Assembly: GCA_017302835.1 (NCBI GenBank)
Contig: JAFLCC010000010.1
Coordinates: 1-64,000 of the forward strand
Length of the DNA: 64,000 bases
From: Deltaproteobacteria bacterium
GTDB lineage: Bacteria > Bdellovibrionota > Bdellovibrionia > Bdellovibrionales > Bdellovibrionaceae
Direction of reading: 5' to 3'
Shown here: piece by piece, positions 1 to 64,000 of the stretch
Layout: each line of letters opens with the position of its first letter
Numbering within the stretch: position 1 is the first letter of the stretch
Program-made: the position numbers and the translations under genes
Notes under the pieces: model-generated
Database searches by the model: none
Told to the model about the DNA's origin: nothing
What the model saw: only the letters and a program-made list of their open reading frames with translations

Positions 1-125
1 TGACGCATCTTTGCCTTAAACTTGTCGTAAAATTTGAGTCTATAGCATTGATAACTCCACTATTGCCGTCAGAAACGCATAAAATAGGGTCTTTAAGGCC
101 CCGCAGCTTAAGATCTGATACAAAC

Positions 126-189
126 CTTTTTAACCCCCTATATGATGTGGACAGATTCAGTGCGAACATCTATATAGGGTGTTAAAAAG
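126..189. repeat. long imperfect inverted repeat
   Basis: The left arm (126-147) and right arm (167-189) pair over about 22 bp with one mismatch and one bulged base around a 19-nt spacer. The arms read CTTTTTAACCCCCTATAT and ATATAGGGTGTTAAAAAG, plus a few flanking bases. It lies in gene-free DNA and could be a terminator-type hairpin, a small inverted-repeat element or a protein-binding site. Confidence 0.7.
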
Positions 190-984
190 ACACTTAACGT
201 GTTCTGATCAAAAAGAAATAGAGTTTACTGCAATGTAAATGAAATTTTTCAAACTCTGAAGGCTATTGGTAGGTTATCAGATACGTCTCAAAATTAATGA
301 CTCGATCATCGCGATCTCAATGGCCGAGGTCTTTCGCATGCTATGACTCAATGCGCTCTTAGATCTATCAAACTAAGATCGTTAGAAGTTCGGAACTCCT
401 CAGAGCGAAAAGTAAAACTGTATCAGCTTCTCAATTAGTCTTTCTTTAGAAATCCTCTGATCGTTAAAATTAGAATCGCGAGAATAGAACTTGCGATCTG
501 AGATATGTACAATTAAAGTTTCAATTTGTGAGCCAGACTGTAGGCCGCAACTCAAGTGAAGCTATAGAGCACCGTCATGTACTGAACAGAGTATAGATGC
601 CGAGACTGTATGTTATGAGCGAAGGCAACAGGCCAACTTCTGGAAGAGGGAGCAGCGATCCATCGGTGTCCGAGGGCGTGGCATGCAGATAATTAGTTAA
701 GTTAGGAACTTGGGAGATCCAGGAAAGGTTAAAGGGATGTTCAAATCAAAATCGAGTTTCACAACTAGACAAGATTCATTCTTTTTCTGGAAGTCAGATG
801 AACCCATAGTAGCAAAGAAATGTGATAATGCGCACGGAGCGAAGGGGTTCACAAAATTTGGACCGCAAACACTTAACCCAGCAGTTGATTTCTCCCCCAG
901 AAGTGGAAAGATATTTAATTTTCTTAACTTCACATTTTATTGGTGCAGGTTTTTATGTCCATTAACTTGAAACTATATTTTGAA

Positions 985-1017
985 GAGCCCGTTGCCTTAA
1001 TAGGGCACGGCGGGTTC
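985..1017 (+). promoter_or_regulatory. imperfect G+C-rich hairpin in leader
   Basis: GAGCCCG...GCC on the left pairs with GGCACGG...GGGTTC on the right, with bulges, about 45 bases before the first gene. It is followed by two smaller self-complementary stretches (GGAG-CTCC and CTTCT-AAGG). No T-run follows, so I read it as a leader structure rather than a proven terminator. Confidence 0.3.
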
Positions 1018-1062
1018 TGTGAGGAGATTGCTCCTTCTAGAAAGAAGGGTTAGGTTTACTCG

Positions 1063-2352
1063 ATGATTTCAATCATTTTGGAGGTCCTGCGACTTTATTT
1101 TTTTATTTGTTGGATATTTTTTTCAATTTGTTTGTCTTCTGAAATGTCGCAACCTCAATTTGAAGCCTTTCGACTCTCTGAAAAAAAAAGGAAACCCGTA
1201 GTGGCATTCTCTGGGAAAGGAATGTGGTATTGGGAAAATGTAGGAGATGGCGCTCAGGCATTAAAAGCTAAAATCGTTTTTAATTTGCCTGAATCCTTAA
1301 GATCAGCCCAAATATCAAGCCTCACCAATTCCGCATCGGTTAATGTCAAAGATAATAAATTAATACTTTTAACCGGTGATGTAATCACCTTGATTCAATT
1401 TAAACGCTCAGAAAATGATATTATTTTAATTGAGTTAAAAATTTTAGGTGATCATTGGGGAATTTGGGATAAGGGATGTGAGGAGGCAAATTTAAACATT
1501 CAAATTGAACCCGCTGTTCTTCCCTACTTTATTGGAGCTCGTTGTGTGAGTAAAACCAAGAACCCTCAACTGCAACTTAGTTTTCCCTCGACTTTGGAAG
1601 TAGAACGATCTTCCCTATTTGACAGTCAGGGAAAAGGTGAAAGCTGGAGAGTCTATGAACTGGGGAATATAGATGCTGCGGAAGGTGAAGTGGCTAGTTT
1701 GACACTTAAATATAAAGGTCAGAATTTTGAACTCAAAGTTCTTTCGACCAAAAGTGTTGAAATTCGTGGATATGCTCCAGAAGCTAAATTTGCTGTAGGA
1801 TTTGGGTATGATTCTCTTAGTTTTTCAAGTACAACAATCAGCTCAAAAGAGTCGAAACCCATTTTTTTACTAAAGGGATTGCCTTATAAATTATTTTGGC
1901 GGTTTGGTTTTGGTATTGATCTTTCTACAGCTTTTTCTTTAACTCAATCAGAGAATTCAATATCATATCTTCAGATTTTGCCTTACGGCTATTTTCGAAT
2001 TTATGAATCTAAGAAATTTATTTTCGAAGGACGAAGTTCTTTTGCCATATCCTCCCAGACCCACGCAGCTTCAGGTGGAGGATATCAAGTCAATCAGGTG
2101 GGAATGGGTCTTATGACGGCTATAAAATTGGGCACGAGTTGGTGGATTTCCACAGAAGTCCGAACAGATGCCATCAGCTCAAATACAATTAAGTCGCATC
2201 AATTTTATGATCTGCGCTTATTACGTGACCCTAATAAAGGAAATTTAGGTTGGGGCAGTGGAATTCAATTTCAAAGCATTAAAGTAATTGAGGCTTCTAA
2301 AGCTGATAACCTTTTTTCACAATCGATCCTCTATGGATTGGTGGTCTACTAA
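1063..2352 (+). CDS. exported envelope protein, first of a tandem paralogue pair
   Basis: This is a 429-residue protein of unknown function. Residues 1-25 form a hydrophobic export signal. The middle contains a block around residue 181 (E-R-S-S-L-F followed by G-K-G-E) that recurs in the next gene, and the last ~150 residues have alternating aromatic/polar strands typical of an outer-membrane or surface beta structure. No named domain is recognised. The ATG at 1063 has only a weak ribosome-binding site, but the signal peptide supports it. The stop overlaps the next start by one base (TAATG), so the two genes are very probably co-translated, suggesting partner subunits. The function is open; the paralogy is clear. 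Confidence 0.8.
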   Translation: MISIILEVLRLYFFICWIFFSICLSSEMSQPQFEAFRLSEKKRKPVVAFSGKGMWYWENVGDGAQALKAKIVFNLPESLRSAQISSLTNSASVNVKDNKLILLTGDVITLIQFKRSENDIILIELKILGDHWGIWDKGCEEANLNIQIEPAVLPYFIGARCVSKTKNPQLQLSFPSTLEVERSSLFDSQGKGESWRVYELGNIDAAEGEVASLTLKYKGQNFELKVLSTKSVEIRGYAPEAKFAVGFGYDSLSFSSTTISSKESKPIFLLKGLPYKLFWRFGFGIDLSTAFSLTQSENSISYLQILPYGYFRIYESKKFIFEGRSSFAISSQTHAASGGGYQVNQVGMGLMTAIKLGTSWWISTEVRTDAISSNTIKSHQFYDLRLLRDPNKGNLGWGSGIQFQSIKVIEASKADNLFSQSILYGLVVY

Positions 2353-3629
2353 TGAAATATTTATTTCTTTTCGGTTTCTTGCTACTTAGCTTTACATCTC
2401 GTTCTGAAAATCGCCTCCCGATTGGAAGCAAGAGTCCGACGGACTCTCCAACCTCCTGGTTATTTGAGATCAATCAAAATGGTCCGATTTCAATGCCAAT
2501 CAAGAACAACTATAAATGGATACTCAATTCAGAAGGCGCTCGGATACTGCAATGGAAAGTTCTTCTCGATTCGCCATGGGACACTTTGCTGAACCAAGCC
2601 AACACAAATACTCCAGCTGCAAGTCTGCAAACCAAAGGGAAAAAAATTTTAGTTACCACCCAATCAATAAATACAAATATTAATTTTTCTATAGGTGGGC
2701 CAGCAACACTTAATTTTAAAATGATTCAGCCAAAGGTGATAGATGAAAATTGTGCTCAACTATCCATAGAGTTTCAAGCACAAGGAGCACCAGCGCCTTT
2801 TTATCTCGGGATCAGTTGTATTCAGAAAAATAATCTTGTGACATTGTACCTAAGTTTTCCAAATGATGTTGAGTTGGAGCGATCGAGTCTTTTTGAATCT
2901 GCAGGAAAAGGCGAAAACTTTCGCATTTATGACTTAAAAAAAATTACAGCAGCTCAAAGTGTTCTGGGAGTTTTTGTTTTTAACTCTAATGGAAAAAATT
3001 ACACTTATCATTTACAATCATTGAAAACTGAAATTCAAGATGGAAAAATTTCTGAATCTCGTTTTACTATTTCAGCAGGTGGCGGATCAATGACGTTAAA
3101 AAGTTCTATAATTGATTTTAAAAGCACCAAACCATTTGCTGTCTTAGCTCTGAGACCACAAAGAGTTATAAATCAGTTTTTATTTGGTGTGAATTTTGAA
3201 AGCAGTATTGGAAGTCCTGATTCATCAGTGCCTAGCTCTTTGTCTTATTTTCAAGTTATGGGATATTTGGCCTATTCAAAAATGATTTCAAAAATTTGGG
3301 AACTTCAGCCAAGGTTCTATTTTGTTGTTTCCAACCAAAGTTCAGGTTCTGGTGTTGGCTATCAGACGAGTCAGATCGGCCTAGGAATTTGGAATCAATG
3401 GCAGTTAGCCAAAAGAACCAGCTTATATTTCGAAGTCATGAGTGAAGCTATTGGCTCGCCGATCATAACGAACCATGTGTACACGGAGTTAGGAATTTTT
3501 ATTAGAGACTCTGGATTAAACACCGGATGGGGATTGTCCTCTCAGTTCCAATCATACACCGTTACCGATTCTCTCCAAAACATTAGAAAGTTCGGCCAAA
3601 ACTTTTTTGTGGTCAAAAGATCATTTTAA
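2352..3629 (+). CDS. exported envelope protein, second tandem paralogue
   Basis: This 425-residue protein is homologous over most of its length to the gene before it. It shares the block L-E/V-E-R-S-S-L-F-(E/D)-S (residue ~176), G-K-G-E, a G-x-G-Y-Q-x-x-Q-x-G-x-G pattern and a C-terminal G-W-G-S/L-x-x-Q-F-Q-S motif. An N-terminal hydrophobic segment (residues 1-18) followed by R-S-E-N looks like a signal peptide. The C-terminal third is predicted by eye to be beta-rich. It starts in a one-base overlap with the upstream stop, which indicates translational coupling. I cannot name a family; it may form a hetero-oligomer with its neighbour in the outer membrane. Confidence 0.8.
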   Translation: MKYLFLFGFLLLSFTSRSENRLPIGSKSPTDSPTSWLFEINQNGPISMPIKNNYKWILNSEGARILQWKVLLDSPWDTLLNQANTNTPAASLQTKGKKILVTTQSINTNINFSIGGPATLNFKMIQPKVIDENCAQLSIEFQAQGAPAPFYLGISCIQKNNLVTLYLSFPNDVELERSSLFESAGKGENFRIYDLKKITAAQSVLGVFVFNSNGKNYTYHLQSLKTEIQDGKISESRFTISAGGGSMTLKSSIIDFKSTKPFAVLALRPQRVINQFLFGVNFESSIGSPDSSVPSSLSYFQVMGYLAYSKMISKIWELQPRFYFVVSNQSSGSGVGYQTSQIGLGIWNQWQLAKRTSLYFEVMSEAIGSPIITNHVYTELGIFIRDSGLNTGWGLSSQFQSYTVTDSLQNIRKFGQNFFVVKRSF

Positions 3630-3644
3630 AAGAAGCCTCAAAGT

Positions 3645-3679
3645 AGAATTGGTCGAGAATTTTAAAGACCTCCAATTCT
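3645..3679 (+). terminator. possible hairpin terminator after the paralogue pair
   Basis: AGAATTGG (3645-3652) pairs perfectly with CCAATTCT (3672-3679) across a 19-nt loop, 15 bases after the stop codon. There is no clear T-run behind it, so termination is a guess. Confidence 0.35.
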
Positions 3680-3855
3680 CAAATTGATATATCTCGTTTT
3701 GATAACAGATCTTCAATTGGAAAATTTCCCGGAAATCACAAAAAATCCTCATTTATTTTGAAAAAAATCCGAAATCATACAAAAGAATAGTTTATAATTA
3801 AACAAAGCTCGATACCGAGGGGGAATCACTGAAATCAACTGATTTTCGTCATCTA

Positions 3856-6800
3856 TTGGCATATAGAAAATCGATCCTTTTTCTAATGATATTGGGTTTG
3901 CCCCTAAGCATTTATTTTCAAAACTGTGCCCCTCAAGGACATAAAGGTGTTACACGAGTTGGAGATAATGCCGTTAAATCTCCTTTTGCTGATAAAAAAG
4001 TAGTCCTTGATTCTTCTAGTTTTTATGGAAAACCGATATCGGCCAATAATGAATCAGATCAAAATTCAATCACTACTGATGATTTTTCGTCAAACTCTTC
4101 ATTTGACTCGTCTACCAATACCTTCAAATCAGAAATCTTATTGAAAAAAGATATTCGGCTTGTGGCCAAAATAAATAATTCATGTGCTCAATCCTGGTGT
4201 GCAGAAGGTCAAAACTTGGATTCCATTACCTGCCAAGCTTTTAAACAAGGAGTTTTACCACAAAAAAAGAATCGCTTTCAAATTTATGAAATTAAAAACC
4301 CTGGGGAACTCAATGAAACTCAACTGCAAGAATGGGCAGGAAAAAGCCAAGTTGATCGGCTTTGCTTAAGCGGAATTTCAGAGCTTCGGAGTTACGTGCA
4401 AAATGCCCTTTTTAACGATGCTCGGTATTCATACCAACAATTAGCCAATGATCTCATAAATTTCGAAAATGCTCAGACTTATTTTCCTTCTTCAAGTCTA
4501 GCGCGAGTTAAAGTTGGTATTATCGATTCTGGAGTTGCTGATGACGTCGACCTTACCAATGTTGTTAGTCGTGTGTCCAATAGTGCTTGGGACGCGACCC
4601 CAAACCCTCTATTTATGGGAAACGATCAAACAAAACCAAATCAATATCATGGCACTTTTGTTGCTGGAATTGTGGGAGCTATTCGAAATAATAGTAGAGG
4701 CTTTGTTGGCGTGGCGCCAAATGTTGATATTTATGCCTATGCTATTGGAAATGGTCTTGGACAAATGACAAATGCCGAAATTGCAAATGCAATTGCAGAC
4801 GCGGTAGCAGATGGACTCGATGTAGTAAATATGTCTTTTGGAAATGTGGGAGGTTACTACAACGATGATCCGATGATTTCTGATGGTCTTATTGATGGTT
4901 ATAATTCAAACGTTCTTTTTGTTGTGGCCGCAGGAAATAGTGGGAATAATTTAGACTCAAGACCAAGCTTTCCAGCACAGTATTCTTTTAGTATGCAAAA
5001 TGTAATTACTGTTGGCGCCAGTGATACCGTAGGCAATGTCGCTTCTTTTTCAAATCGCAGTGCTACTTATGTTAATATTTTAGCACCTGGTGTATCCATC
5101 GCATCAGTCTATCCATCCAACCTCACCCCTCCCGCTGGTGGCGTTGCTATCATGGATGGAACCTCTTTTGCGGCACCTATGGTGACCGGTGCAGCAGCTT
5201 TGATGATTGGCAGTTATCGCTTCAGAAACTTAGCTCTGGACGTAGGAACCTTTAAAAAAATGCTCACTGTGGATGGAGCTAAGATCAGAAATGATTTAAT
5301 CCCTTATATAAAAAACGGGGCTTTTTTAGATTTAGTTTTGTTAGGGCAAGCCATACAACAGCAGTCCACTTTGCAGCCCATAACTATTTCCCAGTCGCGC
5401 ACAATAGATGCAAAAGGAAATCCTCAAATCGAACTTTCCATTTCATATAATTCATCGATTTTAGCTTCAGTATCTGCAAATTCACGAATCGGAGTTTTTG
5501 ATCTTACCTCTGGTTGCAACTACTCTTCATCCTGTTTAATTCAAAGTCTTCCTTGGCCACCAACAAATGCTACCTGCGTTGGCAGCAATTGTACCTATAA
5601 AGTGATCCTAAATAGGGACCAAGTGATAACTATGATGTCATCGAAAACGGATCCTCAACAGAAACTGCCTTTGTCTGTCGCCATATACCATGTAGTTTCA
5701 GGTAAAAGTATTTATGGAGTCGATGCTGCTTCAAAAATTGACATTCGTGATCTCCCCGGAAATTTAGGTCAACCTATCATTGGAGAAGTGACAAATATTC
5801 GCATGGACATGCAGTACTTCTATATACAGGGATGGGCTTGTTTGCCTGGATCTGAAGAAGCAGTATATGTAGGTATAATAGACAAAAATAGTACAAGTGT
5901 TCTAACTGATTTTGCATATGACTACCCATATATGGTTCCCCACTCAACAATAGATGCAGATGGAGACATCAGTTGGATGGCTAATGTCAATAGTTCAAAC
6001 TCTTTTAATACTGGAGTTGTTCATTCAAGAGCTTACCAGGCATCAGGTATTACTGTTTCACAGACTCAAAAAAACAGATATCCCGCTGGGCTAGAATCAA
6101 ATCCCCAACTAGTCAGTTTGTGCCAGACTCTAACGGCCTCCCACGGTTTTGAACTAATTGTCCCTTTTAAACAATTGAGTTCGAATAATTTAAGCGGACA
6201 GATGTTTAAAGTTGTTGCTGGCAATACCGGACCAGTAACCCTTTCAGATGCTTCAGGTAATGTGCAATTTGAGTTTCCCGAAATTGTAAGTTCAACTACC
6301 GAAGATTCTTTTTCTATAACAAGAGATTCTCAAAATTACCAAATCAATGGCTCACTTTGTTCCCTATCGCCTTCGCCTATCGAAGTAGAAGCGTCATTTA
6401 CGACCTATAATTATGTTTGGGCACTTACTAACCTCATTCCTAATATCAAGATGAGTGACGGTGGTTTTGTTTATGATAATAAGTTACTTCCAACGACATC
6501 TAAACCATTGCCAATTGAAACGGTTCAAATGGTATCCAATACAGATATGACCTTAAAATTCACGAAAGATACATTGGTTGCAACCGATTCAGACCCATTT
6601 ACAAAAGCATACAAATCTTTTTCCAGCTATCCTCCCAATGCCGGAATCGGTGGACCCACAGTGGGAGGAGGAATTTCAGATGCTTCGATTCAAAATTTCG
6701 CAGCTAATATCAATTCCTATAATAAATTTTTAAGAATCGGTACTGGTGAAAACATTACCTATTATCGTCGAAATTCAAATTATATGTCTGGTCCAGCATG

Positions 6801-7350
6801 GGATACTTTGCAGACACTTTATCAAAATGATCGTTCTAATTTAAAACCACTTAACCCAGGAACATCTGTTGCCAACTATAAGTTTTGGGATTTTTACGAT
6901 GTTGGACAGCCATTTTCTACAAACTTAGTAGCCTATGATTTTAGCGGACATTATGAAAACGTTGCGAGCTACCTCAGTTCAGCTTACCAAATCAGTTCAG
7001 CATTGCGAGAGGCAAAAAAATTTGAAACACCCCTTGCTAAAGGGACAGGATTATTGGGTCATGGGAATTTGTCGGTCAACTGGTCAGGCAGTTGTTCTTC
7101 AGGAATCAAGCATGAACTGTCCAACTATGTCATTTCAGACTATATAAAATATGCTCCTTTTTATACAACCGGCGCTTCTGGCTTTTGGATACAGGGTGGC
7201 ACTCCAAATAATTATGTTGGAACAACGACTGCTTTGGCTATGCGAAACCTACCCATTACATTGCGATTTTTTCAAGATGGAAAACTCGTCTTGCATTTAG
7301 AGTCTGATTCAGGTTCTAATTTTAGACAAGTTGATTATAGTTTCAAATAG
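3856..7350 (+). CDS. subtilisin-like serine protease (S8), probable lipoprotein
   Basis: This is an exported S8-family serine endopeptidase of about 1164 residues. Counted from the TTG at 3856, the catalytic Asp is D224 (G-I-I-D-S-G), the His is H265 (Y-H-G-T-F-V-A-G), the oxyanion Asn is N361 (A-A-G-N-S-G) and the Ser is S437 (G-T-S-F-A-A-P-M). All four are present, so the enzyme should be active. A hydrophobic N-terminus ends in F-Q-N-C (Cys24), an atypical lipobox. Residues ~50-200 look like a pro-region; the ~650 residues after the protease domain are unrecognised and may be binding domains. No ATG lies upstream in frame. The TTG has no ribosome-binding site, whereas a CTG at 3829 sits five bases after GAGGGGG, so the start may be 3829. 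The two Cys-rich lipoproteins follow closely. Confidence 0.9.
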   Translation: MAYRKSILFLMILGLPLSIYFQNCAPQGHKGVTRVGDNAVKSPFADKKVVLDSSSFYGKPISANNESDQNSITTDDFSSNSSFDSSTNTFKSEILLKKDIRLVAKINNSCAQSWCAEGQNLDSITCQAFKQGVLPQKKNRFQIYEIKNPGELNETQLQEWAGKSQVDRLCLSGISELRSYVQNALFNDARYSYQQLANDLINFENAQTYFPSSSLARVKVGIIDSGVADDVDLTNVVSRVSNSAWDATPNPLFMGNDQTKPNQYHGTFVAGIVGAIRNNSRGFVGVAPNVDIYAYAIGNGLGQMTNAEIANAIADAVADGLDVVNMSFGNVGGYYNDDPMISDGLIDGYNSNVLFVVAAGNSGNNLDSRPSFPAQYSFSMQNVITVGASDTVGNVASFSNRSATYVNILAPGVSIASVYPSNLTPPAGGVAIMDGTSFAAPMVTGAAALMIGSYRFRNLALDVGTFKKMLTVDGAKIRNDLIPYIKNGAFLDLVLLGQAIQQQSTLQPITISQSRTIDAKGNPQIELSISYNSSILASVSANSRIGVFDLTSGCNYSSSCLIQSLPWPPTNATCVGSNCTYKVILNRDQVITMMSSKTDPQQKLPLSVAIYHVVSGKSIYGVDAASKIDIRDLPGNLGQPIIGEVTNIRMDMQYFYIQGWACLPGSEEAVYVGIIDKNSTSVLTDFAYDYPYMVPHSTIDADGDISWMANVNSSNSFNTGVVHSRAYQASGITVSQTQKNRYPAGLESNPQLVSLCQTLTASHGFELIVPFKQLSSNNLSGQMFKVVAGNTGPVTLSDASGNVQFEFPEIVSSTTEDSFSITRDSQNYQINGSLCSLSPSPIEVEASFTTYNYVWALTNLIPNIKMSDGGFVYDNKLLPTTSKPLPIETVQMVSNTDMTLKFTKDTLVATDSDPFTKAYKSFSSYPPNAGIGGPTVGGGISDASIQNFAANINSYNKFLRIGTGENITYYRRNSNYMSGPAWDTLQTLYQNDRSNLKPLNPGTSVANYKFWDFYDVGQPFSTNLVAYDFSGHYENVASYLSSAYQISSALREAKKFETPLAKGTGLLGHGNLSVNWSGSCSSGIKHELSNYVISDYIKYAPFYTTGASGFWIQGGTPNNYVGTTTALAMRNLPITLRFFQDGKLVLHLESDSGSNFRQVDYSFK

Positions 7351-7362
7351 AAAGGATTTTTT

Positions 7363-9822
7363 TTGAAAAAAACGATTGAATTTAAACTTACAATTCGTTG
7401 TATTCTTAAGTTGATGATCGTTTTACCATCGATCATTTTGATTTCATGCACTGGTAAAGTGAATAATGAATCCAGCATCAAAAGCGCAGTTGAATCCATG
7501 GCGCAACAGAATTCAGTAACTTTAATTTCAAACTCAACCCAGGCACAAAACAAATGTGAATCTGGAAACAAGGTAGTTCTTCAAGTTGCGCTCTCATCCA
7601 TAGCGAAATATTTCTGCCGAGATACCTCTAGATTAATGGATTCAATGAGGCTTGGACCTGTTTGCGACGGTGGGGCAAATATAGTTCCATTAGAAGTTGA
7701 TAGAAGTGTTAAAGATTGTCATGAGCTAACTCTTTGCGGAAAAAAGTATGTTTCATCGGTTGATATAACTCAACGAATTGACGGGACATCAGTTCAGCAA
7801 CTGACTTTTGATGATCTTCCTTGGGGATGCCAGGGCGGCATTGAGGCTTCTGTTGATCCGAACTTTTCAAATGGTGAAGTGCAAACGGTGTCATTGCAAG
7901 TTTTACCACCATCCTGTCCATTCTGCGAAGCTGTTAACGGTGTTACCTGTGAAACATGTATTTCAAAAAGTTCATCAGAAAATATTTTTGTCGCCGGACA
8001 ATTAATTCCAAAAACTTGTTCGGGAGCAGGTTGCGCTACTTGTTTGTATCCACCTGCGAATAGCCCCTCTTCAAGCTTAAATTTAGGTACTCCAGAAAGT
8101 ATAAGTCATGGTGGAACAAGAGCTTTTTATTCGACAGCAATAGCAGTGTGTGGTCAACCCTGCATGCAAGTACAACAGATTCGTGTTTGCAATAATGGAA
8201 ATTGGGTTCCTGGAAATGACATTAACTTCCCAACTCAATGTCAAGAGCCTGCTTCCAATAGCTGTGTTATAACGAACAGTTTTTTCAATAGGATTTCAAA
8301 TTCGGTTAAAGATACATTAGGAATTAATTCAAAACCAAATTTAAAAAAAATGGATGCCAGTGATACAGTTACTTGTTCAGATTGTCAAAGTGGAGCTTGC
8401 GGCACATGCACAACCGTAGGCGGCACTCCGGGATTTACTTTGTATTCTTCGACAACTGTCCCTTATGGATCAACATGTGAGGCCGTCAATAATTGTCAGG
8501 CCTGTTCAGGAGGTTTCTTTCAAGGTAGCACGGCTTATAAATATAAAACGTGTGCTGTTCTTTCTGCGCCTTGCAGGCAACACTTAATTAACCCCGATGT
8601 TTCCTCTGGCTCCTCAAGGGTCTTCTACAATGGCGGAAGTTGTGACCCGATTAATTTGCAATGCGTGAATGGAGTTTGGAAAGACAGTTCAGATTCGGCT
8701 ATATCGCAAGCAACTGTAGAATCTTATTCCGATCAATGTGTAAGGCCTACAGACTGTGTGACTCAAGGAGGAATTTCTATTTTAAATGGAAACAGTCAGT
8801 ACGTTTTTAATACAAATGAGGTTGATTCTACTGATAGCTGTTACTCATCAAGTCACTATAAGTACCTTGGATGTGCAAGCGGTGCCATTTCACCTTCGGA
8901 TCCAGGAACTAGTTTTAGATATAAAGATTGCAAAACAAAAACCTGTAAAGATCCGCGAGATCCGTTAAAAACAATTAATGCGGGAGCCACCCTAAGTTAT
9001 TGGTCCGTAGCAAGTGCGAATTGCTCAAGTCTTCCTGATCCTTCGACTTATTGTAATAACAATAAAGTAACGTTTACATGTGCAACAACTGGCGGAACAG
9101 CCACTATTTCACCAGCCGGTTCCACTTTACTCGCAAATTATACAAATACCAGTTGCAACATTCCAGCCTCCTGCAGCTCTTGTGTTTTCAATAAAACCGA
9201 TGCCTCTAGTATTAATGTGACTGTAAACAGCACCATTAGTTTATTTAAGACAAATACTTCTAATCTATGCCAAGGCGTAGGCGCTGTTTTTAAGTGCGTA
9301 GCAGGCATTGGCAATAATCCCCCGGCGCTTTCAGATAATACTGGTGGAACGGCCAATGCGGCTGACTATCCCTATTTAAATTGCAGCCCTACTGGCGGCA
9401 ATGATCAAGGAAGTCTGGGAGGCACTGGTGGAGGCACTGGGAATGATTCAGGACCTGGATCAGCTCTGAAAAAAAGATTTGGTGCCTCAGAAGGTAGTAG
9501 CGCTGGAGGTGTACTTGGCTGTGTCGACGCAGTAAATTGCCCTGCGAATTATTCTAAAGCTACACAACCCTTTGATATTTTATTCTCGCCTTGTTTATTA
9601 CCTTGGGCCAATCAAGTGGGTGAAATTGAGTTTTATGGATCGTTTAATGCCTTCAGTCTTAATGGATTAAGATTAGCAACTGGAACCACGGATACAGTGT
9701 GCGTCGTAAAACCTGATCTTTGTTCAAATCACCGCCAAAGCCGAACCTGTCACTTTCCAACGATGACGGGTTCGAGGGATTTCGTGTATCCAAATTGCGT
9801 TGAAAAAGAGAGCTGCCCATGA
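7363..9822 (+). CDS. large Cys-rich repeat lipoprotein
   Basis: This 819-residue protein starts with TTG behind AAAGGA, 12 bases after the protease stop. The signal ends in L-I-S-C (Cys29), a standard lipobox, so it should be anchored in the envelope. The rest is rich in Cys in irregular modules of roughly 60-90 residues, with recurring elements such as C-G-x-x-C, C-x-N-G-x-W/V, and Y-K/S-x-C. These suggest disulphide-bonded extracellular domains. Residues ~680-705 are a Gly-rich linker. No enzyme motif is visible. Its stop overlaps the next start (ATGA), and the next protein is built from related modules, so the two are likely partners. The function is unknown; surface adhesion or substrate capture for the protease is an inference only. 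Confidence 0.8.
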   Translation: MKKTIEFKLTIRCILKLMIVLPSIILISCTGKVNNESSIKSAVESMAQQNSVTLISNSTQAQNKCESGNKVVLQVALSSIAKYFCRDTSRLMDSMRLGPVCDGGANIVPLEVDRSVKDCHELTLCGKKYVSSVDITQRIDGTSVQQLTFDDLPWGCQGGIEASVDPNFSNGEVQTVSLQVLPPSCPFCEAVNGVTCETCISKSSSENIFVAGQLIPKTCSGAGCATCLYPPANSPSSSLNLGTPESISHGGTRAFYSTAIAVCGQPCMQVQQIRVCNNGNWVPGNDINFPTQCQEPASNSCVITNSFFNRISNSVKDTLGINSKPNLKKMDASDTVTCSDCQSGACGTCTTVGGTPGFTLYSSTTVPYGSTCEAVNNCQACSGGFFQGSTAYKYKTCAVLSAPCRQHLINPDVSSGSSRVFYNGGSCDPINLQCVNGVWKDSSDSAISQATVESYSDQCVRPTDCVTQGGISILNGNSQYVFNTNEVDSTDSCYSSSHYKYLGCASGAISPSDPGTSFRYKDCKTKTCKDPRDPLKTINAGATLSYWSVASANCSSLPDPSTYCNNNKVTFTCATTGGTATISPAGSTLLANYTNTSCNIPASCSSCVFNKTDASSINVTVNSTISLFKTNTSNLCQGVGAVFKCVAGIGNNPPALSDNTGGTANAADYPYLNCSPTGGNDQGSLGGTGGGTGNDSGPGSALKKRFGASEGSSAGGVLGCVDAVNCPANYSKATQPFDILFSPCLLPWANQVGEIEFYGSFNAFSLNGLRLATGTTDTVCVVKPDLCSNHRQSRTCHFPTMTGSRDFVYPNCVEKESCP

Positions 9823-12557
9823 CACCAAAACCTATTAAATTATTTTTTATGCGTCAGAACATTTTGCTTTCCCTCATTTTTTCAATGTTTCTGTTTGGAT
9901 GCTCCGCCAAAGTAAACACACCACAATCTGAAACGGCAAAACAACTTGAAATAAGTTATTCTAAAGCTTGTGCGACAGGAGAGTGTCCTTGCTCTTCACC
10001 ATTGGGACCTATAGTCGATGGGGGATCTGCTATTGCCTATGATACTAGCGAAGTCGAATGCGGCGATACCTGTCAGCCTCGTGCAGTAAAACTAGTTTGT
10101 AAGAATGGAAATTTTGATCGTCCCATAGCTTCACTTTCTTTTTCCTGCCAAGTTAAAGCCTGTAAGGCCTGCAATGCTGGAAACAATCAAGTACCTCATG
10201 GCTATACCGTGCAAATGTATAAGTCCTCTCAAGTGACATGTGGCCAAAGTTGCGATGACAATAAGCGGGCACTAGTTTGTAAGAATGGAATATTACAAGG
10301 ATCTTTATCTGGGGCTACGAGTGATGGCAAGGACAGCCAATATTCTTTTGCTAGTTGTTTGCCAAAAGCATGCAGTTGCACCATTCCTGATGGCGGAACG
10401 ATGACTCTTGGTGGGATCATAACATTTTATAAAAGTGCTACAGGAACTTGCAGTGTGCCTTGCAATGATGTTAGCAACACGCATAAACGTACTTGTCTGC
10501 AAACTGGAACAGCACAGTCACCAATCTATTCTTTCAGCGGAGACCCTGATTATTCAAAATCCTTGTGCTTAGAAAAACCAGCTAATCTATGCAGCTGTTT
10601 GCTTCCAGATCAAAATAGAACACCACTCCCACACGGGCAATCACAGGATTTATTTACTACCAATACCCTTTCCAATTGTAATACCTGCGACACTATTAAA
10701 ATTCGAGTATATTGTGACAGCGGAGTTCTTTATGACAAGCCTTCAACAGATAGTTCACGCATTGTCCTTGCTCCAGGTCAACTAAACTCTCATCGGTCTC
10801 TTAATTGTAACCCCGCCACATCACCAGATTGTAGAATAAATAATAATTGTATCGCTAATAATTCAAGTCAAACACTCTATGGAAAAGCGACTTTGACCTG
10901 CGCAGATACACCCAGTGATTCAACAGCACTTTTTTCTTGCTCATCAAGTAACTTGTTAAAAAATGGATTGGCCTACGATTCAAATTCTGACATCTATAGA
11001 ACAACATGGCAAACTTCACCGCCTTCAAACACATGCGTTGGATGTGCTTTACCATGGGGGGGCTCTGTAGGAAGCGGTTCTACAGTTAGCCTATATAAAA
11101 GTTCAGGAATATCTTCGAATTCTTGTGGCACAGGCTGCAAACAAATACAAATGAGGTGCCAGTCTTCTGGTGACTTTACTTCCGGGGACCCAAGCATTGA
11201 CGCTGATTTTAGAACCAATCGATCACTCTACTCACAAACATGTAATAATATTTGCAATCAAGAAGGTGGTGGTGCTCCACCTCGGTTTTGTTTACTTCCA
11301 TGGCAAAATAGCTATGTTTCTGCTGATGCATTAATTCCCATGTGGAAAAAGAAAGTTGTTGATTACGGCGATAGTTGTCAAAATTATTTTAAGCTTGGAC
11401 GATGTTTACTTTCCACTGGAACATTTGATGTAGGTCTTCAATATATTTATAAAAGTTGCACAGAAAAGCCTTTTCAAGGAGTTCGGATCAGTTCAGTAAC
11501 TCCAAAATTTGTTGCAGCCAGTGGCGGATCCATAACATTAAATGGAACTGGATTTGCGGCAGGAATGCAAGTCTCAATTGATAAATCAAATTGCACTTCT
11601 ATCAATGTCATAGATAGTACTCGAGCATCTTGCATAGCCCCAACAAAGACATTGGGAACCTATCAAATTTCAGTGGTAGTGGGCCCTAAAAAAGCTGTCT
11701 TACCAAATGGGCTCAGTTACTATAGTGGCTCATGCACAGCGGGTCCAGGTTTAGCAGTTTTTAATTACACTGGTTCAGATCAAACTTTTACTGTTCCTGC
11801 TGGATGTAATTCTGTTACTGTTACCGCTTGGGGCGCAGGTGGAGGAGGTCGTCAATACTATACAATCCAAGGGCTTTTGACAGCTCAAGTTGGCGGCTCT
11901 GGCGGATTTTCCAAAGGAACCTTCAGTGTCATACCTGGATCAACTCTAACCGTAGTAGTGGGAAGCGGCGGTACGGGAGGATATTATCGCGGCTCTTCTG
12001 GCGGTGGTTATTCAGGAATTTTTACAGGAAGCCATGTTGATACAACTAAGGCTGTGATAATTGCCGGTGGTGGTGGTGGCGCGGGAGACCCCTCTGGATG
12101 TAACATAGGTGGAACTGGTGGTGAAGGTGGTGGTACTAAAGGTGGTACCCATGGATCTTGCTCTGGATTAGGTGGCAGTCAATCTGCCGGAGGTATGGGT
12201 GGAGCATCCGCAAGACCAGGTACCCCTTTAAAAGGAGGAGCCATTGGTTCAACATTTACTAGTTATGGAGGCGGAGGAAATGAATCAAGTTACCAATCAG
12301 GTGGTGGTGGTGGCGGAGGATATTTTGGCGGAGGCGCAGGTTCCGAAGTTTTAGGTTTAGCTGGTTCTGGGGGGGGGGGAAGTGGATTTTTAGCTCCTGC
12401 AGTTACCAATGGAAAATCCTTAACTGGAAGCGGCCGAATGCCTCCCAATATGACGGACGTTAATTATCCGTATGGAATCGGTATTGGTGGAAATGATCCT
12501 TCTGGTGGCCGTGGCAGCGCTAATGGAGGAAATGGCTTCTTGATTATTAGTTACTAA
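9819..12557 (+). CDS. large Cys-rich lipoprotein with IPT/TIG and Gly-rich domains
   Basis: This 912-residue lipoprotein has lipobox L-F-G-C (Cys28). Residues ~45-550 contain several Cys-rich modules like those of the upstream gene, with pattern C-x-x-P-x-G-G...Y-x-S...C-G-x-x-C...C-K-N-G. Residues ~554-635 match an IPT/TIG immunoglobulin-like fold (I-S-S-V-T-P-K-F, then G-G-S-I-T-L-N-G-T-G-F). Residues ~646-912 form a glycine-rich domain opening with F-T-V-P-A-G-C, as in Gly-rich surface and tail proteins. The start overlaps the previous stop by four bases. An 11-G run in the Gly-rich part could slip and change the reading frame. It is last in the exported cluster; cell-surface display is inferred. 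Confidence 0.8.
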   Translation: MTPKPIKLFFMRQNILLSLIFSMFLFGCSAKVNTPQSETAKQLEISYSKACATGECPCSSPLGPIVDGGSAIAYDTSEVECGDTCQPRAVKLVCKNGNFDRPIASLSFSCQVKACKACNAGNNQVPHGYTVQMYKSSQVTCGQSCDDNKRALVCKNGILQGSLSGATSDGKDSQYSFASCLPKACSCTIPDGGTMTLGGIITFYKSATGTCSVPCNDVSNTHKRTCLQTGTAQSPIYSFSGDPDYSKSLCLEKPANLCSCLLPDQNRTPLPHGQSQDLFTTNTLSNCNTCDTIKIRVYCDSGVLYDKPSTDSSRIVLAPGQLNSHRSLNCNPATSPDCRINNNCIANNSSQTLYGKATLTCADTPSDSTALFSCSSSNLLKNGLAYDSNSDIYRTTWQTSPPSNTCVGCALPWGGSVGSGSTVSLYKSSGISSNSCGTGCKQIQMRCQSSGDFTSGDPSIDADFRTNRSLYSQTCNNICNQEGGGAPPRFCLLPWQNSYVSADALIPMWKKKVVDYGDSCQNYFKLGRCLLSTGTFDVGLQYIYKSCTEKPFQGVRISSVTPKFVAASGGSITLNGTGFAAGMQVSIDKSNCTSINVIDSTRASCIAPTKTLGTYQISVVVGPKKAVLPNGLSYYSGSCTAGPGLAVFNYTGSDQTFTVPAGCNSVTVTAWGAGGGGRQYYTIQGLLTAQVGGSGGFSKGTFSVIPGSTLTVVVGSGGTGGYYRGSSGGGYSGIFTGSHVDTTKAVIIAGGGGGAGDPSGCNIGGTGGEGGGTKGGTHGSCSGLGGSQSAGGMGGASARPGTPLKGGAIGSTFTSYGGGGNESSYQSGGGGGGGYFGGGAGSEVLGLAGSGGGGSGFLAPAVTNGKSLTGSGRMPPNMTDVNYPYGIGIGGNDPSGGRGSANGGNGFLIISY
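12369..12379 (+). repeat. homopolymeric G11 tract inside a surface-protein gene
   Basis: Eleven consecutive G bases encode part of the Gly-rich C-terminus of the 912-residue lipoprotein. Tracts of this length are classical slippage sites; loss or gain of one base would truncate or alter the last ~60 residues. Confidence 0.85.
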
Positions 12558-12597
12558 ATTCTGTAAAAAACTATTTTCAGTTTAAATTAAATATTAT

Positions 12598-13731
12598 TTA
12601 TTTTTTAAGTTGAATTGCACCATTGGCATCAATATCAAAAGCAATGATTTCTTTTGACCGACCTTTAAAATCAAGTTTTAAATTCGGCACTTCAACGTTT
12701 CCTTTCGGAGAAAAAATAACTAGCTTACCTTCTGCGGGAGCTGGATTACCATATTGATTATAAAACGAGATTTCGGCTTTATATGTACCGGGAATAATTT
12801 TATCGGCTTGCCAAATTTCAGCCCCTGGACCTCGGCGCGTATCAAGTACCATTTTCCCAGGATAATTTGGATATTGTTTACTTTTAAAATTAAACTTTTT
12901 GCCGTTAGGATCGGTGATGGTTAAATCTAAATCATGTTCAGTGGTAAACCAATTTAGAATGATAGCCAAAAATGATCCCTTATTTTCAAGTGATTTAATC
13001 TTTTCCATAAGTTCCAAGTTTCTTTGATCTAAAGCTTGGTTTTTATCTTTTTCATGTTCATATTCTTTTTTGAAATCATCCCGACTCGCCATTTTTTTTA
13101 TGTCTTCTTCTTTTTTCTGTATAACTTTTTTTAATTTTGCAATGGACTCATCTTTTTCTTTTATAATTTCTCCCGATGGCTCTGGTTTACCAACTGAATC
13201 TTGAACGGAAGCAATTTGTCGACTCAAGATATTTTTTTCATTTTTCAACTGTGCCAGTTCTTCGCTCATTTGGCGTTTTTCATCTTCATGATTTTGTATT
13301 GAGAACTTTAAATCCGAAGTTTCTTTGTTGTTATCTATTTGTGATATTTTTATAGCTTCTGCTTTTCTTTTTTCATCTTCTAGTTCCAGTTTTATTCGAC
13401 TGCTATCGTAAAGAGCTTTTTCGAGTTCAGCTTGAATCACTTGGACGTCTACCTTTTCTACTACTGTCGTGGGCTTCTTGTTTTCAGCAAAGTTTTGCTG
13501 AATAGAATCTTGCATTCTTTTGATAGCATCTGGACTTTGCATAGAATACAGCATAACGAACAATCCAAAAAGAAGAGTCATCATATCGGAATAAGAGACT
13601 AACCATCTCTCATCAATATGTTGTTCATGGTCTTCCTGAATGTATTTTTTTTTATAAATGACTTTTAAACTGGGTTCAACCGAGGACGTTTTGTTGTTCT
13701 TAGGCTTCATTGCCGACTTGGCTGCATTCAT
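12598..13731 (-). CDS. MotB-like stator protein with YfaP/DUF2135-like C-terminus
   Basis: This 377-residue inner-membrane protein resembles MotB at its N-terminus: a basic tail, then E-R-W-L-V-S-Y-S-D-M-M-T-L and one membrane helix (about residues 45-63), with D49 in the position of the proton-carrying Asp. A long coiled coil follows (~70-250). The expected OmpA-type peptidoglycan-binding domain is absent. Instead, residues ~255-377 carry D-L-D-L-T-I-T-D-P-N-G and P-G-T-Y-K-A-E-I-S-F-Y, which resemble the YfaP/DUF2135 beta-sandwich. It starts two bases after the MotA-like stop, so the two form a two-gene operon. It probably makes an ion-driven motor unit that acts on something other than the flagellum. 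Confidence 0.85.
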   Translation of the reverse strand: MNAAKSAMKPKNNKTSSVEPSLKVIYKKKYIQEDHEQHIDERWLVSYSDMMTLLFGLFVMLYSMQSPDAIKRMQDSIQQNFAENKKPTTVVEKVDVQVIQAELEKALYDSSRIKLELEDEKRKAEAIKISQIDNNKETSDLKFSIQNHEDEKRQMSEELAQLKNEKNILSRQIASVQDSVGKPEPSGEIIKEKDESIAKLKKVIQKKEEDIKKMASRDDFKKEYEHEKDKNQALDQRNLELMEKIKSLENKGSFLAIILNWFTTEHDLDLTITDPNGKKFNFKSKQYPNYPGKMVLDTRRGPGAEIWQADKIIPGTYKAEISFYNQYGNPAPAEGKLVIFSPKGNVEVPNLKLDFKGRSKEIIAFDIDANGAIQLKK

Positions 13732-13733
13732 CT

Positions 13734-14630
13734 CTAGGCTACTTTATTGTTAGTTGTATCTGAAGTGATTGGTATAATTTGTGTGCCTGCCATTTCCATT
13801 TGTTCTTTCTTCTCGATAAGGAAATTGCGTACTCGTTCTTTAAACTTCATGCGATCTGACATTGGTAAATGACCGAGAGTGATTTCTGTCAAAAACGCAA
13901 TAGAGCACTTTTTATTCATGGCTCTTACCGAATCTGCTATCATTTTTCTTTGTCTCGCTTCGTCCAACGCGACTTTATTAGCATAGTCTGATAGTGGTAA
14001 AAATACGAGGTTTGCTACAGCTATCCCCCAGAAGGTTGCAACCAGTGCAATGGCCATGGCCGGACCAATCGTTTCAGCACCTCCACTTCCCAAGCGGGTC
14101 ATCATAACGATCATTCCCGTAGAGGCACCTAGAAGACCAAAAGCAGGCGGAAACTTGGCTAAGGCATTAAGCATTTTAGCATCATTAAGATAGGCAGTCT
14201 TGATAGATTCGATTCGAGTCTCTAAAATCTCTTCAAGCTCATGATCTTCAAATTGATGTCTAGAAATCATTTTGACAGACTCAACCAGAAAAGGATGAAA
14301 GCCGCTTTCATTGACCAATTGATCCATATGATTTGCCTTGTGCATTTCATATGATCTAAAAATCTGCTCACCAATCACAACAGTTTTCAGATTTTTCTTA
14401 AGTAGAACCCCAGAAATGAAAAAGTCAAAAAATCCAATTAATTTTTTTATGGGAAAAGCGATAAGAGCTGCAGCCAAAGTTCCGCCACAAACCAATATTA
14501 ATGCATGAGGATCTAGAAAAAGTTTAGGATTAGGTGTTGAGTGCAGAACACCAAACCATAAAACCAGCGCAGCGACACCAAAGCCAATGAGTGTAGATAT
14601 ATTCATACCCAACCTATCGTGATTATTCAT
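13734..14630 (-). CDS. MotA/TolQ/ExbB-family proton-channel protein
   Basis: This 298-residue protein has the MotA layout: two membrane helices (~11-30 and 42-60), a long cytoplasmic loop, and two more helices (~155-178 and ~187-212). The conserved channel motifs are visible: F-P-P-A-F-G-L-L-G-A-S-T-G-M-I in the third helix and I-G-P-A-M-A-I-A-L-V-A-T-F-W-G in the fourth. With its MotB-like neighbour it should form an ion-conducting 5:2 motor in the inner membrane. The loop (residues ~75-150) is typical in length for MotA rather than for the shorter TolQ/ExbB. No flagellar gene is nearby, so a flagellar role cannot be assumed. Confidence 0.9.
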   Translation of the reverse strand: MNNHDRLGMNISTLIGFGVAALVLWFGVLHSTPNPKLFLDPHALILVCGGTLAAALIAFPIKKLIGFFDFFISGVLLKKNLKTVVIGEQIFRSYEMHKANHMDQLVNESGFHPFLVESVKMISRHQFEDHELEEILETRIESIKTAYLNDAKMLNALAKFPPAFGLLGASTGMIVMMTRLGSGGAETIGPAMAIALVATFWGIAVANLVFLPLSDYANKVALDEARQRKMIADSVRAMNKKCSIAFLTEITLGHLPMSDRMKFKERVRNFLIEKKEQMEMAGTQIIPITSDTTNNKVA

Positions 14631-14760
14631 TTGTTTTCGAGTCTAGATTGTTGAGACACTATTCAACTTAAGTACAGGAGGTTACGCAAATCGTTGGATC
14701 GTTGTGCACTTCTTGCCTGCCCTATACTCTTTTTTGGTAGAACTAAAAAGTTGTCAGTAA

Positions 14761-15530
14761 TTAATTAGCTCCAACATAATACTCTCCAATAGCATCTAAT
14801 CCATTTTGTCTATAGACAAAATAAAAGACTTCTTTTGAAGTACTGGTCCATTCTAAAGATTTTCCTCTAGTACTACAAGACATAGAACTAGAAGGCAAAA
14901 TTAGCTCAGTAGCTGTACCAACACCATTTGATTCACTCACAATAAATTTGTATAGTTTAGCGTTGGTAGCAAAATAGTAAAATACCGTTTTACTAACTGC
15001 AGTTTTTTTAAAGTTATAACTTAAAATACTATGCGGAAGATCCGCCACTAAGGAATTGACTCTCCTTCCAATGATGACATTATCACCAACGCCTGCAACA
15101 CTCTGCCTAATGAAATCAATCTTCAATATGGTTTTGGAACCTTTCCAACTCATAAAAAGAGAATCTTCAGTAGGAATAAAACGATGCGGGATAGTTGTCG
15201 AATGCCAGCTTGGAAAATTATTATCATTAGTAAGAACAGTGCCACCGACAGATGAGATTCTCTCTGTCACGCCACTGTATCCAGCACAATCTCCATCTTT
15301 TCCCATGACATGTTGAACCAGTGAAGTTCAAATCTGCCCCCAATGAAGAAAGTTCTTTTATTTAAATTAAATCGTCCCTTCATTGTGTAAGATGAACCTT
15401 CACAATCCAATTTAAGGCTTGAAATCATATTGCCTAAATGATTAAGAAGATCAGACCCAGAAACTTGAGCTTTTCCATTATAATAATCTGACGGATTTTT
15501 TACAAATCGTGTTAACAAAATTGGATTGAG
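14761..15530 (-). pseudogene. frameshifted protein gene of unknown function
   Basis: Two minus-strand open frames (15518-15267 and 15306-14761) overlap and read as one protein if a single A is restored in the AAAA run near 15297-15300. The joined sequence then runs W-E-K-D-G-D-C-A-G-Y-S-G. The first part has no ATG and is open back to a stop just above 15530, so the 5' end also seems lost. The restored product would be about 250 residues and is not recognised. It lies directly downstream of the ADP-ribosyltransferase fragment on the same strand. I read it as a decayed gene; a sequencing error in the A run is the alternative. Confidence 0.55.
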
Positions 15531-15546
15531 ATTATTTTATTCAAAT

Positions 15547-15960
15547 TTATTGGTTTTTAACTGTTGCATTCTGATAAACGAATTCGGCCTCAACTATCAC
15601 TCTGTTATTTTCGTCCTTGTATATCTTCTTAATTAACAGCGCACCATCCCTAGGTAAAAGGATTTCATATTCGCGAAGTCCTCTCCATTTTCCATTTCCG
15701 TCGAAAAAAGGCGGATCTAAATATATACCTGGAGTTCGCTTCTTAACCAGAATTTTGAAAAAAATAGGTATTTCCTTTGGGTGTAAATCCCAAGGTGCAT
15801 CTGAAACCATTTGGTAGGTTTGTCCAGCTGCTAAAGATACAGAAGTAAACGCAAGTCTTGGAATCTTTTTCCCAACCATAGAATCAGGAGAATCTATAAT
15901 AGCTTTATAAAGGTTATCTATTGGAGCATTTTTCGGCAGTCGTATACTTCGATAGAGCAA
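15547..15960 (-). CDS. ADP-ribosyltransferase (R-S-E class) domain, probably 5'-truncated
   Basis: The 137-residue frame shows the three signatures of the R-S-E mono-ADP-ribosyltransferase fold (exoenzyme/VIP2-like): L-Y-R-S-I (R4), F-T-S-V-S (residues 38-42, the S-T-S position) and R-E-Y-E-I-L-L-P (E97-Y-E99, the E-x-E motif). Between them lies an F-F-K-I-L-V-K strand and G-I-Y-L as in the family. Such enzymes move ADP-ribose from NAD+ to target proteins and are usually toxins. The only start is a TTG at 15960 without a ribosome-binding site. The frame stays open to 16011, where a stop blocks it, so the N-terminal helical part is missing. It has no export signal. It is either the remnant of a larger toxin or a mis-started minimal domain. 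Confidence 0.65.
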   Translation of the reverse strand: MLYRSIRLPKNAPIDNLYKAIIDSPDSMVGKKIPRLAFTSVSLAAGQTYQMVSDAPWDLHPKEIPIFFKILVKKRTPGIYLDPPFFDGNGKWRGLREYEILLPRDGALLIKKIYKDENNRVIVEAEFVYQNATVKNQ

Positions 15961-16086
15961 AAGATTTCGGACTAAAGTATAGACTGCGCCTCTATGGTCA
16001 GACTCTCCTGCCTATATTTATTAAACACCGCTTGGCTCTTTAGAAAGAGAGTCCAAAATGGAAATATTGCATCCAAGAAAGCCTAA

Positions 16087-16254
16087 AGAACCCAAGAAGA
16101 TCGGAAGAGAATGACTTTGTCTCCGGTCGATGGGGGAACGTTAGTAAGATGGAGCCTCAACGGGCACAACAATTTTATTTTTAGAATTCTTTGTGTTTTT
16201 ATGGATTTTGACAAAATCGTTGGAGACCAGTTTATGGAGGGATTGAAAAAACTG
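16087..16254 (+). pseudogene. C-terminal remnant of an SRPBCC (polyketide-cyclase-like) protein
   Basis: A plus-strand frame reads L-S-P-V-D-G-G-T-L-V-R-W-S-L-N-G-H-N-N-F, then F-M-D-F-D-K-I-V-G-D-Q-F and G-L-K-K-L. This is the conserved C-terminal end of small SRPBCC ligand-binding proteins. Upstream it meets a stop (16084) and no start or N-terminal half is present. The tail runs into the 3' end of the convergent lipoprotein gene. It is a ~50-codon gene fragment. Confidence 0.6.
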
Positions 16255-16266
16255 GAACCGCTTTTC

Positions 16267-17127
16267 TTACTTCATTTGATCGCCAAGTTGTTTCATCGCT
16301 AAATGTGCACTTTTGGAAGTTGCTTGTTTAAACATATTTCTTAACTTTTCTTTCGATGCGGTCATAAATACAAGATTTCCACCATTCATGACCATTGAGT
16401 TGGTTGATTCAGCTCGATTTTTCGACTTGTCACAAATTTGAAGCGTTGGCATCTCGACAACAGTCACCGCATTTTTATTAACCACTTTGATTGATGTGGC
16501 AGCAGTCATAAAAGCCTCGCCGAGTCCACCCAGGGAAGTCCAACTTCCACCCTCGTAACAAAAATCAATTTGAATCACGGCAATACCATCGACTTTGAGT
16601 TTGGCAGCCAAATCAGCTAACTTTTTTTTTGGCGACGGAGGACAGTCACCATAGCAATTTTTTTCGTTTGCAGGAAAAGGGATAGCATACATCCCTGCAG
16701 GACTAAAAAAATTCATTTTATTCGATCGTTCCATCAATTTGGAGCCTATGTCACCTAAAAAATTTCCTACTTTATTGACCGTTTCATTACTGGTCTCAAC
16801 TTGTTTAACTTCGAACATTGCTTTATACTCTGCCGATGCTAAAACTTCGGTAGGTTCAACGACAATCCAGCCTATTTTCTTAAAACTGCTTTTGTAAATG
16901 GCTAAAAAATCTTCGGCCACTTGCATTTTAAAAATCTGATCCCAGTTTTGAACCATTCCTCGCCCCTTAGCTTCGACAACTTTATCATTGGCGTAAACGC
17001 TAAGAATCGCAATTTTCTTAACTTGATTCACCTCCGGTTTTTTTACAAACGAGGAACACCCAGAAAAAAACATAATAAAATTAACAAGAAAACTTAGACG
17101 AAAAAAACACCCTATTGAATAAAACAA
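16267..17127 (-). CDS. lipoprotein of unknown function
   Basis: I place the start at the TTG 17127-17125, which has a good ribosome-binding site (AAAGGAG, five bases before it) and gives a compact lipoprotein signal ending in F-F-S-G-C. A frame extension to 17205 has no such site. The ~286-residue product has a mixed alpha/beta middle (K-K-I-A-I-L-S-V-Y-A, then A-A-K-L-K-V-D-G-I-A-V-I-Q-I) that recalls the CsgG/TolB-N-like lipoprotein folds. I cannot assign a family. A Cys pair in N-C-Y-G-D-C is probably disulphide-bonded. It is likely periplasmic or outer-membrane anchored. Confidence 0.7.
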   Translation of the reverse strand: MFYSIGCFFRLSFLVNFIMFFSGCSSFVKKPEVNQVKKIAILSVYANDKVVEAKGRGMVQNWDQIFKMQVAEDFLAIYKSSFKKIGWIVVEPTEVLASAEYKAMFEVKQVETSNETVNKVGNFLGDIGSKLMERSNKMNFFSPAGMYAIPFPANEKNCYGDCPPSPKKKLADLAAKLKVDGIAVIQIDFCYEGGSWTSLGGLGEAFMTAATSIKVVNKNAVTVVEMPTLQICDKSKNRAESTNSMVMNGGNLVFMTASKEKLRNMFKQATSKSAHLAMKQLGDQMK

Positions 17128-17205
17128 GTTGGCTCCTTTATTGTATCTTATTATTTGTATCTTATTTTTTCTTGAATTCAGAGCTTGGTCAAACAGAGTT
17201 TCCAT

Positions 17206-17508
17206 TTAATTTGTAGAAGTGTCATTTCCAAGGGAAATTGACGGTTTAATTACCGAGCGACTTTGTAGGTATCGGTTTACATAACTTCAACTTCAATTTC
17301 AACTTTATGCAACCTTCAAGTTGGCTTGAGTGGCACTTCAACATCCGCAATGAATTCTTTAATGGCGAACAAATCTTGAATTGAATTTTCAGTCCATAAG
17401 ATTTTTAATTCCGCAGCCATTTTACTTTTTTAAACCAAGACCATTCCGAGCTTCATTTTCACACAAGCGAAATAATCATAAGGCTCATCGAAGCCATTTG
17501 ATAGAATG
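17206..17508. other. intergenic stretch with toxin-gene debris
   Basis: No intact gene is visible. The minus strand carries a truncated ParE/RelE-like start (17420-17316), listed separately. The rest shows only short open runs. Confidence 0.5.
17316..17420 (-). pseudogene. truncated ParE/RelE-like toxin remnant
   Basis: A 34-codon frame starting with ATG reads M-A-A-E-L-K-I-L-W-T, then S-I-Q-D-L-F-A-I-K-E-F-I-A. This matches the conserved first helix region of ParE-type toxins (W-T-x-x-A-x-x-D-L-x-x-I-x-x-x-I). It then hits a stop, so the catalytic C-terminus is absent, and no ParD-like antitoxin precedes it. Recognition rests on a short stretch. Confidence 0.45.
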
Positions 17509-18100
17509 TTATCTTCGAACACAGCGAACAAAATTTATCCAAGCCTTTCCATTTTCGTAAGCCCCAGAGGAAAGACCACCCCAAGGGAACTGCACGGTCC
17601 TACAAAGCGTTCATCAAGCTCTGTCGATGACCAATAGTGAGTAAAGCTTGTGTAAAAATTTTTAATAGTGTTTACGCCTGCTTGCAAAATATTTAACTCA
17701 TTCACCGACGGCAGATACCAATCGCTGTGACCATCTTGATTTAGGTTTTCACAGGCAGCCGCCGCAGCATAGGGGGCTCCTGAATCGACGCTAGCAAATA
17801 AAGCAGCTGAATTTGCACTGGTCATAGACAGATCTTTGTTTTGAACTTCGTCATACACATCAAACAGTTTTCATTGCTCGGGGTTCTAATTTGTATTCGA
17901 AACTGAACATTGCTACTCACAACGGGACTTCCATTGGGATCAATGAGCCGACCGTGATAGGTAATCCCTGCCCCCGTTGCATGAGCCTTCTGAATTCCCA
18001 TGAATACCATAAAGCATAACGCTAGCCTAAAAAATTCAGTCGAAATTTGAGGAAGATGGTCAGGCCAGATCAGGTGAAGCATTTGCAATAGCTCTTGCAT
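17509..18100 (-). pseudogene. collapsed fibre-like/DUF1566 protein gene
   Basis: The first part (from 18100) gives a poor signal peptide and then I-T-Y-H-G-R-L-I-D-P-N-G-S-P and Q-F-R-I-Q-I-R-T-P, the N-terminal module of the fibre-like proteins at 26.5 and 36.1 kb. A frameshift near 17850 (N-C-L-M then Y-D-E-V-Q) leads into a shortened body and a DUF1566 (Lcl C-terminal) domain: D-W-Y-L-P-S-V-N-E-L-N, Y-W-S-S-T-E. A second frameshift near 17605 is needed to reach its normal end, W-I-N-F-V-R-C-V-R-R, stopping at 17509. Most of the central region is deleted. This is a dead fourth member of the fibre family. Confidence 0.7.
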
Positions 18101-18116
18101 ACAGGGAGGCCTCGCT

Positions 18117-18872
18117 ATGAAGCAGGTCCTAATAGCATTTATGGTGTCGGTACTGTCAATAAATGTGACAGCTGCGGACCTATGTTTGGACTCTTACCAA
18201 AACCAACCACGCGGGCTTTTTTTAAAAAATACAGTTGCTGATAATGTCTATTTTGTTGTAGGTGATACACCTTACCTTGTCTCCCCGGACGTCCATGAGT
18301 TATTCTACACGGCAGCTTGCCATGGTGGGCGATGTGAGGCCGGTCTAAGAAACTGGTTCGCGTTTCCGCAATCGATGCAATATGTAGCGCCGGCACGTGG
18401 GGGAGAAATAAAAAGTGATAGCCTAGCATTGAGTTTAGCGGACAATACCCCCGTTGATTACTGGATCAGAGGCTTGAAAGACATTTCGAAAAGGCCACCT
18501 ACAAGCACACTCTCTTTATATGAATCAAAGAAAAATCTAGAGCAAAATGAAAAAGACATAAAAATCTCTGAGAAAAAAAATCAGTATGCTCAACATTTAT
18601 CTAACATCGAGGCGCTTTTAAAAGGAAATGAAAACCGTTCAGAAAACAGGGCTCGCTTGGCTCAGTTTCTAAACGAACAATATTCAGACGGTCGTCGTCA
18701 TTTATTTACGATGGAAAGCTATGATTTTTTCAAAAAGTATGTGGATCGCTTGTTTGATGATAAAATGAGTTTGGAAGATCTCCACGAAGTCACTCGACAT
18801 TTAACAAATAGCTACGAAAAGTATGCGCTATTTCAGAATTCCATCGCAAAGATTAGCAATCAAAATGATTAA
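18117..18872 (+). CDS. secreted protein of unknown function
   Basis: This 251-residue protein has a clear signal peptide (cleavage after ~residue 19, V-T-A-A-D). A GGGAGG ribosome-binding site lies seven bases before the ATG. The N-terminal half contains paired Cys residues (L-C-L-D-S; A-C-H-G-G-R-C); the C-terminal half is charged and helical. No family is recognised. A small gene follows on the same strand. Confidence 0.65.
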   Translation: MKQVLIAFMVSVLSINVTAADLCLDSYQNQPRGLFLKNTVADNVYFVVGDTPYLVSPDVHELFYTAACHGGRCEAGLRNWFAFPQSMQYVAPARGGEIKSDSLALSLADNTPVDYWIRGLKDISKRPPTSTLSLYESKKNLEQNEKDIKISEKKNQYAQHLSNIEALLKGNENRSENRARLAQFLNEQYSDGRRHLFTMESYDFFKKYVDRLFDDKMSLEDLHEVTRHLTNSYEKYALFQNSIAKISNQND

Positions 18873-18986
18873 ATCCAGATTGTGATTTTTTTGTTAAAGC
18901 AGCATTCGCCAAGAGACAACAACTTACCCACATTTATCTCCGAAACATTCCGGAGCTTAAACTTTAAAAGCATTCTCGAGGTACAT

Positions 18987-19247
18987 ATGAAGGTCCGTGA
19001 TAATTTGTATGCTGGAAATAATTTGCCACGTTCTGCCTTGCAACCCATTTTTAAATTAGCCAATTTAGTTCACAACCAAAACGACAAGGAGTCTTTTTTA
19101 CTTGTATTAGAACTTTCTAAAACAGCGACGCTTAATGAAGAACGCTCCCGGTATGAAAGCCTCATCGCTGCCATGATTTCGACGAATCCCGAGTTAAAAA
19201 AGATCCATAGACTCCACAAACTTAAAACGTTACTTCGTCTTCAATAA
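18987..19247 (+). CDS. small helical protein of unknown function
   Basis: The frame is open from 18882, but the ATG at 18987 follows GAGG by five bases and gives an 86-residue product beginning M-K-V-R-D-N-L-Y. It is predicted by eye to be helical with a basic tail (H-K-L-K-T-L-L-R-L-Q). It has no signal peptide and no family match that I recognise. The codons before 18987 also look protein-like, so this could be the end of a longer damaged gene. Confidence 0.45.
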   Translation: MKVRDNLYAGNNLPRSALQPIFKLANLVHNQNDKESFLLVLELSKTATLNEERSRYESLIAAMISTNPELKKIHRLHKLKTLLRLQ

Positions 19248-19740
19248 TAAATTTGCAGTTTCGTCTGAACCCGACGGTTAAAATTAATTTTCAATTTGCC
19301 GGTGGACCCAGCAGAGTCTAAGAAAAGCAAGTATAATGTTAAATCGATTGTATAGCTTCCTAGGTTAGCCCTTTATTCGCTCTAAAACGACCTAAAAACC
19401 CCTTTCGGGCTATATTACAACTGGATGATCTTTTAAAACGACTTCGTGCGGACGAAAATCTTCAAATTGAACATTTAAAAGCTGCAACCGAAGACGCACA
19501 GATGCGGAAACGCTAAAACCACCAAGTTCAGTTTTGGCGATTTCAAAATCGATCCAGTCTCTCTCGAACAAGAAATTTCTTTAGTTCTCTGGAGCGACAA
19601 CAGGCAGATTTCAAGACAACGAAACCGAAAAAGCAGAGCGAGCCTTCGCTCTTCAAAAAAATTAGAAAATAAAAATGAAAAAATGATTCAGAATTAATTC
19701 TAAAGGCATTTTCTAGAGACCGGACATCGCTGTAGAATTT
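19248..19740. other. degenerate, probably formerly coding stretch
   Basis: No intact frame is present. Plus-strand runs around 19410-19515 (L-D-D-L-L-K-R-L-R-A-D-E) and 19540-19670 (F-G-D-F-K-I-D-P-V) read like protein, but in different frames and without starts. I take this as an unrecognised decayed gene. Confidence 0.4.
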
Positions 19741-20151
19741 TTACTGAATTACGACCACAGAATATGTTAGTGTATTTCCAATTGGATTTACAAATTGCTT
19801 AAGCGTTGTTTTTCCATTCCAATTTACATTGTAACCTTTGAATTCTTCAATTTGTACACCGCTGTTAGAAAGCGTTCCAACTACTGTTTCTCTATATTGA
19901 GCTGACACACAAACAACGGCTTCTGGTTTCATTTGCGTGTTAACTTTAATAGTTTTACAACTATCATGCATTTTCATGTCCTGGAAGTCTCCCATAATGT
20001 TATAAAAAAAGAACGGCATAAACTCGCGATCAGCCATATCAAAAAGAACAACAATATCTTGAGGCCTTGGAGCGTAATTATTTTGAATTGGATAATTTTG
20101 TGCAGAGGAAATAACTGTTAATAGAAGTATTGATAATAGTGTTTGTTTCAT
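19741..20151 (-). CDS. small secreted protein of unknown function
   Basis: This 136-residue protein starts with a typical signal peptide (M-K-Q-T-L-L-S-I-L-L-L-T-V-I-S-S-A-Q). The mature part has two Cys residues and several short beta-strand-like stretches. No domain is recognised. About 200 bases of plain intergenic DNA separate it from the TonB-like gene downstream. Confidence 0.65.
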   Translation of the reverse strand: MKQTLLSILLLTVISSAQNYPIQNNYAPRPQDIVVLFDMADREFMPFFFYNIMGDFQDMKMHDSCKTIKVNTQMKPEAVVCVSAQYRETVVGTLSNSGVQIEEFKGYNVNWNGKTTLKQFVNPIGNTLTYSVVVIQ

Positions 20152-20358
20152 AATTTGCCTTTCGGTATAGAAGTTCGTTCTTTGTGTTTTCGGAATAATT
20201 TCCTAGGAAGACACTTAGGAACTATCTTTAGTAATTCCTAGAGATGTTATAGTAAAGCATCCAGTTTTTGAAGTGGTTAGAATAAGTACAGTAAAAAATA
20301 CATACACAGAACTCACTGGCTTACTGAGTTAAGTCCATTTAGACGTTAAAATAAAAAA

Positions 20359-21279
20359 CTAAATTTTTTCACCAAATTCTTTTTTAAAAAAATCTTCAGG
20401 ATTTTTATGACGTACTATTCGATCCCAATTCTCCTGTATCCAAGGCAGGTTCATATATACAGCTGGCAAGGGGAACATCCCTTTAAATGGACCTAACTCC
20501 CATTCGAGAGAGCTTTGAACTTGGCTTCTATAAAAATGAAGAGCATTTCCAATAATAAATGTATTTTCATTTTTTAATTCAGAATTAGCCACTTCACCAA
20601 ACTCAAACATGAAGGATAAATCGACTACGGTAACTAACCTTTTTTTTAAGTAAGGCTTAAAATTTTGTTCGCAAGTCTTTTTCAAAACACTAAGGACATA
20701 AAGTCGCATATTGAAATCAGCCTCATGGATTTTTGTATCATACCAGTTACAAGTACCTTGTTCATTTAAAACCAAACGGGCATTAACTGTTCCAGAAATC
20801 TTTTGTCTTTTAAAAAAAGAAGGAAAAAAGAGAATCCCTTCTACCGTGTTATAAATCTTTTTATACAATGTATAGTCTTTAACTCTTTCAAAGGTGCCTC
20901 CACCTATTCCCCAAGCCAAATTAATATCATCTTTATTTGGAGAAATTGAGTAACTATCTTCGTGAAGATTTTTTTGTGTTTTTATTTCATTACTTGTAAA
21001 AGTAGAAATTTCATTAAATTTTGAAAAATCAACACTGGGCTTAAATAAAATTGGATCTGATTTGACTGAAGTTGTTGATGATTTCTTACTTCCCTTAACA
21101 GAGGTTGTGCCTTTTGGCAAAATGGTCAAATTATTTTTTTTCTCTGTCAACGTAACTTCATATTTATTTGGTGCTTTTATATCGGGTTTTAAAAAAGAAT
21201 TAAAATATATGAGAAAAAAGATGTGAATAAAAAGTGAAGCTAAAAGTGATTTTTTGATATTGATAAATCCATTGCGCAT
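20359..21279 (-). CDS. TonB-like energy-transducer family protein
   Basis: This 306-residue protein has a short cytoplasmic N-terminus, one membrane helix (~residues 12-29), a K/S/T-rich periplasmic spacer (~40-110) and a region at ~150-235. The pattern of that region (F-F-P-S-F-F-K-R-Q-K-I-S-G-T-V, L-N-E-Q-G-T, L-K-K-T-C, N-F-K-P) matches the TonB C-terminal fold. An extra ~75 residues follow. TonB proteins couple the proton gradient to outer-membrane transport. No ExbB/ExbD or receptor gene is next to it. The family call is by pattern; a TonB-like protein with another role is possible. Confidence 0.55.
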   Translation of the reverse strand: MRNGFINIKKSLLASLFIHIFFLIYFNSFLKPDIKAPNKYEVTLTEKKNNLTILPKGTTSVKGSKKSSTTSVKSDPILFKPSVDFSKFNEISTFTSNEIKTQKNLHEDSYSISPNKDDINLAWGIGGGTFERVKDYTLYKKIYNTVEGILFFPSFFKRQKISGTVNARLVLNEQGTCNWYDTKIHEADFNMRLYVLSVLKKTCEQNFKPYLKKRLVTVVDLSFMFEFGEVANSELKNENTFIIGNALHFYRSQVQSSLEWELGPFKGMFPLPAVYMNLPWIQENWDRIVRHKNPEDFFKKEFGEKI

Positions 21280-21423
21280 AATTTATCATTACTCATCGCT
21301 ATCAGAATGATTGTCAAGCTTGTGAGCCAGATCCTGCTCCACTGAAATAACATACTTTAATGGCGAAGTATTTGCCTCAGTCAATTTGGAACAAGTAAGG
21401 CATGACTACTAAAGTCATGCCTC

Positions 21424-22218
21424 TTAATTTACTATCACAGGGAAAATCTGAATGCAGGCCTGGGTAATATATTTCTTTTTTTTAATGTTTATTGAATTTG
21501 ACATATATTTTTCCAGCAATTCCTTAATGTCAATTCTAAGCCCTTGCATTGCCGTTTCATCCAAGCAAAGAACATAATTTAAAAAAATAGATTTTGGATT
21601 CTCATATTCCTTATCGACCTTTGCAACGATATCTTGAAGCAATTTTTTTTGATAATTTTTTTGACTGATTATGCTGCTGAACTGATTTAAATTGATATGA
21701 TACGTATTGTCCCTAATTTCAGTAATCAAATTTTCTTTCAAAAACATAGAAAAAAAACTGTCAATTTGGCTTCTAGATAAATCAAGTTGATTTTGCAACA
21801 ATTCATAATTTATATGATCATTAAACTCTAAGAAATAAATTAGTAATGGCAAAACCTTAGGTGTTGCCAACAATTCATTGTTATTTAATTGCACCACAGT
21901 GAGTTTAATGTCTTTTTTTGAAATACTTAGATTTCTATCATAAAAGGCAATTTCCCATTTATCTTTTGCATTTTCCTTTAAGGCTAAATTCACTAAATAA
22001 TTACTTTCGGCATTCGAAAGCCCAAAAAAACGCGCCAAAGAAAGAACTTGCGAAACCGTAGGGCGTCGCTTCCCGCTTAGGATCATCTTTAGGGAAGACA
22101 ATCCTAATTTAGTTTTCTTAGAAAATCGTTCAATATTTGATAATCGATTTTCTTTCTTAAAATTGTCAAATGCAACCTTGAAAAACTCGCCAGTAGTTTG
22201 TAGCAAATAGACTTTCAC
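21424..22218 (-). CDS. TIGR02147/DUF4423-type regulatory protein
   Basis: This 264-residue cytoplasmic protein matches the TIGR02147 family. Its N-terminal helix-turn-helix-like region (~residues 8-70) reads R-F-S-K-K-T-K-L-G-L-S-S-L-K-M-I-L-S-G-K-R-R-P-T and F-F-G-L-S-N-A-E. A C-terminal DUF4423-like domain follows. The family is common in Bdellovibrio and Fibrobacter and is presumed to regulate transcription. It begins two bases after a small secreted-protein gene on the same strand, so the two form an operon; the regulator may sense or control that product. Confidence 0.8.
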   Translation of the reverse strand: MKVYLLQTTGEFFKVAFDNFKKENRLSNIERFSKKTKLGLSSLKMILSGKRRPTVSQVLSLARFFGLSNAESNYLVNLALKENAKDKWEIAFYDRNLSISKKDIKLTVVQLNNNELLATPKVLPLLIYFLEFNDHINYELLQNQLDLSRSQIDSFFSMFLKENLITEIRDNTYHINLNQFSSIISQKNYQKKLLQDIVAKVDKEYENPKSIFLNYVLCLDETAMQGLRIDIKELLEKYMSNSINIKKKKYITQACIQIFPVIVN

Positions 22219-22220
22219 TG

Positions 22221-22637
22221 TTAATTACCAACAGAAGCTCCGCCAGGGGTGGAACCCTCTGGTTTGTAAAAAATACCTTCAACTTGAATCTCACCCGTAG
22301 AACTTTTTGCAATGTAAGCAACAATTGATCCCGCCAAGCTCCAATTTGACCTCGAATTATTCCTTTGTCTCATTACTAATTGAAAGCTCACAATTTTCTT
22401 TAGTCCAAGATCGACAAGATTAAAACCAGAAATTCGCAAAACGTTGTTAGACTGCGAAGTAATGGCATTCAACTTTCCAGTAAGTTGAGAATAGGCAGGT
22501 GAAAGAAGTACCAATGAAACTTCTTCAGCAACAACAACATTTGATAGTTGATTAACTGATACTCTTGATTGCGCAAGAGTTCGGTTTGCTATCAGTATAT
22601 AAACCATCAGTATAAACATAAATGTACTGCTTTTCAT
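22221..22637 (-). CDS. small secreted protein paired with the TIGR02147 regulator
   Basis: This 138-residue protein has a signal peptide (residues 1-22, ending L-A-Q) and no Cys in the mature part. An AAGGAG ribosome-binding site lies just before the ATG. The mature protein is beta-rich by eye, with a Gly/Ser-rich end. The function is unknown. The tight linkage to the regulator gene is the main clue. Confidence 0.7.
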   Translation of the reverse strand: MKSSTFMFILMVYILIANRTLAQSRVSVNQLSNVVVAEEVSLVLLSPAYSQLTGKLNAITSQSNNVLRISGFNLVDLGLKKIVSFQLVMRQRNNSRSNWSLAGSIVAYIAKSSTGEIQVEGIFYKPEGSTPGGASVGN

Positions 22638-23064
22638 AAAAATCTCCTTAATTAGATTTGTTTTTCACTTAGCTCATTTAAAGCATAAAAATTAGAATTG
22701 CAATAGGAAGTAAAGCAAAACATGTCACATCTTGTGACTTTTTGGATTACTTTATCGCGAGAATTAAGTCTCTTATTTTGCTGCGGAATCGGCTCGGTCA
22801 GGTTCGGAAATTCCCGATCTGAGTTTCCGCACTTGGAAGGACTTCTTGGAGCTAAAGTGTCATAAAAAATGACATGAAAGGTGACCTTCTTCTATAATAA
22901 ATGGGGTTTCTAAATCCTCAAAAAAGTGATTTTTAGACCAAAAAATCAGGCCAATATTTTAAGTATTTTCATAGGGTTACCTCTTACAGGGAACTCCTGT
23001 ACATGAGCATAATTACCTCTTATGGCGCTATTTTTGCTCTATCTAAAACAAAAGGGAGAAATCG
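22638..23064. other. divergent intergenic region
   Basis: These 427 bases between two divergent genes must hold both promoters. A near-repeat (TTACCTCTTA at about 22979 and 23015) is visible, but I see no clear sigma-70 boxes and no RNA gene. Confidence 0.4.
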
Positions 23065-24381
23065 ATGAAGAACTATTCAACATTAAACTCAAAGAGTATG
23101 ATTTTTTTTTCAGTAGTATTATTGACGTTGGTAAGTTTTGGTGAAAACTCGTGTTTAAGTATAATGAGTGGCTCGAGTTCGAATTTTGTGAAGAATTTTC
23201 TAGGAAATGAGGAAATGAAGTTTTCGCACCTGAGTCCGATTTACTACGGCTCTATAGACATCAGCAAGGTTCCCTTCTCTCAGAAAACTTCGCTTAGGTT
23301 ATTCAACCCGCTAACTTTAGAAGAGGCAGATAACAGCAGAATTTTTCAGCGAGGATTGGGTAAGTCTGTTTTGATGAAACATATCTCTAGCGCAAGAGGT
23401 TCTGGAAACGATCAAGTTTCAGACTTTGTAATTGGCAATATTTTTTGGGCTCTTATAGAAGGTGATTTTTTGGCTTTTAACAAAGACAATGTGAGAAAAA
23501 ACTCACCCGGTAGTATTTCCTCTTTGTCGCATCTTCAACAAGATGGTTCAGCTGTAATTCCCGGTATTAAAACAGACTATTATCGTGAATTGGATAAATG
23601 GCTAGGGACTCAAGATAGAAGTTGGGATGAACTTGACCGACTTTACATGAGTGCACTTGAAAATCCAGGGGTCAAAAATCTTTTTAGAGAATATAAGGAA
23701 GCAAATTCAAGATATTATAAAACCCCTGGTGATAAGGACAGCGATAAGAGACTTTGGGAAAAACAAAATGAAGCCTATAAGAAGTATATTGAGGCTTTAA
23801 AACAAACTCGTCGTCAATTATTGGGAAACAATTTAGCTGCATTTGAAGCTACACCAACACCAATTTCCCCAGAAAGGGCTTCACGAACATTAGTAAATGG
23901 AACTAGTTCAAATCCTGGAAATGGCAAATTAACTCCACTTACAGATTCGTGGGAGCAAGAACCCGTAAGAATAAAAAAAGAAGATGTGGATCTACGCCCT
24001 CTACTGTATAAAACTTTTTCACAAGTGAACTACCAAGTTAAAAATGCGATAGTCAAAGATCTTCTCAAAAATCCAGATGTCTTTTATGCTTTTTATATCA
24101 AAGAATTTGGACTTTCTACTAATAAAGGTCTAAACCGCCGCGCTGAAGAGATTATAAATGCTCAAGATTCTAGTTCAATATATGCTTATAGATTGCTTTG
24201 TCACTTTTTCAATTCCATTCTTTCTATGGAAAAGATCCCTGATCTGCATTTAAACACGGCAGCAGGTATAGTTATAGATTTTGCTTCGATTCAGAATGCG
24301 AAGGCAGATCTGGATTTTAAATATACGAAGATTAACAGAAAAGCAGATTTTTCTTTTAAACCTGAATTCGTAAAATATTAA
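23065..24381 (+). CDS. exported protein of unknown function
   Basis: This 438-residue protein has a signal-like N-terminus (S-M-I-F-F-S-V-V-L-L-T-L-V-S-F-G). A GGGAG ribosome-binding site precedes the ATG. The body is mixed alpha/beta with a charged helical middle (~residues 180-260), a Pro/Ser-rich linker (~265-305) and a helical C-terminal part. I recognise no catalytic motif. It is single and followed by a perfect hairpin. Confidence 0.7.
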   Translation: MKNYSTLNSKSMIFFSVVLLTLVSFGENSCLSIMSGSSSNFVKNFLGNEEMKFSHLSPIYYGSIDISKVPFSQKTSLRLFNPLTLEEADNSRIFQRGLGKSVLMKHISSARGSGNDQVSDFVIGNIFWALIEGDFLAFNKDNVRKNSPGSISSLSHLQQDGSAVIPGIKTDYYRELDKWLGTQDRSWDELDRLYMSALENPGVKNLFREYKEANSRYYKTPGDKDSDKRLWEKQNEAYKKYIEALKQTRRQLLGNNLAAFEATPTPISPERASRTLVNGTSSNPGNGKLTPLTDSWEQEPVRIKKEDVDLRPLLYKTFSQVNYQVKNAIVKDLLKNPDVFYAFYIKEFGLSTNKGLNRRAEEIINAQDSSSIYAYRLLCHFFNSILSMEKIPDLHLNTAAGIVIDFASIQNAKADLDFKYTKINRKADFSFKPEFVKY

Positions 24382-24424
24382 GAAACGAGTACTACAGATC
24401 AGATTGAGCTCTGGTCTTGTAAAT

Positions 24425-24456
24425 GCTCTGATTCAAAACTCATTTTGAATCAGAGC
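24425..24456. terminator. perfect 14-bp hairpin between convergent genes
   Basis: GCTCTGATTCAAAA (24425-24438) and TTTTGAATCAGAGC (24443-24456) are perfect inverted copies around a CTCA loop. It lies between two convergent genes and could terminate both. No T-run follows on either strand beyond the A/T bases inside the stem. Confidence 0.65.
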
Positions 24457-24514
24457 TAGGGTGCCAGACTTTATAAGTTTTATTACGATATTGACCAATA
24501 GCTTTTTTAAAGCT

Positions 24515-25378
24515 TTAAGTTATTTTAAAGCTACTCAGCCAATCGAAAATAGTTTTTGCGTTTTCACGGAGATCTTTTCTTTCTCTTAGCCACCATAAGG
24601 AAAACTCGTCCTTTATTTTCACTCGAATATCGAGTTTGATCACCTTCTTCTCACGAATTAATGCTTGAACCGACATGGCGGGAACGATACTCCATCCGTA
24701 CCCCGAGGCGACTGCCGATCTGACCCCTATGACTCCGTCAAGGGTACAATTAAATGTTTGTTCAGGCCTAAAATCCAAATGTTGTTCTGGATTCACTTCA
24801 GCATGTCTAATGTAGGGTAATTCTTTTAAAAAGGTAGCCATCTCTTTTTCTGGGACAAATTCAAATTTCCTTTTCCAATCTCTAGGACAGATTGCGATCC
24901 AAGGATAAGTGCTCGATTTCTTATGGGCTACCGATGGATTATTGGGAGCATGACCGGTCACAATAAAATCCACTCGACTTTGAATCAGTTCTTGTTCCAG
25001 ATTCTTGGCAATAATATGAAATGACCACGAGTATTCTTGGTTTGATTTTTTTGATAACAGCTGAAACTGAGGGATCAGCATTTCTTCTGCTAGCCAGGTA
25101 AAAGCGCCAATACGAATACGAACTTTATCTTCTTTTAAATGTTTTTGTTCATTGATAATGCCTTCGGTCCACTGAGCTATCTTTTGTCCTGACTCACTTA
25201 AAATCCATCTATTGTTGGCTTTATGTAAAAAGTTCGTTTCAGAAACAAGTCGACGTACCTTTCTTACTAATGAGGGCGGGTCCATTCCCAGTAGCGCAGC
25301 CGCGCCCCTTAACGAGCCACTATGGCTAAAAGCGTTTAATATTAAGCAGTACTCAGGATCAATTGGATATTTTATCAT
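24515..25378 (-). CDS. LysR-family transcriptional regulator
   Basis: This 287-residue protein has an N-terminal winged helix-turn-helix (~residues 8-62: G-S-L-R-G-A-A-A-L-L-G-M-D-P-P-S-L-V-R-K) and a LysR substrate-binding domain (I-R-I-G-A-F at ~90, then G-V-I-G-V-R-S-A-V-A-S-G-Y-G-W-S-I-V-P near residue 215). Length is normal for LysR. It is divergent from the next gene (25484), which it may regulate. The effector is unknown. Confidence 0.85.
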   Translation of the reverse strand: MIKYPIDPEYCLILNAFSHSGSLRGAAALLGMDPPSLVRKVRRLVSETNFLHKANNRWILSESGQKIAQWTEGIINEQKHLKEDKVRIRIGAFTWLAEEMLIPQFQLLSKKSNQEYSWSFHIIAKNLEQELIQSRVDFIVTGHAPNNPSVAHKKSSTYPWIAICPRDWKRKFEFVPEKEMATFLKELPYIRHAEVNPEQHLDFRPEQTFNCTLDGVIGVRSAVASGYGWSIVPAMSVQALIREKKVIKLDIRVKIKDEFSLWWLRERKDLRENAKTIFDWLSSFKIT

Positions 25379-25483
25379 CGTTGATATTTTGATAACACGA
25401 TAGTTCTATTTTAACAACATACATTGCTCGCCACATCAAGTATATCATCTTCAGTTAAAACAAACTAAGCCTAGGGGTTAAAA

Positions 25484-26179
25484 ATGTCTAATGCCTTTGT
25501 AATTTTGTCTTTGATCGCATTAATGCCGATAACGTTATGGGCCCAACCTAAAATACTGGTCGCCAAACCAACAACGCAATTAAAAGGGCTAGTCATCATA
25601 GCACCTGCTAAAAAATACTTGATGGAAGAAAGATTATTTTCTGAACTGTCTCGCCAGCTGTCTCATCGAGGCTTTATCGTTGTTCGTTTTAATTGGAGTG
25701 AGGATACTTTACTTGATCCAAATTTAGAACTTCAACGAGCCGCTCGAGATATTTATAAAGTTGTAAGTGAATCTCAGCGCTATTTTCGAATTGGTTCCTC
25801 AAGCACCGTCTTAATAAGCAAAAGCTTTTCAACTAAATCCCTAGGGCTATCGCTAAATTTGGCAATGAATCACATTTTACTAACGCCCAATTGCTCGAAA
25901 GAATCCACATTTGCGTCTACCTATGGTTCAATTTTGAAACGACCCGATTTAAAAATGAGCATTGTCATATCTAATGAAGATCCTAACTGCTATGTGAAAC
26001 AAATTTATTCGGCGCTTGGGCAGTTAGCGAACCCAATATCGCTGTTTACTACCCACGGAGATCACAACTTTGTAACGAGCCAAACCCAAGCCTTTGGAAA
26101 ATTCAGTCCTTTTATTTACCAGGATCAAGTCGTGCAGTTTGTCACCATTCAGGCTTTAGTAAATTTAATAGTAAAATAA
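25484..26179 (+). CDS. exported alpha/beta-hydrolase-like protein
   Basis: This 231-residue protein has a signal peptide (ending L-W-A-Q-P). The mature part resembles small alpha/beta hydrolases of the dienelactone hydrolase/TEX30 kind: K-G-L-V-I-I-A-P-A near the start, S-K-S-F-S-T-K in the nucleophile-elbow region (not the canonical G-x-S-x-G), and T-H-G-D-H-N-F near residue 190, where the catalytic His is expected. The atypical elbow makes activity uncertain. It is divergent from the LysR gene. Confidence 0.55.
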   Translation: MSNAFVILSLIALMPITLWAQPKILVAKPTTQLKGLVIIAPAKKYLMEERLFSELSRQLSHRGFIVVRFNWSEDTLLDPNLELQRAARDIYKVVSESQRYFRIGSSSTVLISKSFSTKSLGLSLNLAMNHILLTPNCSKESTFASTYGSILKRPDLKMSIVISNEDPNCYVKQIYSALGQLANPISLFTTHGDHNFVTSQTQAFGKFSPFIYQDQVVQFVTIQALVNLIVK

Positions 26180-26441
26180 TTTTCAAAACAATTGGAGACT
26201 TGGTGAATATGAAGGGCAAGGTTTTATGAGTGAAGCCGTAAGAGTCCTTGAAAAGCATTTGTTCAATATTGGATTTCATAACATTGACCTTAATGTTTCT
26301 CAATACGCCAAAAGTATAAATACGACGAAAAAAGACACAACTCGGCCCTCCCTGTTTTTCACGGCTTTTTTACCAACTGACTCTTGCTTGCGAATTCCAT
26401 CCGAATATTTTTGATAACAAAGATACGGACTATCCACCATA
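26180..26441. other. short intergenic stretch with a weak 62-codon frame
   Basis: A plus-strand frame at 26226-26414 starts with ATG but has no recognisable sequence and ends without a domain. I do not call it a gene. Confidence 0.3.
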
Positions 26442-26541
26442 AATCTCAATTTTGGAATGTGTTAATAATTTCGTCAAAATATGAGACAAATGTAATTCTT
26501 AGCTAAAGCTCTGGCAAGTTCCGCCGATCTATAACATTAGT
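26442..26541 (+). repeat. duplicated 100-bp leader, copy 1
   Basis: The 100 bases before the 940-residue fibre gene are about 90% identical to 35659-35757, before the lipoprotein/fibre pair. Both copies end directly at an ATG and lack an obvious ribosome-binding site. The shared sequence probably holds the common promoter. Confidence 0.85.
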
Positions 26542-29364
26542 ATGAAAAGTTTACGGTTATTTGTTTTTTTACTGCTTCAATTTTCATTGATGACCAGTTT
26601 TGCTAACAACCCTGGCGTGTCTTACCAAGGACGCATTTTTAAACCTGATGGAAATCCACTTGAAGGCTCATCAGTTCAATTTCGCTTGCAAGTGCGCTCG
26701 CCCGGTTCAGAAAACTGTTTGCTGTATGAGGAAGTTCAAACTTTAAATATGGCTGGCTCTTCTGGCGTTTTTGCACTCACTCTAAATGATGGCACTGGCA
26801 CAAGATTAGATACGGCAACTTACCAAGTAGACCGAATTTTTGCTAATCGCGAAACGATGACTTTGGATACCACTCGCTGTGCCGCAGGCACCACTTACAC
26901 ACCTAACTCTTCTGATGGACGTAAACTGGTAGTGTATTTTAAAGATGAAACCATGGCCGCCTATGAAGCGATGCCACTTATGAATTTAAATTATGTACCT
27001 CAAGCTATGTACGCGCTTGAAGCACAGAAAGTAGATAAATTTGAGGTTAGCAATATTCTGCGCGCAGTTGATGGCAGTGGTAATCCGGCGACAGCGCCGG
27101 CGCTGAATCCAACTCAATTAACAAATCTAAATACTCTGCTTGCGACTCCGGCAGCGAATTATGTGCAGACAACCAGTAATGGCAGTGTGGCTCTTCCCGT
27201 GGTTGCCGGAAATCCATCCAGCGGTCTTGCTGCTGGGCAAATCTGGTATGATTCGGGATCAAATGTGATGAAGTATTACGATGGTGCTGTGAAAACTTTT
27301 GGCACTAGTGGCGGAGGTGTGACTTCGGTAGCCACCGGCACCGGGCTTACTGGTGGGCCGATCACAACAACAGGAACAATCAATGTGGATGTTGGGGTAA
27401 CAACGGGAAAAATAATTCAAGTAGCTGCCAGCAATAAATTACCAGTGATTGATGGATCCAATTTAACAAACATCACTGCGACAGATGCGACGAAATTACC
27501 CTTGGCTGGTGGTACGATGACTGGGCCTTTAGTGAATAATTCAAACTCTGTTTCGACTGCGCTAGCAGTGACTCAGGCTGGTTCTGGGTATGCGGCAAGC
27601 TTTATGGGTGGGAACGTCGGTATAGGGACTGCAGCCCCAGGGGCCAAGCTAGAAGTTAACGGTGCGACCAAATTTCGCGGTGATAATGTTGCATGGACAT
27701 TCGGTGACGATGGCTCTTTTCCTGGACAATTGGGAATTATCAAGAAAGTCGGATCAGGCCCATTTTTTGGATCCGCAAATGCCAATCCAATTCGATTTGG
27801 ATTTTCAGATTATTCTGATTTATATATGACATCAATTGGTTCCCAAGTTTTCTCAGAAAAAATGCGCATCGATACCTCTGGCAATGTTGGTATTGGAACA
27901 ACATCTCCAGGCACTATTTTGGACGTGGCTGGTGCGCAGACGTTCCGAGAAATAGCAGCCCCAGCTGTAGCGGCCCTGGATCAAGGCCGGATTTATTTTG
28001 ACAGTACGGCGAACAAATTTAAAGTCAGCGAAAATAACGGTGCGTATGTGGACCTCATCAGTGCTGGTGGCATCGGTGATTTTAAGGCTGATGGCACTAT
28101 TCCCATGACAGGCAACATTAATTTAGGAGCCAATAATATAGTAAATTCGAATACAATTCAGGGTTCAGGTGCGGCCACCTTCAATATAAAATCACCTGAT
28201 GTTTCAACTGGTGTTGCGGGTAGAATAGACGTGGTCGGCGCTAATAATTCTGACGGAGACGGTGGCTCAATATTTATAACTGCTGGTTCTGCCGATGGAG
28301 GGACTGTTGAAGGGGGCTGGGTCAATGTGACTTCAGGCGCTAATTTCTCGGATAGTTTTTCGGGAGCTTCCGGAGGAATCCAATTGTCCACGCCAAACTC
28401 AGGCTCTACCACAAGTTCAGGTTCGATCATTCTAAAAACTGGCAGTGCTGGAATAGGGACGGTTGGTACGATTTCATTGGCTACAAGCAATACTACGAGA
28501 TTAACAGTTCACGGAAACGGCAACGTCGGTGTAGGAACGACAAATCCCTCTGCAAGGTTACATGTTTCACCAACCGCAGCAGCCACAGGCACTTTAACAG
28601 CTGCGAGAGTGACTGGTGCTGCAAATTGGAATCAAACTCTTTCTACAGAGATACCTGATTTAGACATTAACTTAGCTCGCACTGTTCAATGGGCAACAGG
28701 AGCCTTGCCGATGCAACGTGCAGTAAAAGTTCAACCTCCGACTTTGGGTTTTGTAGGCGCTTCAACCGTGACCGATGCTGCGACTTTAGGTATTACTGGA
28801 GCTCCGGTTAAAGGCACCAATGCGACTGTGACGAACACCCATGGATTGCTAATCAGTTCAGGGGCCGTGTCTACAGCAACAAACTCTTATGGATTGTCAG
28901 TGAATGCGCAATCCGGCGCGACTAACAACTACGCTGCTCAATTTATAGGTGGCAACGTAGGTATCGGAACAACAAATCCAAGCGAAAAATTAGAGGTCTC
29001 AGGAAATGTCAAGGCGACCGGTCTCTGCATCGGCGCTGACTGTCGAACCACATGGCCCGCAAGCTCCAATTCCGTAACAATCTCAGAGAAATCCGCAAAC
29101 TTTACAATCACGACATCTGATTCCGGAACATTATTTGTCGTCACCGGCTCAACAGCTTTAATCAACATTCCGACTCCGGCCGCCGCAGGCGCAGGATTCA
29201 AAATCGCAATAAAGAGTTATTCATCATCCACAATGATAATCAATTCGGCGACAGCCGACTGTGTGACGACCCCTGGTTTATTCGACAAAGGTTATCTTGA
29301 ATTAGTATCAACAGGAACCCAGTGGATCCAGACTGTTGCTCAGGTCGTAGGCTGCATACCGTAG
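26542..29364 (+). CDS. fibre-like exported repeat protein (940 aa)
   Basis: A signal peptide (residues 1-22) is followed by the conserved N-terminal module of this family (G-V-S-Y-Q-G-R-I-F-K-P-D-G-N-P; Q-F-R-L-Q-V-R-S-P-G-S-E-N-C-L-L), to about residue 255. The body has several G-N-V-G-I-G-T-x-x-P-S/G repeats typical of tail-fibre and S74-chaperone proteins. The C-terminus reads C-I-G-A-D-C-R-T-T-W-P and then a small beta domain, without an S74 chaperone domain. It is probably a trimeric surface or secreted fibre used for contact; that role is inferred. Its first ~700 coding bases are nearly identical to those of the 741-residue gene. Confidence 0.85.
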   Translation: MKSLRLFVFLLLQFSLMTSFANNPGVSYQGRIFKPDGNPLEGSSVQFRLQVRSPGSENCLLYEEVQTLNMAGSSGVFALTLNDGTGTRLDTATYQVDRIFANRETMTLDTTRCAAGTTYTPNSSDGRKLVVYFKDETMAAYEAMPLMNLNYVPQAMYALEAQKVDKFEVSNILRAVDGSGNPATAPALNPTQLTNLNTLLATPAANYVQTTSNGSVALPVVAGNPSSGLAAGQIWYDSGSNVMKYYDGAVKTFGTSGGGVTSVATGTGLTGGPITTTGTINVDVGVTTGKIIQVAASNKLPVIDGSNLTNITATDATKLPLAGGTMTGPLVNNSNSVSTALAVTQAGSGYAASFMGGNVGIGTAAPGAKLEVNGATKFRGDNVAWTFGDDGSFPGQLGIIKKVGSGPFFGSANANPIRFGFSDYSDLYMTSIGSQVFSEKMRIDTSGNVGIGTTSPGTILDVAGAQTFREIAAPAVAALDQGRIYFDSTANKFKVSENNGAYVDLISAGGIGDFKADGTIPMTGNINLGANNIVNSNTIQGSGAATFNIKSPDVSTGVAGRIDVVGANNSDGDGGSIFITAGSADGGTVEGGWVNVTSGANFSDSFSGASGGIQLSTPNSGSTTSSGSIILKTGSAGIGTVGTISLATSNTTRLTVHGNGNVGVGTTNPSARLHVSPTAAATGTLTAARVTGAANWNQTLSTEIPDLDINLARTVQWATGALPMQRAVKVQPPTLGFVGASTVTDAATLGITGAPVKGTNATVTNTHGLLISSGAVSTATNSYGLSVNAQSGATNNYAAQFIGGNVGIGTTNPSEKLEVSGNVKATGLCIGADCRTTWPASSNSVTISEKSANFTITTSDSGTLFVVTGSTALINIPTPAAAGAGFKIAIKSYSSSTMIINSATADCVTTPGLFDKGYLELVSTGTQWIQTVAQVVGCIP

Positions 29365-29863
29365 AATCACGCGGCAAACCGACCCTTTTCTTTCTAGAAT
29401 CAGTTTCTCCAAAAACAAATCTTACAATACAGGGGAAGCTCGCCTGGCTCATAGGAACATTCTCTAAGCATTCTGAACTAAACTCGCTGTGCTCGCAACG
29501 ACTAGGCGCGAGATTCCTACTGGGCAGGTTATTCAGTGATTCGCGCAATTCAATTAATCATGGTTAAGCGAGAATTTTTAATTTTGATAATTAATTTTAC
29601 CCAACGGGTTTTGACGCTAATGAAGATCTGTTATCGCAGAGAAAAAGCCGATCGTTTTTGATCATTTGTTGTTCACAGTTTTGGTGCCCAGTGGGGTAGT
29701 CAAGCATATTCACAGCGTCATGGCTTGCCTGGCGGTACTTTTGTCAAAAAGCCCCAGGAATTCAGAGAAAGTGTGAACAATATTTTGTGACATTATCCGC
29801 AATTGCTTGCTGGTGGCTTGTTTTGAGACTTCCATCTCTTTTTTTTAAACAGAAGGAGATCCA
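29365..29863. other. flank of the IS91-like element
   Basis: No gene is visible. The stretch links the fibre gene to the recombinase gene and probably contains the left end of the mobile element, but I cannot define that end. A good AGAAGGAGA ribosome-binding site lies at its right edge. Confidence 0.4.
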
Positions 29864-30705
29864 ATGCACCCATTTTATAAAGAACAAATTGAACGCGAGA
29901 TGAAGATCAGAGGCCTCAGCGATGACACAATTTCACTATACTGTGATAACTTAAAAATCTTCATGCGCAACTTCAAGGGCATTAAGCCCAGCGACGTCAC
30001 ACTTGCAGCCGTCAAAAAATTCAGTGAGAAGCTGAAGAACCAAGGTCAGTCCCACCGGTATATCAATATGCAACTGGCCTCTGTCAGATTTTTTTATCGC
30101 CATGTTTGCAAAGCTAACTTTGACGTGGGACAGATCCCTCGACTGAAAGAACACAAAAAACTGCCCATCGTTTTTAGCCGCGAAGAGATTAAAAAAGTGT
30201 TGGACGTCACAACCAACATCAAGCACAAGGCCATGCTGGCAACTTTGTATGGCACTGGAATGAGGATCAACGAACTGGTTCACCTCAAAGTCACTGACCT
30301 CAATGCCAAGGAAGGTGTGATCATGATCAGGCATGGCAAGGGAAACCGACAAAGACTAGTTCCTTTATCAGAGACACTTTTGAATTTACTTCGCCAGTAC
30401 TGGCAACAGCATAAGCCCGATTCTGTTTGGGTCTTTCCGGGTCTTGGCAAAAATAAACTGGTCCGTGTGGATTACCTGAGCTCGCTATTTCGTATGGCAA
30501 AAAAAAGTGTAAAATTCGTAAACTGGGCGGCTGCCACAGCCTAAGGCACAGTTTTGCGACCCATTCACTCGAAGATGGCACTGATCTTCGTAAGCTACAA
30601 ATCGTCATGGGGCATCAGGCAATTTCAACGACCTGTATTTACCTCCACGTCAGCAGACAAAGCATCGTCCAAATTAAAAGTCCTTTTGATAAGTTGCTGG
30701 CATGA
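29864..30705 (+). pseudogene. tyrosine recombinase/integrase split by a -1 frameshift
   Basis: The zero frame gives 226 residues: an N-terminal SAM-like core-binding domain (~1-90) and the start of the catalytic domain with Arg134 (T-G-M-R-I-N-E-L). It then ends at 30544. The catalytic H-x-x-R (30535-30546), G-H (His at 30613) and nucleophilic Tyr (30640-30642, I-Y-L-H-V) lie in the -1 frame, which runs to a TGA at 30703-30705. That stop overlaps the transposase start (ATGA), so the -1 frame is the real continuation. The shift falls at an A8 run (30499-30506). Either one A was lost, or the A-AAA-AAA-G stretch drives programmed -1 frameshifting. Confidence 0.75.
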
Positions 30706-31904
30706 GCACCAAACCCAAGTACGAAGTTGCCGATATCTTTCGGTCGTGCCGGCCTCTGCTGCCCCCACAGTCATCCCACAATAATAGAGTCATCGATGCC
30801 ATCATCAAATGTCGGACTCAAGAGATGGGTGGGCACATTTATCGCTGCGACAACGAGGCCTGTGGCCATGAAGAGCAGGCTTACAATTCTTGCCGCAATC
30901 GCAATTGTCCAAAATGTCAATACTCCGCCAAAGAACTTTGGGTCGAAGAGAGGGTCAGGGAGCTGTTGCCAGTTGCCTACTACCACGTTGTATTTACTGT
31001 GCCGCACGTGTTCAACGAGCTCATGATGTACAATCGGGAGATCCTTTACAATTTGGTTTTTCAAGCCTCCCAAGAAGCGGTCAAAACACATTTTATCAAC
31101 AAGTACCAAGCCACCCCTGGCATCATAAGCCTTCTGCACACCTGGGGGAGCAATATTTCTTATCATGTTCATACCCATATGCTGATCACAGCTGGTGGAA
31201 TAAAAAAAGCCGATGCCAAAATGAAGACCTCTGAAGTTTGGGTCGACTCTAAAGAAAACTATATCTTCCCGGTCAAAGGTATCACGGAGATTTATCGGGC
31301 AATCTATGTTAAAAAACTTCGAAAACACCTGAGGAAAAGCAAACTCAAGTTGCCTGCGAGTTTGATAAAATATCCGATGGCTATTGAGGATCTGATCGAT
31401 TCATCATTCAAACATGATTGGGTGGTCTATGCGGCAAAGCCGTTTCTTGCGCCAATTCATGTTCTTGAGTACCTTGGCAACTATACCCATAGAATTGCAT
31501 TTTCCAATCACCGCATCTTAAAAATTGAAAACGACCGAGTGTATTTCACCTATAAGGACTACAAAGACAAAGAGGTCTTGATCAAAGAGACAAGTCTTGC
31601 CTGCACAGATTTCTGTCGCAGATACCTGATGCACGTGGTTCCCAGGGGCTTTGTCAGAATCAGGTTTTATGGATTCATGGCCAACAAATCGAGAAAGAAG
31701 AATATTGAAAAAGCCAGAGGCCTGATCGCTGTCATGGACCCCAAAAAAGAAGTGCTAGATTCAGAAAAACTTGCCGTGATCATCGAAGACTTAAAGCTCA
31801 AACATAAAACGGACTCCGATCTTTGCGCGCTCTGCAAGATCGGCACAATGCAAAAATATCAGGACATTCCCAAAATTCCAGGATTTCGGAGGGACAGTTC
31901 ATAG
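30702..31904 (+). CDS. IS91-family HUH transposase
   Basis: This 400-residue rolling-circle transposase has an N-terminal zinc ribbon (C-D-N-E-A-C-G-H ... C-R-N-R-N-C-P-K-C, residues ~40-70). The central HUH motif is H-V-H-T-H-M-L-I near residue 160, and the catalytic Tyr region (Y-L-G-N-Y-T-H-R) is near residue 260. All expected elements are present, so it may be active. The start overlaps the stop of the recombinase -1 frame by four bases. Confidence 0.9.
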
Positions 31905-32298
31905 ATTAAGCAACAAAGAAAAAAATTCTGATGGTCATCAACTGATTCCAAATTTGGAAAAGGAATTCCTATGTTCAAAATTATGTTGCCCGTTCAAGAT
32001 TCTCTCAAATCAAGGAAATTTCAGAGAGAAAAATGCGGCTTCGACAAAAATCGGTAGACAAGTTCACTCGTCCCATAGAGAACTCATTTCCAGCGCACAG
32101 ACAACGACCCAATGGTCCTGTGACTTGCGGAGGTTGTTTCTCAATACAATCCCCATAGAAGAATCGGAAAGCAGGACTTCGAAAGATTGGGTCGTTCCAA
32201 CCCCCTCAGGAACCAGTGGCCACGGCCCTGATCAAATATATTTTAAATTTCCAAGTCAGAACTCAAAACAAGACCCCCCAGGCCACTCGTTCCCTAAG
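31905..32298. other. junction between IS91-like element and orphan S74 domain
   Basis: A frame stays open from a TTG at 31954 into the S74 domain, but its first ~115 codons resemble nothing and have no export signal. I read them as non-coding flank or element end that happens to be open. Confidence 0.45.
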
Positions 32299-32877
32299 TT
32301 TGGCATAGGAGCTACAGGCCCTTCCACAATGCTTCATGTTCTTGGTTCTTCAGGTGCCACGATAGCTACTTTTGCTGATGGTGGTGCGACAACTTGCACC
32401 GTCACTCCAGCTTCAACGGGCTTTGCTTGCTCGTCAGATGAAAGGCTCAAAAAGAACATCGAATCATTTTCAGATGCCGCTTCTTTAGAGAACATTTTGC
32501 AACTAAGAACTGTGACTTATGATTGGCGCAGTGTCGATAACGGACGTCACACGGGTTACATCGCTCAAGAGCTTGAGAAAGTGGCTCCAGAATTCGTTAG
32601 AACTGGCGAGGATGGCTTTAAGCAAGTAAATTATACTGGGCTTGTGCCTTGGATTACGGGCGCTATAAAAGCGTTCTATGCGGAATTTAGGGCGTCAGAT
32701 GAAATTAAGTCCCGAGAGATTGCTTCAGTAAATTCTAAGACTGATAAACTTGAGGCACAGAACGCAGCGATCAAGCAAGAAAATGCAACGATCAAACAAG
32801 AAAACGCTGAACTTAAGGCGCGCCTTGACCAACAAGAAAAAGAATTAGCGGCTATCAAAAATAAGCTCGGATTATGA
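32299..32877 (+). pseudogene. orphan S74 endosialidase-type chaperone domain
   Basis: From 32299 the frame reads F-G-I-G-A-T-G-P-S-T-M-L-H-V, one copy of the fibre repeat, then C-S-S-D-E-R-L-K-K-N-I, the start of the peptidase S74 intramolecular chaperone. It continues with Y-I-A-Q-E-L-E-K-V-A-P and a C-terminal coiled coil (~50 residues with repeated I-K-Q-E-N-A). S74 domains trimerise fibre proteins and cut themselves off at a Ser-Asp site; the expected S-D-E-R-L-K-K-N is intact. The rest of the fibre gene is missing, so this is the 3' end of a destroyed third fibre gene, unless the longer frame from 31954 is translated. Confidence 0.75.
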
Positions 32878-32978
32878 AATTTGGGAATTGCTTAAAAACT
32901 GCATGGGTTTCACGTTTGCCCGATGAGCCAAACGATGTTATGATTACCTGAGCAGGCAAAAATAACCAAGGAGTTTCA

Positions 32979-33623
32979 ATGAAGTTTTTAAATTTGATTT
33001 TAGCTGTTTTCACAATAAGCTTGGCTCAGGCAGAAAATAAAATAAAAATGTATTATAACAATGAAGAACTGACCAAAGTGATTGAATCCTACTCTAAGGC
33101 TTCAGGTCAAAAATTTGTTGTTGATCCTTCAGTTCGTGGCAAGATTTCAATTTTTTTACAGGAACCTGTTTCCATCGAAGAAGCCTTCAATCAATTATCT
33201 TCCGCTTTGGCAGTAAATGGTTATGCGATCAGCAAGCAAGGCGATACTATGGTGATCAAGTCTGCCAGAAATATTCAAAGAGATTTAATTGAGGTCAGCA
33301 CGGAGCGACCTTCACTGAAGCCAGAAAGAATGTATACTTGGATTTATAATGTTAAAAATCTACCAGCCGATAGTATCAACCGAGAACTTCGCATTTTAAC
33401 TTCTAAAGATGGTGAAATTTCAGTAAATGCCAATACCAATCAAATTGTTTTCACTGATTGGGTTTCAAGTTTAAACCGAGTTGCTGAGCTAATGAAAGAG
33501 ATTGATAAACAAGTAGACCCAGCGACTGCCAAGATTGTTGAAGCTTCAAAAAAAGAACGAGAATCGAGAAGAAAAGAGCAGGCAAGTAAAAAAGAAGAGA
33601 AAACAGAAAAAACTGAAAACTAA
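32979..33623 (+). CDS. stand-alone secretin N-domain protein
   Basis: This 214-residue exported protein has a signal peptide ending A-Q-A and an AAGGAG ribosome-binding site. Residues ~22-95 resemble an STN/N0 domain (L-T-K-V-I-E-S-Y-S-K-A-S-G-Q-K-F-V-V-D-P-S-V-R-G-K-I-S). Residues ~115-180 resemble a secretin N1-type domain (Y-N-V-K-N-L-P-A-D-S-I-N-R-E-L, N-T-N-Q-I-V-F-T-D). The pore-forming secretin domain is absent; the protein ends in a Lys/Glu-rich tail. It could be a periplasmic adaptor for a type II/IV-pilus-like secretin elsewhere. No partner gene is nearby. Confidence 0.75.
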   Translation: MKFLNLILAVFTISLAQAENKIKMYYNNEELTKVIESYSKASGQKFVVDPSVRGKISIFLQEPVSIEEAFNQLSSALAVNGYAISKQGDTMVIKSARNIQRDLIEVSTERPSLKPERMYTWIYNVKNLPADSINRELRILTSKDGEISVNANTNQIVFTDWVSSLNRVAELMKEIDKQVDPATAKIVEASKKERESRRKEQASKKEEKTEKTEN

Positions 33624-34077
33624 GGTTTAATTTTTTAACTGACTTTTTTAGGTTTTCTCTTTGATCTTCTAAAATTCCTTTTCACAAAATCAGCTTGATT
33701 GAAATTGATCACATTTTTAGTTTTGTAGGGAAGAGTGAGGTCTTAAAATATGTCCAGTTATTATTAATCCAAGGGCAGTCATTTTTTGTTCGCAGCATTG
33801 CAGAATTTATGATGCTCGTGGAAATTTTATTTGGACGATTCCCGAAAAGATTTAGGGCAGGACAAGAAATATAATCGCAATAGGTAGGTTTAATGATGAC
33901 GCCCATTAACCATAAGGGACAAGAAATCCTTTTAAGGATTTCTTCCGTTTCCAATCCCAGCATGTTTTTACTCAGCTGGTTGATTCGCAATTATATTTTT
34001 AGTTTCCCAAATTGTATTTCCGCTTAATCTTAGAAAGAAGCTCTGATGGATTTGAAGGAAGCTCTTTTTTGAGGACC
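33624..34077. other. intergenic stretch, no supported gene
   Basis: The minus strand has a 93-codon frame (33990-33709) that starts with TTG and has five Cys but no ribosome-binding site or recognised domain. I do not call it. Confidence 0.4.
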
Positions 34078-34107
34078 TCTGCAAATGATGAAATCATCAT
34101 TTGCAGA
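34078..34107. terminator. perfect 14-bp hairpin behind a lipoprotein gene
   Basis: TCTGCAAATGATGA (34078-34091) and TCATCATTTGCAGA (34094-34107) are perfect inverted copies with a two-base centre, 44 bases beyond the stop of the minus-strand lipoprotein gene. Its size and lack of a T-run resemble the 24425-24456 hairpin. Confidence 0.6.
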
Positions 34108-34150
34108 AAAATTTAAGAAGGTGATAATCGACTCTGTAAACGTTGAATAA

Positions 34151-35377
34151 TTAATTTGCAGTTATTGCGGTTGTTAACATGTTAGTCGTATTTGTCCATG
34201 TTAATACTGTGTCTTGGGTTGCCGTACCCCAAGCTGTACTTGTTCTTAAAGCGTAAAAATCGGATAAAAGAGTTGCAACACCGCTGATACTTGAACCTGC
34301 TAATCTAGTGGAAGATTCTGTGCATCTTGAACCATCAGTTAAGATATTTCCAGTTGCTGAACTCACGCAAGCTTCAGTCACAGCTCCACCATTTAATTGA
34401 TTACCAGAGCCATAATCAAGAATCAAAGATAATGAAAAAGCATCGCCTGTATTAGGCTTACCAGCTAAAATATACCGAGTGGATTCATAGGTGGATTGAG
34501 CGGCACTTCCCTCGGCAGAAAGAACCAATCCAATATCATTTGTCTCATCAAAATAAAGACGATAGACATAAACGCCAGCCTGAGATGCACTTGCTGTTCC
34601 TTGCGCTGAAACATATTCTACCCGCATAACATTGGTCAATTTATTCCAAGATAGAACTGTTCTTGAAACAGCTCCGCTGCTTTGCGATTCAGCCGATACA
34701 ATATTAATTTCGTCGGAGGTCATTTTTACAAAATAGGACTGATTAAATGTGCTAAAAGTAAATTTTTTAACATAGCTTCCAGCTGCATCTGCGACTGTTA
34801 ATACCATAACAGTATTATCTGGAATATTATTTGGACTGATACCGCAAGTAGTTTGCATCGTTGTTTTTAATGAGGCGGAAAAAGTAATATTATGATTTCC
34901 ATTTACTGGATAACCACTAGAATCAAGTGGAATTCCTACCGTTGTCGACGCGTGCCCAACAGCACAGAAAATGGCTAATGCATTTTTCATGCGACCAAAT
35001 ACATTTATATATGAACCATCAGCTCGAGTAGCCGAAGCTTTTAAGTGATAACCCATATATTGTTTTGCTGTAATCATGCCAGAATTAGTTAAAATATTTT
35101 GAAATAAAGCTGTCGTTGCCCAGTAAGTATCAAAATTTGGCGCTGCCATTATGCCGATATTTTGTTCGGAAACACTAGCGGTTGTAAGATCAGCATCTAC
35201 AACACCAGAAATTTTGGCAACCTGTGAATTTATGCTGCTATAAGTGTTGACGATTAGGTTTGAGTTATCTACCGCAGTAGCAGTTGATTCCGATTTCTTA
35301 CTACAAGAAATCACGAAAAAAGCTGAAATTGTTAGAATTGAAGCACTATAAAGGCTTTTCTTTAGGGTTAAATTCAT
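34151..35377 (-). CDS. lipoprotein of unknown function
   Basis: This 408-residue protein has a clear lipobox (V-I-S-C-S, Cys25) and a strong AAGGAGG ribosome-binding site before the ATG. The mature part is rich in Ser, Thr and Ala with few Cys, and is predicted by eye to be mostly beta strands. No family is recognised. It is transcribed alone and followed by a perfect hairpin. Confidence 0.75.
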   Translation of the reverse strand: MNLTLKKSLYSASILTISAFFVISCSKKSESTATAVDNSNLIVNTYSSINSQVAKISGVVDADLTTASVSEQNIGIMAAPNFDTYWATTALFQNILTNSGMITAKQYMGYHLKASATRADGSYINVFGRMKNALAIFCAVGHASTTVGIPLDSSGYPVNGNHNITFSASLKTTMQTTCGISPNNIPDNTVMVLTVADAAGSYVKKFTFSTFNQSYFVKMTSDEINIVSAESQSSGAVSRTVLSWNKLTNVMRVEYVSAQGTASASQAGVYVYRLYFDETNDIGLVLSAEGSAAQSTYESTRYILAGKPNTGDAFSLSLILDYGSGNQLNGGAVTEACVSSATGNILTDGSRCTESSTRLAGSSISGVATLLSDFYALRTSTAWGTATQDTVLTWTNTTNMLTTAITAN

Positions 35378-35658
35378 TTCTCCTCCTTAAGGATGTTTTA
35401 TGTTTAATCAGTTGGACCTATTGAAGATAACATCAAAAAAATAATGGGGCAAAAAACATGTTTAAAACAATTCGTTCGTCATATGAATTTGAAATGTAAG
35501 ATATAAGCAAAAATCGAATTTGTAATATTTAGATCTATTATTCTTCTGGAAAACAGACCTTCGCCTAGAACCCATGGCTATGAACATTTATCTAAACTTA
35601 TTTAAAAGGCCAGGGAATTATTTGTAAATTCCAACATTGAGATAATTTCTCTAAAAAA
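35378..35658. other. AT-rich intergenic stretch
   Basis: No gene or clear signal is seen, apart from the divergent promoter region of the lipoprotein gene. Confidence 0.4.
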
Positions 35659-35757
35659 ATCTCAATTTTGGTAGGTGTTAATAATTTCGTCAAAATATGA
35701 GACAAATGGAATTTTTAGCTAAAGCTCTGGCAAGTTCGACCGATCTTTAACATAAGT
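35659..35757 (+). repeat. duplicated 100-bp leader, copy 2
   Basis: This is the second copy of the leader at 26442-26541, about 90% identical. It ends at the ATG of the small lipoprotein gene instead of a fibre gene. Confidence 0.85.
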
Positions 35758-36060
35758 ATGAAATTTTTACGGTTATTTGTTTTTTTACTGCTTCAATTTG
35801 CATTGATGGGCTGCTTTATGCATGCCTCCATCACACCGCTTGACGGCAGTTCGGGTGTCCCTCTAGTTCCATTTAGCAAAGTCACTTCGCTTGAAAATGT
35901 TTCTGGTTCAAGCAATTACGTTGCTACCGCGGCGAATGGATTTAAAATCAAACAATCTGCCGGGTTATTAATTAATAAACAACTCGCTGCCACTCAGAAT
36001 GGCTACAAAGTTTACTTACACGTTAATGGACGCATCACCTCTGGAGAAGAATATCAATGA
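35758..36060 (+). CDS. small lipoprotein inserted between fibre leader and fibre body
   Basis: This is a 100-residue protein. Its first ~20 codons are nearly the same DNA as the start of the 940-residue fibre gene (26542), then it diverges at G-C-F-M-H-A, which gives a lipobox-like site (L-M-G-C). The remaining ~80 residues are unrelated to the fibre and unrecognised. Its stop overlaps the start of the 741-residue fibre gene (ATGA). It looks like a cassette placed between the signal and the body of a fibre gene. Confidence 0.65.
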   Translation: MKFLRLFVFLLLQFALMGCFMHASITPLDGSSGVPLVPFSKVTSLENVSGSSNYVATAANGFKIKQSAGLLINKQLAATQNGYKVYLHVNGRITSGEEYQ

Positions 36061-38282
36061 TCAGGTCAATGAAAGTCCTTTTCATTTTATTTACTTTTTT
36101 TTTAGCGACAACTAGTTTTGCTAACAACCCTGGCGTGTCTTACCAAGGACGCATTTTTAAACCTGATGGAAATCCACTTGAAGGCTCATCAGTTCAATTC
36201 CGTTTGCAAGTGCGCTCTCCCGGTTCTGAAAACTGTTTGCTTTATGAAGAAGTTCAAACTTTAAATATGGCAGGCTCTTCCGGAGTTTTTGCCCTTACTC
36301 TAAATGATGGCACAGGGACAAGATTAGATGCGGCAACTTACCAAGTAGACCGTATTTTTGCTAATCGTGAAACGATGACCTTGGATACTACTCGTTGTGC
36401 ATCGGGCACTACTTACGCACCTAACTCTTCTGATGGGCGTAAACTAGTAGTGTATTTTAAAGATGAAACGATGGCCGCCTATGAGGCGATGCCACTTATG
36501 AATTTAAATTATGTCCCGCAAGCTATGTACGCGCTTGAAGCACAGAAAGTAGATAAATTTGAAGTGAGTCATATTTTGCGCGCGGTGGATGTTAGTGGAA
36601 ATCCTGTCGCGGCTCCGGCTCTGAACCCTACTCAATTAACAAATCTAAATACTCTGCTTGCGACTCCGGCAGCGAATTATGTTCAGACTACCACAAACGG
36701 CAGTGCAGCACTTCCAGTGGTTGCGGGAAATCCTTCCAGCGGACTTGCTGCTGGGCAGATCTGGTATGATTCGGGATCAAATGTTATGAAGTATTACGAT
36801 GGTGCTGTGAAAACATTCGGTACCAGCAGTGGCCTTTCCAGTGTGGGGTTGACGCTTCCTGGGATGTTCAGTGTTACTAATTCACCACTGACTGCTAATG
36901 GCAGCATCACTGCTACTCTTGCCAATCAGACAGCTAATACTGTTTTCGCAGGACCTGCCTCTGGCGGCCCTGCAGCTCCGACATTTCGTGCACTGGCTTC
37001 GACGGATTTACCGATCACTGGCGCTGCTGGAACCTTTATCAACGGCGGCAACAGCTTTGGTGTCGCGGGGAACATCGGTACCAACGATGCATTTGATTTG
37101 AACTTGAAAACTAATAATACTACTAAGATGACGATTCTTTCTAATGGGAATGTAGGAATTGGCACAACCACTCCGACTCAACGCCTGGATGTGGTGGGGC
37201 AAATTCATGCCTCGGGTGATATCTGCACAGATGCTGGAGGCGGCAAATGCCTTTCTTCCGCCGGGGGTGGATCTTCCCTCATAGGATTGACCGGTGCAGG
37301 TCCGTCCTTCAACACCACCCTTGGCGTCGGAGCAGGAACCGCGACAACGATTGGTATACGAAACTCATTGTTTGGCTTCAATGCCGGTTTGCTGATACAG
37401 GATGGGAACAATAACACAGCCGTCGGATATCTGGCTTTGGCTTCGACAACGAATTCAGAAGCCAACACAGCGATCGGTGATAAAGCTTTAAACGCCTTGT
37501 CCTCTGGTACTTATAATTCAGCGATTGGTGCTGGCTCAATGAAATTCACAACTTCTGGAACATACAATGCAGCCTTTGGTACAAACTCACTTTATAATAA
37601 TATTTCTGGGGACCATAATACGGCCGTGGGTGATCGAGCATTGAATGGGGTGACAACTGGAATTAGAAATGTTGGCATCGGCCATGCTGCGGGCAATGCC
37701 AATCAGGGAGGAGCCTACAATGTGTATGTTGGAGATGTTGCTGGCTACGAAAAGACTTCAGGAGACAACAATGTTTTCATAGGTGCCAATGCAGGATATA
37801 ACAACCTAACTGGGGACAGAAATGTCTTCATTGGAAGTCATGCTGGTGAAAACGAGACAGGGTCCGACAAGCTTTACATCGCGAATACGAATACGCCGAC
37901 TCCGTTGATCTATGGTGACTTTTCATCTGAATACGTTGGTATAGGGACGAGCACACCTTCAGCAAAGCTCCATGTTTATGGGGACTTCAAAACAGGCCAA
38001 ATTCAAGTTGGCAGCGGGACGAGGGTCGATGGCATGGGAATTTGTGAAATTGGCAATCAAACGATAACAAACGCAGAGGCCTCTTATTCATGTTCCGGAA
38101 TACCAGGCGAAGATATAGTGGTCCATTGCAGTGGCGCACAAGCAATGACGAGCGCAGGATCCAATGGCCTCTATTGCCGAGCCAGTGGTACCAGTGGGCA
38201 AGTTATCTGCAATACGGTCTTGGCGAACTCAGTGCCTATGAAGTGGGTGTGCATGTGGATGTATATGACTCCCCCTGGGTAA
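36057..38282 (+). CDS. fibre-like exported protein with YadA-like repeats (741 aa)
   Basis: A new signal peptide (residues ~1-22) precedes the same N-terminal module as in the 940-residue fibre. The body contains one G-I-G-T-T-T-P repeat and then ~200 residues of short repeats such as N-T-A-V-G, N-S-A-I-G, N-V-F-I-G-A-N-A-G, like YadA-type trimeric adhesin heads. After another G-I-G-T-S-T-P-S-A-K-L-H-V comes a Cys-containing C-terminal domain (~90 residues) different from that of the 940-residue paralogue. It is probably a trimeric surface fibre or adhesin. No S74 chaperone or YadA anchor is present. Confidence 0.85.
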   Translation: MIRSMKVLFILFTFFLATTSFANNPGVSYQGRIFKPDGNPLEGSSVQFRLQVRSPGSENCLLYEEVQTLNMAGSSGVFALTLNDGTGTRLDAATYQVDRIFANRETMTLDTTRCASGTTYAPNSSDGRKLVVYFKDETMAAYEAMPLMNLNYVPQAMYALEAQKVDKFEVSHILRAVDVSGNPVAAPALNPTQLTNLNTLLATPAANYVQTTTNGSAALPVVAGNPSSGLAAGQIWYDSGSNVMKYYDGAVKTFGTSSGLSSVGLTLPGMFSVTNSPLTANGSITATLANQTANTVFAGPASGGPAAPTFRALASTDLPITGAAGTFINGGNSFGVAGNIGTNDAFDLNLKTNNTTKMTILSNGNVGIGTTTPTQRLDVVGQIHASGDICTDAGGGKCLSSAGGGSSLIGLTGAGPSFNTTLGVGAGTATTIGIRNSLFGFNAGLLIQDGNNNTAVGYLALASTTNSEANTAIGDKALNALSSGTYNSAIGAGSMKFTTSGTYNAAFGTNSLYNNISGDHNTAVGDRALNGVTTGIRNVGIGHAAGNANQGGAYNVYVGDVAGYEKTSGDNNVFIGANAGYNNLTGDRNVFIGSHAGENETGSDKLYIANTNTPTPLIYGDFSSEYVGIGTSTPSAKLHVYGDFKTGQIQVGSGTRVDGMGICEIGNQTITNAEASYSCSGIPGEDIVVHCSGAQAMTSAGSNGLYCRASGTSGQVICNTVLANSVPMKWVCMWMYMTPPG

Positions 38283-38519
38283 AATTCTTTTCAGCTCGGC
38301 GCTCGATATCGGCTATCGTGTTAGAGTTTACCCGCCTGTTCCAAAGTTGTCTTCTGAAACCGCAGATAACCCAGCAAAATATTTTCTAAGTTAATGATTT
38401 CTAATAGTCTTTGGTTTTTATCAAAATCACCTTTTGGGTGAAGAGTTTTTCGCGTCATTTCCAGCGCTGACGATTTTAAGAAAAGTTGATATTGTCTTTA
38501 GGTCTGGAGAAAATTGATA
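38283..38519. other. left flank of the IS1380 element
   Basis: No gene is present. The left inverted repeat of the insertion sequence should be here, but I could not match it to the right flank by eye. Confidence 0.35.
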
Positions 38520-40034
38520 ATGACCACAGATAAAAACCTACTTAAAAAGTTAAAATTATCTAGCACCAAAGATCAACTCACTATGGCCGCAGGCCTTGGG
38601 ACTTTGATTGAGCTCTTTGATCAAACAGAACTTAAAAATCAATTTATATCTTGCCTTCCTGAGCGTACATCTCATCGTTCTGTGGGTAGCTATCAAATGG
38701 CCTTAACCCTTATGGCAGCCTTTCTCTATGGCTATGATTGCTTAGAGGATTTAGATCATTTTCGTAATGATCCCAAACTTGCAGAGTTATTTGGCAACCC
38801 AACAGCCGCAGCTAGAACTCACGGCGATTTTTTAAGAGACTTTGATGAAACTCATCTAAAAAAACTAAATGAGTTTTTAAACCTCATGTCTCGTCATATT
38901 TTTGAACAGATGCAACTCCAATTGCCTGAACAGTTTAAACCTAAAAAACTTATCATCGATGTAGACTCCACATCCCATGAACAGCACGGTGAAAAAATGG
39001 AAGGTTTAGCATTTAATTATAAAAATGAATGGTGCCTAGATTCACAAGTAAGCTTTAATCAGATTGGTTTATGTCATGGTTTTCAATTAAGACCAGGGAA
39101 CACTAAATCGGGTGTAGATGCTGAGAGTTTAATTCGACAGTCTTTTGCTGATGGCAAAAAACAAGTCGAGCGTAAATTTAAATTCAATGACTTCTTCAGG
39201 GCAGATAGTGCTTATTGCAAACAAGATGTTATTAAAACTCTTGTAGAACTTGGAGTTTTATTTACTCTTACAGCCCACGACGGAACAACTAATTGGAAGG
39301 AACTTCTAGAAAATAGCGGAGTTACCTTGAGTGAGTGGATTTATTCCCAAGAAGAACAAGAAAGAGCTGCAATAAAAGAAAAAGAACTCCCAAAAATTGA
39401 GCTCACCAGAATGTATTGGACGCCAAAGTGGTCTGAGAAAGAAGAGTCCAAATTAGTATTTCCTATTTTAGTTAAAAGAACTTGGAATAAAGATAAAGAG
39501 CTCGAGTTAGAAAAAAAAGGACGACAGGTTTCTTTATTTCATGATGAAGGTTTTAAACATGAAGACCCCTGGGATTATTACGCTGTGGTCACGAATTTTC
39601 CACTAGATTTATCCACAGAAAAACTTGTGGAAAACTCAACCACTAGAGAAAAAATAAAAAGGTATTCCATTCAAGAAGTTTTTGAACATCATCAAAAACG
39701 TGGCAATGCTGAGAATTTTATTAAAGAAGAAAAATATGGTTATGACTTAAAACATTTTCCGTGTTTGAAATTAAATGCTAACTACGCTTATGGACAGCTC
39801 GCCATGGTGGCCCACAATATTCTGAGATGGGTTGCTATCATGACAAAGCCAGAGAAGCCGCATTTTTCAAAGAAATTAAGAAAGCATTTTATTTTTATTC
39901 CAGGAAAAATTGTACATCATGCAAGACAAGTATTTTTAAAAATAATGGAATTTCATTACCAAGGAGTAAGGCAATTAAGAGAGAGATTGAGGTTAAACTC
40001 GGAAAGATCGCCTCGACAGTTCTCTTCGGCGTGA
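38520..40034 (+). CDS. IS1380-family transposase
   Basis: This ~504-residue DDE transposase resembles IS1380: I-D-V-D-S-T-S-H-E (first Asp region, ~residue 145), F-F-R-A-D-S-A-Y-C (second Asp region, ~235), and a C-terminal Y-A-Y-G-Q-L-A-M-V-A-H-N region. I start it at the ATG 38520, nine bases after GGAGA; a TTG six bases earlier is open but less likely. It is full length without frameshifts, so it may be active. Terminal inverted repeats could not be resolved by eye. Confidence 0.85.
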   Translation: MTTDKNLLKKLKLSSTKDQLTMAAGLGTLIELFDQTELKNQFISCLPERTSHRSVGSYQMALTLMAAFLYGYDCLEDLDHFRNDPKLAELFGNPTAAARTHGDFLRDFDETHLKKLNEFLNLMSRHIFEQMQLQLPEQFKPKKLIIDVDSTSHEQHGEKMEGLAFNYKNEWCLDSQVSFNQIGLCHGFQLRPGNTKSGVDAESLIRQSFADGKKQVERKFKFNDFFRADSAYCKQDVIKTLVELGVLFTLTAHDGTTNWKELLENSGVTLSEWIYSQEEQERAAIKEKELPKIELTRMYWTPKWSEKEESKLVFPILVKRTWNKDKELELEKKGRQVSLFHDEGFKHEDPWDYYAVVTNFPLDLSTEKLVENSTTREKIKRYSIQEVFEHHQKRGNAENFIKEEKYGYDLKHFPCLKLNANYAYGQLAMVAHNILRWVAIMTKPEKPHFSKKLRKHFIFIPGKIVHHARQVFLKIMEFHYQGVRQLRERLRLNSERSPRQFSSA

Positions 40035-40496
40035 TTATGTAAGCCCGAAGGAAAGGTCGTTCCTTGAAATTCAAATAAAAAACTACGGGAACATTTTTTT
40101 GTGGTTTGGAAGTTTGGAGGTCAGGGGATTTGAACCCACGAACGCTTTAACAACTTAGTACACCCACTAGAGGTTCGATCAAAACCTCATGAAATATATT
40201 TGTCCGCGCGGTCCTGACGATGAGCACACCGCCCGTAAGTCCACTCATCACACGAGGTAATTTGTCGAATTTTAGGCATGACAGGGCCTCCCACCGTTAT
40301 CCACGGCATGGGAACAATTTTTTAGAAAATCAAATTTTGAAAATATCGAGTTTGACTCGGCTTATCCACCGATCTGGGTCGGTAGTGAACTAAACTATTA
40401 AAGTCTAGAACACAACACAAACTGAGGCACCGCCGACCCAAACCGCCGACCCAAAAAAACGTATGTTATTGATATTGTTAGTGTTTCAAAGAAAAT
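40035..40496. other. non-coding junction between IS1380 and tRNA-Met
   Basis: No gene is visible. It contains a tRNA 3'-end-like fragment (40115-40144), a small inverted repeat (GAGGTT/AACCTC near 40172-40188) and a direct repeat of ACCGCCGACCC with spacing of about 14 bases near 40430-40455. The first ten bases of that unit also occur inside the tRNA T-arm. Other structured RNA cannot be excluded. Confidence 0.4.
40115..40144 (-). other. tRNA 3'-end-like fragment
   Basis: On the minus strand the sequence GGGTTCAAATCCC (T-loop with short stem) is followed by a seven-base acceptor-like stretch, GACCTCC, and an A. No matching 5' half is found within 100 bases. It may be the remnant left by an element that integrated into a tRNA gene, or chance. 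Confidence 0.35.
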
Positions 40497-40573
<77 letters not shown>

Positions 40574-40751
40574 GATTGATATAAATTGAAACTCAATTCT
40601 TAATCTTTAAGTTGGTTTTAGTCAAGCAGACCTTTCAACTGAGCCGTTTTCTATTTTAATGGGCCTTTGGCTTGTTCAGACTTTTTCTAAGTCTAGAGAA
40701 TGACTAGGCTAAATTGACTGCTAGCGAGATTGCATTTGGAATCAAGGATGG

Positions 40752-40797
40752 GGTCCTCTATCTAAAATAGAGGCCGTAAAAATTAGGGGGGGGACCA
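40752..40797 (+). promoter_or_regulatory. leader hairpin and G8 ribosome-binding site
   Basis: CCTCTAT (40755-40761) pairs with ATAGAGG (40767-40773), extended by GG/CC across a bulge. Then comes a run of eight G (40786-40793) four bases before the GTG start of the next lipoprotein. The G run acts as the ribosome-binding site and its length could vary. Confidence 0.55.
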
Positions 40798-42252
40798 GTG
40801 AGTAAACTTATTTATTCAGCAATAGTGATTCTTATTTTGATAACGGCCTGTGAGAAAAAAAATGTTCCTGAGAAAAAAGGAGATGATAAGGTCGCATGGC
40901 TTCAACAAACGGATAGACTCGTTGTTATCAATGAAACAGGCAGTCCTATCACGACAGCTCAGATGCTCATTGGAAACAAGAACTCTGAAAATAATTGGAT
41001 TCATGCAAACGAACAGGGTGAAATCATTTTCCCCTCGTCTTGGAAAGACATCGATACCTTGACCATCTCTGCTCCAGAATACCTAACTGTTACCTTGTTT
41101 AACCAAAGTCCCTCCATTCAAACAGTCAAACTAAAAAAACTTCTCCCCCTTCCCCAACTCAAGGTAGAAGGAGATGTCAGTGGCGTCTCTACAAAGGATA
41201 AGGATGGGATAGTTGATTTTTCATTAGTCATGCAAAGTTTCCTTAAAAATGACATTCTGCAATTCGATGTTAATAAAATTATTAGTCCCTGGACTGAAAA
41301 TATAAGTGTTGCTGGTTTTGATATCCCTTTACCACAAAATATTTTTCTACCAAGCCAGAAAGAATCCTATTTTATTACCGTTGTTCTAGAGAAATTAAAT
41401 TTCACTTTAAATTTTGCCGATTTTGGAGTCAAAAAAATTTCCACTATTCGTGGCCGTTTTCCTTTTAAAAAAATTATTTCTGAAGTTCAAAATAAAAAAC
41501 CATACTATGAGCTTATAAATTATTTTGAAATGCTATCCAGTGGAAATACTTCTGCATCTCTCGATCAAAATACGGCAAAAGTGAGCTTCCCGGCAAATCA
41601 ACTTTTATTTGATCAAGTGAAAACTGTCGTGGCACCTGCGATACCTCTAGATCAAGTAATGCTGGGTTTAAATTGTCTCAAATCCGATATGAGTTACTCA
41701 CCTATTGACATTAAATATTTTAAATCGAAAGACACCTTTAATCTAAAAGCTGTTAAATCTGAAAATCAATATTTTGTAGGAGTGATAAAAAATAAAAACG
41801 AATTCGATCTGATCAATGAAAATACCGAACGCATGAGTTTGGTAGTTCTTCCTTGGGACACAACAACAAATTATCAATTTTTGCCTCTTATGAACAACCC
41901 TCAAGTCTTTGGCAAAACCGAATTTCACATCAATCCTCCTAATAATTTAGATGGTTTAAAAAACATTGGGTTTACGGCTGTGATATCAGAAATTAAATCT
42001 TTAACCTTGGAAAGTGGAAAAAAGGTCGACATCAAATTAGCAAAATGGGAATTCCATTCCCCCCAATGGGCCACAAAGATAATTCTTCCTGATTCTCTCT
42101 TGCCTAGAGAAAATCGCTATCGATTTGAAATCTCATTTCTGAGTCAAAAAGCAGATAACAGTAGAAAAGTAGATTTTTTTTCAGTAGACTGGAGCCATGA
42201 ATCACAAGTTGAAAATGCAACTCATATTACGAAAAGCGCTGTTAATTTTTAA
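40798..42252 (+). CDS. lipoprotein of unknown function
   Basis: This 484-residue protein starts with GTG and has lipobox I-T-A-C (Cys18), so it is probably anchored in the envelope. Residues ~35-120 look like a carboxypeptidase-regulatory or Ig-like beta domain (T-G-S-P-I-T-T-A-Q-M, then T-L-T-I-S-A-P-E-Y). The rest is unrecognised beta-rich sequence. It overlaps the next lipoprotein gene by ~40-55 bases, so the two are translationally coupled. Confidence 0.75.
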   Translation: MSKLIYSAIVILILITACEKKNVPEKKGDDKVAWLQQTDRLVVINETGSPITTAQMLIGNKNSENNWIHANEQGEIIFPSSWKDIDTLTISAPEYLTVTLFNQSPSIQTVKLKKLLPLPQLKVEGDVSGVSTKDKDGIVDFSLVMQSFLKNDILQFDVNKIISPWTENISVAGFDIPLPQNIFLPSQKESYFITVVLEKLNFTLNFADFGVKKISTIRGRFPFKKIISEVQNKKPYYELINYFEMLSSGNTSASLDQNTAKVSFPANQLLFDQVKTVVAPAIPLDQVMLGLNCLKSDMSYSPIDIKYFKSKDTFNLKAVKSENQYFVGVIKNKNEFDLINENTERMSLVVLPWDTTTNYQFLPLMNNPQVFGKTEFHINPPNNLDGLKNIGFTAVISEIKSLTLESGKKVDIKLAKWEFHSPQWATKIILPDSLLPRENRYRFEISFLSQKADNSRKVDFFSVDWSHESQVENATHITKSAVNF

Positions 42253-42742
42253 TATTTTATTTTTTCTAACATCTTGTAATTTATTTGAGTTACAAGCTGA
42301 TAAAAATGAAAAATTAAAAACCATACAAGCAACTCCGCAAAAAGTTTTTTTCGCTAATTATGACTTAGTTTGGAAGGCCGCCCTCACCACCCTCAAGTAT
42401 TCAATCACCGATCAGAATCAAGAAACAGGTCACATTGAAACTGATTATATCAAAGCCTCTGATGGTGGGTGGAATCGTCCTGATGCCACCAAACCTCTTT
42501 CTGGTGCCATAAAATATAAAATTTTGATGTCATTTGTAAGAATAAAAACTGAGTCTGGAAAATTTGGAGTTAAAGTCACTATTGATAAAAGGATTGAGAA
42601 GGTGAAGGATTTTTTTTCTGACGTTGAAATCCTAGATTCCGATGGCTTAGAAGAGAAGACTTTGTTTTATCGGATGGAAAGAGAATTACTCATAGAAGAA
42701 GCCATCAAAAAACTCACAAATGAACCAGAGGAATTCCACTAA
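42215..42742 (+). CDS. small lipoprotein, BamC-like
   Basis: The lipobox is L-T-S-C. The mature part contains V-W-K-A-A-L-T-T-L-K-Y-S-I, G-H-I-E-T-D-Y, and V-T-I-D-K-R-I-E-K-V, a pattern seen in BamC/NlpB-like outer-membrane assembly lipoproteins. BamC helps the Bam complex insert outer-membrane proteins. The start may be 42197 or 42215; both overlap the upstream gene. The BamC relation is by pattern only. Confidence 0.5.
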   Translation: MQLILRKALLIFNILFFLTSCNLFELQADKNEKLKTIQATPQKVFFANYDLVWKAALTTLKYSITDQNQETGHIETDYIKASDGGWNRPDATKPLSGAIKYKILMSFVRIKTESGKFGVKVTIDKRIEKVKDFFSDVEILDSDGLEEKTLFYRMERELLIEEAIKKLTNEPEEFH

Positions 42743-42785
42743 TCCCATTAATTCCACTAATTACTTTAATTACATTAATCCCATA
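42740..42785 (+). repeat. degenerate 10-bp repeat
   Basis: Directly after the stop codon there are about four imperfect 10-bp units related to CCCATTAATT (CCATTAATTC, CACTAATTAC, TTTAATTACA, TTAATCCCAT). The stretch lies between two convergent genes. Confidence 0.5.
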
Positions 42786-42793
42786 AAAGAACC

Positions 42794-43501
42794 CTAAAAC
42801 TTGCTTTTTACAAATTGAGCACGTTCATTAATGCTCTGATTTTTGAAGCTCCGTATCTCTTGATCATTTAAAACTAATTTTTGTGCCCCTTTTAAGCTTC
42901 CTTCTATAATATCATTCTCATTTTCATTCAATAGCTTTAGAAAAAGACTTTTTTCAATGAGTCTTGGCTTTTGAGATAAAACAGTTATGATTTGTTTACG
43001 TATCCAGAGCGACTGGTTCTTTTTTTTATTTCTTTCTTGAAATAATTCTTCCCACAATAAATCTCGATGCTCGTCAAGCCCATCGTGCAGGATCTGATCA
43101 ACTGCTGCCGACCTAACAACCAATGATTTATCTTTTAGAAGTCTTTTTACAATTTCAATTTTCTTTGGATGTCTTAGCTCCTTTAAAGAAACAAGAACGG
43201 CATTTTTTACAAACCACTCATTTGACAAAGACAAGAGGAACAAATCATCTATTGATTTTTCTTTTCTCAGCTCTGCTGCCGCAATGATTGATTTCCAGCG
43301 CTTTGAGAAACTCATCCGATTTTCTTTTGCAATGGCTATTAAATTATCATAGGTTTTTTGATCGTTTTTAAAAACTTCCATCTGATTTTTGTGGGGCAAT
43401 GAAAGTATTTCTAATTCCCTATGATAGTTAATTGCTGCCTTGGCTCTAGCATTTACCAATATAAGGATCCAGCACATTAGTTTTATCACATTTATCATCA
43501 T
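42794..43501 (-). CDS. exported HEAT-repeat protein
   Basis: This 235-residue protein has a signal peptide (residues 1-21, ending A-R-A-K-A). The body has tandem helical hairpins with HEAT-repeat features: V-K-N-A-V-L-V-S-L-K-E-L-R-H-P-K-K, V-V-R-S-A-A-V-D-Q-I-L-H. HEAT repeats bind other proteins. It follows the coiled-coil membrane protein gene by four bases, so the two likely work together in the envelope. Confidence 0.75.
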   Translation of the reverse strand: MMINVIKLMCWILILVNARAKAAINYHRELEILSLPHKNQMEVFKNDQKTYDNLIAIAKENRMSFSKRWKSIIAAAELRKEKSIDDLFLLSLSNEWFVKNAVLVSLKELRHPKKIEIVKRLLKDKSLVVRSAAVDQILHDGLDEHRDLLWEELFQERNKKKNQSLWIRKQIITVLSQKPRLIEKSLFLKLLNENENDIIEGSLKGAQKLVLNDQEIRSFKNQSINERAQFVKSKF

Positions 43502-43505
43502 AAAA

Positions 43506-44528
43506 TTAATTCTTTTTTAAAAAGTTTTCGAAATCACCCATTAACTGCTGAGATTCTTTTAGTTTTTCACTCTCAACATCTTTAGTTTCTTTTTCTTTAT
43601 TCATTGGGCTTTTTTTTTGATCTTCAATAGCAGCAGCAAATTCTTTCATCAAATCATCATCTATATTGCTGGCCTCAGATTGGGATCCAGGTAGAGTTCC
43701 AGGAGCCGTGCTTTGAAGAGCCGCGCTTTGAGGCGCAGGCACTTTCGCATCTGATGATGATTTCTCTAAAACATTGGTCACAGAGGGCTTCTTTTGATCT
43801 TGAATGGCAGCAGCAAACTCTTTCATTAAATCATCATCAATCGAGTTGGTTTTGGGTTCCGGTTTTGCTGGTTCAGGGACATCTGCTCCACCACCTTTTA
43901 GCTCATTCAGTTCTTTTTGAAGCCGAGCATTTTCTTCCTTATAGAAGGATAAATCAGCTATATCTTCACTTATAATTTCATACTCTTGAAGGCGCCCCTC
44001 GAGTTCTTTCACCTTACCCTCAAGCTCTTTTTTCCCTTCAGAATCTTTTTTGCTGTCTTTGCTTTCTACTGAATCAGCAGCTTTTTCAACGACCATCGCA
44101 CTGACTTGATTTAAATTTTCGATGGTTTGATTTTTTTTATTAATCTGCTCTTTAAGATCATCGATCTCTTTCTTGAGTAAACCAACTTCTTCTTGAGAAA
44201 CATTGGTTCCATAAAGATTGTCACCGTTTGAAGCACCTAAGGCCCCATCTACATTACCAATTTGTCCTTTTAGACTTAACTGACCTTCCATAATTTTCTG
44301 AAGTTTTTTTTCAATCTCTGTGGTATCAATATTAAGGCTCTGCGCTTCTGACTGTGAAAAATTCTCGCCATTTTGATTGAAAAATTGTCGGTAAATCAAA
44401 AGTAAAATAAAAATAAAAATAAAACCAAATGTAAGCTCAATTATAAATCGATTATGATCGGTCCAAAACCGTAAAAAATTTTCTACATCCACTCCATTAT
44501 TCTCAATGAGAACAACAACCCACGTCAA
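43506..44528 (-). CDS. membrane-anchored coiled-coil protein with duplicated motif
   Basis: This 340-residue protein has one membrane helix (~residues 29-46) and a long charged coiled coil (~75-210). A C-terminal disordered region contains the block I-D-D-D-L-M-K-E-F-A-A-A-I-x-D-Q-K-K twice (~residues 227 and 289). The repeated block looks like a short binding peptide. The protein probably sits in the inner membrane. It is transcribed with the HEAT-repeat gene and diverges from the dihydroorotase gene. The family is unknown. Confidence 0.7.
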   Translation of the reverse strand: MTWVVVLIENNGVDVENFLRFWTDHNRFIIELTFGFIFIFILLLIYRQFFNQNGENFSQSEAQSLNIDTTEIEKKLQKIMEGQLSLKGQIGNVDGALGASNGDNLYGTNVSQEEVGLLKKEIDDLKEQINKKNQTIENLNQVSAMVVEKAADSVESKDSKKDSEGKKELEGKVKELEGRLQEYEIISEDIADLSFYKEENARLQKELNELKGGGADVPEPAKPEPKTNSIDDDLMKEFAAAIQDQKKPSVTNVLEKSSSDAKVPAPQSAALQSTAPGTLPGSQSEASNIDDDLMKEFAAAIEDQKKSPMNKEKETKDVESEKLKESQQLMGDFENFLKKN

Positions 44529-44577
44529 GTCTCGATAGTCTCTAGACCAATTGCTAGACTCAAGTTATATAGAAAAA

Positions 44578-45927
44578 ATGAAATATGATCTCATTTTAAA
44601 AAATGCAACTGCTTTGATCCCTACTCATCCCCAGGACCTTCGTCAAAGATCCAATTTGATAAAGGAAAAAATCGATATTGGCATCTCGCAAGGAAAAATT
44701 TCTGAATTAGGACATATTTCTCCCCATCAGGGGTTGAAAGTTCTAGATTTAAATAATTTAATCATCCTACCTGGAATTATTGATTCACAAGTGCACTTTA
44801 GAGAACCTGGCTTGACTCACAAAGAAGACTTAGAGTCTGGCACTAGGGCTGCTCTTCTTGGTGGAGTCACCACCATTTTTGAAATGCCAAACACAAGTCC
44901 TTCGACGACGACCAAAGAGTTATTTTTGGATAAATTAGACCGAGCTAAAAACAGATGCCATACGAACTATGCTTTCTATATTGGCGCCAGTGAAGAAAAT
45001 GCAGATCAGTTAAGCCAACTAGAATCCTTACCTCATTGTTGCGGAGTAAAGGTTTTTATGGGCAGCTCCACGGGCTCGCTCTTAGTTGAGGACGATACCT
45101 TACTTGAAACCATTTTGAAAAATACTCAGAAACGATTGGTTGTCCACTGCGAAGATGAACAACGACTGAAAGAAAGAAAGAGTTTATTACAGGACCATCC
45201 CACTGTCGCCTTGCACCCCTTATGGCGTGACCCGATCACCTCCTATAATGCAGTTAAAAGGCTTGTCACTCTCGCTGAAAATTTAAATCGAAAAGTACAC
45301 GTATTGCACGTCACTTGCCAAGAGGAAGTTGAATATTTAGCTCATCACAGGCGGACTGCATCCGTAGAAGTTTTGCCCCAACATTTAACACTTTTTGCTC
45401 CTGAATGCTATGAAAGGTTGGGCACTAAAGCCCAACAAAATCCACCTATCAGAGAAAAAAATCATCAGGAAGCTCTCTGGAAAGCCCTTACCAGTGGAGT
45501 TATCGATGTTATCGGCTCTGACCATGCACCTCACACCCTCGAGGAAAAAGCAAGACCCTATCCGCAAACTCCAAGCGGAATGCCTGGAGTTCAAACCTTG
45601 CTTCCCATCATGCTAAATCACGTTCACAACAATAAATTGTCTCTAGAAAAATTAACGGCGCTCTTAACTGAAAATGTCAGAGATGTTTTCAACATCCAAA
45701 ATAAAGGTCGTATTCAAATTGGTTTTGATGCCGATTTTACCATCATTGATCCAAAAAAAGAACGCCGTATTGAAAATAATTGGATTCAATCTAAATCTAA
45801 GTGGACTGTTTTTGATGGAATGAAAGTGACAGGATGGCCTATGATAAGCATTATTAATGGGACCATTTGCATGCAAGAAGATGAGATTCTTATTCCCAAT
45901 TCAGGAACTGGAACTAACTTTGCTTAG
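44578..45927 (+). CDS. pyrC: dihydroorotase
   Basis: This ~450-residue amidohydrolase makes dihydroorotate in pyrimidine synthesis. The motifs are D-S-Q-V-H-F-R-E-P-G (Q71, H73), G-V-T-T-I-F-E-M-P-N-T, G-V-K-V-F-M-G-S-S (carboxylated Lys), H-C-E-D, H-V-L-H-V-T and G-S-D-H-A-P-H-T. The first His of the usual H-x-H is Gln, as I recall from some other bacterial dihydroorotases, so activity is still likely. A TTG at 44551 is open, but the ATG at 44578 gives the usual family start. An allantoinase or hydantoinase relation is less likely. Confidence 0.88.
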   Translation: MKYDLILKNATALIPTHPQDLRQRSNLIKEKIDIGISQGKISELGHISPHQGLKVLDLNNLIILPGIIDSQVHFREPGLTHKEDLESGTRAALLGGVTTIFEMPNTSPSTTTKELFLDKLDRAKNRCHTNYAFYIGASEENADQLSQLESLPHCCGVKVFMGSSTGSLLVEDDTLLETILKNTQKRLVVHCEDEQRLKERKSLLQDHPTVALHPLWRDPITSYNAVKRLVTLAENLNRKVHVLHVTCQEEVEYLAHHRRTASVEVLPQHLTLFAPECYERLGTKAQQNPPIREKNHQEALWKALTSGVIDVIGSDHAPHTLEEKARPYPQTPSGMPGVQTLLPIMLNHVHNNKLSLEKLTALLTENVRDVFNIQNKGRIQIGFDADFTIIDPKKERRIENNWIQSKSKWTVFDGMKVTGWPMISIINGTICMQEDEILIPNSGTGTNFA

Positions 45928-46549
45928 ACCGAATGATAAACCCAAATTCCCACTTAATTCATTTCTATTCGGAGGCCTCCTTCCCATCATTCTTTTTACT
46001 TTGGTTGAAGAGTACTATGGCACCGCCTGGGGACTTGTTACGGCTTTATTTTTTGGTTTTGGTGAACTGTCTTTTGAGTTATGGAAGTATAAAAAAATTT
46101 CTAAAATCACTTTAGTTGGAAATTTTTTAATTATTTTTTTAGGTATTATTTCACTTTTTACCCAAGATGGAATTTGGTTTAAGCTACAACCTGGAATTAT
46201 TGAATTAGGAATGGTTCTCTTTCTTTGGGGATCTTTATTAATGAAAAAGCCACTGCTATTGTCTTTGGCTCAACAACAAAATATTCAATTACCTGAAGTC
46301 TTATTAAAAGAGTTCCCCAAGCTCACCTTTAGAATTGGTGTTTTCTTTTTGATTCATGCAGCTCTTGCCTTTTGGGCTGCATTTTACTGGAGCACCACCG
46401 CTTGGGCTCTCTTAAAAGGTGTGGGATTGATGGTTACCTTTGTTTTGTATTTGATTATCGAAATGTGGTTGCTTCGATCAAGAATAAAAATAGCTAATCA
46501 AGGAGTCATACCAATTAATGCCCATTTAGAAGAGATGGAGAAGAGATGA
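45884..46549 (+). CDS. septation protein A-like (YciB/IspZ) membrane protein
   Basis: This ~221-residue inner-membrane protein has about six hydrophobic helices. The pattern V-E-E-Y-Y-G-T-A-W-G-L-V-T-A, then F-R-I-G-V-F-F-L-I-H-A-A-L-A-F-W and W-A-L-L-K-G-V-G, resembles the YciB/IspZ family. The start is uncertain: ATG 45884 overlaps the end of pyrC, and a TTG at 45920 is also possible. The stop overlaps uppP (ATGA). A role in envelope or septation is taken from the family. Confidence 0.6.
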   Translation, partial: RFLFPIQELELTLLRPNDKPKFPLNSFLFGGLLPIILFTLVEEYYGTAWGLVTALFFGFGELSFELWKYKKISKITLVGNFLIIFLGIISLFTQDGIWFKLQPGIIELGMVLFLWGSLLMKKPLLLSLAQQQNIQLPEVLLKEFPKLTFRIGVFFLIHAALAFWAAFYWSTTAWALLKGVGLMVTFVLYLIIEMWLLRSRIKIANQGVIPINAHLEEMEKR

Positions 46550-47310
46550 CCATCTTCCAAGCTTTTGTTTTAGCTGTTATCGAAGGAATAACAGAGTTTC
46601 TTCCTATTTCCTCCACAGGCCACATGATTCTAACGGCTCATTATTTGACTATTGAAAATCCAATCCTCTTAAAAAGCTTTGAAGTGATTATTCAATTTGG
46701 CGCCATTTTGTCAGTAGTCTTTTTCTATAAAAATAAATTCTTAAAAATGGATTTCATTTTTTATAAAAAACTGATTTTGGCATTTATCCCCACTGGGATT
46801 ATTGGATTTTTATTAAAAAATAAAATTGATTTATGGCTGGACAGCGTCCACATTGTAGCATGGGCACTTGTTCTTGGTGGAATTGTATTAATAGCCTGTG
46901 ACTTTATTTTCAAGCCTAAAGAAAATCCTAAAACCTTTAACAATCTCAACTCACTTCAGATTGCTAGTCTTGGTTTATTTCAAGCTATAGCCCTTATTCC
47001 TGGAGTCTCTAGATCAGCGGCAACTATAGTTGGAGGATTAGTTTTTAAGTTATCTAAGAAAGAAGCTGCTGAATTTTCATTCTTCCTAGCCGTTCCAACA
47101 ATGACTGCCGCCACTTTATACAAATCAGTTAAAATTATTCCCTCAATCACTGCCAATGACGGCGGACTTATTTTGTTTGGTTTAGTGATCGCCTTTATGG
47201 TTGCTTATTTTGCCATTAAATTCTTTATTCATGTCGTTGGAAAATATGGATTTTTATATTTTGGAATTTATAGAATAATCTTAGGATTACTGATCATTTT
47301 AATAGAATAG
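46546..47310 (+). CDS. uppP: undecaprenyl-diphosphatase UppP/BacA
   Basis: This 254-residue inner-membrane enzyme recycles the lipid carrier of peptidoglycan synthesis by removing a phosphate from undecaprenyl diphosphate. The two family motifs are present: E-G-I-T-E-F-L-P-I-S-S-T-G-H (residues ~14-27) and P-G-V-S-R-S-A-A-T-I (~155). Length is normal. It is translationally coupled to the upstream septation-like gene (ATGA overlap) and followed within 15 bases by mscS. Confidence 0.95.
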   Translation: MTIFQAFVLAVIEGITEFLPISSTGHMILTAHYLTIENPILLKSFEVIIQFGAILSVVFFYKNKFLKMDFIFYKKLILAFIPTGIIGFLLKNKIDLWLDSVHIVAWALVLGGIVLIACDFIFKPKENPKTFNNLNSLQIASLGLFQAIALIPGVSRSAATIVGGLVFKLSKKEAAEFSFFLAVPTMTAATLYKSVKIIPSITANDGGLILFGLVIAFMVAYFAIKFFIHVVGKYGFLYFGIYRIILGLLIILIE

Positions 47311-47324
47311 AACGGGATAAAACA

Positions 47325-48407
47325 ATGATTGAATTTGAATCTTACTTTTCTCTTTTTGAAAAAAATTTTATTCTCATGCCCCTATGGAAATGGACTTTGG
47401 TCCTTTTGTTTTTAGTCCTCTTTCCTTTCTTAAGAAAAACTTTAGAAATTATTTTAATTAGATTTAAACAAAAAGCCCCTTCTTTATTTGAAAAGAATAA
47501 ATTTATTAAATACGGCACCCCTTTTAATTTAGAATCTCCGCTTTCATGGATCCTCTCTTTAGGTCTCTTTATTCTGTTCGTCGACCTTATGGACTTTCCA
47601 TTGACCATCAACAAATATGCTCTTCTTATAGGTCGGTTTTTATTGGCACTAAGACTTATTCAACTTGTTTATGTCGGCACAGACAGTCTCGCCTTATTTT
47701 TAAAGGAACAAGTTTTTTCTTCTGAATCTAACAACCAAATCCAAGTATTGCCTTTTTTTATAAAAATCTTAAAAGTCATGGTAATCACCCTAGGTTTCTT
47801 AATCACTTTACAAAATCTTGGTCTCAATGTGGTAAGTCTTCTTGCCGGTCTTGGTTTAGGAGGTTTGGCGATTGCTCTTGCCGCACAAGATACCGTAGCT
47901 AATCTTTTTGGTTCTATCACTATCCTCTTTGATAAGCCTTTCAAAATAGGAGATCAAATTAAAGTCTTGGACGTTGAGGGAAGCATTGAGGAAATTGGTT
48001 TCAGATCTACCCGCATCAGATCTGTTAATAACTCCCTTTTCACCATCCCAAATTCCATCCTTGCCAAAGAAAAAATTGAAAATCTATCTGATCGCATTTC
48101 TAGAAAAACAAAACAAACGTTAACTATAACTTATGAAACACCTATAGAAAAAATTAATTTATATATTGATTACATTAAAAACTTGTTACTGAACTATGAG
48201 TCTGTTGAGAAGGAAAGTATTATTGTCAGTTTTAATAATTTTTCCTCTCACAGCTTGGATATCTTGGTGGCGTTTAATATTAAAATTGATGATTATAAAT
48301 CATTTCTAGAATTACAAGAAAAAATACTCTTTGATATTTACCGAAATGCCTTAGAACAAAAAGTTGATTTTGCCTACCCAACCCAAAAGCTCATCATCGA
48401 AAAATAA
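47325..48407 (+). CDS. MscS-family mechanosensitive channel
   Basis: This 360-residue protein has N-terminal helices (~15-35, 65-85, 100-120, 145-165), a pore helix rich in Gly/Ala (L-L-A-G-L-G-L-G-G-L-A-I-A-L-A-A-Q-D) and the MscS beta domain (F-G-S-I-T-I-L-F-D-K-P-F-K-I-G-D-Q-I). It lets solutes out under osmotic shock. It is last in the plus-strand run beginning at pyrC; the next gene converges. Confidence 0.92.
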   Translation: MIEFESYFSLFEKNFILMPLWKWTLVLLFLVLFPFLRKTLEIILIRFKQKAPSLFEKNKFIKYGTPFNLESPLSWILSLGLFILFVDLMDFPLTINKYALLIGRFLLALRLIQLVYVGTDSLALFLKEQVFSSESNNQIQVLPFFIKILKVMVITLGFLITLQNLGLNVVSLLAGLGLGGLAIALAAQDTVANLFGSITILFDKPFKIGDQIKVLDVEGSIEEIGFRSTRIRSVNNSLFTIPNSILAKEKIENLSDRISRKTKQTLTITYETPIEKINLYIDYIKNLLLNYESVEKESIIVSFNNFSSHSLDILVAFNIKIDDYKSFLELQEKILFDIYRNALEQKVDFAYPTQKLIIEK

Positions 48408-48442
48408 GTTAGGACTGTTCAGAAGAGCACGTTTGAATAGAG

Positions 48443-49738
48443 CTACTTCTTCTTTTTAAACTCTTTCTTCTTATCTAAAATTTGTTGACTTGCTTCTTGT
48501 TGTCTTTTTTGTAGCTCCTCTGCTTTAATTTTTTCTGACTCCATCTTTGCTTTTTCAGCTTCCAGTTCTGATTTAATCGTTTCGAGTTTTAATTTATCTT
48601 CTTCGATTTTAGCTTCTTGTTCTTTATTCTTTTTTTCTAAAGATTCTTTTTGCTGTTTTTGTTTTTCAACATCAACTTTAAATTTTGCAACTTCTTGAGT
48701 TAGTTTTCTTAAAGCATCCTCTTGCTCTTTTTCTGTTCTTGTCAACTTTTCTAGCTCGACTTTGGCAAGAGAAGATTCCCTTTGCAAAATGCTTTTCTCC
48801 TTATCTAATTCCTTTGTTTTTTCAAAAAAAGCTTTTTTAAGGTTGGCATCTTTGGATTTTAACTCATTTTGATCTTTTTTAGCTTTTTCAATTTCAGCTT
48901 GTGTGTTTTTAATTTCAGATTCTTTGCTTTTATTTAGTCCTTCTTGCTTTTGCAACTCTAGATCAGCATCTTTATTGCTTTTTTTGTTTTTTTCTACTTC
49001 TTGCTCATATTTTTTTAGCTCGCTTTCTAGTTTGGACTTCTCTTGATCTAACCGAAGGCTTGCCGTCTTATGTTGAGCTTGCGCCCGCTGCACTTCCATT
49101 TTTTCTTTATTTAATTTTTGTTCAGTCAATCGGATTTCTTTCTGTGCTTGTTCTAAATCCAATTTTGCCTTAACAGATTCCTCATCTTTTTTTCTTTGTT
49201 CTTTCTCATTTTCTCTGATTTCTTCAGTGAGTTTTTTGACTGTTTTTTCCGATTCTTTTTTTTTCTCAATTGAATTTTCTTTTTCTTCTTTTGCTTTTTT
49301 TATTTTTTCTTTTAGTTCTTCAATTCTCTTTTGCGCTTTCAGAGACTCTTCATCTGCCAATTTCGTTTGTTTTTCAGCCTCAATTTGTTCGGCTTTGTAC
49401 TGCAAGGTTAATTTTTCAGTTTCAGCTTGTTGTTGTTTGGATTCAATCTCCAATTTTTTTGATTTCTCAATGGCCTTTTTGGCTTCCATTTGAAGTTTTT
49501 CTTTTTTTCTAGCTTCTTCATCCATACGTTTTTTTGATTCACTAGCTTCTGACTTTGCACCCTCGGCATCCATTTTCGCCTCTTCAGCTTCAATCTGCGA
49601 GGAATCTACCTGAGCCACTCGGTTTCCTAAATATAAATCTGTCCCCAATAAATCAGTCCCCGTCAGAATTGAATTTTCCTGAGCGATGCCAAAGCCTCCA
49701 AAAAACAATATAAATATAAATAGATAAGTGTTCCTCAT
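48443..49738 (-). CDS. exported long coiled-coil protein
   Basis: This 431-residue protein has a signal peptide (residues 1-18, ending I-A-Q). It is then almost entirely a charged coiled coil of Glu, Lys, Gln, Leu and Ala from ~50 to the end. The short non-coil part (~20-45: G-T-D-L-L-G-T-D-L-Y-L-G) may be a small folded tip. No family is assignable, since coiled coils give false matches. It probably spans the periplasm as a rod. Confidence 0.75.
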   Translation of the reverse strand: MRNTYLFIFILFFGGFGIAQENSILTGTDLLGTDLYLGNRVAQVDSSQIEAEEAKMDAEGAKSEASESKKRMDEEARKKEKLQMEAKKAIEKSKKLEIESKQQQAETEKLTLQYKAEQIEAEKQTKLADEESLKAQKRIEELKEKIKKAKEEKENSIEKKKESEKTVKKLTEEIRENEKEQRKKDEESVKAKLDLEQAQKEIRLTEQKLNKEKMEVQRAQAQHKTASLRLDQEKSKLESELKKYEQEVEKNKKSNKDADLELQKQEGLNKSKESEIKNTQAEIEKAKKDQNELKSKDANLKKAFFEKTKELDKEKSILQRESSLAKVELEKLTRTEKEQEDALRKLTQEVAKFKVDVEKQKQQKESLEKKNKEQEAKIEEDKLKLETIKSELEAEKAKMESEKIKAEELQKRQQEASQQILDKKKEFKKKK

Positions 49739-49970
49739 AAATATTCCTTTCGCTCGCCAAGGTTTATTCTAAAAGAACTCCCTTCTGTAGACAATCAGCA
49801 ATACCCCCTAGGCTGGCCTAAGATCCATAATGGGACATTAATAATATCGAAAGAAATTTTTTCTAGGCGTCCTTTGTCAGCTCTGTCTTATAGATTTACA
49901 GTTTCCTATCTCTCTAAAGCCTTTATAGTCGATTTCATATCCAAAGTTAAAACGGAACTTCTGGCCCTTT

Positions 49971-50043
49971 GGTTGCAATACCTATTAGCAACCCCCCATG
50001 ACGGCCAGGCACCCCCCCCCAAGCCTGGTCGTCAACTTTTTTT
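49971..50043 (+). terminator. hairpin plus strong intrinsic terminator before the amidase gene
   Basis: GGTTGC (49971-49976) pairs with GCAACC (49988-49993). Next, an 11-bp stem (50000-50010 with 50023-50033, one G-U pair) encloses a loop with nine C. Seven T follow (50037-50043). This is a textbook intrinsic terminator, but it sits 44 bases upstream of a start codon with no plus-strand gene before it. It may end a small RNA or attenuate the amidase operon. Confidence 0.75.
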
Positions 50044-50086
50044 CTCTGGTCTTTCTAAAAAATTAAAATCAATACAAAATATCAAA

Positions 50087-50848
50087 ATGAATTACTTTCT
50101 GTTTGTTATCTTTTTCAGTTTTTATAGTTTGGCACTTAAAGTGATTATTGATCCTGGACATGGAGGAGCCGATCGCGGTGCCGTCTATGGAAAGGCACAG
50201 GAATCCAAACTCGTTTTTGAAATCTCGAAGTACTTAAAAGAGGACCTTGAAAGAAATCATCATTCAACGGATTTAACCAGAAGCAAAGATGAGTTTATCA
50301 GTTTAAAGAAACGAGTCGCTTTTTCAGAACAAGCTAAAGGAGATTTATTTATTAGCATCCACGCCAATGCATCTGAAGACAGGAGAGCTAAAGGTATCGA
50401 GTTTTTTTTGCAGTCACCACAAACCAATAGCGCTTTTTCGCACAAAGAGTTAACATCCGAAGACCTGCTGCTTCAAGAACACAAAAACAAAACTGAACCT
50501 ATCTGCCTCTCTAAAAAAGAAGATATTCAAAATATAGTCACAGAGTTGAATCAAAACATTAAGCTTAAAAGAAGCTTTTATTTGTCTTCAGCTCTGATGA
50601 AGGACTTACCAGGAATCATCAAACAAGCACCCTTTTTTGTGCTAACTAAAACTCAAATTCCCAGCATTCTTGTCGAAGTTGGTTTCTTAAGCCACCCAAA
50701 AGACAATATGAAACTCCTCAGACCCGATTATCAAAAACAGTTGGCACAAAAAATTTACGGAAGCATTCAAAATTATGCTGTGAAAATCAATCCACCCCTA
50801 ACGTCAACGGCAAAATCACTTGACGACAGCCTTGAAATACCTAAATAG
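50087..50848 (+). CDS. N-acetylmuramoyl-L-alanine amidase (Amidase_3)
   Basis: This ~253-residue exported zinc amidase cuts the amide bond between MurNAc and the stem peptide. The signal peptide is M-N-Y-F-L-F-V-I-F-F-S-F-Y-S-L-A; I-I-D-P-G-H-G-G holds the first Zn His; S-I-H-A-N-A holds the second; I-L-V-E-V-G-F-L-S holds the catalytic Glu. I start at 50087 because the upstream extension runs through the terminator and the signal peptide begins here. No SPOR or LysM domain is seen. Confidence 0.88.
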   Translation: MNYFLFVIFFSFYSLALKVIIDPGHGGADRGAVYGKAQESKLVFEISKYLKEDLERNHHSTDLTRSKDEFISLKKRVAFSEQAKGDLFISIHANASEDRRAKGIEFFLQSPQTNSAFSHKELTSEDLLLQEHKNKTEPICLSKKEDIQNIVTELNQNIKLKRSFYLSSALMKDLPGIIKQAPFFVLTKTQIPSILVEVGFLSHPKDNMKLLRPDYQKQLAQKIYGSIQNYAVKINPPLTSTAKSLDDSLEIPK

Positions 50849-50887
50849 TGTCATTCAAATCACCAACATTGGGACCAAGGAATTTAC

Positions 50888-51658
50888 ATGAATGAGTTTT
50901 CCTCTAATCACAACCTTTCAAATTCTTATCAAAGAAAAGACCAGCGAAAATTTAACCAACTAAGAAAAGTCAATGTGACTACAAAAATTGTGGACTATGC
51001 TGAAGGCTCTGCGCTTATTGAATTTGGCAATACCAGAGTGCTTTGCACCGCAAGTGTCGAAGCCAAAACCCCCCCCTGGATTTCTGGAACGGGCCAAGGT
51101 TGGGTCACTGCCGAGTATGGAATGCTGCCTAGATCGACTCATCAAAGAATTAAAAGAGAAAAGTCTCTAACTGGTGGGCGCACACAGGAAATTGCTAGGC
51201 TTATTGGCCGAAGCTTAAGGGCCAGTATTGATTTAAAGCTTCTTGGTGAAAAGCAAATCATTATTGATTGCGATGTCATCAATGCCGATGGAGGAACCAG
51301 AACCGCAGCTATCACCGGAGGCTTTATTGCTTTAGCTATGGCCTTAGATAAAATGAAAAAAAATAATGAGATTAAAACTTTTCCATTAAAAAGTTATGTG
51401 TCTGCTATCAGCGTCGGGCTGGATGGTCAGGTCCCTTTGCTCGATTTAAATTATGAGGAAGATTCAAAAATTCATACCGACATGAATTTTGTTCTCACAA
51501 ACAAATTGCAATTTATTGAGATCCAAGGAACTGCAGAAGCAACTCCTTTTACCGAAGAACAGTTGCACTTGATGATGGAACTCTCTAAAAAAGGATGTTC
51601 AGAATTGTTTGAAATTCAAAGTCGTTACCTTAATGAATTTTTTCCCCTAACGAAGTAA
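50888..51658 (+). CDS. rph: ribonuclease PH
   Basis: This 256-residue phosphorolytic 3'-5' exoribonuclease trims tRNA 3' ends. The motifs are G-N-T-R-V-L-C-T-A-S-V-E, R-T-Q-E-I-A-R-L-I-G-R-S-L-R and D-C-D-V-I-N-A-D-G-G-T-R-T-A-A-I-T-G-G. It has a ~20-residue N-terminal extension relative to most family members. It lies 39 bases after the amidase and 10 before rdgB, a common pairing. Confidence 0.95.
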   Translation: MNEFSSNHNLSNSYQRKDQRKFNQLRKVNVTTKIVDYAEGSALIEFGNTRVLCTASVEAKTPPWISGTGQGWVTAEYGMLPRSTHQRIKREKSLTGGRTQEIARLIGRSLRASIDLKLLGEKQIIIDCDVINADGGTRTAAITGGFIALAMALDKMKKNNEIKTFPLKSYVSAISVGLDGQVPLLDLNYEEDSKIHTDMNFVLTNKLQFIEIQGTAEATPFTEEQLHLMMELSKKGCSELFEIQSRYLNEFFPLTK

Positions 51659-51668
51659 CAAGGATCTT

Positions 51669-52277
51669 ATGGAAATTTGGATTGCCACCGGAAACTCGGA
51701 AAAGCTCAAAGAAATAAATTTGGTACTGTCTCCAGCTATTTCTAATTTGAAATTGAATCACCAGGGCATGATCTCTGGTTTTACAGCCAGACCCGAGGAT
51801 GGTAAAACCTTTATTGATAACGCCAGAATCAAAGCCAGATCTCTTAAAGCTATTAGATCAGATGATTGGGTTCTTGCTGAAGATTCTGGCCTTGAGGTCC
51901 CCGCCATGGGAAATCTGCCTGGCGTTCATTCTGCAAGATACGCAGGTCCCCACGCTCGAGATTCAGAAAATGTAAGCAAACTTTTAAAAATGCTCACCAT
52001 CCGAAATATTTCAGATAGAAAAGCCAAATTCCATTGTGCTATGATTGTACTCACTCCCAAAAATGAAGAATGGGTTTTTGAGGGTGAGCTATGGGGAACC
52101 ATAGGAAAAAACCCACAAGGATTAATGGGCTTTGGCTATGACCCTGTCTTTATTCCAAATGATCAATCTCTGACAATGGCCGAACTGGGCCCTGGATTTA
52201 AAAACCAACACTCACACCGCTCAAAAGCACTTAAACTTTTCTTAGATAAGCTCAAAACTGCTTCATTTTTTGACTAG
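51669..52277 (+). CDS. rdgB: dITP/XTP pyrophosphatase (RdgB/HAM1)
   Basis: This 202-residue enzyme hydrolyses non-canonical purine nucleotides to monophosphates and so protects DNA and RNA. The motifs are I-A-T-G-N-S-E-K-L-K-E-I, E-D-S-G-L-E-V, P-G-V-H-S-A-R-Y-A-G and G-F-G-Y-D-P-V-F. It sits in an operon with rph. Confidence 0.95.
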   Translation: MEIWIATGNSEKLKEINLVLSPAISNLKLNHQGMISGFTARPEDGKTFIDNARIKARSLKAIRSDDWVLAEDSGLEVPAMGNLPGVHSARYAGPHARDSENVSKLLKMLTIRNISDRKAKFHCAMIVLTPKNEEWVFEGELWGTIGKNPQGLMGFGYDPVFIPNDQSLTMAELGPGFKNQHSHRSKALKLFLDKLKTASFFD

Positions 52278-52303
52278 GCGTTGACTAGGTTTCGACTAAG
52301 GAT

Positions 52304-52332
52304 TTGACACCGATATATATTTTCTAAAAATA
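52304..52332 (+). promoter_or_regulatory. possible promoter before prs
   Basis: TTGACA (52304-52309) is followed after 15-17 bases by the A-rich TAAAAATA, a weak -10. Just before it the sequence TGACTAGG/CGACTAAGG occurs three times with 11-base spacing (about 52271-52300). The assignment is weak. Confidence 0.35.
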
Positions 52333-52408
52333 AGAATTTTTTTTGATATCTTAAAAGTTAAGTGCTAGTAGTTTGTCAACTCCTCAAAACACAACCAAAA
52401 GGTAACTC

Positions 52409-53353
52409 ATGGAAAATTTAAAAATTTTTTCAGGTAACGCAAATGTAGAGCTTGCAACCAAAGTCGCCCAAGCCGCTGGAGTTAAACTGGGACATTCCGC
52501 TGTCACCTCTTTTGCCGATGGTGAAATTCAAGTCGAAATTCATGAAAGTGTTCGTGGAAATCATGTTTTTGTTATTCAAAGCACTTGCCCCCCGGTAAAT
52601 CAAAATTATATGGAATTATTTATAATGTTGGATGCCTTGAAACGAGCCTCGGCAAGTCATATCACTGCAGTTATCCCTTATTATGGCTATGCCAGACAGG
52701 ATAGAAAAGTAGCCCCCAGAGCACCTATTTCTGCAAAGTGTGTGGCTGATTTGCTAACCACAGCCGGTGCCGATAGAGTTGTGTGTGTGGATCTTCACGC
52801 CGCTCAAATTCAAGGGTTTTTCAATGTCCCTGTGGATCACTTGTTTGCTATCCCCACCCTCGCAAGAACCTTCAGAGAAAAATATGGTTACGGTACGGAT
52901 TACGTTGTTGTCAGCCCAGATGCTGGGGGAGTCGAAAGAGCTAGAGCCTTTGCTAAACGGATAGAATCTACGATGGCTATTATTGACAAACGCAGAACGG
53001 GCCCCAACGAAGCCAAAGCTCTTCATCTGATTGGGGATGTAAAAGGAAAAGTGGCCATCATTGTGGACGACATGATCGACACCGCAGGAACCCTTTCTCA
53101 AGCAGTTGACTCCTTGCTAAAACATGGGGCGAGAAAAGTGCTTGCGGTTTCCACTCACCCCGTACTTTCTGGCCCTGCTATCCGACGTCTCAAAGAAAGT
53201 GTCATTGAAAAGCTCATAGTTACTGATTCGATCCCGCTTTCACAGGAAGCTATTAATTCTGGTAAAATTGAAGTCGTTTCTGTTGCTCCTGTTTTAGCAG
53301 AGGCTATCAAACGTATTTGCAGCAATGACTCGGTAAGTTCTTTATTCGAATAA
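52409..53353 (+). CDS. prs: ribose-phosphate pyrophosphokinase
   Basis: This 314-residue enzyme makes PRPP from ribose-5-phosphate and ATP for nucleotide, His and Trp synthesis. The motifs are F-S-G-N-A-N, F-A-D-G-E-I-Q-V-E-I, Y-Y-G-Y-A-R-Q-D-R-K, V-S-P-D-A-G-G-V-E-R-A and the PRPP loop V-D-D-M-I-D-T-A-G-T-L. It is full length. A GGTAA-type site precedes the ATG. The 3' flank carries the hairpin array before rplY. Confidence 0.96.
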   Translation: MENLKIFSGNANVELATKVAQAAGVKLGHSAVTSFADGEIQVEIHESVRGNHVFVIQSTCPPVNQNYMELFIMLDALKRASASHITAVIPYYGYARQDRKVAPRAPISAKCVADLLTTAGADRVVCVDLHAAQIQGFFNVPVDHLFAIPTLARTFREKYGYGTDYVVVSPDAGGVERARAFAKRIESTMAIIDKRRTGPNEAKALHLIGDVKGKVAIIVDDMIDTAGTLSQAVDSLLKHGARKVLAVSTHPVLSGPAIRRLKESVIEKLIVTDSIPLSQEAINSGKIEVVSVAPVLAEAIKRICSNDSVSSLFE

Positions 53354-53401
53354 TTTATTCCTTGATTCTCTTTGTCATCTAGAATAGAAATTTCCTTCTG
53401 T

Positions 53402-53520
53402 AGAGCGAAAAGCTCTGTGACTAAACTAGGACCGAAGGCCCTGTAACTAAACTAGGGCCGAAGGCCCTGCAACTAACTTGGGCCGTATAGGCCCTGTAAC
53501 TAACCAGAGCTGAAAGCTCT
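53402..53520 (+). repeat. array of five stem-loops with exact 26-bp period
   Basis: Five small hairpins begin at 53402, 53428, 53454, 53480 and 53506, exactly 26 bases apart. Stems: AGAGC/GCTCT, AGGAC/GCCCT (one mismatch), AGGGC/GCCCT, GGGCC/GGCCC, AGAGC/GCTCT. Loops: GAAAA, CGAAG, CGAAG, GTATA, TGAAA. The spacer is close to G-TAACTAACT. Stem changes compensate, so RNA pairing seems kept. An AT-rich 10-bp palindrome (53524-53546) follows, then the rplY ribosome-binding site. Confidence 0.85.
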
Positions 53521-53563
53521 GACACTTTTAAAATTGTTTTAAAAGTACTTGAAAGAGGATGAT

Positions 53564-54286
53564 ATGAAACAAAAGTTTGACCTAGCCGTTGAAGCCAGAG
53601 CTGTTGGAAAAAGCACTTGCCGAGCACTTCGTAACGAAAGAAAAATCCCTGCTAATATTTATGGTGCTATTAAAAACCAAAATATTTACTTAAATGAAAG
53701 CGATGTCTTAAAATACAATACAAGAAAATTTGATAATACCTTATTTACTCTGAAAAGCTCTTTGCCTGAAGCCAATGGAAAAATAGCTCTTATTAAATCT
53801 GTTGATGTAAATCCATTATCTAGAAAGCCTGTTCATGTTGATTTATATGCTTTAGATTTAACTAAAGCAGTAAGAGTTTCTGTGGAAATTAAAGTTGAAG
53901 GTAAACCTCTGGGGCTAGCTGATGGAGGATTATTGAACATCGTACAAAGAGAACTTGAAATTGAAGTCCTTCCTAATGATATCCCAGAAAGTATCATTAT
54001 AGATGTTTCGCATCTAGGTGTTGGCGATTCATTCCACGTATCGGAGCTCAAACTTGCGCCGGGTGTGAAGGTACTCTCAGCGCCTGAGCTGACAATTGCC
54101 GTTGTTAACCTCATTGAAGATGAAGTTGTCACTCCAGCAGCAGTTGCTGCCACGGCGACTGCTGCAACGGCGACTGCTGCCACTGCAGCCGCTCCTGCGA
54201 AAGATGCCAAAACACCAGCGGCCAAAGCTCCAGCAAAAGATGCTAAGGCTCCTGCTGCCAAACCCGCCGGAGATAAGAAGAAATAA
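53564..54286 (+). CDS. rplY: 50S ribosomal protein bL25 (CTC form)
   Basis: This ~240-residue protein binds 5S rRNA. The N-terminal L25 domain (R-A-V-G-K-S-T-C-R-A-L-R-N-E-R-K-I-P-A) is followed by the CTC/TL5 C-terminal beta domain (H-V-D-L-Y-A-L-D; V-L-P-N-D-I-P-E-S-I) to ~190. A low-complexity Ala/Lys/Pro tail (~50 residues) ends it. I start at the ATG 53564 after AGAGGA. It lies directly after the hairpin array and 2 bases before pth. Confidence 0.93.
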   Translation: MKQKFDLAVEARAVGKSTCRALRNERKIPANIYGAIKNQNIYLNESDVLKYNTRKFDNTLFTLKSSLPEANGKIALIKSVDVNPLSRKPVHVDLYALDLTKAVRVSVEIKVEGKPLGLADGGLLNIVQRELEIEVLPNDIPESIIIDVSHLGVGDSFHVSELKLAPGVKVLSAPELTIAVVNLIEDEVVTPAAVAATATAATATAATAAAPAKDAKTPAAKAPAKDAKAPAAKPAGDKKK

Positions 54287-54288
54287 AA

Positions 54289-54852
54289 ATGTGGCTTATT
54301 GTAGGACTGGGTAATCCTGGATCTGATTATCAACTCACCCGCCATAATATTGGATTTATGGCGGTTGATTTTTTTTTAGGGGATAAAAAAAATTCACTTG
54401 AGAAAAAAGAATTTAAGTCTTTTTTATATAAGACAAAAAGTCAAAATACAGACTTATTGTTTTTAAAACCCCAAACATTTATGAACTTGTCTGGAAATGC
54501 CGTTTTGGAAATCACTCAATTTTACAAAATCCCTCTGGCTCAAATCGTTGTAATACATGATGAAATTGATCAAGAATTTGGGAAAATCAAAATTCAAAAA
54601 AATCGTGGCCATGGAGGACATAACGGCATCAGGGATATCTCCGCAAAATTGGGTTCAAGTGATTACCTCAGAGTCCGCCTTGGTGTCGGACGACCGCCAC
54701 ATCCTAATATGGATGTAGCTGACTATGTTTTACAAAAGTTCAGTAAAGAAGAATTTGCTGAACTTCCAAACTTTCTTGAAAAAAGTGTTCGTGCTATTGA
54801 AAGTTTAATTTTAGATGGATTTCAAATAGCTGCTACAAAATTTAATCAATAA
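54289..54852 (+). CDS. pth: peptidyl-tRNA hydrolase
   Basis: This 187-residue enzyme releases peptides from stalled peptidyl-tRNA. The motifs are G-L-G-N-P-G, the catalytic His in T-R-H-N-I-G-F, F-M-N-L-S-G, V-I-H-D-E-I-D and G-H-G-G-H-N-G-I-R. The order rplY-pth-ychF is widely conserved. Confidence 0.96.
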   Translation: MWLIVGLGNPGSDYQLTRHNIGFMAVDFFLGDKKNSLEKKEFKSFLYKTKSQNTDLLFLKPQTFMNLSGNAVLEITQFYKIPLAQIVVIHDEIDQEFGKIKIQKNRGHGGHNGIRDISAKLGSSDYLRVRLGVGRPPHPNMDVADYVLQKFSKEEFAELPNFLEKSVRAIESLILDGFQIAATKFNQ

Positions 54853-54895
54853 CGCGAGTTCGCGTCAAAAGTATTGAGTGAGGAGAACTTCAAAA

Positions 54896-55996
54896 ATGGC
54901 ATTGCAAGTTGGAATTGTTGGTTTACCCAATGTTGGAAAAAGTACTCTTTTTAATGCTCTGACTTCGGCTAAGGCTGAGGCCGCTAATTACCCCTTTTGC
55001 ACCATCGATCCCAATGTTGGCGTTGTTACTGTTCCTGATAAAAGGCTCGAACTCATCACTCAGTTTATTAAGCCTCAGTCCGTCGTTCCAACGACAATTG
55101 AATTTGTAGATATCGCAGGGATTGTGAAGGGCGCCTCTAAGGGGGAAGGACTAGGAAACCAATTCTTAAGCCATATTCGACAGACCGATGCTATTGTTCA
55201 TGTGGTCAGATGTTTTGATGATTCTAATATTATTCATGTGTCTGGAAGTGTTGATCCCCTAAGAGATATGGAAATTATTAATACCGAACTGATGTTAGCT
55301 GATTTAGACTCTGTAGAAAAAAAATTACAAAAAAGCGAAAAGTTAGCTAAAATGTCCCAGGACAAAAAAGTAAAAGCGGAATATGAAATTACCAAAAAAG
55401 TCCATGAAGCTCTCAGCAAAGGACTGCCTGCAAGATCTGTCGCTATTGAAGAAATGGAGCAATCCTTTTATAAAGACATGCATTTACTCACTTCAAAACC
55501 TGTTTTGTATGCCTGCAATGTGTCCGATACAGATTTTTCAAATAATGGAAATGATTGGGTTCGCTCCGTAGAGAAAAGAGCACAGGAGGAAGGAAATAAA
55601 ACCGTAATGATTTGTTCAGCCATGGAGGCCGAAATTGCACAGCTCCCTCTTGAAGATAGAAAAGAGTTCTTAGCCTCTTTAGGAGCCACTGAACCTGGAC
55701 TAAATCGACTTATCCGTGAAGCCTACTCCCTGCTTGGACTCAATACTTATTTTACCGCTGGTGAAAAAGAAGTGCGCGCCTGGACAATAAAAGCCGGGAC
55801 CAAAGCTCCAGGTGCTGCTGGCGTGATACATACTGATTTCGAAAAAGGATTTATCCGTGCAGAAACTTATCATTGTGAGGACTTATTTAAATTTAAATCG
55901 GAATCTGCAGTTAAAGAGGCCGGAAAATACCGCCTAGAAGGCAAAGAATATTTAGTTAAAGATGGTGACATTTTATTTTTTAGATTTAATGTCTAG
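54896..55996 (+). CDS. ychF: ribosome-binding ATPase YchF
   Basis: This 366-residue Obg-related P-loop ATPase has G-L-P-N-V-G-K-S-T (G1), F-V-D-I-A-G-I-V-K-G-A-S-K-G-E-G-L-G-N (G3 and beyond), a helical insert and a C-terminal TGS domain (Y-F-T-A-G-E-K-E-V-R-A-W-T). An AGGAG site seven bases before fixes the ATG at 54896. Confidence 0.95.
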   Translation: MALQVGIVGLPNVGKSTLFNALTSAKAEAANYPFCTIDPNVGVVTVPDKRLELITQFIKPQSVVPTTIEFVDIAGIVKGASKGEGLGNQFLSHIRQTDAIVHVVRCFDDSNIIHVSGSVDPLRDMEIINTELMLADLDSVEKKLQKSEKLAKMSQDKKVKAEYEITKKVHEALSKGLPARSVAIEEMEQSFYKDMHLLTSKPVLYACNVSDTDFSNNGNDWVRSVEKRAQEEGNKTVMICSAMEAEIAQLPLEDRKEFLASLGATEPGLNRLIREAYSLLGLNTYFTAGEKEVRAWTIKAGTKAPGAAGVIHTDFEKGFIRAETYHCEDLFKFKSESAVKEAGKYRLEGKEYLVKDGDILFFRFNV

Positions 55997-55998
55997 TA

Positions 55999-57471
55999 AT
56001 GATCAATTTTTTAAAACTCAGCGCCTTTGAATTGGCTTCTTTGGTAAAAAAAAAAGAAGCGACCCCATTAGAAATTTTTGATGTTCATGCTGAATTAATT
56101 GAAAAATACAATCTCATCTTAAATGCAGCCGTTGAACTCAACCTTGAAAACGGTCGTAAACAAGCTCAAAAATATACCTCTGGTCTCATGAATAAAAAAG
56201 AGCTTCCTCCTCTTTATGGAGTTCCCTTTACCTGTAAAGAAATGTTTTCTATTAAAGGATTTAAACGAACTGGGGGAAATGTTTATTACAAAAATCAGGT
56301 AAGCACCGAAACAGCCACTATTTTTGATCGTATTTCCAAGGCTGGAGGCATTCTTTTAGCGACAACCAATGTCCCCGAATTTGGATTTTGGTTTGAAACA
56401 AACAATCAAGTCTATGGACGCACCTCAAACCCCTATAACGAAAAGAGAACTTCCGGAGGAAGTAGCGGTGGTGAAGGGGCCTTGATCGGCTTAGGGGCAA
56501 GCCCCTTTGGCCTAGCCAGTGATATTGGCGGGAGTATCCGAATTCCTGCTTCATTTTGTGGAGTATTTGGCCATAAACCTTCGGCAGGAATTATTCCACT
56601 GACGGGTCATTTTCCTATGAGCCATGCGACTCTTAAGGCTTTGCCTCTCGATAAGTACCCAATGACCACGGCAGGCCCTCTTTGTCGATCCGCTAAAGAT
56701 CTACGCCCCTTGATTCAAATCTTAAAAGGACCAGATGGTATAGATCCACGATGTCGAGCCGTTGAATTCGATTTAAAGATTTCTAAGCCTAAAAAGATTT
56801 TTTTTATTTCAGATCCTCTGATTCAAGGTGCAAGTTCCACTTCTCTAGAAGTGCAAAACTGCATCATAAAATCTGTTAATTATTTAAAAGAAGTAGGCTA
56901 CCCAACTGAAGAGCTTCCGCGAGATTTTTTTATTAAGGGCTTAGATCTTTGGTTTAACATTCTTAATAAAACAGATCACGTCCCCTTTGCCGATCTCGTT
57001 TCTCCAGAGAAAAAACTCAATTTTTTACAAGAACTACCCAAACTCATTTTAGGTACCTCCTCTCATACCTTACCAACCTATATCTTAAGCCTTATGGAGT
57101 TTGTTAAAGATAAAACTAAAGATGAAACAACTTCATTAGAAATTGCTAGATTAAGCTCACTGCTAGATCAGTTAAAATCAAAATTAAATCGCTTATTAAA
57201 TAATGAAAATGTTCTTTTATTCCCCACTCAACCCCAACCGGCGCCTTTGCATGATTATCTTCTCGCAACCCCCTTTGATTATATCTATTGTGGAATCTTC
57301 AATGCTTTAGAAAACCCCTCAACCCAAGTACCCATTGGGATGAGTTCCAAAGAGTTACCTATCGGAATGCAAATTGTGGGACCTTTAAACTATGATCACC
57401 TAGGAATCAGTTTGGCAGAAGAACTGGAACTGGCCTTCGGCGGCTGGACGCCCCCTCGATTTAAAAGTTAA
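55999..57471 (+). CDS. amidase-signature family hydrolase
   Basis: This 490-residue enzyme of the amidase-signature superfamily has a Ser-cisSer-Lys triad. Lys is in P-F-T-C-K-E-M-F; the signature reads G-G-S-S-G-G-E-G-A and A-S-D-I-G-G-S-I-R-I-P-A-S-F-C-G. It resembles fatty-acid-amide hydrolase-like enzymes more than GatA, as no gatB or gatC is nearby. The substrate is unknown. It starts two bases after the ychF stop. Confidence 0.88.
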   Translation: MINFLKLSAFELASLVKKKEATPLEIFDVHAELIEKYNLILNAAVELNLENGRKQAQKYTSGLMNKKELPPLYGVPFTCKEMFSIKGFKRTGGNVYYKNQVSTETATIFDRISKAGGILLATTNVPEFGFWFETNNQVYGRTSNPYNEKRTSGGSSGGEGALIGLGASPFGLASDIGGSIRIPASFCGVFGHKPSAGIIPLTGHFPMSHATLKALPLDKYPMTTAGPLCRSAKDLRPLIQILKGPDGIDPRCRAVEFDLKISKPKKIFFISDPLIQGASSTSLEVQNCIIKSVNYLKEVGYPTEELPRDFFIKGLDLWFNILNKTDHVPFADLVSPEKKLNFLQELPKLILGTSSHTLPTYILSLMEFVKDKTKDETTSLEIARLSSLLDQLKSKLNRLLNNENVLLFPTQPQPAPLHDYLLATPFDYIYCGIFNALENPSTQVPIGMSSKELPIGMQIVGPLNYDHLGISLAEELELAFGGWTPPRFKS

Positions 57472-57479
57472 GGGCGAGG

Positions 57480-57662
57480 GTGGGGCCGGCAACTATTTAT
57501 ATCTTAGAGGCGGCTCTTTCACGAGTTAAATCAACATTGAAAATGTCCAATGATAAACTAATTTCCACTGGTAATCAAAAATTCGATACAGAGTTCAATC
57601 GAATTAAACAGATAGAAGAGATTGTAGATAGAGTGATTCATGGTAACTTCTGGCACTCCTAA
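57480..57662 (+). other. short open frame of doubtful status
   Basis: A 60-codon frame downstream of the amidase-signature gene has a helical charged C-terminus (F-N-R-I-K-Q-I-E-E-I-V-D-R-V-I-H-G). It has no clear ribosome-binding site and no family match. It may be a gene fragment. Confidence 0.25.
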
Positions 57663-57687
57663 TGCTGTAAAAATTCTGGTTTTTCTT

Positions 57688-58833
57688 TTAGGTTTTCTGA
57701 GGATTCAAAATTTTCAGAATATTACTAAAAAACAATTGGGCGGGTAGAACTCGTATTCCATGAACTAATTTTTCCTCGGAACCACCATAAATAAAAATTG
57801 TTTCTGCCATGGGATAGTCTTCCTTAAATAGCAGTAAGGATTCAAAATCTTCTTTCCTCAAACGAGATGAAGGTTTAACCTCCACTGCAATGAATCTATT
57901 AGGTCCATATAAAATAAGATCAACTTCCTGATGTTTTCGTGTATGCCAAAAGAAAAGTTCATAATTCCACTCACAAAGATCATTGAGAGCACGAACATTC
58001 TGCATGACTAAGGTTTCCAGAGCAAATCCATGAATTTCACTTTCCGAGTCGAGGGGACCTCTGGGACGAATCCCTCGGTAAACCCCAGCATCAAAAAAGA
58101 AAAATTTGTTCTTTGCTATCACCTCTCTTTTGGCCCTCTTTGAAAAAACGGGAAGTTCAAAGGAAATTAACAAGTCTCTCAAAATGGAGAAATAGTCCTC
58201 AACGGTCTTTCGCTCAACGGCACAATCCCCAGCCACTTTTGAAATATTCAATGGCGAAGCTTGAGAAAAACTCGCTGCCTGCAAAAATCGACTGAATGCA
58301 GGTAGATTTCGGGTTAACCCCTCCAGCTGAACCTCCTCTTTAAGGTAGGTTCGAATATAGCTCTGAAGATATTTATGGGGGTCCATCGCCTGGGTCGCCA
58401 TGGGTAAAAGACCAAACATCAGAGCCTTTTTAAGATCAAAATCTCCTTTCATCTCAACGCTAGTCATAGGATGAAAATGGTACGTGTAAGCTCGTCCAGC
58501 CAGAAGATTTACACCGGCCTTTCGTAATTTTCTGGCGCTAGAGCCAGTCAGAACAAATCGATATTTTTTCAATTCTATCAATCGATGAACTTCTTCCAAA
58601 AGATGCGGAATCTTCTGGACCTCATCAATAATGACAGGCCACTCTTCGTTTACAATAAATCGTGAAATTTCCTTAGGCTGCGCCGACAATAGATTGTAGC
58701 TCTCGTCATCTAAAAGATCGATAAAATTACTATTGATATAATTTGATTTTAGCCAACTTGATTTGCCGGTCCCCCTGGCTCCAAAAAGAAAATAACTACT
58801 CTGCGTGTCTGGTCTAAAAATTCTGGTGTACAT
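57688..58833 (-). CDS. AAA_14/DUF4143 ATPase
   Basis: This 381-residue protein has Walker A G-A-R-G-T-G-K-S-S (~residue 18), Walker B P-V-I-I-D-E-V-Q (~66) and sensor T-G-S-S-A-R-K-L (~96). A winged-helix region and the DUF4143 nuclease-like C-terminal domain (E-V-D-L-I-L-Y, V-E-V-K-P-S near residues 305-325) follow. The family is widespread, often horizontally moved, and its function is poorly known. It stands alone on the minus strand. Confidence 0.88.
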   Translation of the reverse strand: MYTRIFRPDTQSSYFLFGARGTGKSSWLKSNYINSNFIDLLDDESYNLLSAQPKEISRFIVNEEWPVIIDEVQKIPHLLEEVHRLIELKKYRFVLTGSSARKLRKAGVNLLAGRAYTYHFHPMTSVEMKGDFDLKKALMFGLLPMATQAMDPHKYLQSYIRTYLKEEVQLEGLTRNLPAFSRFLQAASFSQASPLNISKVAGDCAVERKTVEDYFSILRDLLISFELPVFSKRAKREVIAKNKFFFFDAGVYRGIRPRGPLDSESEIHGFALETLVMQNVRALNDLCEWNYELFFWHTRKHQEVDLILYGPNRFIAVEVKPSSRLRKEDFESLLLFKEDYPMAETIFIYGGSEEKLVHGIRVLPAQLFFSNILKILNPQKT

Positions 58834-58876
58834 AGTTCTATTTTGATTTAAAAAATGGAACTATGCAACCCATTTT

Positions 58877-60556
58877 TTACTTTTCTAAGGCTCTATAGAT
58901 CATTTCTAGATTTGATAATAAATAATTCTGATATCGAAACTTCTTATCTTTAGAAACAGAAAAACTTTCACCATTTAAGGTTCCAGAAATTGGTATTTTA
59001 GCTTCTTTTGCAAGGTGCTCAATGTAGGAATTGTTTGCTGATTCTTCTCTAAAGATAGGAATTTTTTTATTTTTTTCAATCAATTTCCTCAGTTGGATCA
59101 ATTCAATAGGTTTTGCATGATCATGGCTTGCAAAACCTGAAGGCGAAAAAATATCTATTTGGTATGCCATTCCTAGATAAGAAAAGGAATTATGTGAAAC
59201 AATGATTTGTTTTAAGGAAATCTCATTAAAAAGTTTTAAATATTTTCTATGCAAAGATAAAATACTTGTTTCAAATCTTTTAAAATTAGAGTTTAACTTT
59301 TCCTTTTCTTCTGGAAGCAATAAGAGCAACTCCTTCAAAATACGTTTACAAATATAAATGACATTTAAGGGATGATTCCAAATGTGGGGGTCTTTATCTT
59401 TCAAATAGGGAATATTTTCTGATAAATTGACTATTTTTAAAGTTGGAAAACGCTTTACCATATCTGAAATATTAAAATTTTCAAAACCAAGTCCAATCAC
59501 GAAAAAAAGATTCGCTGATTTTAACTTAACAGTATCCGTTGGTAAGATAGAATAACTATGAATCGATTTCTCTGCAGGAATCAAAGAATCAACACCTAGA
59601 GTTTGAGTCGTGACGCCCTCAAGCAGTTCATCCCCGATCGACTTTAACAACGAGAATGAATACAGAACTCTTGGTCCATGGATGTTGGAGTTTGAGTCTG
59701 CCTTTACATTAAATGGGATACATAAGATAACTAAGATCATCAGCTTCTTAAATCTTTGCAGAGGTAAGATCGTCAGAAATAATAAACCGCCAAACAAAAT
59801 AATAGAAGGCCCTGTTGGTAAATTAAATTCAAATGATAATAGAATTCCTGTAAATGAAATAATCCAACCAAAAAATGCAGCCAACAATATTTGTTTTTTA
59901 ATAGCTCTGGCAAAAAGTTTGGCAATCATGGCTGGAATAATTAAAAAACCGAGTGCTAAGATTGTTCCCACAGAATAAAAGGAAAGAATTAAAACCCACA
60001 AAACCAGGAAGTAAAATATATTTTTTATTCGCGATTCAGAAATTTTTAAAAATTGACTGTACTCAGGGTCGACAATAGTTTGGATTAAAGATTTATAAAT
60101 TAAACTAAAACCTATTAAAACTAGAATGCCTGACCCTGCAATAAGATATATCCACTCCTTAGGCATCAATAAAATATTACCAAAAAGAAAATGCATTAAA
60201 TCGATTTTCACATCAGAAATTGATAGCAAAATAATACCCAAAGAACTTAATGTTAAATAAATTAAAGCGAGAACGCTGTCATCTTTTAAAAATGATTTTT
60301 CTGTAATCCAAAACATCAAGCCTAATACAACCAAGCCAGCGACGAGCCCACCGAGGAGAAGACCTAGCGTTGAAAAACCGAAGATCATCAAGGAGAGAGC
60401 CATTCCAGGTAACAAGGAATGGCTGATGGCATCTCCCATTAAACTCATCCGTTTAAGAGTCAAAAAAACCCCTAACGGAGCGGCAACAAGACTCAATAAG
60501 AAACTGGTCGTCACGGCATAAATGAAAAAATCGTTATTTAGTAATTCAAACATCAA
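58877..60556 (-). CDS. metal ABC transporter permease fused to substrate-binding protein
   Basis: Residues 1-275 are a ZnuB/TroC-type permease: M-S-L-M-G-D-A-I-S-H-S-L-L-P-G, G-T-I-L-A-L-G-F-L-I-I-P-A. Residues ~290-559 are a ZnuA/TroA-type binding domain: H333 (H-S-Y-S-I-L-P-T-D), D-P-H391-I-W, S-H455-N-S-F, and a Glu (N-G-E-S-F) where the fourth ligand is usually Asp. A hydrophobic segment (~272-285) joins them and would place the binding domain in the periplasm. It should import Zn2+, Mn2+ or Fe2+. Its start overlaps the ATPase stop. The frame is clean, so it is a true fusion. Confidence 0.9.
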   Translation of the reverse strand: MMFELLNNDFFIYAVTTSFLLSLVAAPLGVFLTLKRMSLMGDAISHSLLPGMALSLMIFGFSTLGLLLGGLVAGLVVLGLMFWITEKSFLKDDSVLALIYLTLSSLGIILLSISDVKIDLMHFLFGNILLMPKEWIYLIAGSGILVLIGFSLIYKSLIQTIVDPEYSQFLKISESRIKNIFYFLVLWVLILSFYSVGTILALGFLIIPAMIAKLFARAIKKQILLAAFFGWIISFTGILLSFEFNLPTGPSIILFGGLLFLTILPLQRFKKLMILVILCIPFNVKADSNSNIHGPRVLYSFSLLKSIGDELLEGVTTQTLGVDSLIPAEKSIHSYSILPTDTVKLKSANLFFVIGLGFENFNISDMVKRFPTLKIVNLSENIPYLKDKDPHIWNHPLNVIYICKRILKELLLLLPEEKEKLNSNFKRFETSILSLHRKYLKLFNEISLKQIIVSHNSFSYLGMAYQIDIFSPSGFASHDHAKPIELIQLRKLIEKNKKIPIFREESANNSYIEHLAKEAKIPISGTLNGESFSVSKDKKFRYQNYLLSNLEMIYRALEK

Positions 60557-61188
60557 TCCACTTCCTGACTATGATGGAAACAGGGATCAATGATTCCTGA
60601 ATCTACTTGGCTTAAAGAAAGGATTTGGTCACATTTCTCTGAAACGAATTTGGAATCATGAATGGATAACAGTATGGTTACCCCTTTTTTATTTAGTTCT
60701 ATCAGAAGATTTTTTAGAGATACTGCCGTTGGCTCGTCAATATTGCTTAAGGGTTCATCCAAAATTAAAAATTGAGGTTGATTGACGATACTTCTTGCAA
60801 ATAAAACCTTTTGAAATTGTCCTTGGGAAAGCTCATTTAAAAAAGATTTTTTTAAATTCAAAATTTGGCAACTTTCATAAACATCAAATGAATCTATGGC
60901 TGAAGCCTTTCTTCTTGCAAGCTCGACATATTCTTCAACGGTGATTGGGAAACTTCGGTCAATCGAATAAGACTGCGGTAAATAGCCAATAGACTCCGTA
61001 TTTAAATGAACATGCCCTTTATAAGAAATAATACTTAAAATCGCTTTCAGAAAAGTACTCTTACCACTGCCGTTGCTTCCAGTAAGAGCTACAAATTGCC
61101 CAGGCTTAATAGAATAATTTAAATTATCAAAAATAGTTTTTTTACCAAATGCAACGGAAAGATGATGAACATCAAGAATGTTTTTCAT
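60553..61188 (-). CDS. metal ABC transporter ATP-binding protein
   Basis: This 211-residue ABC ATPase has Walker A G-S-N-G-S-G-K-S-T (~36), Q-loop L-P-Q-S-Y, signature L-S-Q-G-Q (an L-S-G-G-Q variant), Walker B F-L-I-L-D-E-P and H-loop S-I-H-D. It is similar to ZnuC/TroB, slightly short. It overlaps the permease-binding-protein gene (ATGA), so they form one transporter. Confidence 0.92.
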   Translation of the reverse strand: MKNILDVHHLSVAFGKKTIFDNLNYSIKPGQFVALTGSNGSGKSTFLKAILSIISYKGHVHLNTESIGYLPQSYSIDRSFPITVEEYVELARRKASAIDSFDVYESCQILNLKKSFLNELSQGQFQKVLFARSIVNQPQFLILDEPLSNIDEPTAVSLKNLLIELNKKGVTILLSIHDSKFVSEKCDQILSLSQVDSGIIDPCFHHSQEVD

Positions 61189-61222
61189 TAGGACTGTTTT
61201 TTAAATTTATTTTTTATAAAAA

Positions 61223-62014
61223 TCAACCTTTTAAACTCCTTAGAATTCTTTTAAATTCAACTGAAATTAAAACTAAAAAGAAACTGGGAACTAGAAAAAG
61301 TAAAGGTTTTATAAATGCCAGTTTCCATCCTTCTGAAATAAGCCCTCCTAAAGAGAGATAAGGGGGAATAATGCCAATTCCTAAATAAGAAAGAAAGCTC
61401 TCTAACAAGATAAAATGGGGTAGGTGCTGGATTACCGAAGTTTTTAAAAAATTTATAGTAAATTTAAAAAAATGAGTTTGAATGAGATCATAAAAGCTTG
61501 CTCCTAAAAGCTTGGAACTTAATATAAATTCTTTTTCCAAAATTTGTAAAATTTCTAATCTAACGATTCTCGCTATTGACATCCACGAAACTAATGAAAT
61601 GGAAAGAATTAAACTAAATATAGATTTGATGATAAGATCCATATTTCTGAATAAGCTTTGCCAAAACAAGGCCAGAACACTTACAACTAAATAGCTTGGC
61701 AAGGCATCCAACAAATCGATACATCGAGGCAACCACACACTCACTCTAAATACTTTTAGAACGGATAGACTGCCAATTATAAACCCTAATAAATGGGCCA
61801 ACATCATACTAAACAATGAAATCAAAACCGACAAATAGGTGCCCTGTATACATCTTAACAAATAGTCGCGCCCTAAAGAATCTGTACCTCCAAGATAAGA
61901 CCAATTTGGAGCCAGTGAAATCACATTTACATTGACGACATTCATTCGGTTCCAAAATAAAATCGGGTAAGCTATAAAAACTAAGAATAAGAAAAATAAA
62001 TTTAATTTCCTCAT
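61223..62014 (-). CDS. OppC/DppC-type ABC permease
   Basis: This 263-residue inner-membrane protein has ~6 helices. It carries the DppC start G-G-T-D-S-L-G-R-D-Y-L and the EAA-like region S-S-K-L-L-G-A-S-F-Y-D-L-I. Its C-terminal P-Y-L-S-L-G-G-L-I-S-E-G-W also fits. It should import peptides with OppB, but no OppA, OppD or OppF is in the window. It overlaps the oppB-like gene by four bases. Confidence 0.88.
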   Translation of the reverse strand: MRKLNLFFLFLVFIAYPILFWNRMNVVNVNVISLAPNWSYLGGTDSLGRDYLLRCIQGTYLSVLISLFSMMLAHLLGFIIGSLSVLKVFRVSVWLPRCIDLLDALPSYLVVSVLALFWQSLFRNMDLIIKSIFSLILSISLVSWMSIARIVRLEILQILEKEFILSSKLLGASFYDLIQTHFFKFTINFLKTSVIQHLPHFILLESFLSYLGIGIIPPYLSLGGLISEGWKLAFIKPLLFLVPSFFLVLISVEFKRILRSLKG

Positions 62015-62925
62015 AAAGATTTCCTGTTCTCTACTTGAAGAAATAAAATGAAAATTTCAGATATTGAATTTACGACAAAATAAATGGTACCTAAAAAAAT
62101 CACACAGCCTAAAATAAGGGGCAAGTCCCTATTACTCATGGCTTCCACAAAACTGAGTCCCACTCCAGGAATCGAATAAAATGACTCAACTAAAAAGTTT
62201 CCAGAAATGAGAGTTAGAAAAGTTGCCTGTGAAAAATTAATGACGGAAGGGACAATGTTTTTAAATGAATGCCTTGTGTAAATCTGAAACAGGGATAACC
62301 CCTTGGCCTTTGCCGTTAAATTATATTGGGCCTTTGTTTCAGAGGTCCATTTCTGTAAAATTAACTCTGTAAGCTGAAATAGAGGTTTCAATGAAATAAT
62401 AAAGACAGCAAAAAGATAACTTTTGATATTTTCAGAGTCATACCTGGTTGGAACAAATTCGAATTTAAAGGCCATAATATATATTATCAAGGGAAGAAGA
62501 ACTAATAAAGGGATCGAATTTAAGAAATTAATCGTATAACCAAGATACTTTCTTAGCCTTTTGCTTAGCAATGCCAGCATTGAAAACAACAAAGCGATTA
62601 ATACAATAATCATAAAGGAAACAAGTAAAATTTTTATCGAGGACTGATACCTACTGAGAATAATTTCTTGGACTGTCATTTTAGGACTTTGATAAGAACT
62701 ACCAAAATTGAATTGATATACCTTGAATAAATATTTTTTGAGTTCAAAAAAAAAATTTTCGCTTATCTGGCTTTTTTCAACAACAATAAATTCATCTTCG
62801 ATATAACTGCCTGGAAGAAATTTTAAAAATAGAAAGGTAATCACTATTAAAAAATGGATAGAAATTAAAAATTTTAGTATTCCTTTAAAAATACTTTTAA
62901 CGATTCTTAAACTCAGTTCCAGCAT
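62011..62925 (-). CDS. OppB/DppB-type ABC permease
   Basis: This 304-residue inner-membrane protein has an N-terminal helix, a periplasmic stretch, then ~5 helices. Typical features are Y-Q-F-N-F-G-S-S-Y near residue 73, A-K-A-K-G-L-S-L-F-Q-I-Y-T-R-H-S-F-K-N (EAA loop) and F-Y-S-I-P-G-V-G near the end. It is the partner of the OppC-like protein. Its start overlaps the stop of the transglycosylase gene by one base. Confidence 0.88.
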   Translation of the reverse strand: MLELSLRIVKSIFKGILKFLISIHFLIVITFLFLKFLPGSYIEDEFIVVEKSQISENFFFELKKYLFKVYQFNFGSSYQSPKMTVQEIILSRYQSSIKILLVSFMIIVLIALLFSMLALLSKRLRKYLGYTINFLNSIPLLVLLPLIIYIMAFKFEFVPTRYDSENIKSYLFAVFIISLKPLFQLTELILQKWTSETKAQYNLTAKAKGLSLFQIYTRHSFKNIVPSVINFSQATFLTLISGNFLVESFYSIPGVGLSFVEAMSNRDLPLILGCVIFLGTIYFVVNSISEIFILFLQVENRKSL

Positions 62926-64000
62926 TATATCTCTTCCCAGGTTTCTTTTGTTGGTGCTTTTTCTTTTAGAGTAAATGGCAACTTACCAGATAAAAAAGGT
63001 ACGTGATCAGGCTTTGTCGAACCGTTTGGAACGTACAACTGAGAATAAATATACGAATTCGTAATTACTTTTTTAACGTAGTTTCGTGTCTCTAGAAATG
63101 GAATGTGTTCTATAAATTCATCAGTCTCTAAATGACCAAATAATTGCAGCCAATTTTTTACCCGGTGCGGACCTGCATTATAGCTGGCGGCTACCAAAGG
63201 TAGGGCTTGATTGAATTTTTTATTTAATCGTTGCAAATACTTAGTACCGATTTTTATTGCCTGCTCTGGCTCTAATAAGTATTTCGGACTGAACTGTTTA
63301 TCCCCTAAAATTTCAGCAATTCGATTTCCTGTGTAGGGCATTACTTGCATCAAGCCAAGAGCCCCTACTGGAGATATCGCCTCCATACGATATTGGCTTT
63401 CGGCTTTCATGATACTCCAAACTAATTCACGATTGACATCAAATTCCTTTGCATATCTATCTACGATTTGCGGGTAGGCCCTAGGAAAGGCATATTCCCA
63501 TAACTGCTTTCCTTGATTCATTCCTAATTGTACTTTCACCTTGTTAAAATAAATTTGGCTGATATGACTGGATCGGTAATATTGACCAACTAAAGAGTAT
63601 TCATTCATTAATGCCTTCAAGTAATCCTTATTTTTTGTTCGTTTCTCGATGTCATATAAATCCCATTTTGCCCATTGCTCTAAACCAACAATAATCAAAG
63701 CCCTGGCCTTTTCAAATCTTTCGATAAGCTCTGGTGTCTTAAATGGAATTTCTTCATTCTCTGTCAAAATTTCAACAGTTGGAGTGGGCTCGAAAGGATC
63801 AATTTCTTCTTCGACCTGTTGATTTTCCACTAGGGAATCTTCATCTAGAATAACCTCTTCGTTAGAGGGTGATAAAAACTCCTCGATTTGAAAGCGAGAA
63901 ATTTTATGAGGTATCTTAAAGGTCGCTGCCTGGGAAGCCAGTTTTATTTCTTGATTCACTTTTTCTAAACGCTTTTGCGCGGCAATAGAATAGTAACCCT
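62925..64000 (-). CDS. lytic transglycosylase (SLT domain), 5' end outside window
   Basis: The C-terminal part is a Slt70-type domain: catalytic Glu in W-S-I-M-K-A-E-S-Q-Y (~residue 180), G-A-L-G-L-M-Q-V-M-P, A-A-S-Y-N-A-G-P-H-R-V-K-N-W and a terminal Y-V-K-K-V. The frame is open past the GTG at 63959 to the end of the window (G-Y-Y-S-I-A-A-Q-K-R-L), so the gene is cut by the window edge. It cuts peptidoglycan in the periplasm, forming 1,6-anhydro ends. A Pro/Glu-rich stretch (~35-75) lies upstream of the domain. The coupling to peptide permeases hints at murein-peptide recycling. Confidence 0.88.
   Translation of the reverse strand, partial: GYYSIAAQKRLEKVNQEIKLASQAATFKIPHKISRFQIEEFLSPSNEEVILDEDSLVENQQVEEEIDPFEPTPTVEILTENEEIPFKTPELIERFEKARALIIVGLEQWAKWDLYDIEKRTKNKDYLKALMNEYSLVGQYYRSSHISQIYFNKVKVQLGMNQGKQLWEYAFPRAYPQIVDRYAKEFDVNRELVWSIMKAESQYRMEAISPVGALGLMQVMPYTGNRIAEILGDKQFSPKYLLEPEQAIKIGTKYLQRLNKKFNQALPLVAASYNAGPHRVKNWLQLFGHLETDEFIEHIPFLETRNYVKKVITNSYIYSQLYVPNGSTKPDHVPFLSGKLPFTLKEKAPTKETWEEI

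Follow-up and report, generated by a model that had tools for sequence, protein, structure and literature searches.

A tandem array of palindromic units upstream of rplY in a member of the Bdellovibrionaceae

In E. coli, the mRNA of ribosomal protein bL25 is repressed by its own product, by way of a conserved irregular hairpin and a weak GAGA Shine-Dalgarno (SD) sequence, and in the parts of the review drawn on here the known operator features are described only for species with a short bL25 and are absent with a long bL25 (PMC10931766). Hairpins before or between genes are also described, in excerpts of two further studies, as determinants of mRNA decay. Examples are papBA, where the 5′ end left by RNase E cutting is structured, and malE, with a 3′ block (PMC5927463), as well as the multiple hairpins of puf that set the decay of operon segments; the second study also mentions an RppH-like enzyme in Bdellovibrio bacteriovorus (PMC7509114). 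Here we describe five diverged tandem copies of a palindromic unit of ∼26 bp that fill positions 53402–53520 in the gap between prs and rplY (the window is the whole 64,000-nucleotide stretch of DNA that was analysed). Our literature search found nothing recognisable as such a hairpin array before rplY.

The array and its neighbourhood

The units are found on the plus strand at 53402–53416 (unit 1, AGAGCGAAAAGCTCT; five Watson-Crick pairs and a G.A), 53428–53442 (unit 2, AGGACCGAAGGCCCT; five pairs and one A.C mismatch), 53454–53468 (unit 3, AGGGCCGAAGGCCCT; six pairs), 53479–53495 (unit 4, TGGGCCGTATAGGCCCT; five pairs, a T.T at the foot and two extra loop bases), and 53506–53520 (unit 5, AGAGCTGAAAGCTCT; six pairs). 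Spacers of 10–11 bases of the type GTAACTAAACT join them. Tandem Repeats Finder reported a repeat at 53415–53503 with a period of 26, 3.4 copies, and a score of 125. An earlier note on this DNA had placed five stem-loops at exact 26-bp spacing before rplY, in an array extending from 53402 to 53546. The five tandem palindromic units were borne out by the sequence of 53402–53520, by Tandem Repeats Finder, and by the comparison of the predicted fold with shuffles. The exact spacing was overstated: in homologous register the units start at 53402, 53428, 53454, 53479, and 53506, giving steps of 26, 26, 25, and 27, and a constant period is obtained only if unit 4 is taken to start at GGGCC, position 53480. 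The array extent holds for 53402–53520 but not for 53524–53546, which is a separate AU-only hairpin common to the congeners and no sixth unit.

The genes around the array all lie on the plus strand. They are prs for ribose-phosphate pyrophosphokinase (52409–53353), rplY for bL25 (53564–54286), and pth for peptidyl-tRNA hydrolase (54289–54852), which begins two bases past rplY. The bL25 encoded in the window contains both PF01386 and PF14693 and is therefore a long two-domain protein rather than the short one-domain form. Near the end of rplY, a 15-base tandem repeat (54145–54183) encodes a part of the C-terminal bL25 tail that is rich in Ala and Thr. Upstream of the array is a weak predicted promoter-like pair, TTGATT-N17-TAGAAA (53362–53390, plus strand), which has 8/12 in the window and lies below the threshold of our promoter scan. 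The pattern TTGnnn-N17-TAnnnn is present upstream of rplY in all six congeneric species, with a poorer second box in the congeners, and was written after viewing them. From the end of this pair to the start codon there are 173 bases here and 63–87 in the five congeners, which places the additional sequence after the likely promoter and before the conserved core. The core, AAAGTACTTGAAAGAGGATGAT (53543–53563), includes the SD stretch GAGGA and is invariant in the six congeneric species; the foot of the AU-only hairpin (ACTTT/AAAGT) is likewise kept in 6/6, followed by the core up to the start codon. The array adjoins the upstream side of this conserved hairpin/SD region. In one congener (G001, locus L017) an unrelated 7-bp hairpin, CCTTTGA/TCAAAGG, occupies the corresponding place.

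If the promoter-like pair is real, the array would stand at the extreme 5′ end of the rplY message. A pattern scan of the intergenic plus strand for a GC-rich stem with a T-run found no terminator-like site, so that read-through from prs is possible; on the minus strand, unit 3 is terminator-like in the same scan. The genome encodes an RNase E/G homologue, and a search of it for RNase J gave one match, far under the cut-off.

The five units can be written as a stem of six pairs, in which 27 of the 30 arm cells are Watson-Crick. Two-sided changes occur at two positions. At pair 3, units 2–4 have G-C and the outer units 1 and 5 have A-T. At pair 6, units 2–4 have C-G and unit 5 has T-A, with a G.A mismatch for unit 1. 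The other unpaired cells are pair 1 of unit 4 (T.T) and pair 4 of unit 2 (A.C). The earlier note had described stems switching with compensating changes among three arm types. Of these, GGGCC/GGCCC amounts to the AGGGCC/GGCCCT stem bearing an outer T.T mismatch. Compensation is thus real at pairs 3 and 6 but was overstated, being limited to these two pair positions with 27/30 cells paired. Because units 1 and 5 are alike at pair 3, the covariation may represent one or two events. When the 3′ arms were re-dealt among the units, 12 of 120 arrangements scored as high as the actual one, since arms are interchangeable within the classes {1,5} and {2,3,4}. Among units 1–4 the arms differ by 25% and the spacers by 21%, and the arms are no better conserved. 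The kept pairing does not separate selection from correction within hairpins or exchange between copies.

The RNA of 53350–53580 has a predicted energy of −70.4 kcal/mol, compared with −47.2 (sd 4.2) in 200 shuffles, none of which was as good (z −5.5). The predicted minimum-energy fold is not five separate hairpins. For a transcript starting at 53397, the predicted probabilities of the local stems are 0.98 for unit 4, 0.89 for unit 5, and about 0.41 for unit 1, while units 2 and 3 (0.00 and 0.01) are predicted to pair with each other. The array alone reaches −50.4 kcal/mol as a rod in which units 1 and 5 form the clamp, compared with −43.9 for local hairpins only, and in growing transcripts from 53397 the rod is predicted to be preferred from 53524 to 53550. 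The region from the SD to the start (53552–53566) has a mean unpaired probability of 0.74 with the array and 0.70 without it; with shuffled arrays the value is 0.62 (sd 0.13), and 11% of 200 reach or exceed the openness seen with the real array. For a read-through transcript that starts at 53300, the means with and without the array are 0.32 and 0.31. These near-equal values indicate that the array neither clearly hides nor clearly frees the start region. On the minus strand, the A.C of unit 2 (53428–53442) becomes a G.U pair, and the unit folds with −6.8 instead of −2.3 kcal/mol.

Distribution of the array

We scanned for hairpins that follow one another at near-constant spacing, allowing each stem one mismatch. 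The array was the sole match in 738,890 bases of the same genome (window included), and there was no such chain in the nearest congener (G003; 108,581 bases) or in control sequence generated from the own-genome set by a first-order Markov model. With zero mismatches the scan loses unit 2 and misses the array itself, so the relaxed setting was picked with the array already known.

The earlier note had proposed a count of copies in this genome and a covariance-model search of relatives, and had considered a repeat-type mobile sequence. A covariance model of the unit (R1) matched four of the five units in the own genome, among 150 of 444 first-look candidates scored; unit 4 was absent, and R1 can thus miss diverged units. 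Outside the array and among the same scored candidates there was nothing below E 0.08, the best value of ten weak lone matches (L048–L057). BLAST of the own genome found the array only, with no dispersed copies, and a 13-base pattern had one lone match (G000:C4, L058). The copy count is hence one array with no second copy among the candidates scored. Of 65 other genomes of the family, six had weak R1 matches at E 0.05, in seven places (L061–L067; best E 0.004), none of which holds an array, with at most 114 first-look candidates scored per genome. In the order, 0 of 139 other genomes matched at E 0.002 with stricter filters among the candidates scored (53 of 440 for G000). The covariance-model search was thus carried out on the own genome, the family, and the order, and revealed no array elsewhere among the candidates scored.

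The array is also absent from the 150–330 bases read upstream of 37 other rplY loci (29 + 8), among which L024 is partly masked and the stretch of L112 stops short of prs. All five congeners have rplY and none has the array before it; at the congener rplY loci (L015–L019, L005, L006) R1 gave no match at E 1. One alignment (A2) sets the array against unrelated sequence, and only its right-hand end was used. Three phage records and one plasmid record matched 21–29 bases (query 128–165) around the AU-only hairpin only. Eleven stretches of viral contigs contain a 17-position search pattern, with at most one R1 match each, the best a lone one with E 3e-4 (L126). Rfam gave nothing above the gathering score in the window except a tRNA. 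The mobile-sequence proposal found no support, as neither BLAST, R1, nor the 13-base pattern detected dispersed copies among the candidates scored. With no second copy found in the genome or the order, and none in five congeners, the array appears to be local and lineage-specific and not of the REP type, and we infer a local amplification of the unit within this lineage.

rplY leaders in sister genera

In a sister genus (g3), rplY was found in 13 of the 14 genomes searched. Six of its leaders contain RAC-(A/G)AUGG-CCUC ... GAGG-AAGUA-GUY, which folds beside the SD with an internal loop of AAUGG or GAUGG opposite AAGUA (L035:1427-1503 and L039:1425-1503, and, on the minus strand, L108:2179-2255, L109:2191-2266, L112:2224-2299, and L115:2212-2287). 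The 5S rRNA of the window's own genome contains CGAUGGUA ... AAGAGUAG at the place that we take to be loop E, the bL25 site. The structured leader is likely a mimic of 5S rRNA loop E, and so likely a bL25 operator, in species with a long bL25. Among the six leaders, 5 of 16 pairs have changed on both sides, and the covariation score is 0.287, compared with 0.162 (sd 0.035) in shuffles (0/500 as high), for a structure derived from the same alignment that was scored. Further pair types are not above chance (9 vs. 8.5 in shuffles; 250/500). Unpaired cells number 8 of 96, and L039 deviates most.

A strict scan for the loop E module, composed after the leaders had been viewed, matched 7 of 38 leaders, compared with 0.0002 expected per leader from 2 matches in the own-genome set (1,477,780 bases over both strands). 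The seven are five of the six g3 leaders (L039 was missed) and two of genus g5, L021 and L022. In the g5 leaders the strand order is swapped: AUAGG-AAGUA-GCC-GGA-GGU-AAUGG-CCUAU (L022:1474-1502 and the same place in L021) has the AAGUA strand first, encloses the SD in its apical part, and runs into the rplY start codon. A symmetric variant, identified by eye before rplY in L038 (1419-1458; the same contig as L008, from Bdellovibrio sp. qaytius) and at the same place in L111, reads CCAC-CGAUGAGUA-AGAC/GUCU-GAUGAGUAA-GUGG. Two facing GAUGAGUA or AAUGAGUA strands lie between its CCAC/GUGG and AGAC/GUCU stems, and in L111 the latter, again by eye, is AGGC/GCCU. A model built from the six g3 leaders (R2) recovered these six among 66 genomes at E 0.01 and no leader beyond its source genomes. 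Rfam had nothing above the gathering score at L112, L035, L038, L022, or L111, and our literature search, with most subscription journals outside it, returned no paper on such rplY leaders in this family. If the loop E mimics are true, they would extend bL25 autoregulation beyond bacteria with a short bL25, which is directly testable. In a further genus (g6; L031, L034, L041, L042), the last ∼60 bases before rplY contain TATTATTAAC in all four leaders and a stretch of type TCCTCTATTGGACTAGAAGGA that could mask the SD, preceded in three of the four by a short hairpin of varying sequence.

The strict scan had no match in the last 130 leader bases of the window, and both halves of the loop E module, AGTA and ATG, are missing from 53402–53520. 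The core of the window can be written as AAGUA-CUU-GAAA-GAG-GAUGA, a possible reduced loop E hairpin holding the SD. This version is invariant in the six species, lacks an outer stem, and fails the strict scan. One could imagine that bL25 control in this family works through a fast-turning rplY leader, with loop E mimics beside or around the SD in sister genera and the reduced one (AAGUA-CUU-GAAA-GAG-GAUGA) in the core of the window's genus. In this species alone, a newly grown spring of tandem hairpins, switching between separate hairpins and the rod with units 1 and 5 as clamp, would then set the folding of the core and with it bL25 feedback; we give this idea little credence.

Possible roles and known systems

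Protection of the mRNA is the best functional reading among those that the earlier note had put forward. We tentatively propose, with a probability of roughly 0.4, that the array is a structured intercistronic or 5′-leader element, likely slowing mRNA decay. It would be transcribed in sense, either as the rplY leader from the weak promoter-like pair ending at 53390 or within a prs-rplY read-through message. The RNA would fold into a stable structure that either forms the 5′ end of the rplY-pth segment or follows prs as a 3′ block, and the SD region would stay about as open as without the array. After a putative RNase E cut in the AU-rich stretch upstream, the hairpins might stabilise the downstream piece in a papBA-like manner. 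Such a role is consistent with the fold (z −5.5), with 27/30 paired cells despite a 25% arm difference (units 1–4), and with the position of stable predicted hairpins between or ahead of co-directional genes, as for intercistronic stabilising stem-loops. The lack of a terminator-like plus-strand site in the gap, the place of the additional sequence after the promoter-like pair, the unrelated hairpin at this place in G001, and the RNase E/G homologue agree with it too. Points that count against it are that the array is known from one species, that its arms have no extra conservation compared with the spacers, that the openness of the start region is not beyond chance (11% of 200 shuffled arrays), that the covariation perhaps reflects one or two events and 12 of 120 re-dealt arrangements pair equally well, and that the promoter-like pair is weak.

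Nearly as likely as slower decay is neutral local tandem duplication, in which a chance palindrome was amplified by slippage, and hairpin-templated correction and exchange keep the copies palindromic without any function. The presence in a single species among the candidates scored, the equal divergence of arms and spacers, and the two interchangeable arm classes, as expected from exchange between copies, all agree with this explanation. Yet 27/30 arm cells still pair, the fold is far more stable than shuffles (z −5.5), and the absence of a further chain in 738,890 bases suggests that such arrays seldom arise in this genome. Alternatively, the RNA might have two states, a rod (units 1 and 5 as clamp, 2 paired with 3) and separate hairpins, and a switch between them would alter rplY expression. 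The arm classes {1,5} and {2,3,4}, the better energy of the rod for the array alone (−50.4 vs. −43.9), and the growing transcripts that favour the rod from 53524 to 53550 point in this direction, but units 4 and 5 are local in the longer leader (0.98, 0.89), the array barely alters the openness of the start region, and there is no known ligand or trigger, which makes a switch improbable.

Action through the other strand or at the DNA level, as an antisense RNA or as operator dyads for a DNA-binding protein, appears slightly less probable still. The G.U pair of unit 2 on the minus strand (−6.8 vs. −2.3 kcal/mol) and the terminator-like minus strand of unit 3 speak for it, but all surrounding genes tested are on the plus strand and the asymmetry hangs on one site; as for dyads, 26 bp is ∼2.5 helical turns and would place them on alternate sides of the helix. 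Autoregulation as suggested in the earlier note, with repeated binding of bL25 to the hairpins and repression of rplY, is disfavoured and in our view very unlikely. The array stands before rplY, and E. coli bL25 represses its own mRNA in the portion of the review consulted (PMC10931766), but an array-borne operator would have to be reconciled with 0/5 congeners carrying the array, where conservation among relatives would be expected of an operator of the E. coli type, with the missing AGTA and ATG halves, and with the long two-domain bL25; moreover, the leaders in the family that resemble a bL25 site are built otherwise. The least probable explanation, to which we attach hardly any weight, is a mobile or REP-like dispersed repeat. 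The units are palindromic and intergenic, and unit 1 is preceded by GTAG, a sequence typical of the foot of REP hairpins. But no dispersed copies were found in the genome among the candidates scored, the weak matches elsewhere are not arrays, and the phage and plasmid records match around the AU-only hairpin only.

If functional, the array is an RNA structure that arose in the leader of a ribosomal protein gene when a unit was amplified locally in tandem, and it is known in a single species. Tandem hairpins with covarying stems can be lineage-specific, and covariation among copies alone is thus no proof of long-term selection.

Among known systems, REP elements are likewise short intergenic palindromes, but they have many dispersed copies, and none were found for the units by BLAST or by R1 among 150 of 444 candidates scored. 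The TAACTGA repeats of Beggiatoaceae are tandem and lie upstream of genes including ribosomal protein genes, and the array spacer contains TAACTAA. As far as the sections consulted describe them, they consist of the 7-mer alone, at 169 loci of one genome, and six TAACTGA copies are predicted to form only one pair, in contrast to the 26-bp palindromic units at one locus here (PMC4679880). We rejected a TAACTGA-type repeat, suggested by the spacer, because the two differ in kind. The E. coli operator shares with the array its place in the rplY leader and is, in the sections drawn on, one conserved irregular hairpin with a short bL25, whereas here a species-specific array occurs with a long bL25 (PMC10931766). 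Compared with the decay stem-loops of malE-malF, puf, and papBA, as portrayed in the excerpts used, the array differs in that one short unit is repeated five times in tandem, in one species and at one locus; it resembles them in its stable predicted hairpins between co-directional genes and in the RNase E homologue of its genome.
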